Part shown: one piece after another, positions 1 to 64,000 of the stretch | How positions within the stretch are numbered: the first letter of the stretch is position 1 | Layout: every line of letters starts with the position of its first letter | DNA from: Algorimicrobium echini | Lineage (GTDB): Bacteria; Bacteroidota; Bacteroidia; Flavobacteriales; Flavobacteriaceae | Assembly: GCF_900115185.1 (NCBI RefSeq) | Contig: NZ_FOVN01000001.1 | Span: 1-64,000 of the forward strand | Direction: 5' to 3' | Length of the DNA: 64,000 nt | Program-made: the position numbers and the translations under genes | The notes under the pieces: model-generated | The model's database searches: none | What the model was told of the DNA's origin: nothing | Seen by the model: only the letters and a program-made list of their open reading frames with translations

Positions 1-65
1 TATTTAGGCAACTTTACATATGGCTAGTGATTATTTGCTAAAACATCTGATTAACCGAAGGTTGC

Positions 66-143
66 AAAAGTGGTTTTTTGACCAATCTGGACGCAATGAG
101 TAATAAGCAAGACGCAATGGATACGTGGAAAAAAACCACTTTT
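66..143. repeat. Inverted repeat with internal 9-bp direct repeat
   Basis: Arms of 14 bp (66-79 and 130-143, core AAAAGTGGTTTTTT) are perfect inverted copies separated by 50 nt. The loop holds two copies of GACGCAATG (90-98 and 111-119). No gene can be supported in bases 1-327. This hairpin and the imperfect palindrome at 195-317 are the only structures seen there. It may be the tail of a cassette boundary that starts outside the window. Confidence 0.6.
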
Positions 144-194
144 ACAAAGGCCTGTCCCGAATGGTATTGGGCAGGTATATACGCAGTATAACCT

Positions 195-317
195 CGGCTA
201 TAAAAAATAGCTTTTATCTTGCTTTACCATTTTTTTTACTACTTTTAATCTGAAACTTTAAACCGAAACATAAGTGTCCTTTAGTGCGCTACTTTCCATA
301 GCCGCCGGACGTTGGCA
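195..317 (+). repeat. Cassette-boundary palindrome A
   Basis: An imperfect palindrome just ahead of the lipoprotein gene. The left arm CGGCTAT-(6 nt)-TAGC at 195-211 pairs with GCTA-(6 nt)-ATAGCCG at 288-304. The 3' end reads GACGTTGGCATTAA, close to GACCGTTGCCATTAA at the end of element D (5508-5521). Architecture resembles an attC site (imperfect stem, GTT at the 3' end), but the canonical GTTRRRY core is not present. Confidence 0.5.
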
Positions 318-327
318 TTAATTTTAA

Positions 328-1062
328 ATGAAGAACATTTTAACATACATTTTATTAATTTTCATATTTAGTTGTTCTTCTACAAAACAGAAAGAAAAAC
401 TAATTGGAAATTGGTATTCAAATAGTGATGACAACTATGGTTTTATAGAATTCCAATTTTATAATGACTCGCTTATTAGTTTTGATAAACTTGGGAAAAG
501 TTTCGCAGAATGGGAAGTTAGTAAAGACAAAATTCAACTAACAGACATAAACGGATTCACTAATAAAAAGCAATTGACTTATTCTTATGAATTAGATAAA
601 TCAAACGGAATTCTTAAACTTAAAATTTTAGGTGACACTATAATACAACTCCCTAAACTAATTAAAGCTAAAAACACTTATGACTTTTTCCAAAAAAATG
701 TCGGTATTGTAATTGATTTACCGACAAAAGAAAATGAATTAACTCAAATAGGTTTCCCTGACAATTTGACTTTTAATATTTATGCAGGGTTTTCGGATAA
801 CAGTTTAATTGTAAAAACCGACTTTTCATCTGACTTAAAAAACTTGAAAAAAGAAGTAACCGATTTTAAAGAAAACTCACGAGAAGAATTAAAACCATTC
901 TTAAGATTTAACTTAATTGCTGACAAAAGCATAACTAAATCTCAAATGGACTCAATTAAAGACCAACTTAAAAGAACTTCAATTGAACGGATTTTCAGAA
1001 CTTATAAAAATAAACAAACCGATTATGAAAATAATTTAAATTGGTTTGGACAAAAAGAATAA
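328..1062 (+). CDS. Lipoprotein with ExbD-like C-terminal region
   Basis: A 244-residue predicted lipoprotein. The hydrophobic N-terminus ends in FIFSC, putting the lipidated cysteine at residue 16. Residues 25-100 read as a small beta-rich lipocalin-like stretch (LIGNWY at the start). From about residue 127 the pattern resembles the periplasmic domain of ExbD: IVIDLP at 127-132, FNLIADK at 194-200 and IERIFRTY at 219-226. ExbD normally has an N-terminal membrane anchor and works with ExbB; here the anchor would be a lipid and no ExbB lies nearby. The ExbD link is my pattern reading, not a confirmed domain hit. It is the first cargo gene of the palindrome-separated array and is bounded by elements A and B. 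Confidence 0.75.
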   Translation: MKNILTYILLIFIFSCSSTKQKEKLIGNWYSNSDDNYGFIEFQFYNDSLISFDKLGKSFAEWEVSKDKIQLTDINGFTNKKQLTYSYELDKSNGILKLKILGDTIIQLPKLIKAKNTYDFFQKNVGIVIDLPTKENELTQIGFPDNLTFNIYAGFSDNSLIVKTDFSSDLKNLKKEVTDFKENSREELKPFLRFNLIADKSITKSQMDSIKDQLKRTSIERIFRTYKNKQTDYENNLNWFGQKE

Positions 1063-1070
1063 AAACTAAT

Positions 1071-1208
1071 GCCAACAACGTGTATAATTAATGGCTAGTT
1101 CTCGCCTACTTACGAAAATCCTCGCGGATTTTCTATTAGGTTTTTATTTGCTAAATTAGTTGCTGAAACACGCCACAAATCATACACAAAACCGTTGTAA
1201 GTAATGCC
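1071..1208 (+). repeat. Cassette-boundary palindrome B
   Basis: Starts GCCAACAACG at 1071 and ends in CGTTGT at 1193-1198. The left arm from TGTATAATT pairs with the right arm, whose reverse complement reads TGTATGATT and continues TGTGGC, about 15 of 20 positions. The right arm carries about five extra bases (GTTTT) after the outer ACAACG. The centre is a tight hairpin GAAAATCC-TCGC-GGATTTTC at 1114-1133. It is clearly homologous to element C at 2042-2169. Confidence 0.65.
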
Positions 1209-1226
1209 GAAAACCCACGAATTTGA

Positions 1227-2021
1227 ATGAACAAAACGATATTTGAAATTACCAAAATGGATTGTCCTTCAGAGGAAAATCTAATCCGAATGAAATTGGA
1301 CGGAATTTCAAGTATTGCCAATTTGGACTTTGACATTCCGAATCGAAAATTGACCGTTTTTCACAGCGGAGAAATTGACCAAATCGAAAAGTCAGTTATA
1401 GAACTGAATTTAGGCGGAAAGAAAATCTCAACGGAACAAACCGACCAAACGGAATTTAAAGAAAATGAAAATCAGAAAAAGCTACTTTGGTCTGTACTTG
1501 CAATCAATTTTGCTTTTTTCATAATTGAAATGACAACAGGAATTATCTCAAAATCTATGGGACTTGTTGCTGATAGTTTGGATATGCTTGCAGACAGTTT
1601 TGTTTACGGAATTAGTTTGCTTGCGGTTGGTGGAACATTAATAAAGAAAAAACGGATTGCCAAACTTGCTGGATATTTTCAAATAACACTTGCGATTATT
1701 GGATTTGTAGAAGTTTTAAGGAGATTTTTCGGAGACGAGAAACTTCCCGACTTTTCAACAATGATTATCGTCTCGATTTTTGCACTTATAGCTAACGGAA
1801 TTTGTCTCTACATTTTGCAAAAGTCAAAGAGTAAAGACGAGGCACATATGAAAGCAAGTATGATTCTCACTTCGAATGACGTGATTTTCAATTTAGGAGT
1901 AATAATTGCTGGAATTTTAGTAAATTGGTTGAGTTCGAGTAAACCTGATTTGATTATTGGAACAATCGTTTTTGCGTTGGTAATTCAAGGTGCATTCCGA
2001 ATACTGAAATTGAGCAAGTAA
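1227..2021 (+). CDS. HMA-domain cation transporter of the CDF type
   Basis: A 264-residue membrane protein predicted to export divalent metal ions. Residues 4-68 look like a ferredoxin-fold heavy-metal-associated domain, with MDCPSEE at 11-17 in place of the usual MxCxxC loop, so only one cysteine (C13) remains. Residues 86-262 hold about six membrane segments. DSLDMLAD at 116-123 matches the helix-2 metal site of cation diffusion facilitators, and SNDVIFN near 216-222 fits the second metal-binding helix. There is no long histidine-rich loop and no cytoplasmic C-terminal domain. It is a single-gene cargo between palindromes B and C. Metal specificity cannot be read from the sequence. Confidence 0.8.
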   Translation: MNKTIFEITKMDCPSEENLIRMKLDGISSIANLDFDIPNRKLTVFHSGEIDQIEKSVIELNLGGKKISTEQTDQTEFKENENQKKLLWSVLAINFAFFIIEMTTGIISKSMGLVADSLDMLADSFVYGISLLAVGGTLIKKKRIAKLAGYFQITLAIIGFVEVLRRFFGDEKLPDFSTMIIVSIFALIANGICLYILQKSKSKDEAHMKASMILTSNDVIFNLGVIIAGILVNWLSSSKPDLIIGTIVFALVIQGAFRILKLSK

Positions 2022-2041
2022 GCGAAAAAGCACTACTTACA

Positions 2042-2169
2042 ACAACGTGTATAACTAATTGCTTGTTCTGTGTGTACTCGGAAAATCCTGCGGATTTTCC
2101 TAATGGTTAGTTTCTTTTTTGCTAACTTAGTTCTCGCCAACGCAACTAGCCATAACACGAACACGTTGT
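2042..2169 (+). repeat. Cassette-boundary palindrome C
   Basis: Ends are ACAACG (2042-2047) and CGTTGT (2164-2169). Its first 28 bases match element B with about five changes (ACAACGTGTATAACTAATT here). The centre is GGAAAATCC-TGC-GGATTTTCC at 2080-2100. As in B, the right arm has a short extra insertion after the outer core, so folding the repeat leaves unpaired bases on one side only. Bases 2022-2348 hold no gene: they contain this element, the hairpin at 2192-2267 and the controller promoter region. Confidence 0.65.
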
Positions 2170-2191
2170 GTTTCATACTACCAGCCGCATA

Positions 2192-2267
2192 TTTTAGCAC
2201 TTTTGGTTTTTGCCAACGCTAATTTCCAACGCTCTAAAAACCAAAAGAGCTAAAATTTCCCAACGCT
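2192..2267. repeat. Hairpin with CCAACGCT repeats upstream of RM genes
   Basis: Arms at 2192-2211 and 2236-2255 are 20 bp long with one mismatch (core TTTTAGC-CTTTTGGTTTTT). CCAACGCT occurs three times, at 2213-2220, 2226-2233 and 2260-2267. The same 8-mer borders another hairpin on the far side of the restriction-modification genes (5273-5359). Confidence 0.6.
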
Positions 2268-2318
2268 CGAAATAATCCGAATTAAAAGTTGGAAATCCAA
2301 AATGTTTTTATAAATTTG

Positions 2319-2331
2319 GACAATATTTGTC
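2319..2331 (+). promoter_or_regulatory. Candidate controller operator and promoter
   Basis: GACAATATTTGTC is a near-perfect palindrome 17 nt ahead of the HTH gene. The AATATTTG inside it is one base off the Bacteroidota -7 box TAnnTTTG. A site overlapping the promoter of the restriction-modification genes fits autoregulation by the HTH protein, as in C-protein-controlled RM systems. This is inference from position and symmetry. Confidence 0.4.
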
Positions 2332-2348
2332 TAAAACAATTTTGACCA

Positions 2349-2657
2349 ATGAAAACATTAGGCGACACTTTAAAATGTGCCAGAGAGGAAAAAGAATTGA
2401 TACTGCGAAAAGTTGCGGCTGAAGTAGATATTGACCAATCTCTCATTAGCAAATTTGAGAAAAACGAAAGAAAACCGACAATGGAACAAATCGTAAGACT
2501 TGCAAAGTTTTACGGACTTCCCGAAAATGAACTTATCATAAATTGGTATTCGGAAAAAATTGCTGACGAACTAAAATACACGGAATCGACTTCCGAAATA
2601 TTAAAAGTAGCAGAAGAAAAAATTAACTATTATAAAGCTCAAGAAAATGGAAAATAA
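2349..2657 (+). CDS. XRE-family HTH regulator of the RM system
   Basis: A 102-residue protein with a helix-turn-helix of the Cro/C1 (XRE) type over residues 8-62. The segment SLISKFEKNERKPTMEQIVRLA is the typical recognition helix and following loop, given here only as a motif label at residues 31-52. The C-terminal 35 residues are charged and probably helical. The stop codon overlaps the start of the cytosine methyltransferase by 11 nt, so the two are translationally coupled. By analogy with controller (C) proteins it probably times expression of methyltransferase and nuclease; an accessory specificity role is not excluded. Confidence 0.8.
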   Translation: MKTLGDTLKCAREEKELILRKVAAEVDIDQSLISKFEKNERKPTMEQIVRLAKFYGLPENELIINWYSEKIADELKYTESTSEILKVAEEKINYYKAQENGK

Positions 2658-3894
2658 GAAAATGAAAGTTGCAGAATTATTTGCAGGAGTTGGAGGATTT
2701 CGTCTTGGACTTGAAAAAAGCAATTACGAAGTTGTTTGGAGTAACCAATGGGAACCGTCAACCAAAATGCAACACGCATCAATGGTTTACGAAGCTCGAT
2801 TTGGAAAAGAAAACCATTCCAATGAAGATATAAATGAAGTAGTAACGAGAAATGTTGAGGAAATTCCAGATCACGATTTATTGGTTGGTGGTTTTCCTTG
2901 TCAAGATTATTCTGTTGCAACTACATTACATAATTCAAAAGGCTTAAAAGGTAAAAAAGGTGTTCTTTGGTGGTCAATTCATAAAATTTTAGAGAACAAA
3001 AAGAACAAACCAAAATATCTGTTTTTAGAAAACGTTGATCGACTTTTAAAATCGCCAGCAAAACAAAGAGGTCGTGATTTTGCAGTTATGTTACAAAGTT
3101 TAAACGACTTGGGATACGCAGTAGAATGGCGAGTTATAAATGCAGCTGAATATGGAATGCCACAAAGAAGACGTAGAGTTTTCTTTATTGGCTATCATAA
3201 ATCAACAGACGTTTACAAAAGACTTCAAAAGTCAAATAAAATTGATTGGCTCACAGAAGAAGGAACGATTGCAAGTGCTTTTCCAGTAGCAAAAACGAAT
3301 TCATTACAAAAAGTAGAACTAAAAGGAGATTTGGTAGAAATAACCAATAATTTCAATAAAAACGGAAAACTATCGCCTTTTCAAAATACAGGTTTGCTCG
3401 TAAAAGGTAAAGTGTACACAACTAAAACAGAACCAAATTATGATGGAAAGAAAACTGTTTTAGCAGATGTTTTACAAAATGGAGAAGTTACATCTGAATT
3501 TTTCATTGACGAAAAAGATAAAGACAAATGGGAATATTTGAAAGGTGCAAAAACAATTGAAAGAAAATCACCAGATGGTTTTGTTTACAAATATTCAGAA
3601 GGTGGAATGATTTACCCAGATGCTTTAGACAATGCTTCAAGAACTATTATAACAGGAGAAGGTGGAAAATCACCTTCAAGATTTAAACACGTAATTGTTT
3701 CTGATAGAGGTTTAAGAAGATTGACACCAATTGAGTTAGAAAGACTAAATATGTTTCCAGATAATCATACCAAATTGGAAGGAATTACAGACACAAAGCG
3801 AGCGTTCTTTATGGGAAACGCTTTAGTTGTTGGCGTAATTGAAAAAATTGGAGAAGAACTTTACAAACAGATAAACCAATTTGAATATGCTTGA
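2647..3894 (+). CDS. DNA cytosine-5 methyltransferase, M.Sau3AI-like
   Basis: Transfers a methyl group from S-adenosylmethionine to C5 of cytosine. All key motifs are present in order in 415 residues: motif I FAGVGG at 12-17, motif IV with catalytic GGFPCQ (C85), motif VI ENV at 128-130, motif VIII QRRRR at 173-177 and motif X GNALVVG near 390. Stretches such as VVWSNQWEP, KGVLWW and RGRDFAVML are what I recall from M.Sau3AI, which modifies GATC, and the downstream nuclease supports the same site. The protein could also start at the ATG at 2662 (MKVAELF). The gene overlaps the HTH gene upstream and the nuclease downstream, so this is one tight operon. Confidence 0.92.
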   Translation: MENKKMKVAELFAGVGGFRLGLEKSNYEVVWSNQWEPSTKMQHASMVYEARFGKENHSNEDINEVVTRNVEEIPDHDLLVGGFPCQDYSVATTLHNSKGLKGKKGVLWWSIHKILENKKNKPKYLFLENVDRLLKSPAKQRGRDFAVMLQSLNDLGYAVEWRVINAAEYGMPQRRRRVFFIGYHKSTDVYKRLQKSNKIDWLTEEGTIASAFPVAKTNSLQKVELKGDLVEITNNFNKNGKLSPFQNTGLLVKGKVYTTKTEPNYDGKKTVLADVLQNGEVTSEFFIDEKDKDKWEYLKGAKTIERKSPDGFVYKYSEGGMIYPDALDNASRTIITGEGGKSPSRFKHVIVSDRGLRRLTPIELERLNMFPDNHTKLEGITDTKRAFFMGNALVVGVIEKIGEELYKQINQFEYA

Positions 3895-5272
3895 TATAAC
3901 TTCAGCTGATTCAATTATTGAATTTGCAAAACAACTTAAAAACCAAACTTTAAGACAAGCCTGCGGTTCAGAAATAGAAAAACACGGTTACAAAGGAAAA
4001 GGAAATTTTGGTCAAATATTAGAGAAATTCTATTTTGGCTACGAACCAAATTCTGATGCAGAACCTGATTTTTTGGAAGCAGGTCTTGAATTAAAAACAA
4101 GCCCTTTAAAGACTCTCAAAAACGGAGAATATCGTTCAAAAGAAAGGCTCGTCTTAAACATAATCAACTATTTAGAAGTTCATAAAGAAGAATTTGAAAC
4201 AAGTTCGTTTTGCAAGAAAAATGCACATTTACTTTTGGTATTTTATCTTCACGATAGAGATTTAGATTTACTTGATTACTTAATAAAATTAGTTGACGGT
4301 TGGCAATATCCCAATGAAGATTTAAAAATCATTAAACAAGATTGGGAATTAATAAATCAAAAAATTAAAGATGGAAAAGCTCACGAATTATCAGAAGGAG
4401 ACACATTCTATCTTGGAGCTTGTACAAAAGGTTCAACTGCTCTAAAATCGTTCAGAGATCAACCATTTAATAAAGAACAAGCAAAACAAAGAGCATATTC
4501 TTTAAAACAAGGATATGTAAATCACATAATTGCAAACATTGCTCAAGAAGAAACTGCTGTTTATGGAAAAATAATTGAACGACCTGAAATTTTAGACAAA
4601 GTACGATCTATTGAGGAAATAGTAATTTTAAAATTTCATCCATTTTATGGCAAATCAGCAGAACAAATAGAGAAAGAATTGGGTTTAGAATTAAATCAAA
4701 ATGCCAAAAGCTATTTTGCAAATCTTACAAATGCAATTCTTGGACTTCAACTCGGTCAAAAAATTGAGGAATTTGAAAAAGCCGATATTCAAGTAAAAAC
4801 TATCCGACTTAAAGAAAATGATTTACCAAAAGAAGACATTTCGTTTCCAACATTTGAATATCAAGAACTTTTAGAAACAGATTGGGAAGATTCAGATTTT
4901 AAGAACATTTTGGAAAGCAAATTTTTCTTTGTGTTTTATCAATTTGAGGGAGAAAATTTGATATTAAGAAAAGTGAAATTTTGGAATATGCCCTACTCTG
5001 ATATTGCTGAAGCCAAAAATGTTTGGCAAGAAATGGTAAAGACAGTTGCAAGTGGAGAAATCGTAAAAGAAGTAACTGAAAAAGGTGTAAGAAAAACTTA
5101 TTTTCCAAAGAAAACTGAAAACAGGATAAGTCACGTTAGACCACACGCAAGAAATGCAGCAGATACTTATGAATTACCTGTCGCAGATAAATTAACAGGA
5201 TTGACTGAATATACAAAGCATTGTTTTTGGTTAAACGCAAGTTATGTGAAAGACGAAATATATCTGAAATAA
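3887..5272 (+). CDS. Type II restriction endonuclease, Sau3AI-like
   Basis: A 461-residue nuclease expected to cut at GATC. The N-terminal MutH/Sau3AI-fold half has the catalytic series with D61 and E68-L-K70 (ExK), followed by SKERLVLNIINY at about 84-95. Middle stretches DWELINQKI and KAHELSEGDT, and the C-terminal HVRPH and FWLNASYVK, match the second domain of Sau3AI as I know it. I chose the ATG at 3887; a TTG two codons earlier (3881) is possible. Either start lies inside the end of the methyltransferase gene, giving an 8-14 nt overlap that would keep expression coupled. The gene looks intact. Confidence 0.9.
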   Translation: MLDITSADSIIEFAKQLKNQTLRQACGSEIEKHGYKGKGNFGQILEKFYFGYEPNSDAEPDFLEAGLELKTSPLKTLKNGEYRSKERLVLNIINYLEVHKEEFETSSFCKKNAHLLLVFYLHDRDLDLLDYLIKLVDGWQYPNEDLKIIKQDWELINQKIKDGKAHELSEGDTFYLGACTKGSTALKSFRDQPFNKEQAKQRAYSLKQGYVNHIIANIAQEETAVYGKIIERPEILDKVRSIEEIVILKFHPFYGKSAEQIEKELGLELNQNAKSYFANLTNAILGLQLGQKIEEFEKADIQVKTIRLKENDLPKEDISFPTFEYQELLETDWEDSDFKNILESKFFFVFYQFEGENLILRKVKFWNMPYSDIAEAKNVWQEMVKTVASGEIVKEVTEKGVRKTYFPKKTENRISHVRPHARNAADTYELPVADKLTGLTEYTKHCFWLNASYVKDEIYLK

Positions 5273-5359
5273 GCCAACGCTAAAAGCCATACACATTTGC
5301 AATTCGCTACAGCTACTGCACAGCCAAAAATTGCAAAAGAGTATGTCTTTGCCAACGCT
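5273..5359. repeat. Hairpin bordered by GCCAACGCT, downstream of RM genes
   Basis: Arms CATACACATTTGCAATT (5288-5304) and AATTGCAAAAGAGTATG (5329-5345) pair at 15 of 17 positions. GCCAACGCT flanks the hairpin on both sides (5273-5281 and 5351-5359). It mirrors the arrangement at 2192-2267, so the RM operon is bracketed by two structured repeats with the same border word. Confidence 0.6.
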
Positions 5360-5387
5360 AGCAAGTTTTCGGAAAAAAGTACGAAAA

Positions 5388-5517
5388 CACAACAATGTAT
5401 AAAAATAATAGCGGTTTAATCGCTAAAACGAAAGTAAATAAATATAAAAAAGGTCTGTGTTTAATCGAAAAGTTATTGCGTGTAAATCCGCTACTATTCT
5501 TATACTAGACCGTTGCC
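5388..5517 (+). repeat. Cassette-boundary palindrome D
   Basis: The left arm GTATAAAAATAATAGCGG (5397-5414) and the right arm CCGCTACTATTCTTATAC (5488-5505) are inverted copies with two mismatches in 18. The outer ends read ACAACA and CGTTGCC. The 3' end closely follows that of element A. The IS3-family element begins nine bases further on. Confidence 0.6.
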
Positions 5518-5564
5518 ATTAATACTGACCCGTCCTGAAATAAGGCTACATAATTTTAAACATT

Positions 5565-5936
5565 ATGTATAGAAATGACAAAGTAATTAGACGTTACAGT
5601 GAACCTTTTAAATTAAAAATTTTAGCCGAGCTTACCATCGGAAAACACACAAAGAGCGAACTTTGTAAGCTCTACTCTATTGCACCTACAACAGTGAATG
5701 TGTGGATTAAAGAGTACAATCGTAAAGACTTAATGAACACCAGAGTAAAAGTGGAAACAAAAGACGAAATATCAAGAATTAAAGCACTTCAAAAAGAGAT
5801 TGAACAGCTTAAAAAACTCTTGCTAAAAAAGGATTTAGATGCTATGGTACTAGATTCATATTTAGAAGTAGCAGCACAAGACCTTGGCTATAAATCTGTC
5901 ACAGAATTAAAAAAAAAGTTAAGAACAGAGCGCTGA
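5565..5936 (+). CDS. IS3-family transposase OrfA
   Basis: A 123-residue DNA-binding protein of the transposase-8 (HTH_Tnp_1) type. Residues 8-50 contain the HTH (RRYSEPFKLKILAEL, then SIAPTTVNVWIKEY). Residues 60-90 form a leucine-zipper-like coiled coil (IKALQKEIEQLKKLLLKK) typical of IS3 OrfA multimerisation. Near its 3' end a run of nine A followed by G (5909-5918) is a slippery site where the ribosome can slip back one base into orfB. Confidence 0.9.
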   Translation: MYRNDKVIRRYSEPFKLKILAELTIGKHTKSELCKLYSIAPTTVNVWIKEYNRKDLMNTRVKVETKDEISRIKALQKEIEQLKKLLLKKDLDAMVLDSYLEVAAQDLGYKSVTELKKKLRTER

Positions 5937-6787
5937 TTATAGCTAAAGAGACATCTACGGGATCTGCTTCTTTAACTACTATAACCCATTGTTTTGGGCT
6001 TAAACGTAATGCATATTATAAATACAAAGCTAGAGCTGATAACCGTTTAAGACTAGAACAACAGATTCTAAACATCGTTAGAAAAAGACGCAAATCCCTT
6101 CCTAGAGAAGGTGTTCGTAAACTTATTAAATCTTTAAATGTAGATTTTACTAAAGCCAATATTAAAATCGGTAGAGACACTCTTTTCAATGTGCTTAGAA
6201 AACACCAAATGCTGACACTTAGAAAGAAAACCAGTGCTAGAACTACGAACTCTTATCATCGTTTTTATAAATATAACAACATCATAAAAGACGTAGAAAT
6301 CAATAGAGTTAACCAAGTTTGGGTTAGTGACATAACTTATATTAGAACCCTAAAAGGCTTTTGTTATCTGGCTTTAATAACAGACATGCACTCCAGGAAA
6401 ATAGTTGGTTATGATATTAGTGATAGCTTGGAATTAAAAGGATGTGTGAGAGCGCTTAATAAGGCAATTTATCAAGCTAAAAGCATTAAACAACTTATTC
6501 ATCATTCAGACAGAGGAATACAGTATTGTAGCAATGTATACACACAAATACTCAAAAGAAAAAAGATAGATATTAGTATGACTGAAGAAAATCATTGTTA
6601 CGAGAATGCCATGGCTGAACGTGTAAACGGCATCCTAAAAGATGAGTTTTATCCCGATCAGACCTTTGATAACGTGGCACATGCCAAAAGAGCTGCAAAA
6701 AATGCAATTAATTTATACAACGAAGTAAGATTACATTTATCTTTAGACTATAAAACACCTAATATGGTATATAAATTATCAGCTTAA
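5909..6787 (+). CDS. IS3-family transposase OrfB (frameshifted, DDE)
   Basis: The -1 frame is open without a stop from the A9 run at 5909 to 6787, about 292 residues. The translation includes an HTH_21-like stretch (KSLPREGVRKLIKSL) and an integrase-core (rve) domain. The catalytic triad is visible: D in WVSDITY, D in HHSDRGIQY and E in ENAMAERVNG, 35 residues apart for the last pair as in DDE(35)E. OrfB is normally made as an OrfAB fusion of about 407 residues here. A GTG at 6191 is an internal codon, not a likely start, because the upstream frame is conserved. Confidence 0.88.
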   Translation, partial: KKKVKNRALIIAKETSTGSASLTTITHCFGLKRNAYYKYKARADNRLRLEQQILNIVRKRRKSLPREGVRKLIKSLNVDFTKANIKIGRDTLFNVLRKHQMLTLRKKTSARTTNSYHRFYKYNNIIKDVEINRVNQVWVSDITYIRTLKGFCYLALITDMHSRKIVGYDISDSLELKGCVRALNKAIYQAKSIKQLIHHSDRGIQYCSNVYTQILKRKKIDISMTEENHCYENAMAERVNGILKDEFYPDQTFDNVAHAKRAAKNAINLYNEVRLHLSLDYKTPNMVYKLSA

Positions 6788-6827
6788 TTCAATTTTAACC
6801 TGTAGCCATATTTCAGGACTAGACATT

Positions 6828-7628
6828 ATGAAAAACAGATTCTTAATTATAATATTATTAATTTCAAATTTAGTTTTGGGACAGCAGTATGATGGATTGT
6901 GTATTGAAAAAAGTAAGATTGACAAAAATAATAGCATCTACACTTTAGGGAAAGAATTTGTTTTTAACATTAAGATTACCGAAAACGATTCTATCTTTTT
7001 TCTACAAGAAAATAATTCAGACAATTTTAAACTTTCCTATGAAATTGATTCTCTTAAAATCTCTGAAATTCATTTGACCGTTATTAAACCAAAAATGTTT
7101 CAAAGGACAAACAAAAAGCAAACAGAAGTCTACTATAGCTATGAACCTAATCCAACATCAACATTCTCAACTGGACTTGTAGAAAATAATGAAAACATCT
7201 GGATTCATCCACCAAGAAGTGGATTCTTTAAATCATTAGAAACTTGCCCATTCCCTTATATAAAATTAGACAAACCCATTGGATATAAATGGAGTGACAG
7301 CATGAGTATTGGAAATCACTGGTCAAATAAAAAATGGGGCTTATGGGAGGGTCGGTTGATATTAAATTATGATTATGAAATTGTTGGAAAGGAACAAGTT
7401 GATTCAGAATTTGGGATACTAGATTGCATCATAGTTAATGCGGTAGCAAATTCAATTATAGGCAAATCCAAATTAAAAGCTTACTTCTCTGAAAAATATG
7501 GATTTATAAAATTAGATTACACCTTATTTAACGGAATCAAAATTGATTTAAATCTTTTTAAAATAATTAATGGCCCAATTTTAAGAGATGGAAAAGATTT
7601 TTTGAAAACAAGTATAAATAACTGTTAG
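6828..7628 (+). CDS. Exported protein of unknown function
   Basis: I do not recognise the family. The 266-residue protein has a signal peptide (residues 1-18, cleavage likely after LVLG, before QQYDG), so the mature form is periplasmic or outer-membrane-facing. The rest is rich in beta-strand-like alternation with a few tryptophans (HWSNKKWGLWEGR near 163-175), and two cysteines near 205 and at the C-terminus. The start ATG is 2 nt beyond the right end of the IS. Its leader was probably the GCCATTAATA sequence after palindrome D before the IS inserted, so expression may now depend on the IS end. Confidence 0.7.
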   Translation: MKNRFLIIILLISNLVLGQQYDGLCIEKSKIDKNNSIYTLGKEFVFNIKITENDSIFFLQENNSDNFKLSYEIDSLKISEIHLTVIKPKMFQRTNKKQTEVYYSYEPNPTSTFSTGLVENNENIWIHPPRSGFFKSLETCPFPYIKLDKPIGYKWSDSMSIGNHWSNKKWGLWEGRLILNYDYEIVGKEQVDSEFGILDCIIVNAVANSIIGKSKLKAYFSEKYGFIKLDYTLFNGIKIDLNLFKIINGPILRDGKDFLKTSINNC

Positions 7629-7782
7629 TAACACCACTCATAACAGTGTGCTTTCAATTACCTACTTACTTAATAAAAATCACCTAGAATTTATACCTTG
7701 CCTGCCTGCAAGCAAGTTTGCAAAATTAAGTGCTTAAAACACCTAACTATTTTATACAATTTTAGCCACAAGCAAAGAAACA

Positions 7783-8874
7783 ATGAGAATAGCTTTAACA
7801 TTAGTAATTGGAATTCATGGAATTATACATTTGCTCGGATTCCTAAAAGCATTTGGTCTATCAGAATTCAATTCCATTTCCCTACCAATTTCTAAACCAC
7901 TCGGATTAATATGGTTATTGACCTTTATTTTATTTACATCTTCCACAATTTTACTAATTGTACGGTCAGATTATTGGTGGATAACCGGATTTACAGGTGT
8001 TATTATTTCGCAGTATTTAATCCTAAACAATTGGAGTGATGCAAAATTTGGAACCATTTTAAATTTGATAATTCTCATTTCGACACTTATTGCCTATTCA
8101 ACTTTTAGTTTTAATAATAAAATTAAAGATGAAACTACCAAAATGCTTGAAAGTGCTGATACTACCAATAAAAAAGTTTTGTTGGAGCCAATGGTTTCTG
8201 ACTTGCCAACAGTTGTAAACAAATGGTTGCTAAATAGCAGAGCAATTGGAAAAGAAGTCATACATAATGTTTATTTAGAACAAGATTTACAGATGTTGAT
8301 GACTCCAGAGCAGAAAGATTGGAAAAATGCAAAAGCCAAACAATACTTTACCACCAAACCACCCGCATTTAATTGGTCCGTAAACCTAAAAATGAACCCT
8401 TTTTTAGATATGGTTGGTAGGGACAAATTTGAAAATGGCCAGGGAGAAATGACAATAAAAATGTTATCTCTTTTTTCAATTGTAAATGCACAAAATAATG
8501 AAAAGGTTAACCAAGCAACATTGCAAAGATATTTGGCCGAAATAGTCTGGTTTCCTTCGGCTGCTATTAGTCCTTATATTACTTGGGAAAGTATTGATAA
8601 ACATTCAGCTAAAGCAACAATGGAATATAATAGAACTAAAGGTTCAGGCGTGTTCCACTTTGACGAAAACGGCCATTTTAAAAAATTCGTAGCCATGCGT
8701 TATAAAGATGTAAATGATGCAGAGCCTACTAAATGGACTGTAACAGCAATTAAAACCGAAGAACGGAATGGCATAATAATACCCGTGGAATTGGAAGCCG
8801 AATGGCAATTGGAGAATGGTAATTGGACTTGGTTAAAATTAATCATAACAAATATTGAATACAACGTGAAATAA
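7783..8874 (+). CDS. DUF6544/DUF6920-like membrane protein
   Basis: A 363-residue protein with four N-terminal membrane segments (about 3-22, 38-60, 63-82 and 88-106) followed by a soluble domain of about 240 residues. The domain, with PTVVNKWLLNS near 145, FTTKPPAFNW and AEIVWFPSAAISPYITWE, matches the DUF6544 (also DUF6920) family as I know it; the function is not known. Upstream bases 7629-7782 contain no clear palindrome of the type B/C, although the stretch is AT-rich and may be degenerate. The last codons include ACAACGTG, the word found at cassette ends. Confidence 0.7.
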   Translation: MRIALTLVIGIHGIIHLLGFLKAFGLSEFNSISLPISKPLGLIWLLTFILFTSSTILLIVRSDYWWITGFTGVIISQYLILNNWSDAKFGTILNLIILISTLIAYSTFSFNNKIKDETTKMLESADTTNKKVLLEPMVSDLPTVVNKWLLNSRAIGKEVIHNVYLEQDLQMLMTPEQKDWKNAKAKQYFTTKPPAFNWSVNLKMNPFLDMVGRDKFENGQGEMTIKMLSLFSIVNAQNNEKVNQATLQRYLAEIVWFPSAAISPYITWESIDKHSAKATMEYNRTKGSGVFHFDENGHFKKFVAMRYKDVNDAEPTKWTVTAIKTEERNGIIIPVELEAEWQLENGNWTWLKLIITNIEYNVK

Positions 8875-9387
8875 TGCCTGTGACTAACATTGAATTTAAG
8901 TCATGGTATAGACAATCAACACTTGGCAAACCTTATGGTTTTTCCAAAGCTAGCTTTTTTGTTGGAGAGTTTCAGTCCAAAGCATCCAAAATGGTATATC
9001 ATTTTTCAGCAAAAAAATCAATCCCACCTGTAGCGCGTTTTAGGACCTTATTCATGCCTTACAAAGTTTAAATACCAGCAAAGGAAACTGCAACACTCAA
9101 ATACTGGATTATAGAATAGAACGTTAGGACAAATAAACTGAATTGCCTGATAAAACAACCGTAATAACAAAACAACCAATTGTAAGAAACCATCACACTA
9201 ATAAGCGCCTACTGTCCAGCTTGTTATAGCCTATAAGACATTTTTTTTTGCACTGTTAATACTTTAGAATGACAGTAAAAGTCATTAAAAACAGCCATTT
9301 TTCTTAAAAAAAGATTAAAAAGCATCTAAAATATATCGCGTTCCGTACATACTATACAACCCATTAATTAAAAACAGTTAACAATAT
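8875..9387. other. Gene-poor stretch closing the accessory array
   Basis: No supportable gene in 513 bases. A 65-codon frame begins within the previous stop region but has no recognisable composition or family. Near the left end CTAACATTGAATT (8883-8895) is a weak inverted match to the stretch ending in GAACGTTAG at about 9117-9127, which could be a last, degenerate boundary palindrome. The final 250 bases before the glycosyltransferase gene show nothing I can name. Confidence 0.4.
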
Positions 9388-10824
9388 ATGGCTCCAAAAA
9401 ATACGCAACTAGAAACGGTACAACCAAAAAATAAATCACATATTCAAAAATTAAAAAAAAATATCAGTTATATGTTAAGTGGTGACGGTAAAACCCAAAA
9501 CGCTTACAATAAAATTACCATATTTAGCACTCTGGTTTTTATAGCTATGGGTGTTTATCTATTTACAGTTTTCCACAATGATTTTGAACATTTTAATGCA
9601 GATCGTAGAAGTTCGGTAATTGGATTAACATTTATGATTACGGCAGGAGTCTTATTTTTATTTAAAATATTTTATGTCCTGTTTATGGCTTTCAAATATT
9701 TCAAATATAAAGCTATTGAATCTGTTTCGGATGCAGACTTGCCAACAATTACCATTATCGTTCCTGCCTACAATGAAGGAAAACAAGTTTGGGATACATT
9801 AATGAGCTTATCAAAAAGTGATTATCCAACAAAAAAAATGCAATTATTAGCTATAGATGATGGCAGTTTAGACGATACTTGGAGCTGGATGGTAGATGCT
9901 AAAAAACGACTTGGGAACCGATTAGAAATTCTTCAGCAACCAGAAAATAAAGGAAAACGGCATGCATTATATCGTGGATTCAATTTAGGAACAGGCGAAG
10001 TGTTTATAACTGTTGATAGCGATTCCGTTGTTAATAGGAACACTTTACGCAATTTAGTAAGCCCTTTCATTACCGATGAAAACTGCGGCGCTGTGGCAGG
10101 CAACATTCGTGTTTTAAATAACAAGAAAGCCATGCTTCCTAAAATGCTGGATGTTAGTTTTGTAATGAGTTTTGAATTTGTACGTTCAGCAGAAAGTCAA
10201 TTAAATTCGGTGTTATGTACACCTGGAGCCTTAGCTGCTTACAAAAGTACCGCTGTTTTTAATTGTTTGCCAGAATGGATAAACCAAACCTTTATGGGGC
10301 AGCCATCAGACATTGGCGAAGATCGTGCCATGACAAACATGATTCTAAAACAAGGGAAACATGTATTATTTCAGCGTAATGCAGTTGCCTACACTAATGT
10401 TCCTGAAGAATATCCAGGATTATATAAAATGTTTATTAGATGGGGACGCAGCAATGTGCGTGAGAATTTAGCCATGTCTAAATACGTTTTTACCAATTTT
10501 AAAAATGAAAGCAAATTTGGAACACGTCTATTGTTTATTAGTCAGTTCTCTCGAATTATTATGACGTATCCATTTGTCCTTTTCATGTTATTTTTTGTAC
10601 TCATGCACCCATTACTATTTTTAGGATCTACGCTATTAAGTATTTTGGTAACCTCAACATTTTCTGTACTATTTTATGCACACCGTTATGAAATAAAAGA
10701 ATCTTTTTGGGCATACACCTATAGTATTCTGTATACGTTTGGATTATTTTGGATAGCACCATATGCTATTGCTACCGCAAGTAGACGTGGTTGGCTAACA
10801 CGTGGATTAGCTGAAAAAAAATAA
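9388..10824 (+). CDS. Processive family 2 glycosyltransferase
   Basis: A 478-residue inner-membrane enzyme expected to polymerise sugars from nucleotide-sugar donors. Two membrane segments (43-62, 78-100) precede a GT-A domain: VPAYNEG at 125-131, DDGS at 157-160, the DSD metal site at 210-212, the acceptor-base motif GEDR at 309-312 and the processive-enzyme motif RWGRSNVRE at 350-358 in place of QxxRW. Three or so membrane segments follow (about 390-470). The layout is like hyaluronan synthase, NodC and PgaC; the product cannot be told from sequence. It stands alone, with a strong terminator after it, and marks the return to core-like genes. Confidence 0.85.
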   Translation: MAPKNTQLETVQPKNKSHIQKLKKNISYMLSGDGKTQNAYNKITIFSTLVFIAMGVYLFTVFHNDFEHFNADRRSSVIGLTFMITAGVLFLFKIFYVLFMAFKYFKYKAIESVSDADLPTITIIVPAYNEGKQVWDTLMSLSKSDYPTKKMQLLAIDDGSLDDTWSWMVDAKKRLGNRLEILQQPENKGKRHALYRGFNLGTGEVFITVDSDSVVNRNTLRNLVSPFITDENCGAVAGNIRVLNNKKAMLPKMLDVSFVMSFEFVRSAESQLNSVLCTPGALAAYKSTAVFNCLPEWINQTFMGQPSDIGEDRAMTNMILKQGKHVLFQRNAVAYTNVPEEYPGLYKMFIRWGRSNVRENLAMSKYVFTNFKNESKFGTRLLFISQFSRIIMTYPFVLFMLFFVLMHPLLFLGSTLLSILVTSTFSVLFYAHRYEIKESFWAYTYSILYTFGLFWIAPYAIATASRRGWLTRGLAEKK

Positions 10825-10846
10825 CAGTAGAACTGCTTTAAAAGCG

Positions 10847-10879
10847 AGCCTTACAAGAAATTGTAGGGCTTTTCTTTTT
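10847..10879 (+). terminator. Rho-independent terminator after GT2 gene
   Basis: The hairpin AGCCTTACAA-GAAA-TTGTAGGGCT is followed by TTTCTTTTT. It closes the glycosyltransferase transcript. Confidence 0.85.
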
Positions 10880-10963
10880 GTATAATCTTATTAATTTAGG
10901 TTTTACACTTTAGGAATTCCCGACAGCCTGTCACCTTTTTGTCAGTTATTGACAAAACAAACA

Positions 10964-10997
10964 TTGCATATTTCGCAATAAATACTGCATATTTTTG
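10964..10997 (+). promoter_or_regulatory. Candidate proCBA promoter with repeated operator half-sites
   Basis: TATTTTTG at 10990-10997 matches the -7 box TAnnTTTG exactly; a TTG at 10964-10966 could serve as the -33 element with 23-nt spacing. TGCATATTT occurs twice, at 10965-10973 and 10986-10994, exactly 21 bp apart (two helical turns), covering both promoter elements. The repeats look like ARG-box half-sites, so an ArgR-type repressor is a reasonable guess. Predicted leader to proC is about 130 nt. Bases 10825-11131 hold no other gene; a perfect 8-bp hairpin TTTTGTCA/TGACAAAA lies at 10937-10957. Confidence 0.45.
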
Positions 10998-11131
10998 ATA
11001 ATTTCTCAAACAACACCCGCTATAGTTTGGTTTATGGGATTTTTTGAAATTAACTTTTATTTTGGGTTGTTCCGTATAGTCCTTGTACATTATAGGGAAA
11101 TAAATAGTGATAATCAACACCTTACAAAAAA

Positions 11132-11938
11132 ATGAAAGTACTAGTAATAGGAGCAGGAAACATGGGATTAACATATTCCGAAGGTATGGCAAAGTCTCCG
11201 CTTTTAGGAAAACATAATCTGAAGATATATGATACAGATCCTAAAAAAATTACCACATTAAGTAAAGAACCACATTTTGATGTTTACGATAATCTAGACG
11301 ATTGTTTACCTAAAGCAGACATTGTTTTTTTGGCTGTTAAACCATACCATATTGATAGTTTATTTAAAAGTATGGCATCCCAAATAAACGACCAACAATT
11401 ATTTGTATCCTTAATGGCAGGAGTTACAATAGATACTATTAAAACGCAATTAGGTGCTACAAAAGTTGTGCGAGCCATGCCTAATTTACCTGCTAAAGTT
11501 GGCAAAGGGGTTACCTCCTATACTGAATCTGCTGAAGTTTCTAAAGTAGAGCTCATCATGGTTCGCAATTTATTAGATACCACAGGGACCTCTATTCATG
11601 TAGATACCGAGAATTTTATTGATGCCTCAACAGGTATTTCTGGAAGTGGCCCTGCTTATGTGTTCTATTTTATGCAATCTATGCTGGATGCAGCTCTAAA
11701 AATGGGCTTCTCCGCTTACGATTCAAAAGTATTAGTTAGTAATACCTTTGAAGGTGCTATAGAACTATTTAATCAATCTGATATTTCACCTGAAACATGG
11801 ATAAGCCGTGTAGCAAGTAAGGGTGGAACCACACAAGCCGCCATTGACTCTATGGACGATAATAATGTAAAACAGCTCATTCAAGATGCCGCTTATGCCG
11901 CTTTTGATAGAGCAATAGAATTAGGAAAAGAAAAATAA
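11132..11938 (+). CDS. proC: Pyrroline-5-carboxylate reductase
   Basis: Last step of proline synthesis: reduces 1-pyrroline-5-carboxylate to proline with NAD(P)H in the cytoplasm. The 268-residue length is standard. The Rossmann motif GAGNMG is at residues 7-12, VKP follows the second NAD-contact strand (AVKPYHID), and the P5CR dimerisation domain has the signature ending in GISGSGPAYVFYF, about residues 168-180. It is first in a proC-proB-proA operon; proB starts 4 nt after its stop, so translation is probably coupled. Confidence 0.95.
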   Translation: MKVLVIGAGNMGLTYSEGMAKSPLLGKHNLKIYDTDPKKITTLSKEPHFDVYDNLDDCLPKADIVFLAVKPYHIDSLFKSMASQINDQQLFVSLMAGVTIDTIKTQLGATKVVRAMPNLPAKVGKGVTSYTESAEVSKVELIMVRNLLDTTGTSIHVDTENFIDASTGISGSGPAYVFYFMQSMLDAALKMGFSAYDSKVLVSNTFEGAIELFNQSDISPETWISRVASKGGTTQAAIDSMDDNNVKQLIQDAAYAAFDRAIELGKEK

Positions 11939-11942
11939 AATA

Positions 11943-12719
11943 ATGGACGACGATATAAAACGTGTAGTAGTAAAAGTAGGAACAAACGTATTAACCAATA
12001 AAGACAACCGCATATTAGGACCTGTATTAAGAGAGTTAGTTCGCCAAATAGCTGTTTTATATGAACGAAATGTAATGGTGGTGTTGGTTTCTTCAGGATC
12101 AGCCATGGCAGGAAAAGAAGTTTTAGGAGATACGGATATCACAGACAAATCGGTAAGACGTCAAGTCTATTCGGCAGTAGGCCAACCACGAATGATGCGT
12201 CATTACTATAGTATTTTTCATGATTATGGCATGCGTTGCGCTCAAGTTTTAGCAACAAAACGCGATTTCGATCCTGGTAAACATCGTGATAATATGATTA
12301 ATTGCTACGAAGGTCTCCTTTCTGAAGGTATCATACCTATTGCAAATGAAGATGATGCCGTTTCCGTTACCATGTCCATGTTTTCTGATAATGATGAATT
12401 AGCGAGTTTAGTAGCCGAATTAATTGATGCCGACAGACTAATAATATTATCAGATACAGACGGATTATACACAGGCCATCCTGATGATGAAGATTCAAAA
12501 AAAATAAAAGAAGTAACGGTAGATCAGAATGTGGAACAATACGTAAAAGCATCTGGTAAAAAAGAAGGCGAAGGTCGTGGTGGTATGGCATCCAAATTAC
12601 GAATTGCTAAAGGCACCGCTAAAAAGGACATCCCAACATACATTGCCAATGGCAAACGAGAAAATGTAATTGTTGACATCCTTGACAACAAAGAAGTAGG
12701 AACCAAATTTATTCATTAA
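11943..12719 (+). CDS. proB: Glutamate 5-kinase
   Basis: Phosphorylates glutamate to gamma-glutamyl phosphate, the first step of proline synthesis. At 258 residues it holds the amino-acid-kinase domain only (VVVKVGTNVLTN near 8-19, VSSGSAMAG near 51-59, IPIANEDDAVS near 118-128, GRGGMASKL near 214-222) and lacks the C-terminal PUA domain of the 367-residue E. coli enzyme. PUA-less ProB is common in Bacteroidota. Neighbouring proA encodes the partner that uses the labile product. Confidence 0.95.
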   Translation: MDDDIKRVVVKVGTNVLTNKDNRILGPVLRELVRQIAVLYERNVMVVLVSSGSAMAGKEVLGDTDITDKSVRRQVYSAVGQPRMMRHYYSIFHDYGMRCAQVLATKRDFDPGKHRDNMINCYEGLLSEGIIPIANEDDAVSVTMSMFSDNDELASLVAELIDADRLIILSDTDGLYTGHPDDEDSKKIKEVTVDQNVEQYVKASGKKEGEGRGGMASKLRIAKGTAKKDIPTYIANGKRENVIVDILDNKEVGTKFIH

Positions 12720-12730
12720 AAACAACACAG

Positions 12731-13930
12731 ATGGAATTATTACATACAGATACAAAAAATAACGTTTTAAATTCAATGATTACCATTATTGATAGAGAAC
12801 GGGATAACATCATTAAAGCTAATAAACAAGATTTAGAAGCCTTTAATAAAGACGATCAAGCCTTATACGACCGACTAGTGGTTAACAACGCTAAAGTGGA
12901 TGGCATGATTCAGGCTATTAAAGAAGTACGCGAACAAGACGACCCTGTTGGTGCTACTATTTCAGATATGACTTTGGATACAGGGTTACAAATTACCAAT
13001 AAAACAGCGCCATTTGGAACGATTATGATTATTTATGAATCCAGACCAGATGTTACCATTGAAGCAGCTGTTTTAGCGTTTAAAGCCAACAATAAAATTT
13101 TACTAAAAGGCGGAAAAGAAGCCATTAATAGTAATCTGATTTTAGAAAAATGCTGGCATGAAGCGTTAGAAGAAAATGGTTTACCTAAAGATTGGATTAA
13201 ACTATTACATTTAAAGCGTGAAGAAACACAGGAATTTTTAAGAAATCCAACGGAGAAAATAGATTTAATTGTACCTCGTGGTGGTGAACGCTTAATTAAG
13301 TTTGTAAAAGACCACGCTACCTGTGCCGTTTTAATTTCAGGACGTGGCAACAACTTTTTATATGTTTCTAAAGATGCGGATTGGGAAAAAGCCGTAAAAG
13401 TGATTATAAATGCAAAAACTGATAAAATTTCAGGATGCAATGCATTAGATAAAGTATTAATTGATAAAAATATTTCTAATTACGAAGCGAAAGTAAGAGA
13501 ACTCCAAAAAACATTAGAGCATGTTGGTGTATCCTTAGTTGTGGATAAAAAAATTGGACAAATTCTAACCAAGGAAACCCAAATACCAAACGAAGATACC
13601 TGGTACGAAGAATTCCTAGCCATGAAATTATTAGTAGCCGAAGTGGATGGATTAGATGAAGCTATAGAAACCATTAATAAATACTCTGGAGGACATTCAT
13701 CCACCATAATGACAGAAAACAAAAACGAAGCAGCCTCTTTCATGCAAGAAATAGACAGCGCTGCGGTTTACCACAATGCTTCTACTCGATTTACCGATGG
13801 AGGACAAATGGGTGTTGGCGCCGAATTAGCCATAAGCACGGACAAACTGCATCACCGCGGACCATTAGGTTTAAAACAATTGGTAACTAATAAATATTAT
13901 GTATTTGGCGATGGCCATGTACGCGTTTAA
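12731..13930 (+). CDS. proA: Gamma-glutamyl phosphate reductase
   Basis: An aldehyde-dehydrogenase-fold enzyme that reduces gamma-glutamyl phosphate with NADPH to glutamate semialdehyde, which cyclises to pyrroline-5-carboxylate. The 399 residues match the family. Visible signatures are IYESRPDVTIEAA near 100, VPRGGERLIKFV near 179, the catalytic cysteine in KISGCNALDK near 235 and the C-terminal HRGPLGLKQL. It starts 11 nt after proB and ends the operon, with a strong terminator following. Confidence 0.95.
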   Translation: MELLHTDTKNNVLNSMITIIDRERDNIIKANKQDLEAFNKDDQALYDRLVVNNAKVDGMIQAIKEVREQDDPVGATISDMTLDTGLQITNKTAPFGTIMIIYESRPDVTIEAAVLAFKANNKILLKGGKEAINSNLILEKCWHEALEENGLPKDWIKLLHLKREETQEFLRNPTEKIDLIVPRGGERLIKFVKDHATCAVLISGRGNNFLYVSKDADWEKAVKVIINAKTDKISGCNALDKVLIDKNISNYEAKVRELQKTLEHVGVSLVVDKKIGQILTKETQIPNEDTWYEEFLAMKLLVAEVDGLDEAIETINKYSGGHSSTIMTENKNEAASFMQEIDSAAVYHNASTRFTDGGQMGVGAELAISTDKLHHRGPLGLKQLVTNKYYVFGDGHVRV

Positions 13931-13951
13931 ACAATAATTTAAACATGTTAC

Positions 13952-13985
13952 AAACGGCATTGGTTTTAAAACTGATGCCGTTTTT
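13952..13985 (+). terminator. Terminator of the proCBA operon
   Basis: The stem AAACGGCAT/ATGCCGTTTTT encloses a loop that can itself pair (GGTTTTAAAAC). A T-run ends the structure 55 nt after the proA stop. Confidence 0.85.
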
Positions 13986-14004
13986 GTTATGCTAGATTTA
14001 AGGG

Positions 14005-14172
14005 TTTATATCCTTGTAACCTCAAAAGGCAAGGAAACAAGAAACCTTTGGTTGCAGCCGTAAAAAAATTATCTTTACAGGATAACGGTAACTCAAAACT
14101 TACTATATCCTGACATATTTACGGGATATAAGTAATAAAGGTTACTATATAACGAGTTGTACGCAATTTGAC
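14005..14172 (+). repeat. Cassette-boundary palindrome G
   Basis: The left arm TTTATATCCTTGTAACCT (14005-14022) is an imperfect inverted match to AAGGTTACTATATAACG (14138-14154). The 3' end ACTATATAACGAGTTGTACGC (see 14144-14164) recurs, slightly changed, just before rpoD at 14942-14967. Between the two copies lies one small lipoprotein gene. A smaller hairpin, ATATCC to GGATAT, lies inside (14105-14130). This unit resembles those in the 1-9,130 array. Confidence 0.5.
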
Positions 14173-14178
14173 CAACCT

Positions 14179-14634
14179 ATGAAAAACATAACTTTAATTG
14201 TAATTATTTTGATTTTAGGAACATCCTGTCAAAACCAAAAAATTGCGGAATTAAATAACCAAATAACTGAATTAGAAGACCTGAATACTGAACTGACTGA
14301 TTCTCTAAATCGATATGATTATCTAAAAGTTATCTCATCTGAATTAATCGGAATACCTGACAATACTAATCTGGTTCCAAACCAACCGAATAAATTCATT
14401 TTCTTGCTTCCTACCATTCAAAAATTCCCTGAATATAATGTTTACCGAATAACCAAAAACGGAAATGAAGAAGTTAGAGAATTGCTATATGAAAATTATA
14501 AAGAATCTCGATTTGAATTTAATTTTATCCCTAAAAATGAAAACGACAAATCCTTTGAACTTCTAGCGGAATTTGATTTAGATAGTATAAAAGTTCAAAT
14601 CCCTGGAATAATTGATATGACATTAACCGAATAA
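14179..14634 (+). CDS. Small coiled-coil lipoprotein
   Basis: A 151-residue protein of unknown function. The signal peptide ends in LGTSC, giving a lipidated cysteine at residue 17. Residues 21-45 (IAELNNQITELEDLNTELTD region) have a heptad pattern suggesting a short coiled coil. The remaining 100 residues are mixed and unrecognised. It is the only gene in the cassette-like unit between proA and rpoD, on the same strand as both. Codon use and style match the small lipoprotein at 328-1062. Confidence 0.7.
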   Translation: MKNITLIVIILILGTSCQNQKIAELNNQITELEDLNTELTDSLNRYDYLKVISSELIGIPDNTNLVPNQPNKFIFLLPTIQKFPEYNVYRITKNGNEEVRELLYENYKESRFEFNFIPKNENDKSFELLAEFDLDSIKVQIPGIIDMTLTE

Positions 14635-14675
14635 AAACACTATGCACAACATCCGTATAAACCAAATTAAAAACA

Positions 14676-14788
14676 CTTAACCCATTAATTTTTAGAATAC
14701 ATAATATTCCTATTTTTCTTTTCAAATGAAAAGAACTTTCCGAGGTTCCGGGCTCATGCGTTAAGGATGGCAATGGCATCCTTTTTTT
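14676..14788 (+). ncRNA. Candidate small structured RNA ending in a terminator
   Basis: Bases 14635-14990 hold no gene. Within them, an unusually GC-rich block (CCGAGGTTCCGGGCTC, 14740-14755) sits between CTTAAC (14676-14681) and GTTAAG (14760-14765), which can close a long stem. An 8-bp hairpin TCTTTTCA/TGAAAAGA lies at 14717-14734. The stretch ends in a clean terminator AAGGATG-(7 nt)-CATCCTT plus a T-run (14763-14788). This could be a small RNA; a 6S-like RNA is one possibility but I cannot confirm it. Downstream, TTTTTACGT/ACGTAAAAA and CTTTTTACGC/GCGTAAAAAG form further hairpins. Confidence 0.3.
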
Positions 14789-14940
14789 ACGTCTAAACGT
14801 AAAAAGAGATATAATGGACAGCCTGACTTTTTACGCCAAATCCCTAATTTAATGTTGGAAACGGCATTTTTTAGCGTAAAAAGGAACGCCAAAAAAAATA
14901 ATAGCACTTTTTTGTAACAAAAACTGCTTTGCTTACGTAT

Positions 14941-14971
14941 AACTATATAGAACACGTTGTTCGCACAATTT
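14941..14971 (+). repeat. Repeat of cassette end, just upstream of rpoD
   Basis: ACTATATAGAACACGTTGT followed by TCGCACAATTT matches ACTATATAACGAGTTGT plus ACGCAATTT at 14144-14168. The reverse-complement partner of this end is GCACAACATCCGTATA at 14644-14659, right after the lipoprotein gene. The pair would be the boundary palindrome that closes the cassette-like unit. It lies within 50 nt of the rpoD start. Confidence 0.45.
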
Positions 14972-14990
14972 AATTAGAGAAAGAACGTAC

Positions 14991-15854
14991 ATGAGACAAC
15001 TTAAAATTACCAAGCAGGTTACCAATAGAGAAACTGCTTCGTTAGACAAATATCTTCAAGAAATAGGAAAAGTTGACTTAATTACCGCAGACGAGGAAGT
15101 AGAATTAGCACAGCGCATAAAAGCGGGTGATCAGGTGGCTTTAGAAAAGTTAACCAAAGCTAATTTACGTTTCGTTGTTTCGGTAGCGAAGCAATACCAA
15201 AACCAAGGTTTAACCTTACCAGATTTAATTAATGAAGGGAATTTAGGCCTTATTAAAGCGGCGCAACGTTTTGATGAAACGCGTGGTTTTAAATTTATTT
15301 CGTATGCTGTTTGGTGGATTCGTCAATCTATCTTACAAGCTTTAGCGGAACAATCACGTATTGTGCGTTTACCGTTAAACAAAATTGGATCTATTAACAA
15401 GATTAATAAAACCTTTGCTTTCTTAGAACAAGCACATGAGCGTCCACCAAGTGCCGAGGAAATTGCCAAAGAATTAGACATGACGATTAACGATGTTAAG
15501 GAGTCTATGAAAAATTCAGGACGTCACGTAAGTATGGATGCACCTTTAGTTGAAGGTGAAGACAGTAACTTATATGATGTATTAAATTCTGGTGAATCGC
15601 CAAATCCAGACCGCGATTTATTACACGAATCCTTACGTACAGAAATTGAACGTGCTTTGGAAACCTTAACACCTCGTGAAGCGGACGTAATTCGTTTATA
15701 CTTTGGTTTAGGAAACCAACATCCAATGACTTTAGAAGAAATTGGTGAAACCTTCGACTTAACACGCGAGCGTGTTAGACAAATTAAAGAAAAAGCTATT
15801 CGTAGATTAAAACATACCTCTAGAAGTAAAATATTGAAAACTTATCTAGGATAA
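14991..15854 (+). CDS. rpoD: Primary RNA polymerase sigma factor (sigma-70)
   Basis: The housekeeping sigma factor that directs RNA polymerase to the Bacteroidota -33/-7 promoters seen through this window. At 287 residues it lacks most of region 1.1 and the non-conserved region, as expected for this phylum. Region 1.2 begins near [11 protein letters not shown] (17-27); region 2 has [18 protein letters not shown] and [15 protein letters not shown] (78-120); region 4 has [16 protein letters not shown] and [18 protein letters not shown] (222-280). It stands alone, followed by a long inverted repeat and two terminators. No clear TAnnTTTG box was found upstream; TACGTATA at 14934-14941 is a weak candidate. 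Confidence 0.95.
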
Positions 15855-15859
15855 GTTTC

Positions 15860-15949
15860 AAATTCCAATATGTGAAACAGAATCCCTAACTAGTTTTAGA
15901 CAGATGTAAACCGAGAAATTGGGTTTTGGATTTTTACATATTGGAATTT
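15860..15949. repeat. Long inverted repeat in rpoD 3' region
   Basis: Arms AAATTCCAATATGT (15860-15873) and ACATATTGGAATTT (15936-15949) are perfect 14-bp inverted copies enclosing 62 nt. Inside, AATCC (15881-15885) can pair with GGATT (15928-15932), extending the structure. No T-run follows the right arm, so this is not a simple terminator. Confidence 0.6.
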
Positions 15950-15959
15950 TACAGCAACA

Positions 15960-15988
15960 AACAGTTACAACATAACTGTTCGTTTTTT
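15960..15988 (+). terminator. First rpoD terminator
   Basis: The 8-bp stem AACAGTTA-CAACA-TAACTGTT is followed by CGTTTTTT. Confidence 0.75.
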
Positions 15989-15999
15989 GATTGATGAAA

Positions 16000-16034
16000 G
16001 AACCCAGAGCTGATTACTCTGGGTTCATTTTTTT
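16000..16034 (+). terminator. Second rpoD terminator
   Basis: The 10-bp stem GAACCCAGAG-(7 nt)-CTCTGGGTTC is followed by ATTTTTTTAT. It stands in tandem with the hairpin 12 nt before and insulates rpe from rpoD transcription. Confidence 0.88.
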
Positions 16035-16152
16035 ATACCATATTTCCATTTCCCAAAAGGAAAAATTTTGAGTCTATCCCTAAATACTATTTGAAAAGGA
16101 AAGACTTTTAAAAGACTTTATTACCTTTACCAAAACAACAAAACAACACACA

Positions 16153-16815
16153 ATGAATTCAAAATTAATAGCACCTTCCATGCTTGCTGCCGATTTCGGT
16201 AACCTACAGCGTGATACTGAAATGGTTAATAATAGTGATGCCGATTGGTTTCATATAGACGTTATGGACGGCCATTTTGTACCAAACATTTCTTACGGTT
16301 TTCCCATTATTGAGGTCATAAAAAAACACGCAACCAAACCTTTGGATGTACACTTAATGATTGAAAAACCAGAACGCTACATAGAAGAATTTGCTAAAGT
16401 TGGTGCAGATATTATTACAGTACATTATGAGTCTACCGTACATTTACATAGAACATTAACCCAAATTGAAGATGCTGGCTGTAAGGCTGGTGTGGTTTTA
16501 AATTTAACAACACCAATAAATGTACTGGAAGACATATTGCCAAAATGTTATATGGTATTGTTAATGTCTATAAATCCAGGTTTTGGAGGTCAGAAGTTTG
16601 AAGATATTACCTACAATAGGATTAAAAAATTACGTAAAATGATAGACGAGCAAGGTTTAAATACGCGTATTGAAATAGATGGTGGTGTGACAGACAAAAA
16701 TATTAAGCAATTGGTTGCAGCTGGCGCTGACGCATTCGTTGCCGGAAGTCATGTATTTAAAAGTGACAATCCAACGGAAACAATTAAGGAACTAAAAGCA
16801 CTTGCAAACGTATAG
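16153..16815 (+). CDS. rpe: Ribulose-phosphate 3-epimerase
   Basis: Interconverts ribulose 5-phosphate and xylulose 5-phosphate in the non-oxidative pentose phosphate pathway. A 220-residue TIM barrel with APSMLAADFGNL at 7-18, the metal-binding HIDVMDGHFVPN near 34-45, DVHLMIEKPE near 64-73, SINPGFGGQKF near 139-149 and the phosphate-loop EIDGGV near 175. All catalytic Asp and His positions are in place. It is transcribed alone and converges on the CBS-domain gene. Confidence 0.95.
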   Translation: MNSKLIAPSMLAADFGNLQRDTEMVNNSDADWFHIDVMDGHFVPNISYGFPIIEVIKKHATKPLDVHLMIEKPERYIEEFAKVGADIITVHYESTVHLHRTLTQIEDAGCKAGVVLNLTTPINVLEDILPKCYMVLLMSINPGFGGQKFEDITYNRIKKLRKMIDEQGLNTRIEIDGGVTDKNIKQLVAAGADAFVAGSHVFKSDNPTETIKELKALANV

Positions 16816-16829
16816 TAAACACATTATAA

Positions 16830-16962
16830 AAGAGGCTGTTTGAAAAGTGAATGCATAACATCTAATTGAACGCAATTGAAGTTTTAATGTTCTATAATAA
16901 AAACATTTTGACTGGGTTCAATATGACCTTTAAGATACGATTTACTTTTCAAACAACCTCTT
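16830..16962. repeat. 133-bp inverted-repeat element between rpe and CBS gene
   Basis: Terminal arms of about 19 bp, AAGAGGCTGTTTGAAAAGT on the left and the inverse ACTTTTCAAACAACCTCTT on the right (16944-16962), differ at one position. The 95-nt centre includes TAATTGAACGCAATTGA. It lies between convergent genes and could act as a bidirectional terminator, but the long centre and inverted ends are more like a miniature transposable element. Confidence 0.55.
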
Positions 16963-16983
16963 CGTTTTTAATAGTTAGTTAGG

Positions 16984-17403
16984 TTAGAACTGTTCTATTA
17001 AATAGTTGATTAAGTCGGTTGTAGTAACAATACCAACTAATTTATTAGCATCTACAACAGGTAAGGCATGAAACTCTTTAGTTGCTAAAATTTCAGCCAC
17101 TTCTTTTATGGTTGTGGTTGATGGAACACTGACTAAATTCTTTGCCATAACCTGCTCTATAGTAAACATATTATAAACTACAGTATCTACTGAATCATCA
17201 TCTTCGTCTACCGCATCTGCAAAACTGATTCGCAATAAATCGGTATAACTTAACATACCTTTAATTTCATCACCACTTACTACGGGAATATGACGTATTT
17301 TTTTTGTTTTAAAGAGTCTTTCAGCCGTTTCTAACTCATCTGTATGATTTAAGGTGATGACTGTTTTAGTCATAATTTCTGAAATTGGTGTGCGCTTTTT
17401 CAT
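16984..17403 (-). CDS. CBS-pair domain protein
   Basis: A 139-residue cytoplasmic protein made of two CBS motifs (about 8-62 and 80-136), a fold that binds adenine nucleotides and senses energy state. ISEIMTKTVITL starts the first and IEQVMAKNLVSV the second; each ends in the usual GIVT/GML-type strand with TDLI/TDLL. No catalytic or membrane domain is attached, so it is a stand-alone regulatory module with unknown partner. It is on the minus strand, downstream of the MtfA-like gene with an 80-nt gap, and converges on rpe. Confidence 0.85.
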   Translation of the reverse strand: MKKRTPISEIMTKTVITLNHTDELETAERLFKTKKIRHIPVVSGDEIKGMLSYTDLLRISFADAVDEDDDSVDTVVYNMFTIEQVMAKNLVSVPSTTTIKEVAEILATKEFHALPVVDANKLVGIVTTTDLINYLIEQF

Positions 17404-17483
17404 GGATTCTTCGTTTTAAATTGTTTACTAAAATTACGGAAGCATCTTGACAAAAAGTATGATAAAAATCAGCTTAAAAAAAT

Positions 17484-18326
17484 TTAATAGCCTTCAAAAT
17501 GGAAATTCAGCATTTGTTTAGTTTTGGCATATACTTTAGGAAATTGACTACGGAATTCCGCTGGAGTTTCAATAAAGGTTTCTATTACAACTGCTACAAA
17601 TTCAAACGCATTTGTGTAGGCATAATCACGAAGATATCCTGAAGCTAATAATTTTTGCCTCAATTGGGTTTCTTCAGATAAAAATGCTGATAACTCTTTA
17701 AAGGTATCGGCGAAAATAGTTGAACTCACATCACGATTCCTCAAACTATTAAAATGAATAGCATGTGCAAACTCATGGATTCCGAGGTTTAAATTATCAT
17801 TTGAAACAGAATAACCTTCAACAAAATGTTCCCAAGATAACACGAGTGCTTGCAGTCTTGGATTATATTCTCCTTTATGATGTGTTTCATTGGTTTCTGA
17901 ATAAAAGGCAGAAGGATAAATTATTATTCGCTTAATCATTTTCAAGCTATAATCACGGAAACCAAACGTAAGCATAATGGCCGTTGCAGATGTCATGACA
18001 ATCATTTCGTCTGTTATGCCTAGGTTATCACGACCTACAAATTGTTTTGATTTTATAAAGCAAACCAATCGGTGATGAAAAACACGTTTCTCCCTTTTTG
18101 ATAAACGCTGATAGAATCTAAATTGAGATTCCAATAGTTGTTGTTGGCTAGAAGACAACTTTTTATAAGGAGGTATTAAATAGCGGTATAATGGTTTTCG
18201 CTTAATTAAAACATAACCCGTATCAATCATATTTATAAGCGCATAAATCACAAATGATGACAGTACAACCGTTAAGAAAATAGCCATTATGACATAGAAC
18301 AGTGGGATTTCGTCTGGCTTGAACAT
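17484..18326 (-). CDS. MtfA-family zinc metallopeptidase
   Basis: A 280-residue protein with one N-terminal membrane segment (about 10-32) and a cytosol-facing or periplasmic peptidase domain. The zinc motif is HEFAH at 184-188 in LGIHEFAHAIHFNS. MtfA (peptidase M90) in E. coli interacts with the glucose repressor Mlc; that partner is not expected here, so the substrate is unknown. Bacteroidota versions with an extra membrane anchor like this are common. Neighbours give no functional clue. Confidence 0.85.
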   Translation of the reverse strand: MFKPDEIPLFYVIMAIFLTVVLSSFVIYALINMIDTGYVLIKRKPLYRYLIPPYKKLSSSQQQLLESQFRFYQRLSKREKRVFHHRLVCFIKSKQFVGRDNLGITDEMIVMTSATAIMLTFGFRDYSLKMIKRIIIYPSAFYSETNETHHKGEYNPRLQALVLSWEHFVEGYSVSNDNLNLGIHEFAHAIHFNSLRNRDVSSTIFADTFKELSAFLSEETQLRQKLLASGYLRDYAYTNAFEFVAVVIETFIETPAEFRSQFPKVYAKTKQMLNFHFEGY

Positions 18327-18440
18327 AAGTGACTACGGGTTTGTAGGGTTAAAATTTAGGTAATTCAATATACAAATAATATCATTCATATATTAAATCT
18401 TTAAATCAGCTCATATAAAAATGAGCCGCTTTTTAAAAAT

Positions 18441-18480
18441 AAAAAAACCGCGTATATCCTAAAGACAACGCGGTTTTTTT
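18441..18480 (-). terminator. Terminator of the iron-uptake operon
   Basis: AAAAAAACCGCG on the left and CGCGGTTTTTTT on the right give a strong stem with T-runs in both directions. It lies 17 nt past the stop of the DUF4374 gene on the minus strand. Confidence 0.88.
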
Positions 18481-18496
18481 TAAAGAATTTTAAAAA

Positions 18497-19744
18497 CTAA
18501 TCTAATCGTGCAATTCCACCAACAAAAGTAGCTTCAATTTCAGCGCCTTTGATTGCCGTTGCTGTATTAATATTGGTTTGATAAATATTTAAAGTACCAT
18601 TAGCATCTGTAATTGACGAATATACAACATCTCCATCTTGAAATGCAGCAAAACTACGCCCTCCATTACCAGTATACTCTGGTGCACCTGCAACCCGCGT
18701 AATTGTTTCCGCTTCTAAATCAACAATTGCCAGGTGCAAATTTGAATCTGTGTACACATTGCCAAAACCATTTGTGCCGTTTGGTCCTTCTAAAACTTTA
18801 GTGGAAACTGCTGCAAAAAGTTTATTATCTCCTACATAAATAGCATGAATAATTTTTCCTCCGTTAGCTGCTGTTTCAGTATTAAACGTGTAATTAGCAT
18901 CAAATGTTTCAGTTCCTGAAGCAATTTTAAGAATACCTGCTGGTTTGGTAGCTTGCGTAAATCCAAAATTACTATTAGAAACAGTGTAAATATCACCAGA
19001 TTCGGTACTAAAAATACCACTTCTAGTATTAAATGCTCCAGCTGGACCGAAACGAGAATCTGTGATAACAGTATCCAATGTTAATTCAGGATAATTATAA
19101 ATTGCTACATATTGCGTATCGGTATTTGCCGTTACAAAAGTGGCACTACTTACAGGATAAAACGTATGAAATAATTTATTACCACGCACAGTCATACCTG
19201 TTGTAAAAATCCAATCATCTGTATCATTATAAACATCCCGAACAGGAATTGTATTGGTATTTGTAATAGTGTTTGATGGTATATCAACCGTATAAAAGGT
19301 AATATTTTCACTTGTTGCTGCACTTTGTGGTAAGGAGATACCAAGCATGGTTGTACTGTTTACCTCAATAAAACCGTCTAATTGGAAAGGAAATGTTAAT
19401 CCTGATTGAAAATTTAATGTATTACTTGCTGTTGCTGTAATGGCATTGACATCTGTAACACCTAAACCACCAATACTATAAAACGTATTGCCTCCAAAGG
19501 CATAATCTCGGTAACCATCTTGCAAGGTTCCCTGACCTTGAAGTGTTAAAGTACCAGACATTAAATTGTCAGTTCCCAAAACAAAATTTGTTGTTTCGGT
19601 AGACGTGGTAACACCTAGGCCTAATGTAAACACCGTATCACCAACACTCGTATTAATTGGCAAGTCATCATCTGAACTACAGCCAACTACAGTGGCTAAT
19701 AAAAAAATAAATAAGAAGCTATAAGCGCTTTTAACTATGGTCAT
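18497..19744 (-). CDS. DUF4374-family lipoprotein
   Basis: A 415-residue lipoprotein; the signal ends in VVGC (lipidated C22) followed by SSDDD, an aspartate-rich start often seen in surface-exposed flavobacterial lipoproteins. The body is all beta with repeated strand motifs and is probably a propeller, consistent with DUF4374, a family found beside siderophore or heme TonB receptors. It starts 17 nt after the TonB receptor gene and is cotranscribed with it. A role in binding the receptor's ligand is inferred from this context; no binding residues can be named. Confidence 0.8.
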   Translation of the reverse strand: MTIVKSAYSFLFIFLLATVVGCSSDDDLPINTSVGDTVFTLGLGVTTSTETTNFVLGTDNLMSGTLTLQGQGTLQDGYRDYAFGGNTFYSIGGLGVTDVNAITATASNTLNFQSGLTFPFQLDGFIEVNSTTMLGISLPQSAATSENITFYTVDIPSNTITNTNTIPVRDVYNDTDDWIFTTGMTVRGNKLFHTFYPVSSATFVTANTDTQYVAIYNYPELTLDTVITDSRFGPAGAFNTRSGIFSTESGDIYTVSNSNFGFTQATKPAGILKIASGTETFDANYTFNTETAANGGKIIHAIYVGDNKLFAAVSTKVLEGPNGTNGFGNVYTDSNLHLAIVDLEAETITRVAGAPEYTGNGGRSFAAFQDGDVVYSSITDANGTLNIYQTNINTATAIKGAEIEATFVGGIARLD

Positions 19745-19761
19745 ATTGTTTGAAATTTAAA

Positions 19762-22182
19762 TTAAAATAAAGGTTTATCTAAAAAATATCTTAAGTTTAT
19801 AAAATAGGATCGTCCTGGATTTTGTAGGAGATAATTATCAAAAAGGTCTTCATTAGTAATATTTCTAACTTCAAATGAAATATTAAATTTTCCGTTGTCT
19901 ATTTCATAGGTTGCCAATGCATTATGAGATAATTGTGTTGGAATATTATCTTGATTATTGGCACCTAACTGATTAGGAGTAAAAAAATACTCATGTACAT
20001 AATTTAAGGAATAGCCAATATTAATTCTGTTTTTTACTCGTTCAGTTTCACCAATATCAGTAGTATAAGAATTTGAAAAAACCGTATAATCTGCATTAAA
20101 ATTCCCAAACAGGTATGGAATATTTGGCACTTTATAATTGTAATTTAGATTGGGTGTGGTAATGGTTCCAGATAAGTTTGTACTGGTTAAAAACTCTTGT
20201 TTATCAATTATACGTTGGTACGTAATATTTGCTCCAGCTCTTAATTTATTAGACCATTGATAGCGCAAATCGGCTTCAAAACCATTGGTATCTACATTTC
20301 CAATATTTACATATTGACGATCTACGGGCTGTGATTGCGCCTGATCTAAACGAATAAAATCTTCAGATTTACGCCACAAGTAATTGGCTTCAATGCTAAC
20401 TACATGATCAGATTTTATAGCAAACTCATATTTTCCACCAAAGTTGAAATTTAGACTACGCTCGGGTTTTAAATCTGGATTTCGTCTTGTAAACAGACCA
20501 TCTCCTAAAAGCTCTACAGATTCAGGCAGGCGATATGTTTGTTCCAGTGATGCTTTAGCTTGTAATTTAGGTAACACAAAATAAGTTGCAGCGGCTCCAT
20601 ACCCAAAATTATCTAAATTAGTTTCCTTACGAATTGGATCTGAACCTCCTACGCTTGTATTGCTAAACGATTGAGCATTTAGTATATAATATTTTGAAAA
20701 TATAGTACCATTAAAACGGGAATAACCTATTTGATAAGCCAATCCTAGTGTTTGTTTGGTAAGATGTTGTGGAAATTGAAATGTAACGTTATCTGGGTTT
20801 TCAACATCAGATGATGTTCTATCAAAATCTGTTAATTGGTAATTTAATGACACACTATGTGCTTTGTTAATGGCATAAGACAAATTGGATGTTAATAAGC
20901 CTTCTTTATCCTTATTCTCCAATTGCGTTCTTCTAAATTCAGCACTAGTTGTAGGAACGGTTTCCTGAAGCCAATTGTATCGAACGCGTGTGGTGTCTAT
21001 AAATTTATTTTTAGCCATATTATAGGCAGCATATAATTTAAAGTCTAAACCTTTTTTAAATAAATCTGTTTTGTAATACTTAACAGTTGGAATAACGACC
21101 GAAGACTGTGCTGTCCTTGCTCCAAAAACCTGATCCATCGTGACGCCTGTTTGTATATCTTTATCATTACCAGAGGCAATTAACCCAATGAGTAGCTTAT
21201 CAGCATAAGGCTTATTAACAAGACCTACTTCAGCATGTATTGTTGCTGATTGATAGGTATCATGAAAACGCTCTACTTCTTGTTCAGGCAACCGCTGATT
21301 GGTTATTAAATCTATGGGTTGCACATCTACTTTATAGTTATTATCAGAATAATTATAGAATGCTGTGATACGCGTGGTAAAACCGCTTTCAGGAGCTGTA
21401 TATGCAAAATTCACATTGGCTTTGTGGGTATTAAAAGAACCATATCCATAGGATACATCAAGATAGTTTGGTGCAGAGCGTGTCACAATATTTACGGCTC
21501 CACCAAGAGCATCAGAACCTAAAGTAATAGGAAGAACTCCTTTGTAAACTTCAACCGTTTCAGCTAAACTAACCGGAAAATTATTTAACGTAAGTGATGA
21601 CCCAAAATTATCAATAGGAATACCATCCAAGAAGAATTTAACTTGATTGCCAGAAAATCCATTTAATGAAAATGAAAAATCCGAACCTAAACCGCCATTT
21701 TCACGAACTCGAACTCCTGAAGTATTATTTAAAACCTGATTCATGTCTGCACCAGTATTGTAAAGTTCTTCTGCTTTTATAACATTAACTGCATAGGCTT
21801 GCTCACGAGCTTTTCTAACTTTACTTTTAGCAATGATACTTACTGATGACAATGATGTAGTAGATTCTTTTAGAGTGATAGGAATGGTTTGGTTTTTTTC
21901 GACGGAGAAATTTACTTCTCTAATTTCAGTTTCATAACCTAAAAAAGAATAGCTAACTGTGTAATTCTTATCAAAACGGCCAGTTAATTTATAAAAACCT
22001 GATATATCTGTAACCGTACCTTTATTTAGTTCCGAAATAAAGACAGTCGCACCATGAATAGCCATACCATTTTCGTCTACAATTTTACCACGTAATATGG
22101 ATTCCTCATTCTGTCCAAATGAGGTTAACGCTACCAAAAGAAATAATTGAAGAATGCTATATTTTATAAAAGTAGATTTCAA
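19762..22182 (-). CDS. TonB-dependent outer-membrane receptor (iron-type)
   Basis: About 806 residues. A signal peptide (SILQLFLLVALTSFGQ) leads into a carboxypeptidase-regulatory-like domain (about 28-115, LRGKIVDENGMAIHGATVFI), a plug domain (about 120-235, with GGLGSDFSFSLNGF and FFLDGIPIDN) and a 22-strand barrel ending in the aromatic-terminated strand. Siderophore or heme import is likely from the PepSY and DUF4374 partners. The frame is open up to an ATG at 22284, but the promoter box at 22251-22258 lies inside that extension, so I prefer the TTG at 22182, which also gives a normal signal peptide. Confidence 0.85.
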   Translation of the reverse strand: MKSTFIKYSILQLFLLVALTSFGQNEESILRGKIVDENGMAIHGATVFISELNKGTVTDISGFYKLTGRFDKNYTVSYSFLGYETEIREVNFSVEKNQTIPITLKESTTSLSSVSIIAKSKVRKAREQAYAVNVIKAEELYNTGADMNQVLNNTSGVRVRENGGLGSDFSFSLNGFSGNQVKFFLDGIPIDNFGSSLTLNNFPVSLAETVEVYKGVLPITLGSDALGGAVNIVTRSAPNYLDVSYGYGSFNTHKANVNFAYTAPESGFTTRITAFYNYSDNNYKVDVQPIDLITNQRLPEQEVERFHDTYQSATIHAEVGLVNKPYADKLLIGLIASGNDKDIQTGVTMDQVFGARTAQSSVVIPTVKYYKTDLFKKGLDFKLYAAYNMAKNKFIDTTRVRYNWLQETVPTTSAEFRRTQLENKDKEGLLTSNLSYAINKAHSVSLNYQLTDFDRTSSDVENPDNVTFQFPQHLTKQTLGLAYQIGYSRFNGTIFSKYYILNAQSFSNTSVGGSDPIRKETNLDNFGYGAAATYFVLPKLQAKASLEQTYRLPESVELLGDGLFTRRNPDLKPERSLNFNFGGKYEFAIKSDHVVSIEANYLWRKSEDFIRLDQAQSQPVDRQYVNIGNVDTNGFEADLRYQWSNKLRAGANITYQRIIDKQEFLTSTNLSGTITTPNLNYNYKVPNIPYLFGNFNADYTVFSNSYTTDIGETERVKNRINIGYSLNYVHEYFFTPNQLGANNQDNIPTQLSHNALATYEIDNGKFNISFEVRNITNEDLFDNYLLQNPGRSYFINLRYFLDKPLF

Positions 22183-22223
22183 GCTTTTGAAGTGATGTTT
22201 AAGAGTCTGATAATTACTTATAC

Positions 22224-22258
22224 TTATTAAGACTAATTTTAAATAAGGTGCAAATATA
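22224..22258 (-). promoter_or_regulatory. Promoter and palindromic operator of the TonB receptor gene
   Basis: On the minus strand TATATTTG (22258 to 22251) is an exact TAnnTTTG box. Four bases downstream lies a 23-nt palindrome (22246 to 22224): TTATTTAAA, 5-nt spacer, TCTTAATAA, with 7 of 9 positions symmetric. It would cover the transcription start. The same operator occurs ahead of the PepSY gene. Confidence 0.6.
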
Positions 22259-22300
22259 GCAGTTATCGTTCCTAAAAAAAACAATTATTGCTAAAATATT

Positions 22301-23425
22301 TTAAGAATTTTTCTTTCGTCTTCCGTACCAAATGATAAAGCCTGTAACAGGTAAAGATGCTATAAATAAACTTCCAATAAACGCCATAATCTTTCCGAAA
22401 ACACCTAAATACTGACCCGTATGTAAGCCATAGGTCATTTCTTGTAATTGAACACCACCACTTTTAGCATTATAGAATTGAGTCGTTAACAAATGACCCG
22501 TTTGCGGATGAAAATAAAAATTTGATTGATGATCAAAAGCAAGTGCTTTGGGGTAAGCACCTGTTATAATAGGTAAACCTTGACCTTGATCCCATACAAA
22601 ATACATCTCACTATTTGGCAGCTTGGCTATTGTGGTAAAAAATGCCATATCAATGGCTTCAGGTTCAGACTCAAAAACGTCAGGAAATGCTTTAGGTTCA
22701 TTAAAGGCTTCTACATGACTATTTAGGTTTCCTAAAGTATAAAAGCTATTATTAACCCATTCATAGGAAAAAGCTAAACCTGTAATTGCCAAAAACATGG
22801 CAGGAAGAATCATGTAGAAACCGGAAGCCCGATGCCAGTCATAATTTTTTCGTCGCCATCTAGCAGACCACTTTACGGTGAGATTATGACTAACCTTCTT
22901 CCATTTTTTTGGCCACCAAAGAACAATTCCTGAAATCAGCATAAAAAGAAAAATGATTGTGGCTATTCCTGTTACTTGTTTACCAATTTCTTCTGGCAAT
23001 AATAAAAACCTATGAAGCGTTTCAACAATCATGAAAAAATCTTTGTTGAGATTTTGAATATGGATTAAATCTCCTGAATAGGGATTAAAGTAAACATCAT
23101 GAGGAATTTCATTAAGAAAAATATGAACAGTAGCTGGTCTATTTGGTGTATTATAAACAACCATATCTGCTGTTATTCCTGGGTATATATCTTGAAGATT
23201 ATTGATAATTATTGATGGTTTTACAAATGGCCGATTCTGTTCTGGCACAAACCTCCAATCATAAACTACATCCTTAATTTCATCATGAAAAACAAAAATA
23301 CATCCCGTTATAGCAATGACAAAAACAATTAAACCAGAACATAAACCAAGCCATAAATGAAGTATTCCTGCATAACGTTTCCATTTATTTTTCTGTTTTT
23401 TCTTAAAGCTTTTTAAAATTGACAT
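22301..23425 (-). CDS. PepSY-domain membrane protein (siderophore/ferric reductase type)
   Basis: A 374-residue inner-membrane protein with four membrane segments. HLWLGLCSG begins the first helix with a conserved histidine, HRFLLLPEEIGKQVTG precedes the second, and WHRASGFYMILP the third; these histidines are the likely heme ligands in the PepSY_TM family, which includes ferric-siderophore reductases. It ends in PVTGFIIWYGRRKK. The frame is open to 23461, but the promoter at 23459-23466 overlaps that start, so the ATG at 23425 (MSILKSFKKK) is chosen. It is first in the locus and precedes the TonB receptor. Confidence 0.85.
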   Translation of the reverse strand: MSILKSFKKKQKNKWKRYAGILHLWLGLCSGLIVFVIAITGCIFVFHDEIKDVVYDWRFVPEQNRPFVKPSIIINNLQDIYPGITADMVVYNTPNRPATVHIFLNEIPHDVYFNPYSGDLIHIQNLNKDFFMIVETLHRFLLLPEEIGKQVTGIATIIFLFMLISGIVLWWPKKWKKVSHNLTVKWSARWRRKNYDWHRASGFYMILPAMFLAITGLAFSYEWVNNSFYTLGNLNSHVEAFNEPKAFPDVFESEPEAIDMAFFTTIAKLPNSEMYFVWDQGQGLPIITGAYPKALAFDHQSNFYFHPQTGHLLTTQFYNAKSGGVQLQEMTYGLHTGQYLGVFGKIMAFIGSLFIASLPVTGFIIWYGRRKKNS

Positions 23426-23458
23426 ATAAAAGGAGTTTCCTACTAAAATTTTAGGTTG

Positions 23459-23489
23459 CAAAGATATTATTTAAACTGATTTTAAATAA
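23459..23489 (-). promoter_or_regulatory. Promoter and palindromic operator of the PepSY gene
   Basis: TATCTTTG (minus strand, 23466 to 23459) is an exact -7 box. Directly upstream lies a perfect 9-5-9 palindrome (23489 to 23467): TTATTTAAA, spacer ATCAG, TTTAAATAA. It fills the space between the -7 and -33 elements, an ideal place for a repressor. Fur or a DtxR-type iron repressor is the likely binder, inferred from the gene content. Confidence 0.65.
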
Positions 23490-23640
23490 CTATCAATAAG
23501 ATAATTTTATTACTTTAAAAAAGTCTTTGTATTTAGTCTCGTTAAAATCCTCATTTCAATTAAGAAACCGAACTACATCATTCAAGGCTACCTTGCAAAT
23601 ATTCTTTTAAAAGTAATCTAGAACCCCTAATACTATACTT

Positions 23641-23699
23641 TTGAAAACAAAAAACCACACTCATAATTTCAAGTAAACTTGATTTAAAGTGTGGTTTTA
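23641..23699 (-). terminator. Terminator after tRNA-Arg
   Basis: AAAACCACACT (23651-23661) and AGTGTGGTTTT (23689-23699) form an 11-bp stem; the minus-strand transcript then runs into a T-rich stretch. A small inner hairpin, TCAAG/CTTGA, sits in the loop. It begins 6 nt after the tRNA. Confidence 0.8.
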
Positions 23700-23705
23700 T
23701 AATAG

Positions 23706-23779
23706 TGACCGCGAAGGGATTCGAACCCCCAACCCTCAGAGCCGAAATCTGATATTCTATCCAGTTGAACTACGCAGCC
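23706..23779 (-). tRNA. tRNA-Arg (anticodon TCG)
   Basis: A 74-nt cloverleaf on the minus strand. The acceptor stem pairs GGCTGCG with CGCGGTC (two G-U pairs) and the discriminator is A. The anticodon stem TCAGA/TCTGA holds the loop TTTCGGC, giving anticodon TCG for CGA codons. The T arm has GGTTCGAATCC. CCA is not encoded. It starts 10 nt after the stop of yqeY, so it is probably processed from the yqeY transcript or has a promoter inside that gene. Confidence 0.93.
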
Positions 23780-23789
23780 ATTATAAATT

Positions 23790-24239
23790 TTAAGACAATT
23801 TAGCCTTAACAATAGTAGAAATAGTTTTACCGTCTGCTTGACCTGCTAACTCTTGACTAACAAGACCCATAACTTTACCCATATCCTTCATTCCTTCTGC
23901 CCCAATGCTATCTATGGTTGCTATAACCACAGCTTCAATTTCTTCATCAGATAAAGCTTCAGGTAAAAACTGACCAATTACTTCAGCCTCATCAATCTCA
24001 GGTAAAGCCAAATCTTTTCGGCCTTGCTCCAAGTAAATAGCAGCACTATCCTTACGCTGTTTGACCAGTTTTTGCAATAATTTTAATTCCTCCTCTTTTG
24101 TTAATTCTGTTTGAGCTCCTGATTCAGTTTGTGCTAAAAGAATAGCAGATTTAACCGCACGTAAAGCCGTTAATGCTGTTTGGTCTTTTGCTTTCATGGC
24201 CGTTTTCATAGCCGTCATAATATCCTGTTGTAAGCTCAT
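23790..24239 (-). CDS. yqeY: GatB/YqeY-domain protein
   Basis: A 149-residue cytoplasmic protein of the YqeY family, resembling the C-terminal tail domain of GatB, the tRNA amidotransferase subunit that holds tRNA. Typical stretches are AMKAKDQTALTALRAVKSAI (13-32), LVKQRKDSAAIYLEQGR near 74 and MGKVMGLVSQEL near 122. Its role in the cell is not settled; tRNA binding is inferred from the fold. A tRNA gene directly downstream is a fitting neighbour. TATCTTCG at 24261-24268 (minus strand) is one base off a -7 box and may be its promoter. Confidence 0.88.
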   Translation of the reverse strand: MSLQQDIMTAMKTAMKAKDQTALTALRAVKSAILLAQTESGAQTELTKEEELKLLQKLVKQRKDSAAIYLEQGRKDLALPEIDEAEVIGQFLPEALSDEEIEAVVIATIDSIGAEGMKDMGKVMGLVSQELAGQADGKTISTIVKAKLS

Positions 24240-24313
24240 AATAGAAAATTAATTACGAAGCGAAGATAACAAGAAAAATAGATTTTGACAGTGGTAGGAA
24301 TGATAAAAATTTC

Positions 24314-24352
24314 AAAAAAAAACCCGAAATTACAAAACTTGTAATTTCGGGT
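24314..24352 (-). terminator. Terminator of the division cluster after ftsZ
   Basis: ACCCGAAATTAC (24322-24333) and GTAATTTCGGGT (24341-24352) form a 12-bp stem followed, on the minus strand, by a run of nine T. It ends the long mraZ-ftsZ transcript. Confidence 0.92.
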
Positions 24353-24376
24353 CTTCATGAAGTTCAAACACTAAAC

Positions 24377-26344
24377 TTAATCTACGTTATCATGTAAAAA
24401 CGAATTGTTATTTCGTATTTGCATATCGTCATTATCATCTAAACTAATACTGGTATTAGAAATATTAGAATCTGATGAATGTCTAGATTCTTCTAAATTT
24501 ACGCCTTGACGTTTATAAGCTGGCACACGTTCAATATCATCTATTTTTGCGTTGTTAAACTTATAATTAAAATCTTTCATTTTAAGTCTACGTTCAGCAG
24601 CACGTTCTTTAAGCATTTCTGAAATTGGTGTATGAATAGGATCAATTTCTTCACCTTTTACAGCTTCTTTAGTTGGTTGTTCAGCTTGTAAGGTTTTCTT
24701 TTCAAAAACCACTTCAGAATCTTCAATTTCAAGCTCTTTTTTGGGCTTGACCTCTATTTGCGTTTTGGCATTCATTCGAGATTCAGCTTCAATATAATCA
24801 TCTAAAGCATAACGAACTTCTCCATTTTTATTAGATTCTGTTACTGGAATTATTTCTACATGATCCGTAACATCTATCTTCTTAATATTTTCTTCCAATT
24901 CATGAACAACCATATCATCAGCTTTATTTTCTATATCTGAATTACTAAATGGCATATCAAAAGTTAGTGTTATTTGCTGCTCGTCTTCTGGTTCTTCAAA
25001 TATAGTTTCCGAATTTACATTGGTAGCTGAAGGTGCATTGGTTATTACAAATTCATCTGAATTCACTTCTGTTAAAACTTCCTCATCAATCACATCCATA
25101 TTACGGATAGATTCTGTTGTTTTTATCAATCCGGTTCCTTCATCTGTATTTGGTTCAGGCGATTTTAAATCCTCAAGGTCTTCCAAGTCCAAAGTGTGTT
25201 TAACAACTTTTGGTTCTGTTTTCTCTTCAAAATCTATGCTCGGCATGATAATAGCTGGCTCACGTTCCTTACGCGTTAAATCTTGCTCCATAGACTGTTC
25301 GTCTTCCAAAGCATGAATCACTTTTTTTATCTCCGTATTAGATATTTCATCTTGCTGTTCGATATCGAAACCCGTTGCAATAATGGTAACAGCAATAGAT
25401 TCTCCAAGCGTTTCATCTTCACCGACACCCATAATAATATTGGCGCCATGTCCGGCTTCATCTTGTATATGATCGTTAATCTCACCTATTTCATCAATAG
25501 TAATTTCCTGTGTTCCAGATACTATTAGCAGCAATACATTTTTAGCACCTGTAATTTTGTTATCGTTTAATAGCGGAGAATCCAAAGCTTTCCTAATAGC
25601 TTCTTTTGCACGATCTTGACCTGCTGATTTAGAAGATCCCATAATAGCAGTACCACTACTGCTCAATACGGTTTTAGCATCACGTAAATCAATGTTTTGT
25701 GTGTAATGGTGCGTAATAACCTCTGCAATACCTCTAGCAGCTGTTGATAAAACTTCGTCTGCTTTAGAGAAACCAGCTTTAAAGCCTAAATTCCCATAAA
25801 CTTCGCGCAGTTTATTGTTATTGATAACCACTAACGAGTCCACAACACCTCGTAATTTTTCAATACCTATTTGGGCTTGTTCATTTCTCATTTTACCTTC
25901 AAACTGGAATGGCATGGTAACTATTCCAACAGTTAAAATATCAAGGTCTTTAGCCATTTTAGCTATTATTGGTGCGGCTCCTGTTCCAGTTCCACCACCC
26001 ATTCCAGCTGTAATAAATATCATTTTGGTATTGGTATCCAGCATACGCTGAAGGTCCTCAAAACTTTCAACAGCAGATTTTTCACCAATATCTGGATTTG
26101 CACCTGCTCCTAAACCTTCAGTTAAATTTAAACCTAACTGGATTTTGTTTGGAACTCCACTATTTTGAAGGGCTTGTGCATCGGTATTACAAATTACAAA
26201 GTCTACACCTTTAATCCCTTGTTGAAACATGTGATTAATGGCATTACTTCCGCCGCCTCCGACACCTATTACTTTAATAACATTTGACTGATTTTTAGGT
26301 AAATCAAAAGAAATGTTTGTTTCGAATTCTTTGTTGCTGCTCAT
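24377..26344 (-). CDS. ftsZ: Cell division protein FtsZ
   Basis: The tubulin-like GTPase that forms the Z ring. The GTPase domain covers about 20-335 with the nucleotide motif GGGTGTG at 116-122 and GVGGGGSNAINHM near 27-39. At 655 residues it is much longer than the 380-400 of E. coli: residues 340-600 are an acidic low-complexity linker, and the end has a basic helix (KERAAERRLKMKDFNYKF) and a tail (NNNSFLHDN) that is probably the FtsA-binding peptide. Long tails are usual in Flavobacteriia. It is the last gene of the dcw cluster, 57 nt after ftsA. Confidence 0.96.
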   Translation of the reverse strand: MSSNKEFETNISFDLPKNQSNVIKVIGVGGGGSNAINHMFQQGIKGVDFVICNTDAQALQNSGVPNKIQLGLNLTEGLGAGANPDIGEKSAVESFEDLQRMLDTNTKMIFITAGMGGGTGTGAAPIIAKMAKDLDILTVGIVTMPFQFEGKMRNEQAQIGIEKLRGVVDSLVVINNNKLREVYGNLGFKAGFSKADEVLSTAARGIAEVITHHYTQNIDLRDAKTVLSSSGTAIMGSSKSAGQDRAKEAIRKALDSPLLNDNKITGAKNVLLLIVSGTQEITIDEIGEINDHIQDEAGHGANIIMGVGEDETLGESIAVTIIATGFDIEQQDEISNTEIKKVIHALEDEQSMEQDLTRKEREPAIIMPSIDFEEKTEPKVVKHTLDLEDLEDLKSPEPNTDEGTGLIKTTESIRNMDVIDEEVLTEVNSDEFVITNAPSATNVNSETIFEEPEDEQQITLTFDMPFSNSDIENKADDMVVHELEENIKKIDVTDHVEIIPVTESNKNGEVRYALDDYIEAESRMNAKTQIEVKPKKELEIEDSEVVFEKKTLQAEQPTKEAVKGEEIDPIHTPISEMLKERAAERRLKMKDFNYKFNNAKIDDIERVPAYKRQGVNLEESRHSSDSNISNTSISLDDNDDMQIRNNNSFLHDNVD

Positions 26345-26401
26345 GAATTTCGTTTTATATGTACTTAATTATTATCTTATTTGTTATGCTTTAAATTTGC
26401 C

Positions 26402-27724
26402 TTATTCGGCATTATCTAAAAAATCTTTTATACGCTCTGAAAACTTGTCTAAAAAAGACCGTTTTGGTGGTTTAGGTTGTTCTTCAATTGTTTCTTGTTC
26501 TTCCGCTTCCGGAGTTTCTGGTTCACTTATAGATTCTTCGTAAGCGACTTCCATTTTTTTACGTTCTTGTCGTTTTAAACCATCCATTACCAGACCCACA
26601 GCAGTTGCAAAAAGCGGACTAGTTACTTCATCATCGCTATTTCCTGCTAAATGCTCGTTTGGATAACCAATTCTAGTATCCATTCCGGTTATATATTCTA
26701 CCAATTGCTTTAAATGCTTTAATTGTGAGCCACCACCTGTTAAAACAATTCCTGCAATTAATTTTTTCTTTTGCTCCTCATGACCGTAATTTTTTATCTC
26801 TACGTACACCTGCTCAATAATTTCAACAACACGTGCATGAATAATTTTAGATAAATTTTTTAAGGTAATTTCTTTAGGCTCACGTCCTCTTAAACCAGGA
26901 ATGGACACAATTTCATTTTCTTTATTTTCGCCTGGCCATGCGGAACCAAATTTTATTTTAAGTAATTCGGCTTGCTTTTCAATAATAGAGCATCCTTCTT
27001 TAATATCTTCGGTTATTACGTTTCCACCAAAAGGAATAACAGCCGTATGACGAATAATACCATCTCTAAAAATAGCTAAATCTGTTGTTCCTCCACCAAT
27101 ATCAATCAGAGCAACACCTGCTTCTTTTTCTTCTTGACTTAAAACCGCATTTGCCGAAGCCAAGGGTTCTAGTGTAATACCATCCAAATTTAGACCAGCA
27201 CTTTTAATACAACGACCCACATTTCGGATAGATGATACTTGCCCAACAACCACATGAAAATTAGCTTCCAACCTACCGCCATACATACCAACTGGCTCTT
27301 TAATTTCAGCCTGACCATCTACCTTATATTCTTGTGGTAACACATGAATTATTTCTTCACCAGGAAGCATGACTAACTTATGTACTTGGTTAATGAGCTT
27401 TTCTATATCCTCATCGTTTATAACCAATTCGGAATTGGCACGTGTTATATAATCACTGTGCTGTAAACTGCGAATATGCTGACCAGCAATTCCTACGGTT
27501 ACGTTTTCAATTTTAACATCGGAGGCTGCTTCAGCTTCTTGAACTGCCAACTGTATGGATTGAATAGTTTGTGTGATGTTATTCACTACACCACGATGCA
27601 CACCTAAACTCTTGGATTTTCCAATACCTAAAATCTCTACTTTTCCATATTCATTTTTACGACCAATCATAGCCACAATCTTTGTGGTTCCGATATCTAA
27701 TCCTATTGCAATAGTTCCTTCCAT
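26402..27724 (-). CDS. ftsA: Cell division protein FtsA
   Basis: Actin-like ATPase that tethers FtsZ to the membrane. It has the phosphate-1 motif IGLDIGTTKIVAMIG at 6-20, the SHS2 insertion (about 85-165) and phosphate-2 ALIDIGGGTTDLAIF near 206-220. The C-terminal end KRSFLDKFSERIKDFLDN is an amphipathic helix, the expected membrane target sequence. 440 residues is normal. It starts 3 nt after ftsQ. Confidence 0.95.
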   Translation of the reverse strand: MEGTIAIGLDIGTTKIVAMIGRKNEYGKVEILGIGKSKSLGVHRGVVNNITQTIQSIQLAVQEAEAASDVKIENVTVGIAGQHIRSLQHSDYITRANSELVINDEDIEKLINQVHKLVMLPGEEIIHVLPQEYKVDGQAEIKEPVGMYGGRLEANFHVVVGQVSSIRNVGRCIKSAGLNLDGITLEPLASANAVLSQEEKEAGVALIDIGGGTTDLAIFRDGIIRHTAVIPFGGNVITEDIKEGCSIIEKQAELLKIKFGSAWPGENKENEIVSIPGLRGREPKEITLKNLSKIIHARVVEIIEQVYVEIKNYGHEEQKKKLIAGIVLTGGGSQLKHLKQLVEYITGMDTRIGYPNEHLAGNSDDEVTSPLFATAVGLVMDGLKRQERKKMEVAYEESISEPETPEAEEQETIEEQPKPPKRSFLDKFSERIKDFLDNAE

Positions 27725-27727
27725 GAT

Positions 27728-28447
27728 TTAAGATTTAGTGCACACTACTTGGCTATCAAACTGCAGATTCACCTTACTGTAATTACTCAATATTTTTTCT
27801 TTAAATGCCTTTTTATAAAAGACTTTTAAATTATTTATTTTCTTATCTAATTTTGCTAAACCACCAACATATACCTCAAAAGGGCATTGTCTTAACCGCA
27901 GTGATATACTCATGTCTTTATACTGATGAATACTTGTAACGTGCTTACTTAAAAACGCATCGTTTTTAACTTTCATTGCCATTTTATACACATTTTCAAG
28001 GTTTGTTTTTGACACATTTCCTGTTACTAGCGGTACTCTGGCTGTATAATTTGTTGATAACGGCATAAAATTGCCATCCTCATCAATATAAAAAGACACC
28101 GAATTTTCAACTCGGGCTATCGGTTTTTTTTGTTCTACTTCAGCTACCAAATGTCCGTTAACATGCACATACACTTGGGCTGACTTAATCATTGGATTAG
28201 AATTCAGGGCAGATTCCAATAAATTCAAATCTATGGTTTCTTTAGGCACATTTTTAACACCTCCTTGATTTACTATTAACAATTTACTAACAGTTTCATG
28301 TGTTATAAACAGATTTTCTTCACCATTAAAATTAATTTCAGGAGAACTTACAATCCGTTTGTCATTTTTCTTGGATGAAAACGCAAATAGACCAACTACT
28401 AACACAAGTAGAAAAACCATTTTTATGTAATTCCAATTAATCTTCAT
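27728..28447 (-). CDS. ftsQ: Cell division protein FtsQ/DivIB
   Basis: A bitopic divisome protein of 239 residues: cytoplasmic N-terminus, one membrane segment (about 8-25, YIKMVFLLVLVVGLFAF) and a periplasmic part with a POTRA-type fold (about 45-115) followed by the FtsQ domain. Sequence identity in this family is low, so position between murC and ftsA is part of the evidence. The start overlaps the end of murC by 11 nt. Confidence 0.88.
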   Translation of the reverse strand: MKINWNYIKMVFLLVLVVGLFAFSSKKNDKRIVSSPEINFNGEENLFITHETVSKLLIVNQGGVKNVPKETIDLNLLESALNSNPMIKSAQVYVHVNGHLVAEVEQKKPIARVENSVSFYIDEDGNFMPLSTNYTARVPLVTGNVSKTNLENVYKMAMKVKNDAFLSKHVTSIHQYKDMSISLRLRQCPFEVYVGGLAKLDKKINNLKVFYKKAFKEKILSNYSKVNLQFDSQVVCTKS

Positions 28448-29789
28448 GGCTTAAAGCGTGTTTTATGTTTTTAACTTGTTCACCAATATCACCAGCACCA
28501 ATGGTTAAAATAACATCTGCCTGGCTTGCTTTTACTTTATTAATCAATTCTGATTTTGAAATAAGTACTTTGTTTTTGTTGCCAATCTTTTCTAATAACC
28601 ATGTGGATGTGACTCCCTCAATTGGCAATTCACGTGCTGGATAAATATCCAATAACACAACCTCATCAAATTGTGATAAACTTGCAGCAAAATCATCAGC
28701 AAAGTCACGTGTTCTACTAAATAAATGTGGTTGAAAAACAGCTAAAACTTGCTTCCCAGGATACATTTCGCGAACTGCTTGATGCACGGCATTTATTTCT
28801 TGAGGATGATGTGCATAATCATCAATATAGACTAAATCATCACGCTTAATATGGTATGAAAATCTGCGTTTTACGCCTTGATAAGACGCTAATGCTTTGG
28901 CGATCTGTTGGTGAGGGCAACCATATTCCACAGCCATCGCCAAGGCTATTAGTGCATTAGACAAATTATGTCTACCAGGTAGGTTAAATTCTAAATTTTC
29001 AAGTATTATTTTTGGCGTCTTTACATCAAAAATATAAGTGCCATTTTCAATTTTAATATTATGGATACTATAATCTGAATCCTCTTCAATACCATAGGTT
29101 AGGCCTTTAATTGGCAGGCCTTTTTTTACAAATAGCTTACCTTCCTCCTTTAATTTATGTGCAAAATCGTGGAATGATTTCTCCAATTCTGATGCATCGC
29201 CATAAATATCCAAATGATCTGCATCCATGGAAGTAATACATGCTATATTAGGAGACAGCGTTAAAAAAGACCTATCAAATTCATCCGCTTCTACTACAGT
29301 AACATCTGTTCCATTTAAAATCAGGTTGCTATTATAATTTTCGCTAATTCCGCCTAAAAAAGCTGTTACAGGAACATCACAGACACGCATGATATGCCCT
29401 AAAATACTTGTTGTTGTTGTTTTACCATGCGTTCCAGCAACTGCCAGGCAAAAGGTGTTTTCAGTAATTAAGCCTAGTATTTGTGAACGTTTTAAAACCC
29501 GATAACCACTATTATTAAAATACACCAATTCCTTATGGTCTTTTGGAACAGCTGGCGTATAAACCACCAATGTATTGGTACTATTTAATAAATAATCATC
29601 TAGATTTGCTACAGAATCTTCAAAATGAACTGGAATTCCTAAATCAATTAAACCTTCCGTAATGTCGGTTGGTGTTTTATCATATCCAGATACGCGTTTA
29701 CCATTCGCATGAAAATATCGAGCAAGCGCACTCATACCGATACCTCCAATACCAATAAAATAAACGTTATGTATTGAGTCTAGATTCAT
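28437..29789 (-). CDS. murC: UDP-N-acetylmuramate--L-alanine ligase
   Basis: Adds L-alanine to UDP-MurNAc, the first peptide step of the peptidoglycan precursor, using ATP. It has the N-terminal Rossmann-like motif [14 protein letters not shown] (10-23), the ATP loop GTHGKTTT (119-126), EADEFDRSF near 172-180 and the C-terminal [10 protein letters not shown] near 320. 450 residues is standard. The start overlaps the murG stop by 4 nt, indicating coupled translation. Confidence 0.96.
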
Positions 29790-30901
29790 TTATTTGATTT
29801 ATTTAATAGTAATTCTACTACATCAGCAATATGCGAAGTGGCATCGACCATGGCTAACTTTTTGATATTTTCACCAAGAAATTGTTGTTTCTCTGGTGAA
29901 ATAATTAATTGGGTGAATTTATTTTGAAAATCTACTTCCAAATCATTTTCTGTTATTAAAATTGCAGCGTCTTCATCAACAATTGCTTGCGCATTTTTTG
30001 CCTGATGGTCTTCTGCTACATTAGGCGAAGGAATAAAAATAACAGGTTTCCCTACGATACATAATTCTGAAACAGAAATTGCTCCAGCTCTTGATATAAT
30101 AATATCGGCAGCCGCATACACACAAGCCATATTATTTATAAATGCATGTACTTGAATATTTTTAGTGTGATTGTAAATTTTATATTTATCATAATACAAC
30201 TTACCACATTGCCAAATAACTTGAATATTATGTGTTAGTAGAAAATCCAGCTCTTTTTCAATCAATTCATTAATACGTCTTGCTCCTAAACTTCCACCAA
30301 GAACAAGAATGGTTTTTTTATCTTTTTCAATTGAAAATTTCTCAAAAGCTTCATCCCGTTTTTTAGTAATATGCAACAAATCCTCTCTAACAGGATTACC
30401 CGTTTTTATGATTTTATCTTTTGGAAAAAACCGTTCTAGGCCATCATAAGCAACACAAATTTTGTGTGCTTTTTTAGCTAACAATTTATTAGTAATTCCT
30501 GGATACGAATTTTGCTCTTGAATTAAACTAGGAATCCCTTGAGAAGTAGCAACCTGCAACAACGGACCACTTGCAAAACCACCAGTACCTATTACAACAT
30601 CGGGCTTAAAATTGGCAATAATTTTTCGTGACTTCCATAAACTGCTCATCAATTTAAATGGAAAGCTTAAATTTTTAAGCGTTAATTCTCGTTGAATTCC
30701 AGAAATCCACAAGCCAATAATTTTATAGCCAGCCTGCGGTACTTTATCCATTTCCATACGGTTTTTTGCTCCAACAAATAAAAATTCAGCGTTTGGAAAA
30801 CGCGACTTTAATTCGTTAGCAATAGCTACCGCTGGATAAATGTGACCACCTGTTCCACCTCCTGAAAGAATTATTTTATATGTTTTATTATTTGTTGTCA
30901 C
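29786..30901 (-). CDS. murG: UDP-GlcNAc transferase MurG (lipid II synthesis)
   Basis: Transfers N-acetylglucosamine from UDP-GlcNAc to lipid I on the inner face of the membrane, making lipid II. 371 residues with the glycine-rich loop [11 protein letters not shown] (14-24), GTGGFASGP near 105, the second loop GGSLGAR near 200 and the GT28 motif [11 protein letters not shown] near 274-284. It lies between ftsW and murC, as in most dcw clusters. Confidence 0.96.
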
Positions 30902-30923
30902 AAAAATGTATAATTTCTACTTA

Positions 30924-32117
30924 TTAAATTGTTTCCGTTAAAATATCTAAAGGGCTCTCTTCGCGTTGCTCATTATTTACAATCTCTTCTCGTTTTGCGC
31001 TAACACTTAATATAATTCCAAGTGCCAAACACGTCATCCAAATAGAAGTTCCTCCACTACTTATTAAAGGCAGCGTTTGTCCAGTAACCGGAAATAATTG
31101 TACTGCTACAGCCATATTTATCAAAGCTTGAAAAACTATAGGTAAACCCACACCTAAAACCACTAATTTTCCGAATATGGTATCTGATTTTTGAGAAACA
31201 ATTACAATACGGAAAAGTAATGCCAAATACAAAAACAAGACTGAAAAACCACCTATTAAACCGTATTCCTCAACGATAATAGCAAAAATGAAATCTGATG
31301 ATGATTGTGGTAAAAAATTTTTCTGATAGCTCTTACCAGGACCAACCCCTTTAACACCTCCAGTAGCTATGGCTATTTTAGCTTTTTCTATTTGGTAATC
31401 CTCTTCAGTTACAGCATCATCAGAAAAACTTTCCACACGACTCATCCAAGTATCCACACGATTTGGCATAGCATCCGGAAAAGCTTTAGCTGTTAAAATA
31501 AAAAGTGTTAAAGCAACAATACCTAAGCCAATAATTACAGCCAGATAGCGAACAGGATAGCCGCCAATAAAAACTAAAAGCACCACCATACAAAACATAA
31601 TGGCAGCTGTTGAAAAGTTAGCTGGTAAAATTAGTGCCAATACAAAAAACACTGGCATCCATAAGGGCAAAATAGACTCTTTAAAAGTAATGACCTTATC
31701 TTTTATTTTAGACATATAATGAGCCACATAAACCATAAGCACTACAAAAGCAAAAGTGGATGTTTGAAAGGACATTCCTACCACAGGAATTTGTATCCAA
31801 CGGCTGGTATTGGTACCAGAACTGGACGATCCTTGCATTAGTGTTAAAACCAACAACATTAGAACCACAGGTAATAACAAAATAGAAATAGCCCTGAAAT
31901 ACCGATATGGCATTTTATGAACTATAAATACAATTAGAAATCCTAAAACCAAATGCATTATATGTCCAAAAAATATTGAAAACGTTCCCCTACCCACTCC
32001 ATTATATGCTAAATTACTAGCAGCACTATAAACGGGTAAAAAAGAAAATATAGCCAACAACGCAACTATTGCCCAAATTAATCTATCGCCTTTTATGTTT
32101 TTAAATATTGGATGCAC
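30924..32117 (-). CDS. ftsW: SEDS peptidoglycan polymerase FtsW
   Basis: A 397-residue inner-membrane protein with about ten membrane segments, the septal glycan-strand polymerase that works with the FtsI transpeptidase. Family signs are SRVESFSD with the preceding RVDTW, the long periplasmic loop with ATGGVKGVGPGKSYQKNFLP near 252-271, SDFIFAIIVEE near 274, and the C-terminal SSGGTSIWMTCLALGIIL. The catalytic aspartate is probably the one in SSSDFIFA. It is read between murD and murG. Confidence 0.94.
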   Translation of the reverse strand: MHPIFKNIKGDRLIWAIVALLAIFSFLPVYSAASNLAYNGVGRGTFSIFFGHIMHLVLGFLIVFIVHKMPYRYFRAISILLLPVVLMLLVLTLMQGSSSSGTNTSRWIQIPVVGMSFQTSTFAFVVLMVYVAHYMSKIKDKVITFKESILPLWMPVFFVLALILPANFSTAAIMFCMVVLLVFIGGYPVRYLAVIIGLGIVALTLFILTAKAFPDAMPNRVDTWMSRVESFSDDAVTEEDYQIEKAKIAIATGGVKGVGPGKSYQKNFLPQSSSDFIFAIIVEEYGLIGGFSVLFLYLALLFRIVIVSQKSDTIFGKLVVLGVGLPIVFQALINMAVAVQLFPVTGQTLPLISSGGTSIWMTCLALGIILSVSAKREEIVNNEQREESPLDILTETI

Positions 32118-32173
32118 TTAATATCTATATTATTTTTTATTCACTTTTAATTCCTTACCCTAATTTCTTTTTT

Positions 32174-33505
32174 TTATAAATTTCTTACTGCTTCTTTAAA
32201 TTGACGTCCGCGATCCTCATAGTTTTCGAACAAGTCAAAACTTGCGCACGCAGGAGACAGCAGGACATTATCACCAGACTCGGCAATTTTATAAGCTATT
32301 TTTACAGCTTCACTCATGTATTGTGTTTCAACCATGATATCTACCATAGACTCAAAATTTTCAAATAGTTTTTTATTATCAATTCCTAAACAGATAATGG
32401 CCTTTACTTTTTCATTAATAAATGGAAATAACTCTTGATAATCGTTGCCTTTATCTTGCCCTCCAACAATCCAAATGGTTGGTGCATTCATGCTTTCTAA
32501 AGCGTAATAGGTGGCATTAACGTTTGTGGCTTTAGAATCGTTAATATAATTCACCTTATTAATTTTCAATACTTGTTCCAACCGGTGTTCTACACCATGA
32601 AAATTTTCTAAACTTTCACGAATAGTTTGTTTTCTTATTTTTAATAAGTGTGCAACGGTAGACGCTGCCATGGCATTCTTAATATTGTGTTTTCCTTGTA
32701 ATGCTATATCCTTTGTTGGCATAATTATTTGGTTATTATCTATTGTTATTTTTAATGTCTCATTTTCTAAATACGCACCATTTCCAATAATTTTCGTTAA
32801 TGAAAATGGTAATAATGTTGATTGAACTGGATGTTTCTCAAGCCAATTGGTGATTACGGCGTCATCAGCATCATAAATCAAATAATCTTCTGATGTTTGA
32901 TTCATTGCAATTCTAAATTTTGAGGCGATATACTTATCAAACTCATAATCATACCGATCCAAATGATCTGGTGTTATATTCAACAAAACCGCTATATGTG
33001 GTTTAAAATACATGCAGTTATCCAATTGAAAACTGCTTATTTCTAGCACATAATTTGGAAAATTATTTTCCAAAACTTGCTTTGCAAAACTGTCACCTAT
33101 ATTCCCTGCCAATCCCACTTCTAGTTCCTGTTTTAACACGTGATGCGTTAATGAAGCAGTTGTCGTTTTTCCGTTGCTACCAGTAATACCCACAAGGGTT
33201 GCTTTTGTGTATCTTGTTGCAAATTCAATTTCAGAAATCACTGAAATATCTTTTGCCTTTAATTGCTTGACAATTGAAACCGTATCTGGAATTCCAGGGC
33301 TTTTTACAACCAAATCTGCATTTAAAATTTGTGATTCTGTATGCTGTTCAGACTCCCATTCAATCTCATTATGTTTAAGAACGTTTATATATTTCTCTTT
33401 AATTTTCCCTTTATCGGAAACAAAAACTTTAAACCCTTTAGCCTTTCCTAAAAGAGCGGCTCCTACACCACTTTCTCCTCCACCTAGTACGATTAATCGT
33501 TTCAT
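32174..33505 (-). CDS. murD: UDP-MurNAc-L-alanine--D-glutamate ligase
   Basis: Adds D-glutamate to UDP-MurNAc-L-Ala. 443 residues with the uridine-binding start LVVLGGGESG-like (residues 4-13), KSPGIP near 68-73, the ATP loop GITGSNGKTT (107-116), ITPDHLDRY near 180 and the C-terminal LSPACASFDLFENYEDRG. The gap to ftsW downstream is 56 nt and to mraY upstream 21 nt, so it stays in the operon. Confidence 0.95.
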   Translation of the reverse strand: MKRLIVLGGGESGVGAALLGKAKGFKVFVSDKGKIKEKYINVLKHNEIEWESEQHTESQILNADLVVKSPGIPDTVSIVKQLKAKDISVISEIEFATRYTKATLVGITGSNGKTTTASLTHHVLKQELEVGLAGNIGDSFAKQVLENNFPNYVLEISSFQLDNCMYFKPHIAVLLNITPDHLDRYDYEFDKYIASKFRIAMNQTSEDYLIYDADDAVITNWLEKHPVQSTLLPFSLTKIIGNGAYLENETLKITIDNNQIIMPTKDIALQGKHNIKNAMAASTVAHLLKIRKQTIRESLENFHGVEHRLEQVLKINKVNYINDSKATNVNATYYALESMNAPTIWIVGGQDKGNDYQELFPFINEKVKAIICLGIDNKKLFENFESMVDIMVETQYMSEAVKIAYKIAESGDNVLLSPACASFDLFENYEDRGRQFKEAVRNL

Positions 33506-33526
33506 TTTAAATCAAGGCTTTTATTA

Positions 33527-34768
33527 CTATCTAATTTTCAAGGTTACAATGGAAATAATGGCGAGTAAAATGCCAATAATCCAAAACCGTGTCACTATTT
33601 TACTTTCATGATAACCTGATTTTTGATAGTGATGGTGTAAAGGGGACATTTTAAATATCCGCCGTCCTTCACCGTATTTCTTTCGGGTATATTTAAACCA
33701 ACTTACCTGCATGACGACAGATAGGTTTTCTGCCAAGAAAATCCCACATAACACAGGAATTAACCACTCTTTTCTTACAGCTATGGCAATTACGGCTATA
33801 ATTCCGCCTATGGTTAAGCTACCTGTATCTCCCATAAAAACTTGAGCAGGATAGGTATTGTACCACAGGAAACCTATGAGCGCACCTACAAAAGCCGCTA
33901 TATAAATAGTAATTTCCTCAACACGCGGTATATACATGATATTTAAATAATCTGAAAAAACGATATTACCAGATACCCATGCAAAAATGCCCAGCGTTAA
34001 GACAATAATGGCTGAAGTTCCTGCTGCCAGGCCATCAATTCCATCCGTAAGATTGGCACCATTGGAAACGGCAGTAATGATGAAAATAGCAGCTAGAATA
34101 AAAATAATCCAAGCATACTTTTCCAGATCTGGACTTATCCATGTGATTAAGTCTGCATAGTCGAATTCATTTTCTTTCACAAATGGAATGGTTGTTTTCG
34201 TAGATTTTTCTTCCATTTGAAACAACTTTGATGATTCAACATCTGGGTTTGCTGCTAGTATTTCTTGCTGTTGCTCTTGTGGTAATTTTTCTTTTAATGT
34301 AACATCTGGATGAAAATATAAAGTAGCACCGACTATAATCCCTAAACCAACTTGACCAAGCACTTTAAATCGGCCTTTTAAACCTTCTTTGTCATTTTTA
34401 AATTTCTTGATATAATCATCAATAAACCCAATAGTTCCCATCCAAAGCGTGGTAATAACTAATAGAATGATGTAAATGTTTCCTAATTTCGCAAATAACA
34501 ACACAGGAATTAAGGTTGCTAGAATAATAATAATTCCACCCATAGTTGGCGTTCCAGCTTTCTCTACTTGACCGTCTAGACCTAAATCGCGAATGGTTTC
34601 ACCTACTTGTTGTTTTTGAAGAAAACGAATAATTCGTCTCCCAAAAATTGTAGATATCAACAAGGACAATATGATAGTCACAGCCGCTCTAAAGGTTAAG
34701 AAACCAAATAAAGCAGAGCCTGGAAAATCATAATACTTGTCTAAATATTCAAATAGGTAATACAGCAT
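33527..34768 (-). CDS. mraY: Phospho-MurNAc-pentapeptide transferase
   Basis: Makes lipid I by moving phospho-MurNAc-pentapeptide onto undecaprenyl phosphate. A 413-residue, ten-helix membrane protein with GTPTMGG near 72, the aspartate motif [12 protein letters not shown] near 120, [10 protein letters not shown] near 235 and [11 protein letters not shown] near 380. About 45 extra residues between helices (roughly 165-210, rich in E, Q and K) extend the E. coli length of 360; such an insert is usual in Bacteroidota. It sits between murE and murD. Confidence 0.95.
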
Positions 34769-34769
34769 A

Positions 34770-36233
34770 TTATTTTTCTAATTGTTTTAATAATTCTTGA
34801 ACAATTTTAAAATCATCGAAATCAAAACGTTCACCATGTATTTCTTGATAGGTTTCATGCCCTTTCCCAGCAATAAGAATAATATCATTGGGTTTTGCCA
34901 TTTGACAAGCTGTTTTAATGGCTTGTTTTCTATTAATTATTGAAACGGTCTTTTTAAAATTTTGAGGCTCAACACCTGCTTCTACCTCATTTAAAATCGT
35001 TTCTGGATTTTCTGTTCGTGGATTATCACTGGTAAAAACAACTTGAGTACTCAAAGCGGAAGCAATATGCCCCATTTTTGGTCGCTTGGTTTTATCGCGA
35101 TCACCACCACAACCAACAACCGTTATAAGTTCTTCGTTTTTTGTTCGGATGCTATTAATGGTTTCCAATACATTTTTCAAAGCATCAGGTGTGTGTGCAT
35201 AATCTACAATAGCAGTGATTTTTGATTCTGAAATTAGATACTGAAAACGACCTGAAACACTTTTTAAATCGCTTACCAACCGTAAAATTTCAACTTTTTC
35301 TAACCCTAATAATTCAGCGGTTGCGTAAATAGCCAACACGTTATAAGCATTGAAACTCCCAATTAAACGTGTCCAAACTTCGTTATCATTAATTTTTAAC
35401 AATAATCCTGTAAACTGATTTTCTAAAATTTGCGCTTTATAATCTGCATAACTTTTTAAGGCGTAGGTATATTTTTTAGCTGCGGAATTCTGCAACATCA
35501 CTAAACCATTTTTATCATCTACATTTACAAGTGCAAATGCATCTTTAGAAAGCCCATCGAAAAATGCCTTTTTAACATCGCGATATTCTGCAAAACTGCT
35601 ATGATAATCTAAATGGTCGTGTGTTAAATTGGTGAAAATCCCACCTTTAAAGTGCAAACCTTCAGTCCGTTTCTGGTGAATACCATGCGAGCTAACTTCC
35701 ATAAAACAAAACTCGACTCCAGCATCATTCATTTGCTTTAAATAGCTATTAATAGTTATAGAATCTGGTGTAGTATGTGTGGCCTTGAATTCCATATCGT
35801 TTACCATAATTTTAACGGTAGACAATAATCCAACTTTGTAACCAGCACTTTTAAACAATTGGTACAACAAGGTGGCAATTGTTGTTTTACCATTAGTACC
35901 TGTAACACCAACTAGCTTTAAATTAGCCGAAGGCATACCATAAAAATTTGAAGCCATAATAGCCAAAGCACTCGATGTATTTCTTACTTCAACATAAACT
36001 ACATTATCAGCTAAAGTATCTGGCATGTGCTCACAAATAACAGCCACACAGCCTTGTTTAATGGCTGTTTGAATATAATCATGACCATCTGAAACCGTGC
36101 CTTTTATAGCAATAAACACATCCTTTGTAGTTACCTTTCTAGAATCGAAAACTAGATTATTAACAGACACAGTTGTACTTCCTGCAACAGCAAGTAAGGG
36201 TACTTTATAGAGTATGTCTTTTAATATCATCAT
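34770..36233 (-). CDS. murE: UDP-MurNAc-tripeptide synthetase (meso-DAP adding)
   Basis: Adds the third stem-peptide residue. 487 residues; ATP loop GTNGKTT at 112-118, HTTPDS near 155, THDHLDYH near 210 and the specificity motif DNPR (in [10 protein letters not shown], about residues 404-413), which marks enzymes that use meso-diaminopimelate rather than lysine. So this organism's cell wall should be of the DAP type. The start overlaps the ftsI stop by 4 nt. Confidence 0.95.
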
Positions 36234-38236
36234 GACGCTTGAATAGTTACTATTTGGTTTTTCTTTATTTTTTGGCCTTTAGAAATAGACTGACCTTTTA
36301 CTGGACCAACACCTTCCACTTTCACCTTTAACCCCATGTTTTCCAATAGAGCTATGGCATCCATAGCTGGCAAGCCAATAACATTTGGCATGATAGTTCT
36401 ATAGGTTTGTGCTGTTTTAAAATAGGCGTTATATTCAGCGTTCACCGCAATATCATTTACTTCCAAAGTCTCAACCTCATCTATTATTGGTGTATCGGTG
36501 AAGATTTTTTGAGCAATCCGTTTAAAAACTGGACCTGAAACATCAGCTCCATAAAAGCCTTTCTTGACACTTGGTTTATGAATAACCACAATACATGAAT
36601 ATTTAGGGTTTTCAGCTGGAAAATAACCTGCAAATGAAGATACATACCGTTTATTTTCATTCCAGTCTTCTTTCCAATACTCTGCTTTAGCAGTTCCAGT
36701 TTTGCCAGCCATAGAAAAATAAGGTGAGTACAACGAATTTCCTGTGCCACGAACAACCACATTCTTCAAAATTTCCTGCATTTCCTTGATGGTTTTATCC
36801 GATGCTATTTTCTTATTGATGATATACTTTTCGAACGTTTCTATATTTTTATCGAGCTCTTTTACTGATTTAATAAAACGCGGTTTCACCATAACACCAT
36901 TATTAGCAATAGCATTATAAAATGTAAGAGTTTGCAACGGTGTTAATTCCATATTGTAACCGTAGGCCATGGAAGGCAAAGCATTCTTACTCCAAATATC
37001 ATCACCTGGACTAGGTATTACCGGTTTACCTTCACCCAGAATAGGCAGTCCTAAAGGCTTGTGTAACGACCAACTCTTTATACGATTGATAAATTTTTCA
37101 GGGCTTTTAGAGTAATGCTCGTCTATTATAGAAGCCAACCCAATATTGGAAGAAACCTCTAATGCACGAGCTGCCGAAATTTTCCCGTAACCACCATGCT
37201 TGGAATCTGTAATTGCACGACCATAAAACATTTTCCGACCTTTTTTGGTATCGACAATTGTTGATGTATCAATAACCTTATCTTCCAAAGCTGCCATTAA
37301 AGCCATTACTTTAAACGTAGAGCCAGGCTCATGAGATTCACCTACAGCATAATTTAATTTTTCATAATATCCACCGCTTTTCGTTTTTCCTAGATTAGAA
37401 ATTGCACGAATTTCGCCTGTAGCCACCTCCATTACAACAACACAACCGTGCTCTGCTTGATAAAACTCCAACTGCTGCAATAAAGCATGATGTGCTATAT
37501 CTTGAATATTAACACTTAAGGTCGTGTAAACATCATAACCATCTTGTGGTTCTATTTGATTAAAATCTGCAATAGGTTTCCATTGCCCTTTTCCAATTTT
37601 TTGTTTTAAACGCCTACCATCTGTACCACGTAAATATTTAACCCCAAATGCACCATCAATTCCAGCTCGAGTTGCGTTGCCATTTTCATCAAAACGCTCA
37701 TACCCAATGGATCTTTGTGCAATTCCACCTAAAGGATGCTCCCGTTTCGTTGTTTGCTCAACAATTAAACCACCTTTAAAAGCACCCAAACTCAATAATG
37801 GAAAATTACGAATACGCACATAATCTGAATACCCAATATCGCGAGCTAGCAAATAATATCTGTTTTTATTAGCACGTGCTTTTCTAATTTCTTTTTGATA
37901 GTAAGACGATGGCTTTCCTGAAAATTTAGATAGTGAATCGCATAATGGTTTTAACAGTGATTCAAACCGAGTAGAGGTTGGCGTTAATGCATCTATACGA
38001 ATATCGTATTTTGGAATAGAGGTAGCCAATAAATTACCATTAGCCGAGTAAACATTACCTCGGTTGGCAGGAATTACTACATTATCTATAATGCGCTCTT
38101 CGGCCATGCTTCGGTATTTTTCACCATGTAGCATTTGGATGCTTAAAAGTTTAAACACAACTGCTAGAGCGAAGATGAACATACATCCTGCTACAAAATA
38201 CAATCGGTTTAATATGTTCTTCTCGTTTGTTGCCAA
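36230..38236 (-). CDS. ftsI: Divisome transpeptidase FtsI (PBP3) with PASTA domain
   Basis: A 668-residue class B penicillin-binding protein that cross-links septal peptidoglycan. It has one membrane anchor (about 12-32), a pedestal domain starting at VIPANRGNVYS (54-64) and the transpeptidase triad: SxxK in GSTFK (S306, K309), SSN at 362-364 and KTGT at 512-515. A C-terminal PASTA domain (about 609-668) is present, unlike E. coli FtsI but as in Bacillus SpoVD/Pbp2B relatives. It follows the small FtsL-like gene by 6 nt. Confidence 0.95.
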   Translation of the reverse strand: MATNEKNILNRLYFVAGCMFIFALAVVFKLLSIQMLHGEKYRSMAEERIIDNVVIPANRGNVYSANGNLLATSIPKYDIRIDALTPTSTRFESLLKPLCDSLSKFSGKPSSYYQKEIRKARANKNRYYLLARDIGYSDYVRIRNFPLLSLGAFKGGLIVEQTTKREHPLGGIAQRSIGYERFDENGNATRAGIDGAFGVKYLRGTDGRRLKQKIGKGQWKPIADFNQIEPQDGYDVYTTLSVNIQDIAHHALLQQLEFYQAEHGCVVVMEVATGEIRAISNLGKTKSGGYYEKLNYAVGESHEPGSTFKVMALMAALEDKVIDTSTIVDTKKGRKMFYGRAITDSKHGGYGKISAARALEVSSNIGLASIIDEHYSKSPEKFINRIKSWSLHKPLGLPILGEGKPVIPSPGDDIWSKNALPSMAYGYNMELTPLQTLTFYNAIANNGVMVKPRFIKSVKELDKNIETFEKYIINKKIASDKTIKEMQEILKNVVVRGTGNSLYSPYFSMAGKTGTAKAEYWKEDWNENKRYVSSFAGYFPAENPKYSCIVVIHKPSVKKGFYGADVSGPVFKRIAQKIFTDTPIIDEVETLEVNDIAVNAEYNAYFKTAQTYRTIMPNVIGLPAMDAIALLENMGLKVKVEGVGPVKGQSISKGQKIKKNQIVTIQAS

Positions 38237-38242
38237 GCTGAA

Positions 38243-38560
38243 CTACTTTTGAGATTTAACTTTAATCTTGGTTGGTGGAATTTCAGAAATTGCCAATCCT
38301 TTTTTTTCCATTTTCAATTCTACAACGGTTTCTTTTTTCAGCTCCATTAAGCGCGTCCTACCATCAACAAAAGCCGACCGCAACTCTTTAGCTTCATTAT
38401 TTAATCGGGCAATGTGATGCACTTTTTTGTCTGCACTGTGTGAGCTGGCTATCATAACAATTGCTAAAACAGAAACAAACAAAATCATCCGCCAGCTTTT
38501 AGGCGCATCTTCGTTTATTAAAAACGTTCCTTTTAGTATGTTATTAAACCCTTTTTTCAT
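38243..38560 (-). CDS. FtsL-like divisome protein
   Basis: A 105-residue protein with one membrane segment (about 24-42, WRMILFVSVLAIVMIASS) followed by a short coiled coil (KKVHHIARLNNEAKELRSAF, 45-64, and a further 25 residues). This shape and its place between rsmH and ftsI match FtsL, which bridges FtsQ to FtsW/FtsI. Sequence similarity across the family is too weak to claim it from sequence alone. The tail ends KIKVKSQK. Confidence 0.8.
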   Translation of the reverse strand: MKKGFNNILKGTFLINEDAPKSWRMILFVSVLAIVMIASSHSADKKVHHIARLNNEAKELRSAFVDGRTRLMELKKETVVELKMEKKGLAISEIPPTKIKVKSQK

Positions 38561-38576
38561 TGTATATTTAATAGAA

Positions 38577-39482
38577 TTATATTTTTTTAGCTATTCTAAG
38601 TTTAGCACTTCTTGCTCGATTATTTGCCTTAACCTCCTCTTTCGACGGTACAATTAAACTACCAACTTTTTTTAATGGCACTTCAAAATTACCATAGACA
38701 TCACGCTCTGGTTCACCTTCAAAAAGCCCATTTCGTATAAATCGTTTTACCAGCCTATCTTCCAAAGAGTGATAAGAGATAACACTTAAACGCCCACCTG
38801 GAACCAAAATTTCTGGCGCTTGTAACAAGAACGCTTTTAACACTTCTATCTCCTGATTTACTTCAATACGAATAGCTTGATATATTTGTGCTAATACTTT
38901 ATTCTCCTTTTTATGTTGAAGAAATGGCTTTAAAGCCAATTTCAATTGATCGCTAGTTTTTATTGGTTCTGTTTTTCGATATTCTAAAATGGCGCGAGCC
39001 ATAGCATTTGCCTGCCGTAATTCACCGTATTGCCAAAGCACTTGACTTATTTGCGCTTCTTCATAATCATTGACAACATGATATGCAGACAACTCACTTT
39101 TCTGATTCATTCGCATATCTAAATTTGCCTCAAATCGGGTAGAAAAACCACGTTCTGCCACATCAAACTGATGAGACGACACGCCAAAATCAGCTAAAAT
39201 ACCATCTACCGCTTTCACACCGTAGAATCGCAAAAAACGCTTCATAAACTGAAAATTTTCATGAATTAGCGTAAAGCGCTCGTCATCAATTGTGTTCTCA
39301 AGTGCATCTGGATCTTGATCAAAAGCATAAAGCTTCCCATTCACCCCTAAACGCTTTAATATTTCCCTGCTATGCCCACCACCTCCAAAGGTAACATCCA
39401 CATAAACACCGTCTTCTTTGATATTTAAACCATCAACGGTTTCTTTGAGTAAAACTGGATTATGATATTCCATAGTCGTCAT
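38577..39482 (-). CDS. rsmH: 16S rRNA (cytosine-1402-N4) methyltransferase
   Basis: Methylates N4 of C1402 in 16S rRNA. 301 residues; starts with the conserved YHNPVLLKE (5-13), SAM loop DVTFGGGGHS near 29-38, DFGVSSHQFD near 100 and SYHSLEDRLVKRF near 218-230. It starts inside the end of mraZ (23-nt overlap); a second ATG three codons in (39473) is equally possible. The mraZ-rsmH pairing is near universal. Confidence 0.95.
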   Translation of the reverse strand: MTTMEYHNPVLLKETVDGLNIKEDGVYVDVTFGGGGHSREILKRLGVNGKLYAFDQDPDALENTIDDERFTLIHENFQFMKRFLRFYGVKAVDGILADFGVSSHQFDVAERGFSTRFEANLDMRMNQKSELSAYHVVNDYEEAQISQVLWQYGELRQANAMARAILEYRKTEPIKTSDQLKLALKPFLQHKKENKVLAQIYQAIRIEVNQEIEVLKAFLLQAPEILVPGGRLSVISYHSLEDRLVKRFIRNGLFEGEPERDVYGNFEVPLKKVGSLIVPSKEEVKANNRARSAKLRIAKKI

Positions 39483-39930
39483 CGTCTTGTCCCATTACCT
39501 CTTCAGCCAAATCGGCAAAATCGCCTGTGGCATCATCAATAACCTGTTCGTATTTATCTTTATCCCAAATCTCAACTATGTTTATTGCACTAGACATCAC
39601 AATTTCTTTTGAAATATCTGCAAAAACCACCAAATCCTTTGGAATAAGCAAACGCCCTGTAGCATCAACTTCAACAATCTTTACACCAGCCGTAAAACGA
39701 CGGATAAAATCATTGTTCTTTTTCTTGAACCGATTAAGCTTATTAACTTTCTGCATAAGCGCCTCCCATTCTGCCATTGGATACAATTCCAAACACGGTT
39801 GAAAAACTGCTCGCTTCAGAACAAAACCATTTTGAAGAGCTGGCGCTAATTGTTTTTTCAGCGCAGCAGGCAACATCAAACGTCCTTTTGCGTCTACTTT
39901 ACATTCGTATGTTCCTATTAATGAGCTCAA
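39460..39930 (-). CDS. mraZ: Transcriptional regulator MraZ
   Basis: A 156-residue DNA-binding protein with two MraZ/AbrB-type beta-hairpin repeats. Each has the DAKGRLMLP / DATGRLLIP motif (residues 13-21 and about 90-98). MraZ proteins form rings and bind direct repeats ahead of their own operon, controlling the dcw cluster. The candidate repeats are at 39981-40010. It is the first gene of the cluster, with a predicted leader of about 25 nt. Confidence 0.95.
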   Translation of the reverse strand: MSSLIGTYECKVDAKGRLMLPAALKKQLAPALQNGFVLKRAVFQPCLELYPMAEWEALMQKVNKLNRFKKKNNDFIRRFTAGVKIVEVDATGRLLIPKDLVVFADISKEIVMSSAINIVEIWDKDKYEQVIDDATGDFADLAEEVMGQDDDDYGIS

Positions 39931-39962
39931 AGCGGTTTTTGTCGATTCTCGGGTTTAAGTTT

Positions 39963-40010
39963 CAAATATATTGAAAATTTTACCACCTTTTACCACTTTC
40001 TACCACTTTG
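39963..40010 (-). promoter_or_regulatory. mraZ promoter with three-repeat MraZ operator
   Basis: On the minus strand, three 10-bp direct repeats read CAAAGTGGTA, GAAAGTGGTA and AAAGGTGGTA (40010 to 39981). Eleven bases downstream is an exact -7 box, TATATTTG (39970 to 39963). MraZ in other phyla is known to bind repeated GTGG-type half-sites spaced at one helical turn ahead of its own gene. Position upstream of the -7 box, over the -33 region, fits repression or modulation of dcw transcription. Confidence 0.7.
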
Positions 40011-40192
40011 TTGATAATTTTTCGATTATCTGTTGTTAAATGGGCTCATAAACACCCAAACAAGCACCTTATCTATTACCTATCAAGTATTTAAACCATA
40101 CTAAATTTTAACATAATTCAATTGTTAATATCTTGAATAGATTTCAACCTTGGAGGTTTCAAGAAATATGGATATATTATCAATGATTTACC

Positions 40193-40200
40193 TATATTTG
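40193..40200 (+). promoter_or_regulatory. -7 box of the alpha/beta hydrolase gene
   Basis: TATATTTG is an exact TAnnTTTG match 25 nt before the hydrolase ATG. No convincing -33 element is visible. It opens the divergent + strand unit back to back with mraZ. Confidence 0.5.
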
Positions 40201-40225
40201 TTTTAAAGAAAAGACTAACCAATTA

Positions 40226-40990
40226 ATGGCGCACAGATTAAAAAAAGAAAAAAGCTATAGTTACATAGAGGTAGGTGAAGGTAAACCCATAATTGTTTTA
40301 CATGGTTTAATGGGTGGATTGAGTAATTTTGACTCTGTAACCAACTATTTCAGTCAAAAAGGATATCGGGTAATTATTCCCGAATTACCAATTTACTCCA
40401 TGTCGCTTTTAAAGACAAACGTTAAAAGTTTTGCCAAATACCTACATGACTTTATAGAATTTAAAGAGCTTGAAGATGTAATCTTATTGGGAAACTCCTT
40501 GGGTGGTCATATTGGATTGTACCACACTAAATTATATCCTGAAAAAGTAAAAGGCTTAATTATAACAGGAAGCTCTGGACTTTACGAAAGCGCTATGGGA
40601 GGCGGTTATACAAAGCGTAGTGATTATGAGGTAATTAAGAAAAAAGCTCAAGATGTTTTTTACGATCCTGAAGTAGCTACAAAAGCCATTGTTGATGAAG
40701 TTTATGAAACTGTAAACGACAGACACAAACTAATAAAAACCTTGGCTATTGCTAAAAGCGCTATCCGTCATAACATGGCAAAAGATTTGCCAAATATGAA
40801 GACACCAACTTGTATTATTTGGGGAAAAAACGATACGGTTACACCTCCAGAAGTGGCAGTTGAATTTGATGAACTATTACCAGATTCAGAATTATTTTGG
40901 ATTGATAAATGTGGCCACGCAGCCATGATGGAACATCCCGATGAATTTAACACCATTCTAGATGGTTGGTTAACAAAACGCGGACTATAA
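40226..40990 (+). CDS. Alpha/beta-fold hydrolase
   Basis: A 254-residue cytoplasmic hydrolase. The oxyanion region HGLMGG is at 26-31, the nucleophile elbow GNSLGG gives Ser near residue 93, the acid is probably Asp in WGKNDTVTP near 200, and the base is His in DKCGHAAMMEHP near 230. The triad is complete. Substrate is unknown; the family covers esterases, lipases and ester-bond cleaving enzymes of ring degradation. It is followed 40 nt later by engB and lies in a divergent position to mraZ. Confidence 0.85.
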   Translation: MAHRLKKEKSYSYIEVGEGKPIIVLHGLMGGLSNFDSVTNYFSQKGYRVIIPELPIYSMSLLKTNVKSFAKYLHDFIEFKELEDVILLGNSLGGHIGLYHTKLYPEKVKGLIITGSSGLYESAMGGGYTKRSDYEVIKKKAQDVFYDPEVATKAIVDEVYETVNDRHKLIKTLAIAKSAIRHNMAKDLPNMKTPTCIIWGKNDTVTPPEVAVEFDELLPDSELFWIDKCGHAAMMEHPDEFNTILDGWLTKRGL

Positions 40991-41030
40991 AACAGTAACT
41001 CTTAAAAACCCAAAATTCTGGGAAAAAGCT

Positions 41031-41633
41031 ATGGAAATTAAATCGGCAGAATTTGTAATGAGCAATTCTGATGTTGCAAAATGTCCCAAAAACTTGGTTC
41101 CTGAATATGCCTTTATTGGCCGAAGTAATGTTGGGAAATCCTCATTAATCAACATGCTTACCAGCAGAAAGAGTTTAGCTAAAACATCAGGAAGACCAGG
41201 AAAAACACAACTCATAAACCATTTTTTAATTAATAAAAATTGGTATTTGGTAGATTTACCAGGATATGGGTATGCACGTGTTTCTAAAAGCTCAAAGAAA
41301 ACGTTTCAGAAATTTATAACTGATTACTTTACACAACGCGAGCAATTGGTATCCGCTTTTGTTTTAGTGGATATTAGACACAAACCGCAGCCAATAGATT
41401 TAGAGTTTATGGCATGGATGGGTGAAAACGGCATTCCTTTTTCCATAATTTTCACCAAAGCTGATAAGCTCAAACCGCAAGCCATTTTAAACCATGTAGC
41501 CGATTACAGTGCTATTATGCTAGAAACATGGGTCGATATGCCCAATTACTTTATTACATCTTCCTCAAAAAGTATTGGTAAAGAGGATGTCTTGAATTAC
41601 ATTCATGAGCTGAATGAAAACATGATGGAGTGA
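41031..41633 (+). CDS. engB: Ribosome-biogenesis GTPase EngB (YihA/YsxC)
   Basis: An essential GTPase needed for assembling the large ribosomal subunit. 200 residues; G1 GRSNVGKSS (28-36), G2 threonine in KTSGRPGKTQ (54-63), G3 DLPGYGYARV near 75-84, G4 TKADK near 145. These are the strongest family marks. It converges on the ABC permease gene with only 13 nt between the stops. Confidence 0.95.
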   Translation: MEIKSAEFVMSNSDVAKCPKNLVPEYAFIGRSNVGKSSLINMLTSRKSLAKTSGRPGKTQLINHFLINKNWYLVDLPGYGYARVSKSSKKTFQKFITDYFTQREQLVSAFVLVDIRHKPQPIDLEFMAWMGENGIPFSIIFTKADKLKPQAILNHVADYSAIMLETWVDMPNYFITSSSKSIGKEDVLNYIHELNENMME

Positions 41634-41646
41634 GTGCTGTTAATTA

Positions 41647-42735
41647 TTATGACGACTTCACATCTAAAGCATCCCGAAGCGCATTACCCATGAGCATAAA
41701 TGCCATAACCAAGCTCATAATACAAAACCCTGGAATTAATGCCAAATACGGCTTGCCAAGTATGATATAGTTATAATGATCTTTTATCATAGCTCCCCAA
41801 CTTGCCATAGGTGGTTGTGCTCCAATACCCAAAAAGCTCAAACCACTTTCAATTAGAATAGCGGCTGCAAAATTAGCTGCCGAAATAACAATAACTGGTG
41901 CCATAATGTTTGGTAAAATATGCTTGGTAATTATTCTAAAATCATTAAATCCTAGCGCACGAGCCGCAGTAACATACTGCATTTCTTTTACACCCATTAC
42001 TTGACCACGCACAACACGAGCCACTTCTACCCACATGGTTAATCCTACAGCGATAAATACTTGCCAAAAACCTTTTCCTAAAGCTAACGTAATGGCAATT
42101 ACTAAAAGCAAGGTTGGTATAGACCAAGACACATTTATAAACCACATAATAATAGCATCCACGCGACCACCAAAATAGCCAGCCACACTACCCATAAAAA
42201 TGCCAATTACCAAAGAGATAAAAACAGCTATAAAACCTATAAAAAAAGATATTCTAGCACCAACAAGTATCCTACTTAATAGATCTCGACCATATTTATC
42301 AGTACCAAAAAGAAAGGTTTTATTTGAAATTAATTCATGTTCAGAAAGGCCGTTCATTCCTATTGATTTAGTCAAACCCTCTAAACCATCAGACGCATAT
42401 TCTGTATAGGATAATGTATTATTTTGGATAGAATAAGCCGTTATTGGGATTTCAGTATCTTGAATTTTTTTTCCAAAAAACACATTTGACAGGAACGATT
42501 GTTCAATTTCTGATTGTTGCGGAATGGTCAGCATTTGAACCGCAAACCCGGGTTTTTTTGAATGAATAGATAAATGCATCTGATTCGCATACTGCGAATT
42601 ATCAGGCGCTATTACATATGCAAATATGGAAATGAGCCCAATAAAAACAATAAATCCCAAACTAAAAACGCCCCAGAAATCTTTCTTAAATTTCTGGAGC
42701 GCTAATTGACTTAATGAGTTTGATTGTTGACTCAT
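41647..42735 (-). CDS. Oligopeptide-type ABC transporter permease (DppC/OppC-like)
   Basis: A 362-residue inner-membrane permease. One N-terminal helix (about 25-45) is followed by a periplasmic stretch of about 90 residues, longer than in E. coli DppC, then the TLFGTDKYGRDLLSRI-type motif (about 141-155) and five membrane segments. The EAA loop that contacts the ATPase is AARALGFNDFRIITKHILPN (about 244-263). No partner permease, binding protein or ATPase is next to it, so the rest of the importer is encoded elsewhere. The gene ends 13 nt from engB, and starts 7 nt after the protease gene, so the two are cotranscribed. Confidence 0.88.
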   Translation of the reverse strand: MSQQSNSLSQLALQKFKKDFWGVFSLGFIVFIGLISIFAYVIAPDNSQYANQMHLSIHSKKPGFAVQMLTIPQQSEIEQSFLSNVFFGKKIQDTEIPITAYSIQNNTLSYTEYASDGLEGLTKSIGMNGLSEHELISNKTFLFGTDKYGRDLLSRILVGARISFFIGFIAVFISLVIGIFMGSVAGYFGGRVDAIIMWFINVSWSIPTLLLVIAITLALGKGFWQVFIAVGLTMWVEVARVVRGQVMGVKEMQYVTAARALGFNDFRIITKHILPNIMAPVIVISAANFAAAILIESGLSFLGIGAQPPMASWGAMIKDHYNYIILGKPYLALIPGFCIMSLVMAFMLMGNALRDALDVKSS

Positions 42736-42742
42736 GAATTCT

Positions 42743-44899
42743 TTAATCCTTAACTGTCGCTATTTTTTTAATATTATATGATGTTTTTAAATCTTCTAAA
42801 ACATGCAATGCCTCTTCCACATAAACGTCCTTACTTAAACTTTCATGCCAGCGCTGACGCTTATCCCTTAAAACCGTATCCTGTTCAAATAGCTGCTGTT
42901 CATAGGGTAAAGATTCATAAGTTAAATTCGTTTTATACTCGCCGATTTTATCAAATGTTTTGGACTCTGTTTCATTAGCGTCCAATTGTGCTTTGTATTC
43001 TTCATAATTTAATGGATAGGTTTTTTCATCCATTCTAGCACGAACCCATTGTGCATTATCAGCAATTAACTTTAATTGTTCATTATTCTTCATACGCTCA
43101 TTACTCATTTTAATGGTTGTATCGTAATCAAAATATCCTTCCCATAATTTATAATCGGCAGCATCTATTTCATCCCAAGAAAGCGGATTTTTCTGATCCT
43201 TTTCACCAATATCAATAAAACTGAAACGGTCTGGAACTATTACATCACTTTTTACACCTTCCAATTGTACCGATCCTCCATTTATTCTATAGTATTTTTG
43301 TCTAGTTACTTTTAAAGCACCCAAATCGCCTTCTTTATTATTCCTAACCATATCATTTAAATCGTAAAATGATTGAACAGTTCCTTTTCCGTAGGTTTGT
43401 TTGCTTCCAATTATAATAGCGCGTTTATAATCTTGCATAGCAGCTGCCATAATTTCGGATGCTGATGCTGAAAACTCATTGACTAGGATGACTAATGGAC
43501 CATCCCAAACAATAGATTTATCGGTATCATTTAATACTTCTTTAGGATTTTGTGTTGAACGTACTTGAACTATTGGACCATCTTCAATAAACAAACCTGC
43601 CATTTCAACAACAGCTTGTAGTGAGCCTCCACCATTATTCCGTAAATCCAATACTAGACCTTCCATGCCTTGCTTTTTAAGTCGAATAATTTCGTTCTTA
43701 ACATCTGTAGCGGCATTTAACTTTTGATAATCTTCAAAATCAGCATAAAATTTTGGTAAATTAATAACGCCAAACTTCTTACCATCTTTTTCAACAAAAG
43801 CTGATTTTGCATGAGTTTCTTCTATTTCAACAATATCACGTGTAATTTTAATAACTTTAGATGTACCATCCACCTTTTTAACAGTTAAAAACACGTTTGT
43901 TCCTTTAGGGCCTTTTATGAGTTTAATAGCATCATCAATACGCATTCCTGTTATTGTAACAGGCTCTTTTTCGTATTCTTGACGCACTTTCACTATTATA
44001 TCGCCAACTTCTAATTCTTTACCTCTCCAAGCAGGTCCTCCAGAAATTAATTCAACAATTTTAGTATTATCATTTCGCTTTTGTAAGCGAGCACCAATAC
44101 CTTCTAACTTTCCAGCCATGTCTTGGTTAAAAGCTTCTTTATCTTGTGGCGCAAAATAGGTTGTATGAGGATCAAATTCTTGAGCAATAGCATTGATATA
44201 CATAACAAACCAGTCATCACGATCCATATCATCAATATAATCGTTGTAGTAAACGTCTATTGTTTTCAAAGTAGCTTCGCGCGATTCTTTTTCAATTTCT
44301 GCTACTGATTTTTTAGCAACACGATCAATCTTTAAAGAATCTGCTTGCGCATTCGTTTTCTCTAAATTTTTTTGTTCGTACATTAACTCATCATAATTTG
44401 ATAAATTACTGTACTTTAAACGTTGTCTCCAACGGTCAATTAACTCTTTCTTATTTTTTACGTAACCTATATTATCATAATCTGCATCATAGGTTTCGTT
44501 TTTAGAATAGTCGAAAGGCTTTGCTAAAATATCCTTATAAATTACTTTAGCTTCCTCGATACGCTTAATTAAACGCTCATGAGTTAAGTTAAAGAATGAA
44601 ATGTCGTAAGCTTTTAACTGGTTGTCTAATTCTTTTTTATACTTCGAAAATTCTTCAATATCCGATTTATAAAAGTATTGTTTCAACGGATCAATTTGAT
44701 CCAAATAGTCAGTGTAAACTGCTTCCGAAAATGTATCGTCCATAGCTTTAGGATCAAAATGACCACGCTCTAAAACGTAAGTTATTACTTGAATAAGCAG
44801 TTTATCCTTATCTGGATCATCAAATGTTTTGGTAGTAAAACTACAGGATGCAAATGCTAGAAGGAGCAAGAGCACTAATATGTTATAATTCCTTTTCAT
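42743..44899 (-). CDS. C-terminal processing (tail-specific) protease
   Basis: A 718-residue S41 protease of the Prc/Tsp kind, anchored as a lipoprotein: LLLLLAFASC puts the lipid cysteine about 20 residues after the ATG at 44899. An upstream ATG at 44917 would add six residues. N-terminal domain (DUF-type, about 30-210), PDZ domain near 235-330 (GIGARLQKRND and VVGDIIVKVRQ-like) and the catalytic core with NEFSASASEIMAAA (serine) and GSKQTYGKGTVQ (lysine) near 475-510. A C-terminal Tsp domain follows. It degrades or trims periplasmic proteins with exposed tails. Confidence 0.92.
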   Translation of the reverse strand: MKRNYNILVLLLLLAFASCSFTTKTFDDPDKDKLLIQVITYVLERGHFDPKAMDDTFSEAVYTDYLDQIDPLKQYFYKSDIEEFSKYKKELDNQLKAYDISFFNLTHERLIKRIEEAKVIYKDILAKPFDYSKNETYDADYDNIGYVKNKKELIDRWRQRLKYSNLSNYDELMYEQKNLEKTNAQADSLKIDRVAKKSVAEIEKESREATLKTIDVYYNDYIDDMDRDDWFVMYINAIAQEFDPHTTYFAPQDKEAFNQDMAGKLEGIGARLQKRNDNTKIVELISGGPAWRGKELEVGDIIVKVRQEYEKEPVTITGMRIDDAIKLIKGPKGTNVFLTVKKVDGTSKVIKITRDIVEIEETHAKSAFVEKDGKKFGVINLPKFYADFEDYQKLNAATDVKNEIIRLKKQGMEGLVLDLRNNGGGSLQAVVEMAGLFIEDGPIVQVRSTQNPKEVLNDTDKSIVWDGPLVILVNEFSASASEIMAAAMQDYKRAIIIGSKQTYGKGTVQSFYDLNDMVRNNKEGDLGALKVTRQKYYRINGGSVQLEGVKSDVIVPDRFSFIDIGEKDQKNPLSWDEIDAADYKLWEGYFDYDTTIKMSNERMKNNEQLKLIADNAQWVRARMDEKTYPLNYEEYKAQLDANETESKTFDKIGEYKTNLTYESLPYEQQLFEQDTVLRDKRQRWHESLSKDVYVEEALHVLEDLKTSYNIKKIATVKD

Positions 44900-45052
44900 A
44901 AGTCTCAAAAAAAGCATAGATTATTTTTCACTAAATTAACGAAAAAACCATGCCAATTTAACCAATTGCTATTAATTTTTTGTTAAACCATATAAATTCA
45001 GGCATTACGCACGATTTTATGTATTTTAGCACCCTTAATATACGGTAAAAAA

Positions 45053-45829
45053 ATGACAAAAAGACCACTGATTCTAGTCACAAATGACGATGGAATAACT
45101 GCACCTGGCGTTCGCGCATTAATAGAAGCTGTTCAAGATTTGGGCGATATTGTTGTAGTAGCACCAGACAGTCCGCAAAGCGCTATGGGACATGCTATTA
45201 CCATAAATTCTACACTCCATTTAGAGCGTGTAAAAATTGATGAATCTGGGCGCACTGAATTTAGTTGCTCTGGCACACCAGCTGACTGTGTAAAGTTAGC
45301 GGTTAATGAAATTCTTGACAGACGTCCAGACCTTTGTGTTTCAGGCATAAACCATGGTTCAAACTCATCAATTAATGTAATTTATTCAGGAACCATGAGT
45401 GCCGCTTTAGAGGCTGGAATTGAAGGTATTCCCGCTATTGGTTTTTCACTTTTGGATTACAATTATAACGCTGATTTTTCAGCTGCTAAAATAGTTGCTA
45501 AAAAAGTTACCCAAGAGGTTTTAAAAAATGGCTTACCCAAGGATGTTGTTCTAAATGTAAACATTCCTAACATTAAGAATGACGCTATTAAAGGCATTAA
45601 AGTTTGCCGACAGGCAAAAGCTAATTGGCAAGAAGAGTTTGATAAGCGACAAACTCCACAAGGCAAAGATTACTATTGGTTAACAGGAAAATTTGTTAAT
45701 TTAGATAAAGGAGAAGACACTGATGAATGGGCATTAGAAAACGGTTATGTTTCTGTTGTTCCTGTTCAATTTGATTTAACCGCTCACCATTACGTGCAGC
45801 AATTAAATACATGGAATTTTAATGATTAA
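45053..45829 (+). CDS. surE: 5'/3'-nucleotidase SurE
   Basis: A divalent-metal-dependent phosphatase acting on nucleoside monophosphates, linked to stationary-phase survival. 258 residues; the metal site LVTNDDGITAPG starts at residue 8 with D12 and D13, VVAPDSPQSAMGHAIT is near 38-53, and SGINHGSN near 97 carries the conserved Asn. The stop overlaps the start of the next small gene by 8 nt. A box TATTTTAG about 35 nt before the ATG is one base off consensus. Confidence 0.95.
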   Translation: MTKRPLILVTNDDGITAPGVRALIEAVQDLGDIVVVAPDSPQSAMGHAITINSTLHLERVKIDESGRTEFSCSGTPADCVKLAVNEILDRRPDLCVSGINHGSNSSINVIYSGTMSAALEAGIEGIPAIGFSLLDYNYNADFSAAKIVAKKVTQEVLKNGLPKDVVLNVNIPNIKNDAIKGIKVCRQAKANWQEEFDKRQTPQGKDYYWLTGKFVNLDKGEDTDEWALENGYVSVVPVQFDLTAHHYVQQLNTWNFND

Positions 45830-46106
45830 AAAAGAAGTTTTTATAGGTCTACTAGTTGGTTTAATTGCCAATGCTATAGGTGTTTATTTAGCTGCCATGG
45901 CTTTAGGGAATCACCAAGATATTATATTAGCACTAAAAAATGCTTCGGCGGAAGGTTTTTTAGGAAAACTAGTTAGTTTAGGTGCTATTTTAAATTTGAT
46001 AACCTTTTTTATTTTTATTAAGAAAAAACAAGATTATCGAGCAAGGGGTGTCCTTTTAGCAACCGTTATCATTGCAGTTTCAACGTTTTTGTTTAAATTT
46101 ATATAG
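45822..46106 (+). CDS. Small three-helix membrane protein
   Basis: A 94-residue protein with three membrane segments (about 5-27, 45-64 and 74-92) and the basic loop KKKQDYRARG on what is probably the cytosolic side. Function unknown. It overlaps surE by 8 nt and the lpxB start lies 1 nt after its stop, so it is locked into the surE-lpxB operon. A link to lipid A synthesis or the envelope is only suggested by position. Confidence 0.8.
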   Translation: MIKKEVFIGLLVGLIANAIGVYLAAMALGNHQDIILALKNASAEGFLGKLVSLGAILNLITFFIFIKKKQDYRARGVLLATVIIAVSTFLFKFI

Positions 46107-46107
46107 T

Positions 46108-47223
46108 ATGAAATATTATATAATTGCTGGCGAAGCATCAGGGGATTTACATGGTTCCAACTTGATGAAAGCCCTAAAAAAAGAGGACCCAAAAGCTGAA
46201 TTCCGTTTTTGGGGAGGCGACTTAATGGAAGCTGTTGGTGGCACTTTAGTAAAACATTATAAAGAACGTTCTTTTATGGGTTTTGCTGAAGTAATTATGA
46301 ACATATCGGCAATTTTTAAAGATTTCGATTTATGTAAAACCGATATTTCCGAATACCAACCAGATGCTATTGTTTTCATAGACAATTCTGGTTTTAACCT
46401 GCGAATTGCTAAATGGGCTAAAAAACAAGGCTTTAAAACCAATTATTATATTTCACCACAGGTTTGGGCTTCTAGAGCAGGTCGTGTAAAAGATATTAAA
46501 CGGGATATTGATGCCATGTATGTCATTTTACCGTTTGTTGAAACATTTTATAAAACCCATAATTATCCTGTAACATTTGTTGGCCACCCACTTATTGATG
46601 CTATATCTGGTCGTGAACAAATAAGCGAAACGGCATTTAGAGCCGAGAACGAATTAAGCGAAAAACCAATAATTGCACTATTACCTGGCAGTAGAAAACA
46701 AGAGATTTCTAAAATGTTGTCAGTAATGTTAAGTTTGACACCTGATTATCCAAACCATCAATTTGTAATTGCAGGTGCTCCAAGTCAGGATTATGATTTC
46801 TATAAGCAGTTTATTAAAAACTCTAATGTCCATTTTATTTCAAATAAAACCTACGACTTATTAAGTGTTGCCTCTGCAGCATTGGTAACATCAGGAACAG
46901 CAACACTAGAAGCTGCTTTATTTAAAGTTCCAGAAGTGGTTTGCTATAAGGGCAGTTGGCTGTCCTACCAAATTGGCAAACGTTTGGTAAAACATATTAA
47001 GTACATATCGTTAGTAAACTTAATTATGGACAAAGAAGTTGTAACTGAATTAATTCAAGATGATTTTACCCGAAAAAATCTCAAAATCGAACTCGATAAA
47101 ATTCTTGATCAATCAACTAGAAACAAACTCTTTTTGGATTATTACGAACTTGAAAAAAAATTAGGTGGTAAAGGTGCAAGCGCTAAAACGGCTCAACTCA
47201 TATACAAGTCGCTTATTACATAG
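46108..47223 (+). CDS. lpxB: Lipid-A-disaccharide synthase
   Basis: Joins UDP-2,3-diacylglucosamine and 2,3-diacylglucosamine 1-phosphate in lipid A synthesis. 371 residues from the ATG at 46108 (MKYYIIAGEASGDLHG), which starts 1 nt after the upstream stop; the frame is open further upstream but has no family sequence there. Marks include GEASGDLHGS (8-17), FWGGDLM near 35, FIDNSGFNLRIAK near 92, ISPQVWASRAGR near 117, FVGHPLID near 157, LPGSRKQEI near 192 and TSGTATLEAAL near 257. Confidence 0.95.
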   Translation: MKYYIIAGEASGDLHGSNLMKALKKEDPKAEFRFWGGDLMEAVGGTLVKHYKERSFMGFAEVIMNISAIFKDFDLCKTDISEYQPDAIVFIDNSGFNLRIAKWAKKQGFKTNYYISPQVWASRAGRVKDIKRDIDAMYVILPFVETFYKTHNYPVTFVGHPLIDAISGREQISETAFRAENELSEKPIIALLPGSRKQEISKMLSVMLSLTPDYPNHQFVIAGAPSQDYDFYKQFIKNSNVHFISNKTYDLLSVASAALVTSGTATLEAALFKVPEVVCYKGSWLSYQIGKRLVKHIKYISLVNLIMDKEVVTELIQDDFTRKNLKIELDKILDQSTRNKLFLDYYELEKKLGGKGASAKTAQLIYKSLIT

Positions 47224-47227
47224 TAGG

Positions 47228-48376
47228 TTAATTTTCAAATAATTTTTTGTTTGAAATATCAATACCTGTAAGCGTTTCTTGCAAGGATTTAGCAATGGCA
47301 TACCCCAATAATGGAGGAACCGCATTCCCAATTTGCTGATATTGACTCAAACCCTTTTCCCAACTCATTTTGGTACGCATACCTTGAAAAATAAAGGTAT
47401 CAGGAAAAGATTGCAATCGCGCACCTTCACGAGCCGTAAAATTTCGATGTAAAAACGGATGAATAAAATTACTTTGAAATGAAGCTGCAATAGTTGGCGC
47501 AGGCTTATCGGCATGTAAGCGTTGATTATTTTGCGAAAAAACTATTTTCGACTTCTCTTTCGGGTTTCCGCGCTTTACAGCCGCATGCTCTTGCGATACA
47601 TGAGCCAATGATTCGCCTGCCTTAATTACCTGAAACCGACTAATTAATCGTTGGGTATGACGCATAGCTATGTGATTATAAACCAACGTGCTTTGTTTCC
47701 TAATAAATTCTTGGTAGGCATTTGATGCTTTCGTTTTATACGTCATTTTTTCGGTTCCTTCCGATGCGTTTATTTGTGGCAAATCGGAAATAGCGTCCCA
47801 AACGGTAACTGGTTTTTTGTAAGTTTTCTTTGGAAAAACAGGCTGTTTATTTAAATCCTTTCGGATGCCAATCATAATAACCCGTTGTCTATTTTGTGGC
47901 ACACCGTAGTCTGACGCTGTAAGCACTTGATAGTCTACCTGATATCCTATTCCAGCATTTTCAAACTCTTTTTGCATAAGTTTAATAACCTGCCCTTTTT
48001 GCATGGATAACAAGCCACGCACATTTTCCATTACAAAAGCTTTGGGTTGTAAATCGGTAACCACGCGTACAAACTCATAAAACAATTCGTTTCTAGGGTC
48101 TGACTTTGCTTTATTTCTATTTTTATTGGCTAATGAAAACCCTTGACAAGGCGGACCACCAACAACCACATCTACCGTTTTTAAAAGGTGTTTTTTTAAT
48201 TCATTTGTTGAAATGTCTCGTAGATCGTTTTTAATAAACGGCACATCTGGAAAGTTGTAAGTATAAGTTTTTTCACAATTTTCGTCAACATCACTAGCTA
48301 ATAACGTTTGAAATCCAGCCCATTTAAAACCAAGTGCTAACCCTCCACAACCCGAAAACAAATCCACTACATTCAT
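47228..48376 (-). CDS. Orphan DNA cytosine-5 methyltransferase
   Basis: A 382-residue C5 methyltransferase. Counted from the ATG at 48376: motif I DLFSGCGGLALGF (5-17), motif IV GGPPCQGFS with catalytic Cys near residue 76, motif VI ENVRG near 119, motif VIII QNRQRV near 158-163 and motif X IGNAVPPLLG near 352. The frame is open for 66 more codons upstream without methyltransferase features, so I use the internal ATG. No nuclease gene lies nearby. The target site cannot be read from the sequence. It converges on lpxB with 4 nt between stops, and diverges from the NlpC/P60 gene. Confidence 0.9.
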   Translation of the reverse strand: MNVVDLFSGCGGLALGFKWAGFQTLLASDVDENCEKTYTYNFPDVPFIKNDLRDISTNELKKHLLKTVDVVVGGPPCQGFSLANKNRNKAKSDPRNELFYEFVRVVTDLQPKAFVMENVRGLLSMQKGQVIKLMQKEFENAGIGYQVDYQVLTASDYGVPQNRQRVIMIGIRKDLNKQPVFPKKTYKKPVTVWDAISDLPQINASEGTEKMTYKTKASNAYQEFIRKQSTLVYNHIAMRHTQRLISRFQVIKAGESLAHVSQEHAAVKRGNPKEKSKIVFSQNNQRLHADKPAPTIAASFQSNFIHPFLHRNFTAREGARLQSFPDTFIFQGMRTKMSWEKGLSQYQQIGNAVPPLLGYAIAKSLQETLTGIDISNKKLFEN

Positions 48377-48472
48377 ATTGTAAAATTCCTTTGAAAGTTT
48401 AAAAGTAACCGTTTTATACGTGTTGACCAACCAACTTTTTAAGTTGTTATTATTTTTTATAACAAAAATGTG

Positions 48473-48480
48473 TATTTTTG
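48473..48480 (+). promoter_or_regulatory. -7 box directly before the NlpC/P60 gene
   Basis: TATTTTTG is an exact TAnnTTTG match ending 5 nt before the ATG at 48486, so the transcript would start at or within a base or two of the start codon. A TTG at 48445-48447 might be the upstream element. Confidence 0.5.
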
Positions 48481-48485
48481 GAAAC

Positions 48486-49007
48486 ATGCAAAAAAGCTTA
48501 CTCATTTTACTATGTTTATTCTGTTTTTCGGCTTGTAAGTCGACAAAAAATGCGTCTAAACCATCCAAACGCACCTATAAATCAGCACCTACTCGAAGCA
48601 CGAATACCAGCAGCACTTATGAAACTACTGCAGAATCGATTATTGATTATGCTAAAACTTTTGATGGTGTAAAGTATAAGTATGGTGGAACCACTAAAAA
48701 GGGAATGGACTGTTCTGGTCTTGTTGTTACATCATTTAAAAAAGAAGCCATTCAATTGCCACGAACCACGTCTCAATTAGCTGTAACAGGTGATTGGGTT
48801 GATGTAAAAGAAGTAAAAAAAGGCGATTTGTTATTTTTTGCTACCAATAAAAATAGCCGAAACGTTAATCATGTTGGAATTGTAACAGAGTCTCGCACTG
48901 GTTTTGTTGAATTTATTCATGCGTCCACAAGTCGTGGTGTTATGATTTCAGAGCTTTCTGAAAAGTATTGGTACTTTGCTTTCGTTCAAGCCAGACGAAT
49001 CTTGTAA
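48486..49007 (+). CDS. NlpC/P60-family cell-wall peptidase (lipoprotein)
   Basis: A 173-residue lipoprotein from the ATG at 48486: LLCLFCFSAC gives the lipid cysteine near residue 17. An upstream in-frame ATG (48420) would add 22 residues and break the signal. A Ser/Thr-rich linker (20-45) leads to the NlpC/P60 domain with the catalytic Cys in GMDCSGLV near 77-84, His in NVNHVGIV near 126-133 and the polar residue His in FIHASTSRG near 146. It cuts peptide stems of peptidoglycan, probably the D-Glu-DAP bond. The DNA upstream diverges from the methyltransferase gene. Confidence 0.9.
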   Translation: MQKSLLILLCLFCFSACKSTKNASKPSKRTYKSAPTRSTNTSSTYETTAESIIDYAKTFDGVKYKYGGTTKKGMDCSGLVVTSFKKEAIQLPRTTSQLAVTGDWVDVKEVKKGDLLFFATNKNSRNVNHVGIVTESRTGFVEFIHASTSRGVMISELSEKYWYFAFVQARRIL

Positions 49008-49029
49008 GTTATTTTCGTAACTTACTATT

Positions 49030-51075
49030 GTGAAACTTCTTGATTTTCCAATAGTTAAACTAACATGTTTTTTTATGTTAGGCATTTTAGTGAGTTTGCA
49101 GTTGGCATTATCGCTGAAACTGTCTGTGATTATAACACTCCTACTTCTATTTACACTTACCATCACTTATTTTATAAACCGAAACCAATTTAAACAATCC
49201 ATTTGGTTTGGATTAACCTGCTATACCATGATTTTAAGCTTGGGAAATTTAAGTATGAAGGTCCATAATCATTTAAACTACAAGCATCATTACACCTATG
49301 AATATAAAATTTCTGAAAGCAAATTTTCACAATTCCAATTACAGATTTTAGAAGTTTTAAAACCTAATTCATTCAACCAACGCTACGTTGCTGAAATAAA
49401 AACCATAAATGGGAGTCCTGTTTTTGGAAATATTTTACTAAATATTAGTAAGGACAGCAGTTTATTGAATTTTCAAGTAGATGATAAAATTGAAATCAAC
49501 GGCAGTTTACAAGAACTTTACAAACCTTTAAATCCGCATCAATTTGATTACAAAAGGTATTTAGAAAACCATCAAATTTATGCTCAAATTTATAGCCAAG
49601 CTAAATTTATTTCTGTTCTATCAACTAAAAAACACAGCATTTATGGTTTGGCTGATTTTGTAAGGCAACGCATTAATAAAAGTCTCCAGAAATACAATTA
49701 TAGCACATCTGAATTGGCGGTCATAAATGCACTACTTTTAGGGCAGCGTCAAGATATTGACAAGGAATTATACTCTGATTATGTAAATGCTGGCGCTATT
49801 CATATTTTAGCGATTTCTGGGTTACACATAGGCATTATCCTGTTTATTTTAAAGTGGTTGTTTAAACCGTTTATACGCATTAAATATGGTCGCTACTTAA
49901 CAGCCATCATTATACTTTTTATACTATGGAGTTATGCTGTTATTGCTGGATTATCACCTTCCATTTTACGAGCCGTAACCATGTTTAGTGTAATTACAAT
50001 AGGCATGTATTTAAAACGACCTTATAACATTTATAACACACTGGCCATTTCAGCTTTTATATTACTCATATTTAACCCAATGATACTATTTGAAATTGGG
50101 TTTCAATTAAGCTATTTAGCTGTTATTGGCATTGTTGCTATCCATCCTTTGCTATTTAAACAATTAAAAACACCATTTTGGTTTCCAAATAAAATAATCA
50201 CATTAATAACGGTTTCATTGGCCGCACAATTAGGAATTTTCCCTTTAAGTCTTTTTTATTTTCATCAATTTCCAGGATTATTTTTATTAACGAATGTGGT
50301 TGTGATTCCATTTTTAGGATTTATTTTAGGCTACGGATTGTTAATTTTCGGGATGGCTTTAATCGGTGTACCTAAAAGTTTGCTCACAGATATTTTTGGC
50401 GATATTATTAGCCTAATGAATCACTTTTTTAAATGGATTGCGCATCAGGAAGCTTTTATTTTTAAAGATATTCCCATGAATTGGTTTCTCGTTATTGGAT
50501 TATATCTAATAATTCTGCTTTTCACGAGGTATTTTATATCCAAATCATTCAGCAGACTTGTATGTGCTTTGGTAGTAACCTGTATGTTTCAAATAGGTCT
50601 GTTTTTTAATCAGTATTGGTATAGTAGCAGGAATGAATTAGTTGTATTCCATAAAAGCAGACACAGCATGATGAGTAAAAAATCTGGATTAAACTTGCAG
50701 GTATTTCACGATTTGGATAGCCTAAAATTGAATTTAGATTATAACATACCAAATTACCGTGTTGGGAGTTTTATTAAGCAAATAGACTACCAAGCTATTC
50801 AAAATGTATATCGGTTCAACCAAAAACAATTTTTAATAATCGACAGTTTGGGCATTTATCAAAATATATCATTTCATCCGGAATATATTATTTTGAGTCA
50901 ATCGCCAAAAATTAATTTAAATCGACTTATAGACTCATTAAATCCCAAGGTTATTATTGCTGATGGTAGCAACTTCAAATCCTATGTAAAGCGATGGACA
51001 GAAACCTGTAGAAAGCGAAAACGCCTTTTTCACTATACAGGTGAAAAAGGCGCTTTTATATTGAAAGAAGACTAA
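49030..51075 (+). CDS. comEC: ComEC/Rec2-family DNA-uptake channel
   Basis: A 681-residue inner-membrane protein for passage of transforming DNA. The start is GTG at 49030, no good ATG lies nearby. An N-terminal OB-like DUF4131 domain lies between the first helices (about 60-200). The competence domain has LLGQRQDI near 236, GAIHILAISGLHIGI near 255-269 and LSPSILRAVTMF near 308. The C-terminal 150 residues take the place of the metallo-beta-lactamase domain but lack the HxHxDH metal motif, so this domain is degenerate. 22 nt after the NlpC gene. Confidence 0.9.
   Translation: MKLLDFPIVKLTCFFMLGILVSLQLALSLKLSVIITLLLLFTLTITYFINRNQFKQSIWFGLTCYTMILSLGNLSMKVHNHLNYKHHYTYEYKISESKFSQFQLQILEVLKPNSFNQRYVAEIKTINGSPVFGNILLNISKDSSLLNFQVDDKIEINGSLQELYKPLNPHQFDYKRYLENHQIYAQIYSQAKFISVLSTKKHSIYGLADFVRQRINKSLQKYNYSTSELAVINALLLGQRQDIDKELYSDYVNAGAIHILAISGLHIGIILFILKWLFKPFIRIKYGRYLTAIIILFILWSYAVIAGLSPSILRAVTMFSVITIGMYLKRPYNIYNTLAISAFILLIFNPMILFEIGFQLSYLAVIGIVAIHPLLFKQLKTPFWFPNKIITLITVSLAAQLGIFPLSLFYFHQFPGLFLLTNVVVIPFLGFILGYGLLIFGMALIGVPKSLLTDIFGDIISLMNHFFKWIAHQEAFIFKDIPMNWFLVIGLYLIILLFTRYFISKSFSRLVCALVVTCMFQIGLFFNQYWYSSRNELVVFHKSRHSMMSKKSGLNLQVFHDLDSLKLNLDYNIPNYRVGSFIKQIDYQAIQNVYRFNQKQFLIIDSLGIYQNISFHPEYIILSQSPKINLNRLIDSLNPKVIIADGSNFKSYVKRWTETCRKRKRLFHYTGEKGAFILKED
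51022..51052. terminator. Hairpin inside the comEC 3' end, possible shared terminator
   Basis: CGCCTTTTTCAC and GTGAAAAAGGCG pair perfectly over 12 bp with a 7-nt loop, inside the last codons of comEC. CTTTTAT follows on the + strand and TTTTCGCTTTC on the minus strand. comEC and the thioredoxin gene stop 1 nt apart, so one coding hairpin may end both transcripts. Confidence 0.55.
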
Positions 51076-51076
51076 A

Positions 51077-51625
51077 TTAGTTTGTAAACTCTGGTTTAAA
51101 AGCTTGAGCAAACGCTTGAAAATCTTGCTGTGTTTTAAAATTGGTGTGCTCATTATTTTTAAACACTTTTAAATACAACTCCAATTGCTGTGGTGTTTGA
51201 TAACCAATAATAGGTGCTAATAAATTAGCGTCTTCATCCAAATATACAATAGTTGGATACGATCGGATACTAAAATAACGCGCTAGTTCATGGCCGGAAT
51301 TACGTTTATTAGCCTTTGCAGGATCATAACCTGGATTGGTGTAAGTCTTTCCTTTAAAGGTGACGGTTTCGTTTCCCTCGGCATTAAATTTTACGGCATA
51401 AAAATGTTTATTAACATAATCTGCCACGTCTTTATTTTGAAAGGTATTTTTATCTAACATTTTACAAGGACCACACCAATTGGTGTACATATCCATCATA
51501 ATTTTTTTAGGATTTTTCTTTTGAAGCTTCACGGCTTCTTCCAAGGTAATCCAGTTAATTTCTTGCGCCACGCCTACAGTTGTAAAACCGATGACTACTA
51601 ATAAAGTGTAAAATAAATTTCTCAT
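51077..51625 (-). CDS. Exported thioredoxin-fold protein
   Basis: A 182-residue protein with a signal peptide (1-20, cleavage likely after VGVAQ) and a thioredoxin-like domain with the redox site WCGPC at about 49-53 and cis-proline in SYPTIVYLD near 138. Helix DYVNKHFYAVKFNAE between them fits the thioredoxin_7/DsbD-gamma group. It probably reduces or oxidises disulfides in the periplasm; direction of the reaction cannot be told. It is monocistronic and converges on comEC. Confidence 0.88.
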   Translation of the reverse strand: MRNLFYTLLVVIGFTTVGVAQEINWITLEEAVKLQKKNPKKIMMDMYTNWCGPCKMLDKNTFQNKDVADYVNKHFYAVKFNAEGNETVTFKGKTYTNPGYDPAKANKRNSGHELARYFSIRSYPTIVYLDEDANLLAPIIGYQTPQQLELYLKVFKNNEHTNFKTQQDFQAFAQAFKPEFTN

Positions 51626-51661
51626 GTTGTATTTGTTGTGATATACCTTTCGAACTTACAA

Positions 51662-51686
51662 AAAACACGCCAAAAAGGCGTGTTTT
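51662..51686 (-). terminator. Terminator of the peptide-transporter genes
   Basis: AAAACACGCC-AAAAA-GGCGTGTTTT, with a T-run on the minus strand (51656-51661 region). It lies 28 nt past the stop of the first POT gene. Confidence 0.85.
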
Positions 51687-51713
51687 GAATTAATTTTAAC
51701 AATTTTTTTTCGA

Positions 51714-53498
51714 TTAACGAACGCCATGCATTAACTTTTTAAGTATTGGATTTAATACCATTGACACCAGACCAATAGCGGCTGGTACAATTGTAAAAAT
51801 TAAAAAGAAGGTACTTAAAGAATATTCGGCTGTTATTTTATCAATCATACCACCCATTGTTCCAGCTGCTTTTTGCCCGATGGCGATAGCTAAATACCAA
51901 ATACCAAACATAAATCCAATCATTCGGCCTGGCACTAATTTACTTAAATAAGATAAGCCTACTGGCGAAATACATAATTCGCCCATGGTATGAAGTAAAT
52001 AGGCTAATATTAAAAATATCATACTTACAGATGCTGTTTGTGCACCTTGTGCCACTCCCATGGTTCCAAGAACTAGAATACCAAATCCTAAACCTAAAAG
52101 TACCAATCCGATTCCATATTTCATGGCAGCACTTGGGTTATATTTACTTTCCCACCATTTAGAAAACAAAGGAGCTAGAGTAATAATAAAGAATGAATTT
52201 AAGATACCAAACCATGTAGCTGGAACTTCAGTAGCGTCTTTACTAAATTCATTATTAATTTTATAAAATACTATATACCATAGGAATGCAAATGAGATAG
52301 CCAATATCACATTAGAATAGGGTATTTTAGAGTATGTTTTCTTAAACAATAAGTATAAAACCCAAGTAATAATAGCTAATGGACCAACTGTTAATATTAA
52401 ATCTATAATTTTGAAGACCATTGCCGAACTTCCTGTTAAAGCTCTTTCAGTATAATCTCTAGCAAACAGGGTCATAGAACCTAATGATTGCTCGAAAGCC
52501 GCAAAAAAGAATACCGTAAATATCCCGAAAACAGAAACGGCAATAATGCGGTCTCTAATAACTCTAGAATAACGTGAAATCCTAGTAATTATCAAATATA
52601 AGAACAGAACTAAAGCTGTTAAAACAGTAACATTTGAACCATCCAATCCACCGATATTAAAATCTAAAATATTAACATCACCAATTTTAGACATTGGGTC
52701 GTTAAACAAATAAAGAATTCCACCTAAAGAAGATAACAAAATTAGAACTTTATCGAGTGTAGTAAAAGGATTTAACTTTTCTGAAGCCTCACTCGTATCG
52801 TGTTCTTTCGGACTTTCTTCATTAATATTTTGAGGTAATTCTACTTCATGAACTCTTGAAGGGCGTTCTCCAATTTGGCCAAATAAATCTTTTGCTAACC
52901 AAAATTGAATTAATCCTAAAAGCATAAAAATTCCGGCTAAACCAAATCCGTAACTCCAACCTATATTCTCGGCTAAATAACCACATAGCATCATACCAAA
53001 AAAGGCACCAGCATTAACTCCCATATAGTAAATGGTGTAGGCGCCATCTTTTTTAGACTCTTTACCTTTATACATTTCAGAAATCATAGAAGTCATATTA
53101 GGCTTAAAAAAACCCGTTCCAACAATTAAAAATCCTAAACCTAAATACAGAGAAAAAGGTGTTTCAAAAACCATTGACGCATGGCCTAGCATCATAAGAA
53201 AGCAACCAATAATAACAGCCCATTTATAACCTGTATATTTATCTGCAAGCCAACCTCCTAGAATTGGTGTTAAGTACAAAAGCGAACCATAAGTTCCAAT
53301 TAAGGATAAGGCATGTTCTCTAGGCCATTCCCAACCTGGATTATCACTAATTATTGGAGCTGTTAAAAATAAAACCAAAAGAATTCGCATTCCATAAAAT
53401 GAAAATCGCTCCCACATTTCGGTAAAAAAGATTACAAACAATCCTGCTGGATGACCAATTACTTTGTCTTTAAATAAATTTTCAATATCAGTATTCAT
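51714..53498 (-). CDS. Proton-coupled peptide transporter (POT/PTR2), copy 2
   Basis: A 594-residue, 14-helix importer of di- and tripeptides driven by protons. The N-terminal motif ExxERFxxYG appears as EMWERFSFYGMR (29-40), followed by LTPILGGWLADKYTG near 76 and the PTR signature FKPNMTSMISEMY near 131-143. A soluble loop of about 50 residues with charged residues (205-255) lies between halves. It is second in the three-gene peptide cluster, 27 nt from its paralogue, which is shorter by 82 residues. Confidence 0.93.
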   Translation of the reverse strand: MNTDIENLFKDKVIGHPAGLFVIFFTEMWERFSFYGMRILLVLFLTAPIISDNPGWEWPREHALSLIGTYGSLLYLTPILGGWLADKYTGYKWAVIIGCFLMMLGHASMVFETPFSLYLGLGFLIVGTGFFKPNMTSMISEMYKGKESKKDGAYTIYYMGVNAGAFFGMMLCGYLAENIGWSYGFGLAGIFMLLGLIQFWLAKDLFGQIGERPSRVHEVELPQNINEESPKEHDTSEASEKLNPFTTLDKVLILLSSLGGILYLFNDPMSKIGDVNILDFNIGGLDGSNVTVLTALVLFLYLIITRISRYSRVIRDRIIAVSVFGIFTVFFFAAFEQSLGSMTLFARDYTERALTGSSAMVFKIIDLILTVGPLAIITWVLYLLFKKTYSKIPYSNVILAISFAFLWYIVFYKINNEFSKDATEVPATWFGILNSFFIITLAPLFSKWWESKYNPSAAMKYGIGLVLLGLGFGILVLGTMGVAQGAQTASVSMIFLILAYLLHTMGELCISPVGLSYLSKLVPGRMIGFMFGIWYLAIAIGQKAAGTMGGMIDKITAEYSLSTFFLIFTIVPAAIGLVSMVLNPILKKLMHGVR

Positions 53499-53525
53499 AA
53501 TATAGTTAGTTTAAAATAAGAATCT

Positions 53526-55064
53526 TTAGTGTACGTTACCCATTAATTTCTTCATCAAAGGCGAAAAGAGTAATACTATTAATCCAGCACCCAAAGCATA
53601 TTTTGAAATTAAATCGAATCCATTGGTATATATTTCTAATGTTTGTAAACCACCTACATTAACATCAGTACTTTCAACAGCCAATTGTTTAGAAATAAAG
53701 CCTACAATTTGGAAAGCATACGCAGATGATAAAAACCAAATACCCATCATAAATGCTACAATTCGCTTTGGCGATAAATCAGTAATTTTAGATAAACCTA
53801 CTGGCGACATAAATAATTCACCAACTGAAATAACAAAATACATGATAAATAAATATGCAAAAGGAACCATTCCATTCTCATCAGCACTAGCACCACTTAA
53901 AGATAGAATATAAAAACTGGCTCCTGCTAAAATTAAACCTAATCCAAATTTATAAGGCGTTCGTGGGTTCAAATTTCGTTTCGATAAATATGCCCATAAC
54001 AATGACACAGGTATTGACAGTACAATAATAACTAACGAGTTTAGAGAATTTGTTTGACTTGCATTCATTATACCATCTAAATCTACATTTCTATCTGCAA
54101 ATAAGGTAATAACACTTCCCGATAATTCATGAAAACCCCAGAATAAAGTCATAAAGAACGTTATTAAAAGAGCCATTATTAATTTTTTTCGCTCATCAGA
54201 TGTTGCGTTGTATAAAATAACCGCCATATAGACTAAAATAGCAACACCAATAAACTTAAAGAGAAGGTTTACATAATTCTGATCCCCTAAAAAAGAATCA
54301 CCACCAGCAATGGCTTTATAAGACGCTAAAATGTAAGCAATTAAAGGCGCACATAAAAAGGATATTATTGGTATAAATGTTTTTTGTGGAATACCTAAAA
54401 TTTTCTTTTCATAAATTTCTGGATTTGGTGGTAAACCACGGTCTCCAAAAACATTATTTTTAATGCCGCTCCAAAAGAAAATCAAACCGGTTAACATACC
54501 AACACCTGCAAGACCAAACCCATAATGCCAGCCATATTCTGCTGCTAACCAGCCACAAAGTAATGGTGCAATAAAACCACCTATATTTATTCCCATATAA
54601 AAAATGGTAAAACCCGAATCTTTTCTACGATCTCCATCTTTATATAGCGAACCTACAAAAGTTGAAATATTAGGTTTAAAAAACCCATTACCAACAACGA
54701 TAAAAGCTAGCGCTAAAAAGAAAGCAATATCATTTTCTATAGCTAGCACAAAATGCCCAAGAGACATTAAAATACCTCCAAGGAAAATAGAGCTTCGCAT
54801 TCCAAGAATTTTATCAGAAATACGCCCACCAACTACCGTTGAAGCGTAAACTAATGAACCATAAGATGCATAAACGGCTGCTGCTGCAACATCTTTTTCT
54901 ACTAATGCTACAAATATTTCATTAACCATGTAGAGCATTAAAAGCGCACGCATTCCATAAAAACTAAAACGCTCCCAGAGTTCAGCAAAGAATAAATAAA
55001 ACAATCCTTTAGGGTGCCCAAACATCTCTGGCTCTCCTGATTCTGTTAAAATTGATTTTGACAT
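53526..55064 (-). CDS. Proton-coupled peptide transporter (POT/PTR2), copy 1
   Basis: A 512-residue paralogue of the neighbouring transporter. It carries ELWERFSFYGMRALL (28-42), GRISDKILGMR near 82, FFKPNISTFVGSLY near 127-140 and the C-terminal ELFMSPVGLSKITDL near 415. The two genes probably arose by duplication and may differ in peptide preference. It starts 49 nt downstream of the DPP IV-like peptidase gene, all three on the minus strand. Confidence 0.93.
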   Translation of the reverse strand: MSKSILTESGEPEMFGHPKGLFYLFFAELWERFSFYGMRALLMLYMVNEIFVALVEKDVAAAAVYASYGSLVYASTVVGGRISDKILGMRSSIFLGGILMSLGHFVLAIENDIAFFLALAFIVVGNGFFKPNISTFVGSLYKDGDRRKDSGFTIFYMGINIGGFIAPLLCGWLAAEYGWHYGFGLAGVGMLTGLIFFWSGIKNNVFGDRGLPPNPEIYEKKILGIPQKTFIPIISFLCAPLIAYILASYKAIAGGDSFLGDQNYVNLLFKFIGVAILVYMAVILYNATSDERKKLIMALLITFFMTLFWGFHELSGSVITLFADRNVDLDGIMNASQTNSLNSLVIIVLSIPVSLLWAYLSKRNLNPRTPYKFGLGLILAGASFYILSLSGASADENGMVPFAYLFIMYFVISVGELFMSPVGLSKITDLSPKRIVAFMMGIWFLSSAYAFQIVGFISKQLAVESTDVNVGGLQTLEIYTNGFDLISKYALGAGLIVLLFSPLMKKLMGNVH

Positions 55065-55113
55065 ATTTATAGTTTATTAGTTAGTTAGATTATTAATAAT
55101 AAATAGACTTATT

Positions 55114-57300
55114 TTAGAGCTTATCACCCAAGGTTTTATCAATAAAATTTGTCATTTTCTTATATAAATGTAAACGTGTATTTCCACCGTATATTCCGTG
55201 ATTTTTATCTGGGTAAATCATCCACTCGAACTGTTTATCAGCTTGGATTAACGCTTCTACCATACGCATGGTATTCTGTACATGCACGTTATCATCACCG
55301 GTTCCGTGAATTAATAAGAAATCACCTTTTAACTTATCAACGTGATTTATTGGCGAGTTTTCATCATAACCACTTGGGTTTTCCTGTGGAGTTGTCATGT
55401 AGCGTTCGGTGTAGATAGAATCGTAAAAACGCCAACTTGTTACAGGTGCAACGGCTATGGCCATTTTAAAGACATCATTTCCTTTAAATAGCGCATTACT
55501 ACTCATAAAACCACCGTAACTCCAGCCCCAAATTCCAATACGTGATGCATCAATATATGGTTCGGTTCCTAGTTTTTTAGCAGCTGCTATTTGATCTTCG
55601 ACTTCATATTTACCCAGTTCCTTTTGGGTTACTTTTTTAAATTCGGCACCTTTAAAACCTGTTCCACGTCCATCTACACAGGCAATAATATATCCTTTTT
55701 GTGCCAAATATTGATACCAATAATCATTAGCACTATTCCAAGTGTTAGAAACACTCTGTGAACCTGGACCTGAATATTGAAACATGAATAATGGATAGGA
55801 TTTGGAAGCATCAAAATTGGCTGGTTTAATCATCCACATATTTAATTCGTTACCATTTATAGCAATGGTTGAAAATTCCTTTTCAGACATTAGATATCCT
55901 TTCAACTTATTCTGAAGCTCGGTATTAACTTTTATTAATTTAATTTGCTTACCTGTTTTGGCATTATTCAACGTGTAAACTGGTGCTGTTGTAGCACTTG
56001 AAAAGGTGTTTATGAAATACGAAAAATCAGCACTAAAGGCAGCACTATTTGTTCCAGTGTTCATGGATAATCGTGTTTTATCGCGACCGTTTAATTTAAT
56101 AGAATACACATCACGATTGATTGAACCATTTTCTGTTGATTGATAAAAAATTGTTTTATTCTTAGCATCAAAACCATAGTAATTAGTTACTTCCCAATTC
56201 CCTTTGGTTATTTGGCTAATTAGTTTTCCTGTTTTATCATAATGATAAATGTGATTGAAACCATCTTTCTCGCTTGTCCAAATAAAACTATCATCTTCTA
56301 AAAATGTTAGGTTATCTGTAACATCCACATACGCCTTATCACGATCTTCAAGCACCAAACTTGCCGTATTTGATTCTGCATTTACAAACCACAAATCTAA
56401 CTCGTCCTGATGTCTATTCATATATTGTGCGCTTAAAACATCTGGGTTATTTGTCCATTCTATCCGTGGAATATAAAAATCGGTATACGATTTATTTACT
56501 TTCACTTCTGCCGTTGTTGCTGCCTTCATATCAAAAATATGTAGGGATACTATGGCATTTGCTTCACCAGCCTTTGGGTATTTAAATACGTGTTGTGTTT
56601 GATATAAATCCTGACCGTAGACGTCCATAGAAAATTCTGGAACATCGGTTTCATCAAAACGAACAAAGGCTATTTTATTGCTACCTGAATTCCACTCAAA
56701 AGCACGTACAAAACCAAATTCTTCCTCATAAACCCAATCAGTAATACCATTTATAATCTTATTTTTCTCACCATCAAATGTAATTTGTTGCGTATTTCCT
56801 GTTTCTAAATCTTTAACAAACAAATTATTATTGTAACCATAGGCTAATTTAGTTCCATCGGGAGAAAAAGTAGGCTCTTGAATTTTTTCTTCAGCAACCA
56901 ATTCTAATTGTTTAGTTTTTGTATTGTAAACATAATATTTACCAAGTGTTGATCGTCTAAAAATAGACTCCACTTCAGTTGCTAAAAGTATCTGACTTTC
57001 ATCATCACTAAATGTATAATCTGTAAAGTATTTAATAGGATCTAAATTAGCCGAGTTTACCAAGGTACGTTCCTTATTCAAAGTTTTGTAATCGTATACA
57101 TCAATAGTTGTAGATCCAGATGAACGATCAAAATTCAACACAGAGTATTGCTGACCATTATTCATGGAATGTAACGCGTCCATACGTTCGGTTCTAAAAG
57201 CACCTGACCAGATGTCTTCAAGCGAAATTTTATTACTTTGAGCTGTTGTAAATAAGCTTGTTATGAAGCAGATTAAGAGGAGTTGTTTTGTGTATCTCAT
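55114..57300 (-). CDS. S9 prolyl oligopeptidase family (DPP IV-like) peptidase
   Basis: A 728-residue exported serine peptidase. Signal peptide (1-21), beta-propeller (about 40-480) and a C-terminal alpha/beta-hydrolase domain with the catalytic triad: Ser in GWSYGG near 600, Asp in HGTGDDNVH near 673 and His in DKNHGI near 705. The double-Glu motif in VYEEEFGF near 190, used by DPP IV to hold the peptide N-terminus, is present. It should release dipeptides ending in proline or alanine from the N-terminus. The two POT importers downstream would take these up. CAAGTTTA at 57330-57337 may be its -7 box, one base off. Confidence 0.92.
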   Translation of the reverse strand: MRYTKQLLLICFITSLFTTAQSNKISLEDIWSGAFRTERMDALHSMNNGQQYSVLNFDRSSGSTTIDVYDYKTLNKERTLVNSANLDPIKYFTDYTFSDDESQILLATEVESIFRRSTLGKYYVYNTKTKQLELVAEEKIQEPTFSPDGTKLAYGYNNNLFVKDLETGNTQQITFDGEKNKIINGITDWVYEEEFGFVRAFEWNSGSNKIAFVRFDETDVPEFSMDVYGQDLYQTQHVFKYPKAGEANAIVSLHIFDMKAATTAEVKVNKSYTDFYIPRIEWTNNPDVLSAQYMNRHQDELDLWFVNAESNTASLVLEDRDKAYVDVTDNLTFLEDDSFIWTSEKDGFNHIYHYDKTGKLISQITKGNWEVTNYYGFDAKNKTIFYQSTENGSINRDVYSIKLNGRDKTRLSMNTGTNSAAFSADFSYFINTFSSATTAPVYTLNNAKTGKQIKLIKVNTELQNKLKGYLMSEKEFSTIAINGNELNMWMIKPANFDASKSYPLFMFQYSGPGSQSVSNTWNSANDYWYQYLAQKGYIIACVDGRGTGFKGAEFKKVTQKELGKYEVEDQIAAAKKLGTEPYIDASRIGIWGWSYGGFMSSNALFKGNDVFKMAIAVAPVTSWRFYDSIYTERYMTTPQENPSGYDENSPINHVDKLKGDFLLIHGTGDDNVHVQNTMRMVEALIQADKQFEWMIYPDKNHGIYGGNTRLHLYKKMTNFIDKTLGDKL

Positions 57301-57437
57301 TAAAAATAATATTATGAATAAAATAATGCCAAGTTTACTAAAAAATAAGCGAAAAACCGTATTTATTAACAGTTAAATAGGCTTTCGTTACAGAACTCAC
57401 ACAATAATAGTATCTTTACATTTTCAATAAAACCCGA

Positions 57438-58754
57438 ATGAATACATCTATATCAGGCTTTTCAAAATTATCCAAATCTGAAAAAATCAACTGGATTGTT
57501 GACACTTATTTTAGCAACAAAGAACAGGCTAAAAAAATATTAACACAATATTGGAATTCAGACAACAAGCTTCAACAGCTTCATGATGAATTTATAGAAA
57601 ACACCATTACCAATTACTATTTACCTTTAGGTGTGGCACCAAATTTCCTTATTAATGGGAAATTACACACCATTCCTATGGCTATTGAGGAAAGTTCAGT
57701 AGTTGCAGCAGCCAGCAAAGCAGCTAAATTTTGGTTGGATAGAGGTGGTTTTAAAGCTACCGTTCTATCAACCACCAAAATTGGCCAGGTTCATTTTATG
57801 TTTCATGGTCAACCTAAAAAATTAGAAGCCTATTTTAAATCTGTTAAAAACCGGTTAATTGCCGATGCTAAATCCATTACTCAGAATATGGAAAAACGCG
57901 GAGGTGGCATTTTGGATATTGAACTCCGTAATAAAACAGAGAAATTATCTGGATATTACCAACTACATGCCACATTTGAAACGTTAGACGCTATGGGAGC
58001 AAATTTTATTAATTCCTGTCTGGAACAATTTGCAACCACTTTTAAACAAGAAGCGTTACGTTTTAAAGATTTTACCGATACCGAAAAGCAGATTGAAATC
58101 GTGATGAGTATACTCTCTAATTACGTACCCAATTGTCTCGTACGAGCAGAAGTATCCTGTCCCGTTTCCGATTTATCGGATAACAAAAACAGCCATCCTG
58201 AAGCCTTTGCTCAAAAATTTGTTCAAGCAGTTAATATTGCTGAAGTTGAACCTTATCGAGCCGTTACCCATAATAAAGGGATTATGAACGGTATTGATGC
58301 TGTGGTACTTGCCACTGGGAATGATTTTCGTGCTGTTGAGGCAGGTGTGCACGCCTATGCCTCTCGTAATGGCACATATAGCAGCCTAACACATGCAAAA
58401 ATTGAAAATGGTATTTTTACTTTCTGGATGGAAATTCCATTAGCTTTAGGAACCGTTGGAGGTTTAACAGGATTACATCCTTTAGTAAAGTTTGCTTTAG
58501 AACTACTCCATAAACCATCTGCTAAAGAGCTCATGCAAATAGTTGCTGTTGCTGGATTAGCACAAAATTTTGCAGCATTACGGTCCTTAACAACAACTGG
58601 CATTCAAGAAGGGCATATGAAAATGCATTTAATGAATATTTTAAATCAGTTTGACGCAACTACTGAAGAAAAAGCACACATTATCAATCATTTTAAAACC
58701 CATGTTGTTACCCATAGGGCAGTTGTTGAAGCGATTGATAACTTACGAAAATAA
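57438..58754 (+). CDS. mvaA: Hydroxymethylglutaryl-CoA reductase, class II
   Basis: Reduces HMG-CoA to mevalonate, the first committed step of the mevalonate route to isoprenoids. 438 residues of the bacterial (degradative-named) class: VAPNFLINGK near 67-76, EESSVVAAASKAAKFW near 86-101, the catalytic region DAMGANFIN near 189, HNKGIMNGIDAVVLATGNDFRAVEAGVHA (about 280-308, substrate and NAD(P)H site) and the catalytic His in EGHMKMHL near 397. TATCTTTA at 57411-57418 is one base off a -7 box. The gene following by 37 nt is a GHMP kinase. Confidence 0.93.
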   Translation: MNTSISGFSKLSKSEKINWIVDTYFSNKEQAKKILTQYWNSDNKLQQLHDEFIENTITNYYLPLGVAPNFLINGKLHTIPMAIEESSVVAAASKAAKFWLDRGGFKATVLSTTKIGQVHFMFHGQPKKLEAYFKSVKNRLIADAKSITQNMEKRGGGILDIELRNKTEKLSGYYQLHATFETLDAMGANFINSCLEQFATTFKQEALRFKDFTDTEKQIEIVMSILSNYVPNCLVRAEVSCPVSDLSDNKNSHPEAFAQKFVQAVNIAEVEPYRAVTHNKGIMNGIDAVVLATGNDFRAVEAGVHAYASRNGTYSSLTHAKIENGIFTFWMEIPLALGTVGGLTGLHPLVKFALELLHKPSAKELMQIVAVAGLAQNFAALRSLTTTGIQEGHMKMHLMNILNQFDATTEEKAHIINHFKTHVVTHRAVVEAIDNLRK

Positions 58755-58791
58755 GCCAAAACTCATCTTAAAAAAAGATTACAATTAGAGT

Positions 58792-59694
58792 ATGACACGT
58801 TTTTATAGCAACGGAAAATTATTAATAACGGGTGAATATGTGGTTTTGGACGGTGCCTTATCATTAGCATTACCAACTAAATATGGACAGTATTTAGAAA
58901 TAGAACCTACTAAAACAAATACAATAACTTGGGAAAGCAAAGATGAAAGCGAAACAATTTGGTTTGAAGATACATTTACCATTTCAAATAGTACACTCAT
59001 TAGCAAAAATCCCAAAAACCCTATTTCGCAACGTCTAACTCAAATCCTTCTAACAGCACAGACATTAAATCCGGAGTTTTTAAATACGGGTTATAATGTT
59101 ATAAGTCGACTAACATTTCCAAGAAACTGGGGACTTGGCTCTTCTTCCACCTTACTGAATAATATAGCCCATTGGGCAAACATTAATCCGTTTCAATTAT
59201 TAGACAAAACTTTTGGAGGCAGTGGTTATGACATTGCTTGTGCAGAACATGATACTGCATTAACGTATCAATTACAAAATGAAAATAGGAACATAACGCC
59301 TGTTCATTTTAATCCAATTTTTAAGAAGCATTTGTATTTTGTATATCTAAACCAAAAGCAAAACAGTCGGGATGCCATTGCTAATTATAGACAAGCTTCT
59401 AAAAATAATTTAAATGCTATTTCTGAAATAAACACCATTACTAATAACATAATTGCATGCAAATCGGTTTCAGAATTTAATGATTTGCTAAAGCGTCATG
59501 AAAACATCATTTCCAATTTGATACAGCAACCTGTTATTAAGACACGCTTATTTTCAGACTTTTCAGGTGAATTAAAAAGTCTTGGAGCTTGGGGTGGTGA
59601 CTTTATTATGGCATCTTCAATGGAAAATCCTGAACATTATTTCAAGGCAAAAGGGTTTCATACAATTATAAGGTATCAAGATTTAATTTTATAA
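58792..59694 (+). CDS. GYDIA-family GHMP kinase
   Basis: A 300-residue small-molecule kinase. The N-terminal YSNGKLLITGEYVVLDGA (4-21) is the GHMP start, PRNWGLGSSSTLLNN near 112-126 is the ATP loop, and GGSGYDIACAEHDTA near 143-157 is the motif that names the family. GYDIA proteins are near-exclusive to Bacteroidota and often lie beside HMG-CoA reductase, as here, so a role in mevalonate phosphorylation or a related step is likely but unproven. Transcribed with mvaA. Confidence 0.9.
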   Translation: MTRFYSNGKLLITGEYVVLDGALSLALPTKYGQYLEIEPTKTNTITWESKDESETIWFEDTFTISNSTLISKNPKNPISQRLTQILLTAQTLNPEFLNTGYNVISRLTFPRNWGLGSSSTLLNNIAHWANINPFQLLDKTFGGSGYDIACAEHDTALTYQLQNENRNITPVHFNPIFKKHLYFVYLNQKQNSRDAIANYRQASKNNLNAISEINTITNNIIACKSVSEFNDLLKRHENIISNLIQQPVIKTRLFSDFSGELKSLGAWGGDFIMASSMENPEHYFKAKGFHTIIRYQDLIL

Positions 59695-59791
59695 GCAGAA
59701 ATATCATATTAAATTTAGTTGAAACAAAACCAATAACAGATAAAAACAATTTCTAATTACTGGAAAACATACAATTCAACCTAATTCTATA

Positions 59792-59826
59792 AAACAAAAA
59801 AAAGGCCTTACATATGTAAAGCCTTT
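59792..59826 (-). terminator. Terminator of the PpiD-like gene
   Basis: AAAGGC and GCCTTT close a stem that continues through CTTACATATGTAA. On the minus strand a run of nine T follows. It lies 24 nt past the stop of the foldase gene. Confidence 0.87.
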
Positions 59827-59849
59827 CATTATATAAAAATACAACTATA

Positions 59850-61973
59850 TTATTGTACTGTTTTTGCTCTATTATCTTCAATTTCAGCAGCTTCTTTAAG
59901 GGCTGGATATAATTTAGAAGTTACCGTGTTTACTTTTGCTGTTTGCACTTGGTTAGCAAAACCTTGATAGTTATCTAATTCGGTTGCAGGTGTAAGCTTC
60001 TCAACACGAATCATATACATTCCTTTTTCACCTTCAATTAATTTTGAGGTCTCACCTTCTTTCATTCCAAAAGCATAACCAACCACTTTTGGCTCATTTC
60101 CAGCTCCAGAAATAGTAGGTGTTTTCATATTAATAGCTAATGCTGAACGCACTGTAGTATTTTCGGCTTTAGCTAAATCTTCTAAAGTTGTTGCAGAAAC
60201 TCTGTTTCTAATTTGCTCTGCTTTCTTTTGCTTACGAATTGCAGGTAAAGCGGTTACTGAAGCATCTTCAGATTTCATTAAACCTGCTTTATTTTTAGCT
60301 ACTAATTGAACAATAGCATAACCACCTGGCACATTAAAGCGCTTGTAATCTCCTATTTCAGTTGCCTCCTCAAAAGCCCAGCGTGTAATAGCACGTTGGT
60401 TTCCTAATCCTGGAATGGTTTCGTCTAATACTTTAATGGTATTTACTGGACGAACCACATAATCTTGTTCTTTTGCTAAATCAGCGAAATCACCTTTTTC
60501 TAAACTAATTTCGAAATTTGATGCTTTTCTAAATACATCGTTCACTGTTTGTTCAGATGGCTCAATTTTTCTAGCAATTGTTCCTATTTTAACAGCACGT
60601 TGTTTGTTTTTCTGGCCTAATATTTCAATGACGTGGAAACCGAAATCCGATTTCACAACACCAATAGATCCTTCTTCATTTTCGAAAGTAAAATCTCTGA
60701 ATTCAGGAACCATAGCGTTATATGTGTACCAATCTAAAACACCTTCTTTTTCGTTACTTACGGTGTCTGCTGAAAAATCTAAAAGCGATACAAACTTACT
60801 TTTATCGGCTTTAATGATAGCCATTAAACTATCGGCTGTTTTTTTAGCCTCTACTTCTGTTTGTGTTGTAGTTTCCGATTGTGAACGTGAACCAACAAAA
60901 GGTATTAATATATGTCTTGCTTTTACAGAATCTGGTAATTGTGTTACAGCTACCATTTTTGTTAGCTTTACAAAACCATTATCCTTGTAAGGACCAAAAA
61001 CTTCACCAACATTCATGTTAAAAATAGTGTCAGCTACAGCATCAGGTAACGCAGTTTTTTTAATGAAGCGGTTATCAAATTTTACTTCTGAATTTGCAAC
61101 AAAGTTAATATAGTTTTCATTGTTTTCAACCGATGAAAATGCAGGTATAGTATCTGTTCTTCCGTTAACATATTCAGCACGCGCCGTTTTGTATTTAGCA
61201 ATATCGTTCTCTATTTCCTTTATATCTTCAACAGAGGCTTCTTCCTTAAACTGAACGTACTGTAAATCTCTAGAAGCTTCCACTTCATAGTCTTTTTTAT
61301 GATTTTTTACATACGTTTCAATTTCTGCTTTAGAAACAGTAATAGTACTGTCTGGAATTGAAGAAAAAGGAACTTGTACAAACTTAATATCGGCTTTGTT
61401 TCCCTCTAAACTATGTTCTAACTTACCTTCAGCAAGTGTACCAATCATACCTGCTTTAACCATATTAAAATAGTTTTGTTGTAGGGCATTTACAGCAATA
61501 GAATTTTCGTAATCAATCCACTGTTGGTATGCAGCAGCTGATGTTGCTTTTAAATTAGCAATGTATTCTGTTAGTTTATTATCATCAAAAAGTCCCGCTT
61601 CATTTTGAAAGTCTGGGTTATTTGCTAGGTTTGTACGTAAAATATCACGCATTTGATCTTTTTCAACTGTAATGCCTAATTCCTCAAATTGAGTTTCTAG
61701 TACTGCATTACGCACTTCTTGCTCCCAAACGCGATTCATAACTTGGGTTTGTGTTGCTTGACCACCCATTTGTCTTGTTGCATTTTCAACTTTCATTAAA
61801 AAATCCTCACGTGAAATATCTTTACCATTTATGGTAGCAACTACATTTTGAGATTTTGCTGAAAGCGCATCACTGTTTCTGAACAAATCTGATAATACAA
61901 ATGAAAATAATGCTAATGCAATTATTAATATCAGGAATAGTGAGCGTTGTCTAATTTTATTTAAAACTGCCAT
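59850..61973 (-). CDS. PpiD/SurA-like periplasmic foldase (peptidyl-prolyl isomerase)
   Basis: A 707-residue protein with one N-terminal membrane anchor (about 12-30, LFLILIIALALFSFVLSD) and the bulk in the periplasm. The SurA_N-like chaperone part starts at NGKDISREDFLMKVENATRQ (49-68). A parvulin rotamase domain (about 345-450, KARHILIPF at the start and IGVVKSDFGFHVIEILG at the end) is followed by a second degenerate one. It helps fold outer-membrane proteins. TATTTTCG at 62004-62011 (minus) is one base off a -7 box. Confidence 0.9.
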   Translation of the reverse strand: MAVLNKIRQRSLFLILIIALALFSFVLSDLFRNSDALSAKSQNVVATINGKDISREDFLMKVENATRQMGGQATQTQVMNRVWEQEVRNAVLETQFEELGITVEKDQMRDILRTNLANNPDFQNEAGLFDDNKLTEYIANLKATSAAAYQQWIDYENSIAVNALQQNYFNMVKAGMIGTLAEGKLEHSLEGNKADIKFVQVPFSSIPDSTITVSKAEIETYVKNHKKDYEVEASRDLQYVQFKEEASVEDIKEIENDIAKYKTARAEYVNGRTDTIPAFSSVENNENYINFVANSEVKFDNRFIKKTALPDAVADTIFNMNVGEVFGPYKDNGFVKLTKMVAVTQLPDSVKARHILIPFVGSRSQSETTTQTEVEAKKTADSLMAIIKADKSKFVSLLDFSADTVSNEKEGVLDWYTYNAMVPEFRDFTFENEEGSIGVVKSDFGFHVIEILGQKNKQRAVKIGTIARKIEPSEQTVNDVFRKASNFEISLEKGDFADLAKEQDYVVRPVNTIKVLDETIPGLGNQRAITRWAFEEATEIGDYKRFNVPGGYAIVQLVAKNKAGLMKSEDASVTALPAIRKQKKAEQIRNRVSATTLEDLAKAENTTVRSALAINMKTPTISGAGNEPKVVGYAFGMKEGETSKLIEGEKGMYMIRVEKLTPATELDNYQGFANQVQTAKVNTVTSKLYPALKEAAEIEDNRAKTVQ

Positions 61974-62072
61974 CTGTCATTTAAATTTTTTACGATATAG
62001 TGCGCGAAAATACCATTTTCTATTTAATAATAAAAGGAGAATTTCGCATTAATTATTTTAATTGTCGGGAAA

Positions 62073-63371
62073 CTAGTCTTCTTCCAGAATTTTAAGTTTC
62101 ACCAAGTCGATTTTTGTCGTAGAAACCTCTAAAATTGTAAACTGAAAGTCTTCTGTTAAAACCACCTCATCTTGCGCTGGTATACCTTCTGTATGATCCA
62201 CTATTAACCCTCCTAAAGTCTCGTAGTTCTCGCTTTCAGGTAAGTTTAGTTTATAAGTTTCATTTAGATAATCAACTTCTAATCGGGCTGAAAAAATATA
62301 ATTTGTGTCGTCAATTTTTTCTTCGGTTAGCACAATGGTATCATGTTCATCTTCAATTTCACCAAAAAGTTCTTCTACAATATCCTCAACAGTCATAATG
62401 CCTGATGTGCCTCCATATTCATCTAAAACGACAGCAATACTTTTACGTTTTTTAATTAAAGCGCTTAAAACATCCTTTATTAGCATGGTTTCTGGTACAA
62501 ATTCCACAGGCATAATTATAGATTTAAGTGTTTTAGGTTTTTTAAACAACTCAAAAGAGTGCGCATAACCTAAAATATCGTCTATGTTATCTTTAAAAAC
62601 TATTATTTTGGATATTCCTGTATCGGTAAATTTGCTGTTGATGGATTTTAAAGATTCTGAAACATCCACAGCAATAATTTCTGTTCGTGGCACCATAACT
62701 TCACGTGCTTTTACTTCCGAAAATTCTAAAGCATTTTGAAAAATTTGAATTTCAGTATCTACATCATCATGTGGCTCTGCCGATTCCATTTGCTCACTAA
62801 TATAATGACCCAATTCTATTTTTGTAAACGCCAGTTGCACTTGATCACCTTCAGTTTTAAAGAATTTTTTAAGAACAAAATCGGTTATCCAGATAATAAA
62901 ATCGCTAATCCATGAAAATAGTGTATAAAACAAATAAGCAGGAATAGCCAATATCTTTAAAAGTGAATTTGCATAGATTTGAAAAAATACTTTGGGTAAA
63001 AATTCTGCAGTGATTAATATGATTAATGTAGAAATTATAGTTTGCGTAAGGAGACTAAAATCTATTAGCAAATAATTTAAAATTGCTGAATTTGATGACG
63101 AAGCAGCTAGCATATCTTGAAACCAATCCACCAATAAATCACCCATAAAAAACCCATAAACAACCAAGGCTATATTATTACCTATAAGCATGGTAGCAAT
63201 GAACTTGGAAGGTTTTACGGTTAATTTTGATAATATTTTAGCCAGTAAGCCGCTTTGCTTTTTTTCAATTTCAATGTGAATTTTGTTAGAAGACACATAG
63301 GCAATTTCCATACCTGAAAAAAAAGCAGACAGGATTAAGGATGCAATTATAATAATGACATCTGGGTTCAT
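62073..63371 (-). CDS. CNNM/CBS membrane protein (hemolysin, CorC type)
   Basis: A 432-residue protein with a CNNM (DUF21) membrane domain of about four helices (2-165; FFSGMEIAYVSSNK near 18-31), a CBS pair (about 215-335; VKAREVMVPRTEIIAVD near 214 and KRKSIAVVLDEYGGTSGIMT near 304-323) and a CorC_HlyC domain (345-428). The family exports Mg2+ or Co2+. The gliding protein GldE is a close relative, but the usual neighbours of gldE are absent, so I do not use that name. It follows the 63-residue gene by 3 nt. Confidence 0.9.
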   Translation of the reverse strand: MNPDVIIIIASLILSAFFSGMEIAYVSSNKIHIEIEKKQSGLLAKILSKLTVKPSKFIATMLIGNNIALVVYGFFMGDLLVDWFQDMLAASSSNSAILNYLLIDFSLLTQTIISTLIILITAEFLPKVFFQIYANSLLKILAIPAYLFYTLFSWISDFIIWITDFVLKKFFKTEGDQVQLAFTKIELGHYISEQMESAEPHDDVDTEIQIFQNALEFSEVKAREVMVPRTEIIAVDVSESLKSINSKFTDTGISKIIVFKDNIDDILGYAHSFELFKKPKTLKSIIMPVEFVPETMLIKDVLSALIKKRKSIAVVLDEYGGTSGIMTVEDIVEELFGEIEDEHDTIVLTEEKIDDTNYIFSARLEVDYLNETYKLNLPESENYETLGGLIVDHTEGIPAQDEVVLTEDFQFTILEVSTTKIDLVKLKILEED

Positions 63372-63374
63372 AGG

Positions 63375-63566
63375 CTATTTACGGTCGCGATCCTCAAAGC
63401 GTTTATTAAATTTTTTCCTAAAGAAAAACATAAAAACAGCCGTTGCTGCTAGAAGCAATGAAACGTAATCTATGACTTCGTTTTCCATATATTTTTTTGC
63501 TGCCACATAAATAAATAGAAGTGCAAAAGCTAAATAGGCGTATTGAAAAAACTTAAAGATTTTCAT
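63375..63566 (-). CDS. Small two-helix membrane protein
   Basis: A 63-residue protein (MKIFKFFQYAYL start) with two membrane segments (about 6-23 and 34-50) and a basic tail (FRKKFNKRFEDRDRK). The frame is open upstream to 63635 but the -7 box at 63597-63604 lies inside that extension, so the ATG at 63566 is preferred. Function unknown. It is cotranscribed with the CNNM/CBS gene, 3 nt apart. Confidence 0.78.
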   Translation of the reverse strand: MKIFKFFQYAYLAFALLFIYVAAKKYMENEVIDYVSLLLAATAVFMFFFRKKFNKRFEDRDRK

Positions 63567-63596
63567 CTGTATATTTTTGAATAGTTTATTGAGAAA

Positions 63597-63604
63597 CAAA
63601 GGTA
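63597..63604 (-). promoter_or_regulatory. -7 box of the small membrane protein/CNNM operon
   Basis: TACCTTTG on the minus strand is an exact TAnnTTTG match, giving a leader of about 25 nt to the ATG at 63566. Confidence 0.6.
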
Positions 63605-63605
63605 A

Positions 63606-63642
63606 ATAAAAAAACCTCATGGGTTTAAAATTCATGAGGTTT
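63606..63642 (-). terminator. Terminator of lptC
   Basis: AAACCTCATG (63612-63621) and CATGAGGTTT (63633-63642) give a 10-bp stem, followed by a T-run on the minus strand. It lies 22 nt past the lptC stop. Confidence 0.85.
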
Positions 63643-63664
63643 CCATTATTTATTTAATACGAAT

Positions 63665-64000
63665 CTATTCGTTCACAGTAACGGAGCCATCAATTTCCAA
63701 TACCTGCGCTTTTGAAAACTTAACATCTGAATCAAAACCTTTACCGTTTAAAACATCTGTTTTTCGTTTGAAAGTTACCGGTTTATTAGTAAACAACCAC
63801 TCCCTATTCTGGTCATAGTACAATTGCTCGGCAAACAACGTATCCTTGTCTGAGGAAATTAAAACCACATTCCCTTGCATATCTATTAACCCTGTTTTAT
63901 CATACACGATAGCATAATCTGCAGTAATGGTACTTTTTTGATTGTTTTCATCAAACAGGTCCATTTCAACTGTGTTAGGGAATTCTGAAAATGGAAAATC
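63665..64000 (-). CDS. lptC: LPS export protein LptC, partial
   Basis: The C-terminal 111 residues of a periplasmic protein that carries lipopolysaccharide from the LptBFG ABC transporter to LptA. The frame is open to the window edge at 64000, so the N-terminal anchor and first strands are missing. Visible family features are the repeated beta-jellyroll strands with MQGNVVLISSDKDTLFAEQLYYDQ and GFDSDVKF near the end. It is the last gene of its transcript, ahead of the terminator at 63606-63642. Confidence 0.82.
   Translation of the reverse strand, partial: DFPFSEFPNTVEMDLFDENNQKSTITADYAIVYDKTGLIDMQGNVVLISSDKDTLFAEQLYYDQNREWLFTNKPVTFKRKTDVLNGKGFDSDVKFSKAQVLEIDGSVTVNE

Follow-up and report, generated by a model that had tools for sequence, protein, structure and literature searches.

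Layout of the proA–rpoD locus

The window analysed here comprises the first 64,000 nucleotides of contig NZ_FOVN01000001.1 of Algorimicrobium echini. Its genome (G000, 3,314,721 bases) was compared with those of five congeners (G001–G005), giving six genomes of the genus. Read along the + strand, the locus consists of proA, the end of a recombinase gene, a single small gene and rpoD. The distance from proA to rpoD is 1.06 kb in the window, 3.4 kb in G002, 4.2 kb in G003 and 40.6 kb in G001; in G004 and G005, the two genes lie on separate contigs.

The proA gene (12731–13930) is the left chromosomal neighbour of the array and has 92–96% identical orthologues in four congeners; the G005 copy is in two pieces (90 and 93%). 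The spacer after proA (13931–14002) corresponds to the proA–recombinase spacer of G001, with 87.7% DNA identity over 13924–14002. It is followed by a scar of about 42 nt (14003–14044), recognized as a jump between two blastn matches, at the place where G001 has about 1.24 kb including 366 of the 388 recombinase codons. The last 22 codons and the stop are preserved in frame (14045–14113) and share 86% amino acid identity with G001 residues 367–388. An attI-like site, ATATAACGAGTT, occupies 14147–14158. The cassette joins within its GTT, taken as between G and TT (14156/14157). The putative solitary gene cassette extends from 14157 to 14650, and the congeners diverge from the window at both of its ends; the usual cassette start is GTTnnnnnnAATTTGA. 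The cassette gene (14179–14634) encodes a 151-residue protein that resembles a small lipoprotein, as judged by eye from its N-terminus. The right cassette end and the 5′ half of an attC-like site (..GCAC-AACATCCGTATAAACC) lie at 14636–14663, and the 3′ half of the site is missing.

The remaining sequence belongs to a conserved chromosomal block adjoining rpoD. A Flavo-1 RNA (RF01705) at 14753–14832 scores 51.9 bits and is a member above the gathering score of 42. It lies on the rpoD side, stays as the array changes and is not part of the array. The RNA is found just upstream of rpoD in five of the six genus genomes (all except G005; the loci include L004, L006, L007 and L008) and in none of 14 tested loci outside the genus, suggesting that its adjacency to rpoD is a genus-specific link. 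G000, G001 and G003 have the stretch from about 14760 to rpoD in common. Two elements, TTTTTGTAACA and TACGTATAAC (14909–14943), would constitute the rpoD promoter; compared by eye, they recur, exactly or in close versions, ahead of rpoD in the majority of 24 loci from beyond the genus. The end of the −10 region and a genus-specific rpoD 5′ UTR occupy 14942–14971, and rpoD itself 14991–15854 (all on the + strand). The 5′ UTR was also considered as the 3′ half of the last attC-like site. This assignment is unsupported because the block from Flavo-1 to rpoD is shared with G001, whose adjacent upstream sequence differs; a covariance model of the sites, described below, has no match there, and a very long degenerate site would still be compatible.

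An initial annotation of this DNA had noted two similar stretches on either side of the small gene. Both are present, ACTATATAACGAGTTGTACGCAATT at 14144–14168 and ACTATATAGAACACGTTGTTCGCACAATTT at 14942–14971. The gapped pattern ACTATATA-N(2-10)-GTTGT-NN-GCA has exactly two matches in the 3.3-Mb genome, both at this locus, and a reversed-pattern control has none. The gapless pattern ACTATATA-N5-GTTGT has no match because the spacing differs between the two copies. A further pattern, GCACAACANCCGTATA, has eight genome matches at up to two mismatches, compared with four for a control pattern, and was set aside.

The two stretches had been explained as the result of a single gene-plus-palindrome unit inserted beside an existing end, with ACTATATA..GTTGT..CGCA duplicated on both sides. 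The explanation accords with the two copies being the only ones in 3.3 Mb, and also with the gene content of the relatives, since no full-length homologue of the gene is found in any of the five congeners. A single insertion is nevertheless most unlikely. The right copy starts inside the second promoter element, TACGTATAAC, and is present in all six genus genomes regardless of the sequence farther upstream, including those without the cassette, point changes aside; none of the 24 rpoD loci from beyond the genus was seen to have it. The supposed duplicated end is the end of the probable rpoD promoter together with the 5′ UTR, and the resemblance between the copies does not stem from a duplicated target. 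In addition, a recombinase remnant precedes the left site, and in three congeners the similarity does not continue past ACTATATA/GTT. The inserted stretch does not reach 14971, as had been assumed, but ends near 14650. An inverted match to the repeat had also been placed after the gene. The sequence in question, GCACAACATCCGTATA, is found at 14644–14659, but it is the inverse of either copy only over approximately GTTGT..GC. It is the sole match in the window at up to two mismatches, against an expectation of 0.22. At least one match also arises in 20 of 100 shuffles, so that it is not significant alone.

A recombinase remnant and the array of a congener

The left copy is a putative attI-like recombination site behind a lost tyrosine recombinase gene. 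In G001, a gene for a 388-residue tyrosine recombinase lies directly after proA, and ATATAACGAGTT behind it is identical to window 14147–14158. Window 14045–14174 aligns with the end of the G001 recombinase gene and its attI-like site at 90.8% identity. The window has probably lost about 1.24 kb, replaced by 42 nt. The left site is kept in G001, G002 and G004, yet the letters after GTT differ (AGCCACAAG, GGCAGTAAG and GTAAAACAT) because a different first cassette starts there. A clean insertion edge, as predicted for the relatives, is borne out to the extent that G001, G002 and G004 diverge at or within 3 nt after ATATAACNAGTT, but the flank is not pristine chromosome. G004 departs from the window three shared letters after ...AGTT, and G002 was compared with the window at this site by eye.

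The same arrangement extends to other genomes. A contig scan with an alignment of 30 recombinases gave at least 569 loci, of which the best 80 were analysed; the nearest among these 80 are from a Flavobacteriaceae isolate (81%) and two Algibacter (77 and 73%). The motif ATATAACGAGTT occurs exactly behind 25 of the 30 recombinase genes and with one mismatch behind four more, and is missing behind one (L042). In its general form, ATATAACN[AC]GTT, the motif has 60 occurrences on both strands of 2.2 Mb and in 59 of the 80 loci it follows the recombinase at a distance of no more than 300 nt; the other 21 loci show no motif there, some for want of sequence. An attI-like site thus adjoins the recombinase gene, with the array joined to it, and the window has the relic form.

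In G001, proA, the recombinase gene and rpoD all lie on one strand, and the 40.6 kb between proA and rpoD contain 38 palindromic junction sites that resemble attC. The sites were located by sequence patterns, as local alignment of their arms missed most. Measured from AAC to GTT, 32 sites are 118–123 nt and six are 178–187 nt long. The longest ATG ORF runs in the sense of the array in 36 of the 38 cassettes. Its stop codon lies 8–20 nt before the right-hand AAC in 19 of them, and in seven cassettes it is shorter than 60 residues. The whole G001 genome contains 56 covariance-model sites, and those listed include a second cluster near 0.81–0.84 Mb. At the proA–rpoD locus itself, G001, G002, G004 and G005 each have at least one model match and G003 has none. 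At this orthologous position, the genomes of the genus form a series that ranges from a complete platform to a relic.

The window lies at the relic end of this series. The covariance model, run with filters off, finds no complete attC-like site in 13900–15100 (best 6.8 bits, E 0.44), and the cassette unit is therefore stranded. The cassette's own ends match in 4 of 8 nt, while 6–7 are usual in intact arrays; with this partial match and a half attC-like site that has no model match, its status as a cassette rests on context. The stretch after the AAC of the half site is shared with G003, where it is preceded by another gene with matched ends, as seen by eye.

The cassette gene is rare. Its protein has no Pfam match above the cut-off and no NCBIfam match. 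The gene is found in four of 299 family genomes, its own included, plus a weak 31% match at another locus of G005. Two of four homologues elsewhere (L002 and L112) lie directly between two matches to the covariance model. The model matches nearest to a third (L114) are 1.0 and 1.3 kb off, and a fourth (L113) has no model match nearby.

We therefore regard the locus, with a probability of about 0.88, as the wreck of an integron-like platform between proA and rpoD, comprising a recombinase remnant, an attI-like site, one cassette and half of an attC-like site. Its assignment as a putative relic of a flavobacterial integron-like system is made with high confidence. The proposal of a site-specific insertion beside an existing end survives in part, in that the cassette is joined to a pre-existing end. 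However, with a recombinase remnant on one side and half a recombination site on the other, the unit is what remains of an array and not one fresh insertion.

attC-like sites and cassette ends

The fold of the attC-like sites was evaluated in an alignment of 36 sites (32 from G001, three from the window and one from G004; 34 distinct). Double changes are found in 10 of the 19 stem pairs, and the covariation score exceeds those of all 500 shuffles and of all slid versions of the structure, although the tested structure had been traced by eye on a single row of the alignment, which favours it over the slid versions. Of the paired cells, 95.6% can pair when written as the bottom strand and 85.1% as the top strand. 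Two A.C mismatches that are nearly constant in the top strand (30 and 34 of 34) become G.T wobbles in the bottom strand. Sites within one array share descent, so neither the covariation nor the strand counts represent independent events. Computed stabilities were compared for 162 of 163 pattern sites, those passing the arm score, from 14 sets of loci. The bottom-strand fold is the stabler one in 144 of the 162, with a mean difference of −2.08 kcal/mol compared with −0.59 in shuffles. The excess of A.C over G.T (519 versus 106) is partly due to composition, as shuffles give 626 versus 253.

A covariance model (R1) was built on the bottom strand. Of 60 related genomes, 41 contain sites that it detects: 35 of the 37 from the family, and six of the 23 from other families in the order. 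The two site-free family genomes also have no recombinase match at E 1e-40. At this threshold, which includes more distant recombinases, 100 of 149 family genomes have a match.

The window contains an array of its own in addition to the relic. Window 1–5600, at the start of the contig, is a cassette array with four attC-like sites on the − strand, the bottom strand being the one modelled. Three of them are rows of the model alignment, at 1074–1196 (129.6 bits), 2041–2167 (88.3 bits) and 5391–5514 (92.8 bits). The fourth, at 190–313, is not in the alignment and scores 47.9 bits (E 1.2e-7). The cargo includes a homologue of a G001 cation-efflux gene and a type II restriction-modification pair at 2647–5272. 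Behind the last site are two ORFs (5565–6787), which we take to be an IS3-type transposase pair from their resemblance to one. The genome also encodes two further whole recombinases of the same type, at the ends of contigs C7 (L068) and C4 (L069). The C7 gene is followed by one cassette and an attC-like site, and the C4 gene by a cassette-like start only, with no model match within 6 kb.

Each cassette opens with a stretch inverse to its own right end. The own ends of the G001 cassettes match in 6.29 of 8 nt on average, compared with 2.80 for permuted pairs, and none of 10,000 permutations reaches 6.29. Thirty-six of the 38 cassettes match in 6 or 7 nt, and the remaining two match in 2 and 0. 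By comparison, the two arms at one G001 junction, which are the ends of neighbouring cassettes, match in 3.08 of 8 nt. The pairing is reproduced in 75 cassettes from 10 loci and, by record title, nine genera, with a mean of 6.48 against 2.60 for permuted pairs; in no locus did more than 43 of 5,000 permutations reach the observed value. These 10 loci, two of them from Algibacter, were chosen for their many sites from the 49 with model matches, leaving out four pairs more than 2.5 kb apart and one cut-off match. Three cassettes of the contig-start array match in 7, 7 and 6 nt. The arrangement is that expected of excisable circles carrying the site across their junction, as in integrons.

This content bears on the view that the space between proA and rpoD is a general island hot spot, for instance for integrative elements at rpoD, with an incidental look of cassettes. 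The range of spacer lengths in the genus, 1.06 to 40.6 kb, would suit a hot spot. What fills the spacer, however, is cassettes with paired ends and attC-like sites, and inspection of the G001 ORF lists brought up no genes for conjugation or of phages; 10 of the G001 cassette proteins were searched against Pfam. We consider a hot spot of this kind exceedingly unlikely.

Several cassettes appear to have moved. The G001 array contains two pairs of near-identical cassettes (98.8 and 96.8%), in which identity ends 9–27 nt outside the G of the border GTTs. The G001 cation-efflux cassette recurs at 96.3% DNA identity in G140, a genome of another genus whose recombinase is 47% identical, and the match ends 4–6 nt after the G of the next GTT. 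The same cassette is found at 89% identity in the contig-start array of the window and also at 89% in L172, where the match begins exactly at the attI GTT. A ParE-bearing cassette has a counterpart with 98% identity in a Tenacibaculum record (L194). Vertical descent would not readily preserve such identity next to recombinases that have diverged so far, and recent transfer of single cassettes would be the simplest reading. The cargo seen so far consists of restriction-modification, Thoeris-like TIR, toxin and transport genes. In one G001 cassette (L030:10917-12471), two TIR-type genes match Thoeris ThsB models, and defence-like genes thus sit in these arrays.

Cassettes could also be moved by homologous recombination between abundant palindromic repeats of the REP or MITE kind, with the recombinase as a bystander. 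The interiors of the sites are indeed alike within an array, and one genome, G024, has 34 model sites and no recombinase match at E 1e-40, as a cluster of orphan sites would also show. The placement of the sites argues otherwise. In the 80 recombinase loci, every one of the 206 model matches is located 3′ of the recombinase, all on the same strand, as read by eye. Matches are present in 49 of the 80 loci, and 28 of the other 31 have less than 1.4 kb of sequence behind the recombinase. Another 33 sources give 159 matches, of which one is on the wrong strand (L078, a partial match of 30.7 bits). Moreover, the attI motif stands behind most recombinase genes, cassette-specific pairing of ends is not expected of plain exchange, and the cassette shared with L172 starts there precisely at the attI GTT. 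Homologous recombination is thus a very unlikely explanation. Contigs end less than 1.4 kb past the recombinase in 36 of the 80 loci (L121–L200), a pattern that repeat arrays would produce; such arrays may be under-represented in draft genomes.

In the mechanism that we propose, the recombinase would join circular cassettes at attI. It would recognize the attC-like site as a bottom-strand hairpin formed by the arms adjoining AAC and GTT together with 6–7 cassette-specific nt, and repeated captures would stack the cassettes in one direction. In the window, a loss of about 1.2 kb would have removed the recombinase, and a further loss would have left one cassette that could no longer leave by its own site.

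The recombinase and comparison with integrons

Tyrosine recombinases share the catalytic set R, K, H-xx-R, H and Y. These residues are invariant at the corresponding places in all 30 recombinases. The predicted structure of the recombinase (pLDDT 85.1, pTM 0.62) places about 95 residues N-terminal to the core. Structurally, the core comes closest to XerA (4a8e; Z 22.8, 258 residues aligned, rmsd 10.1), and the integron integrase IntI4 ranks third (Z 19.8, 252 residues aligned, rmsd 4.1). The best PDB match by sequence is also 4a8e (E 1.5e-41). Residues 1–90 searched alone gave no listed structural match, a result that is not informative on the novelty of the N-terminal part.

The anatomy of the arrays is that of integrons, and an ordinary IntI integron, or a CALIN, overlooked by surveys has to be weighed. 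The G001 recombinase matches TIGR02249, the curated integron integrase model, with 203.1 bits, and narrowly misses the cut-off of NF040815 (216.4 versus 220), named 'site-specific tyrosine recombinase/integron integrase'; NCBI gives this name to some plasmid relatives. The TIGR02249 score is nevertheless below the cut-off of 265. IntI is defined by an additional domain (PMC9668308). When aligned with IntI4 (2a3v), the G001 recombinase matches in two pieces, with 19 residues opposite 62 of IntI4.

In a tree of 46 proteins, the 30 recombinases form one branch (support 100/99) and eight IntI of other Bacteroidota another (100/100), although the tree program flags long branches separating IntI from XerC/D. 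The C7 and C4 recombinases of the window's own genome fall beside the 30 and outside IntI. The tree omits two IntI rows (wrong ORF), four scan rows (two of odd length, and L141 and L142), three tyrosine recombinases of the own genome (one badly extracted and two distant) and one misextracted row with a branch of 10.

The sites and the hosts differ as well. The consensus core boxes of IntI attC sites are RYYYAAC and GTTRRRY. In G001, RYYYAAC is found in three and GTTRRRY in four of the 38 sites, and the shorter YAAC in 37. IntI above the cut-off is present in 46 of 148 Bacteroidota genomes, and none of these 46 is from the Flavobacteriaceae, of which at least 15 genomes were among the 148. An overlooked IntI integron is accordingly highly unlikely. 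The recombinase appears to stand outside the IntI integrons, as it lacks the IntI domain, scores below the TIGR02249 cut-off and falls outside the IntI clade, and its sites depart from the core boxes.

Judged from these genome comparisons, the Flavobacteriaceae very likely possess an integron-like system without IntI that would work like an integron, a strong case in our view. It is also probable that this is the family's own integron system. A XerA-like clade with an added N-terminal part would capture cassettes by single-strand (bottom-strand) recombination at attI, the cassette-specific arms of the hairpin sites extending beyond the crossover, and the clade would have arisen separately from IntI or split off before IntI gained its insertion. 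If so, arrays with hairpin sites biased to the bottom strand beside a recombinase without the insertion would make it testable whether single-strand recombination needs the IntI insertion; the alternative, that integron-like capture evolved twice, becomes testable too. A large and little-charted pool of cassettes would also be opened in a big family of aquatic bacteria.

Integron surveys would miss such a system if, as we believe, the integrase and attC models used in them are based on IntI integrons. In excerpts of the IntegronFinder 2.0 report, the Bacteroidetes previously had nothing beyond In0, to which a complete integron in Salinibacter is then added (PMC9024848). Other reviews and surveys, in the portions available, name Bacteroidota or Bacteroidetes/Chlorobi and not Flavobacteriaceae (PMC8618304, PMC9668308, PMC2426708). 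In an excerpt of a tyrosine recombinase classification, the insertion is described as not fully conserved in the integron-like group, yet essential for integron function (PMC8138268). Among titles and the beginnings of abstracts, in literature exclusive of preprints and most subscription journals, no description of such arrays in Flavobacteriaceae was found.

The flavobacterial system shares with integrons, whether IntI-bearing, sedentary chromosomal or CALINs, a recombinase at one end and an adjoining attI. The cassettes are compact and run one way, their junction sites are palindromic, they join within GTT, and their own ends are matched. A stabler computed bottom-strand fold and relic forms without the recombinase are further likenesses. 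The differences from IntI integrons lie in each component. The flavobacterial recombinase has no IntI additional domain and about 95 extra N-terminal residues. Its sites consist of YAAC/GTTR plus a cassette-specific arm of 6–7 nt, and are mostly not RYYYAAC/GTTRRRY. Its attI is ATATAACN[AC]GTT. In class 1 integrons, the integrase gene is read away from the array, whereas the flavobacterial recombinase gene is read towards it. The hosts are Flavobacteriaceae, for which the consulted portions of the surveys report no integrons. The simple tyrosine recombinases of the XerA/XerC type (4a8e, 5hxy; NF040815) provide the best PDB sequence match and the best structural match to the core. The flavobacterial enzyme differs from them in having an extra N-terminal part, and cassette arrays instead of a dif site.
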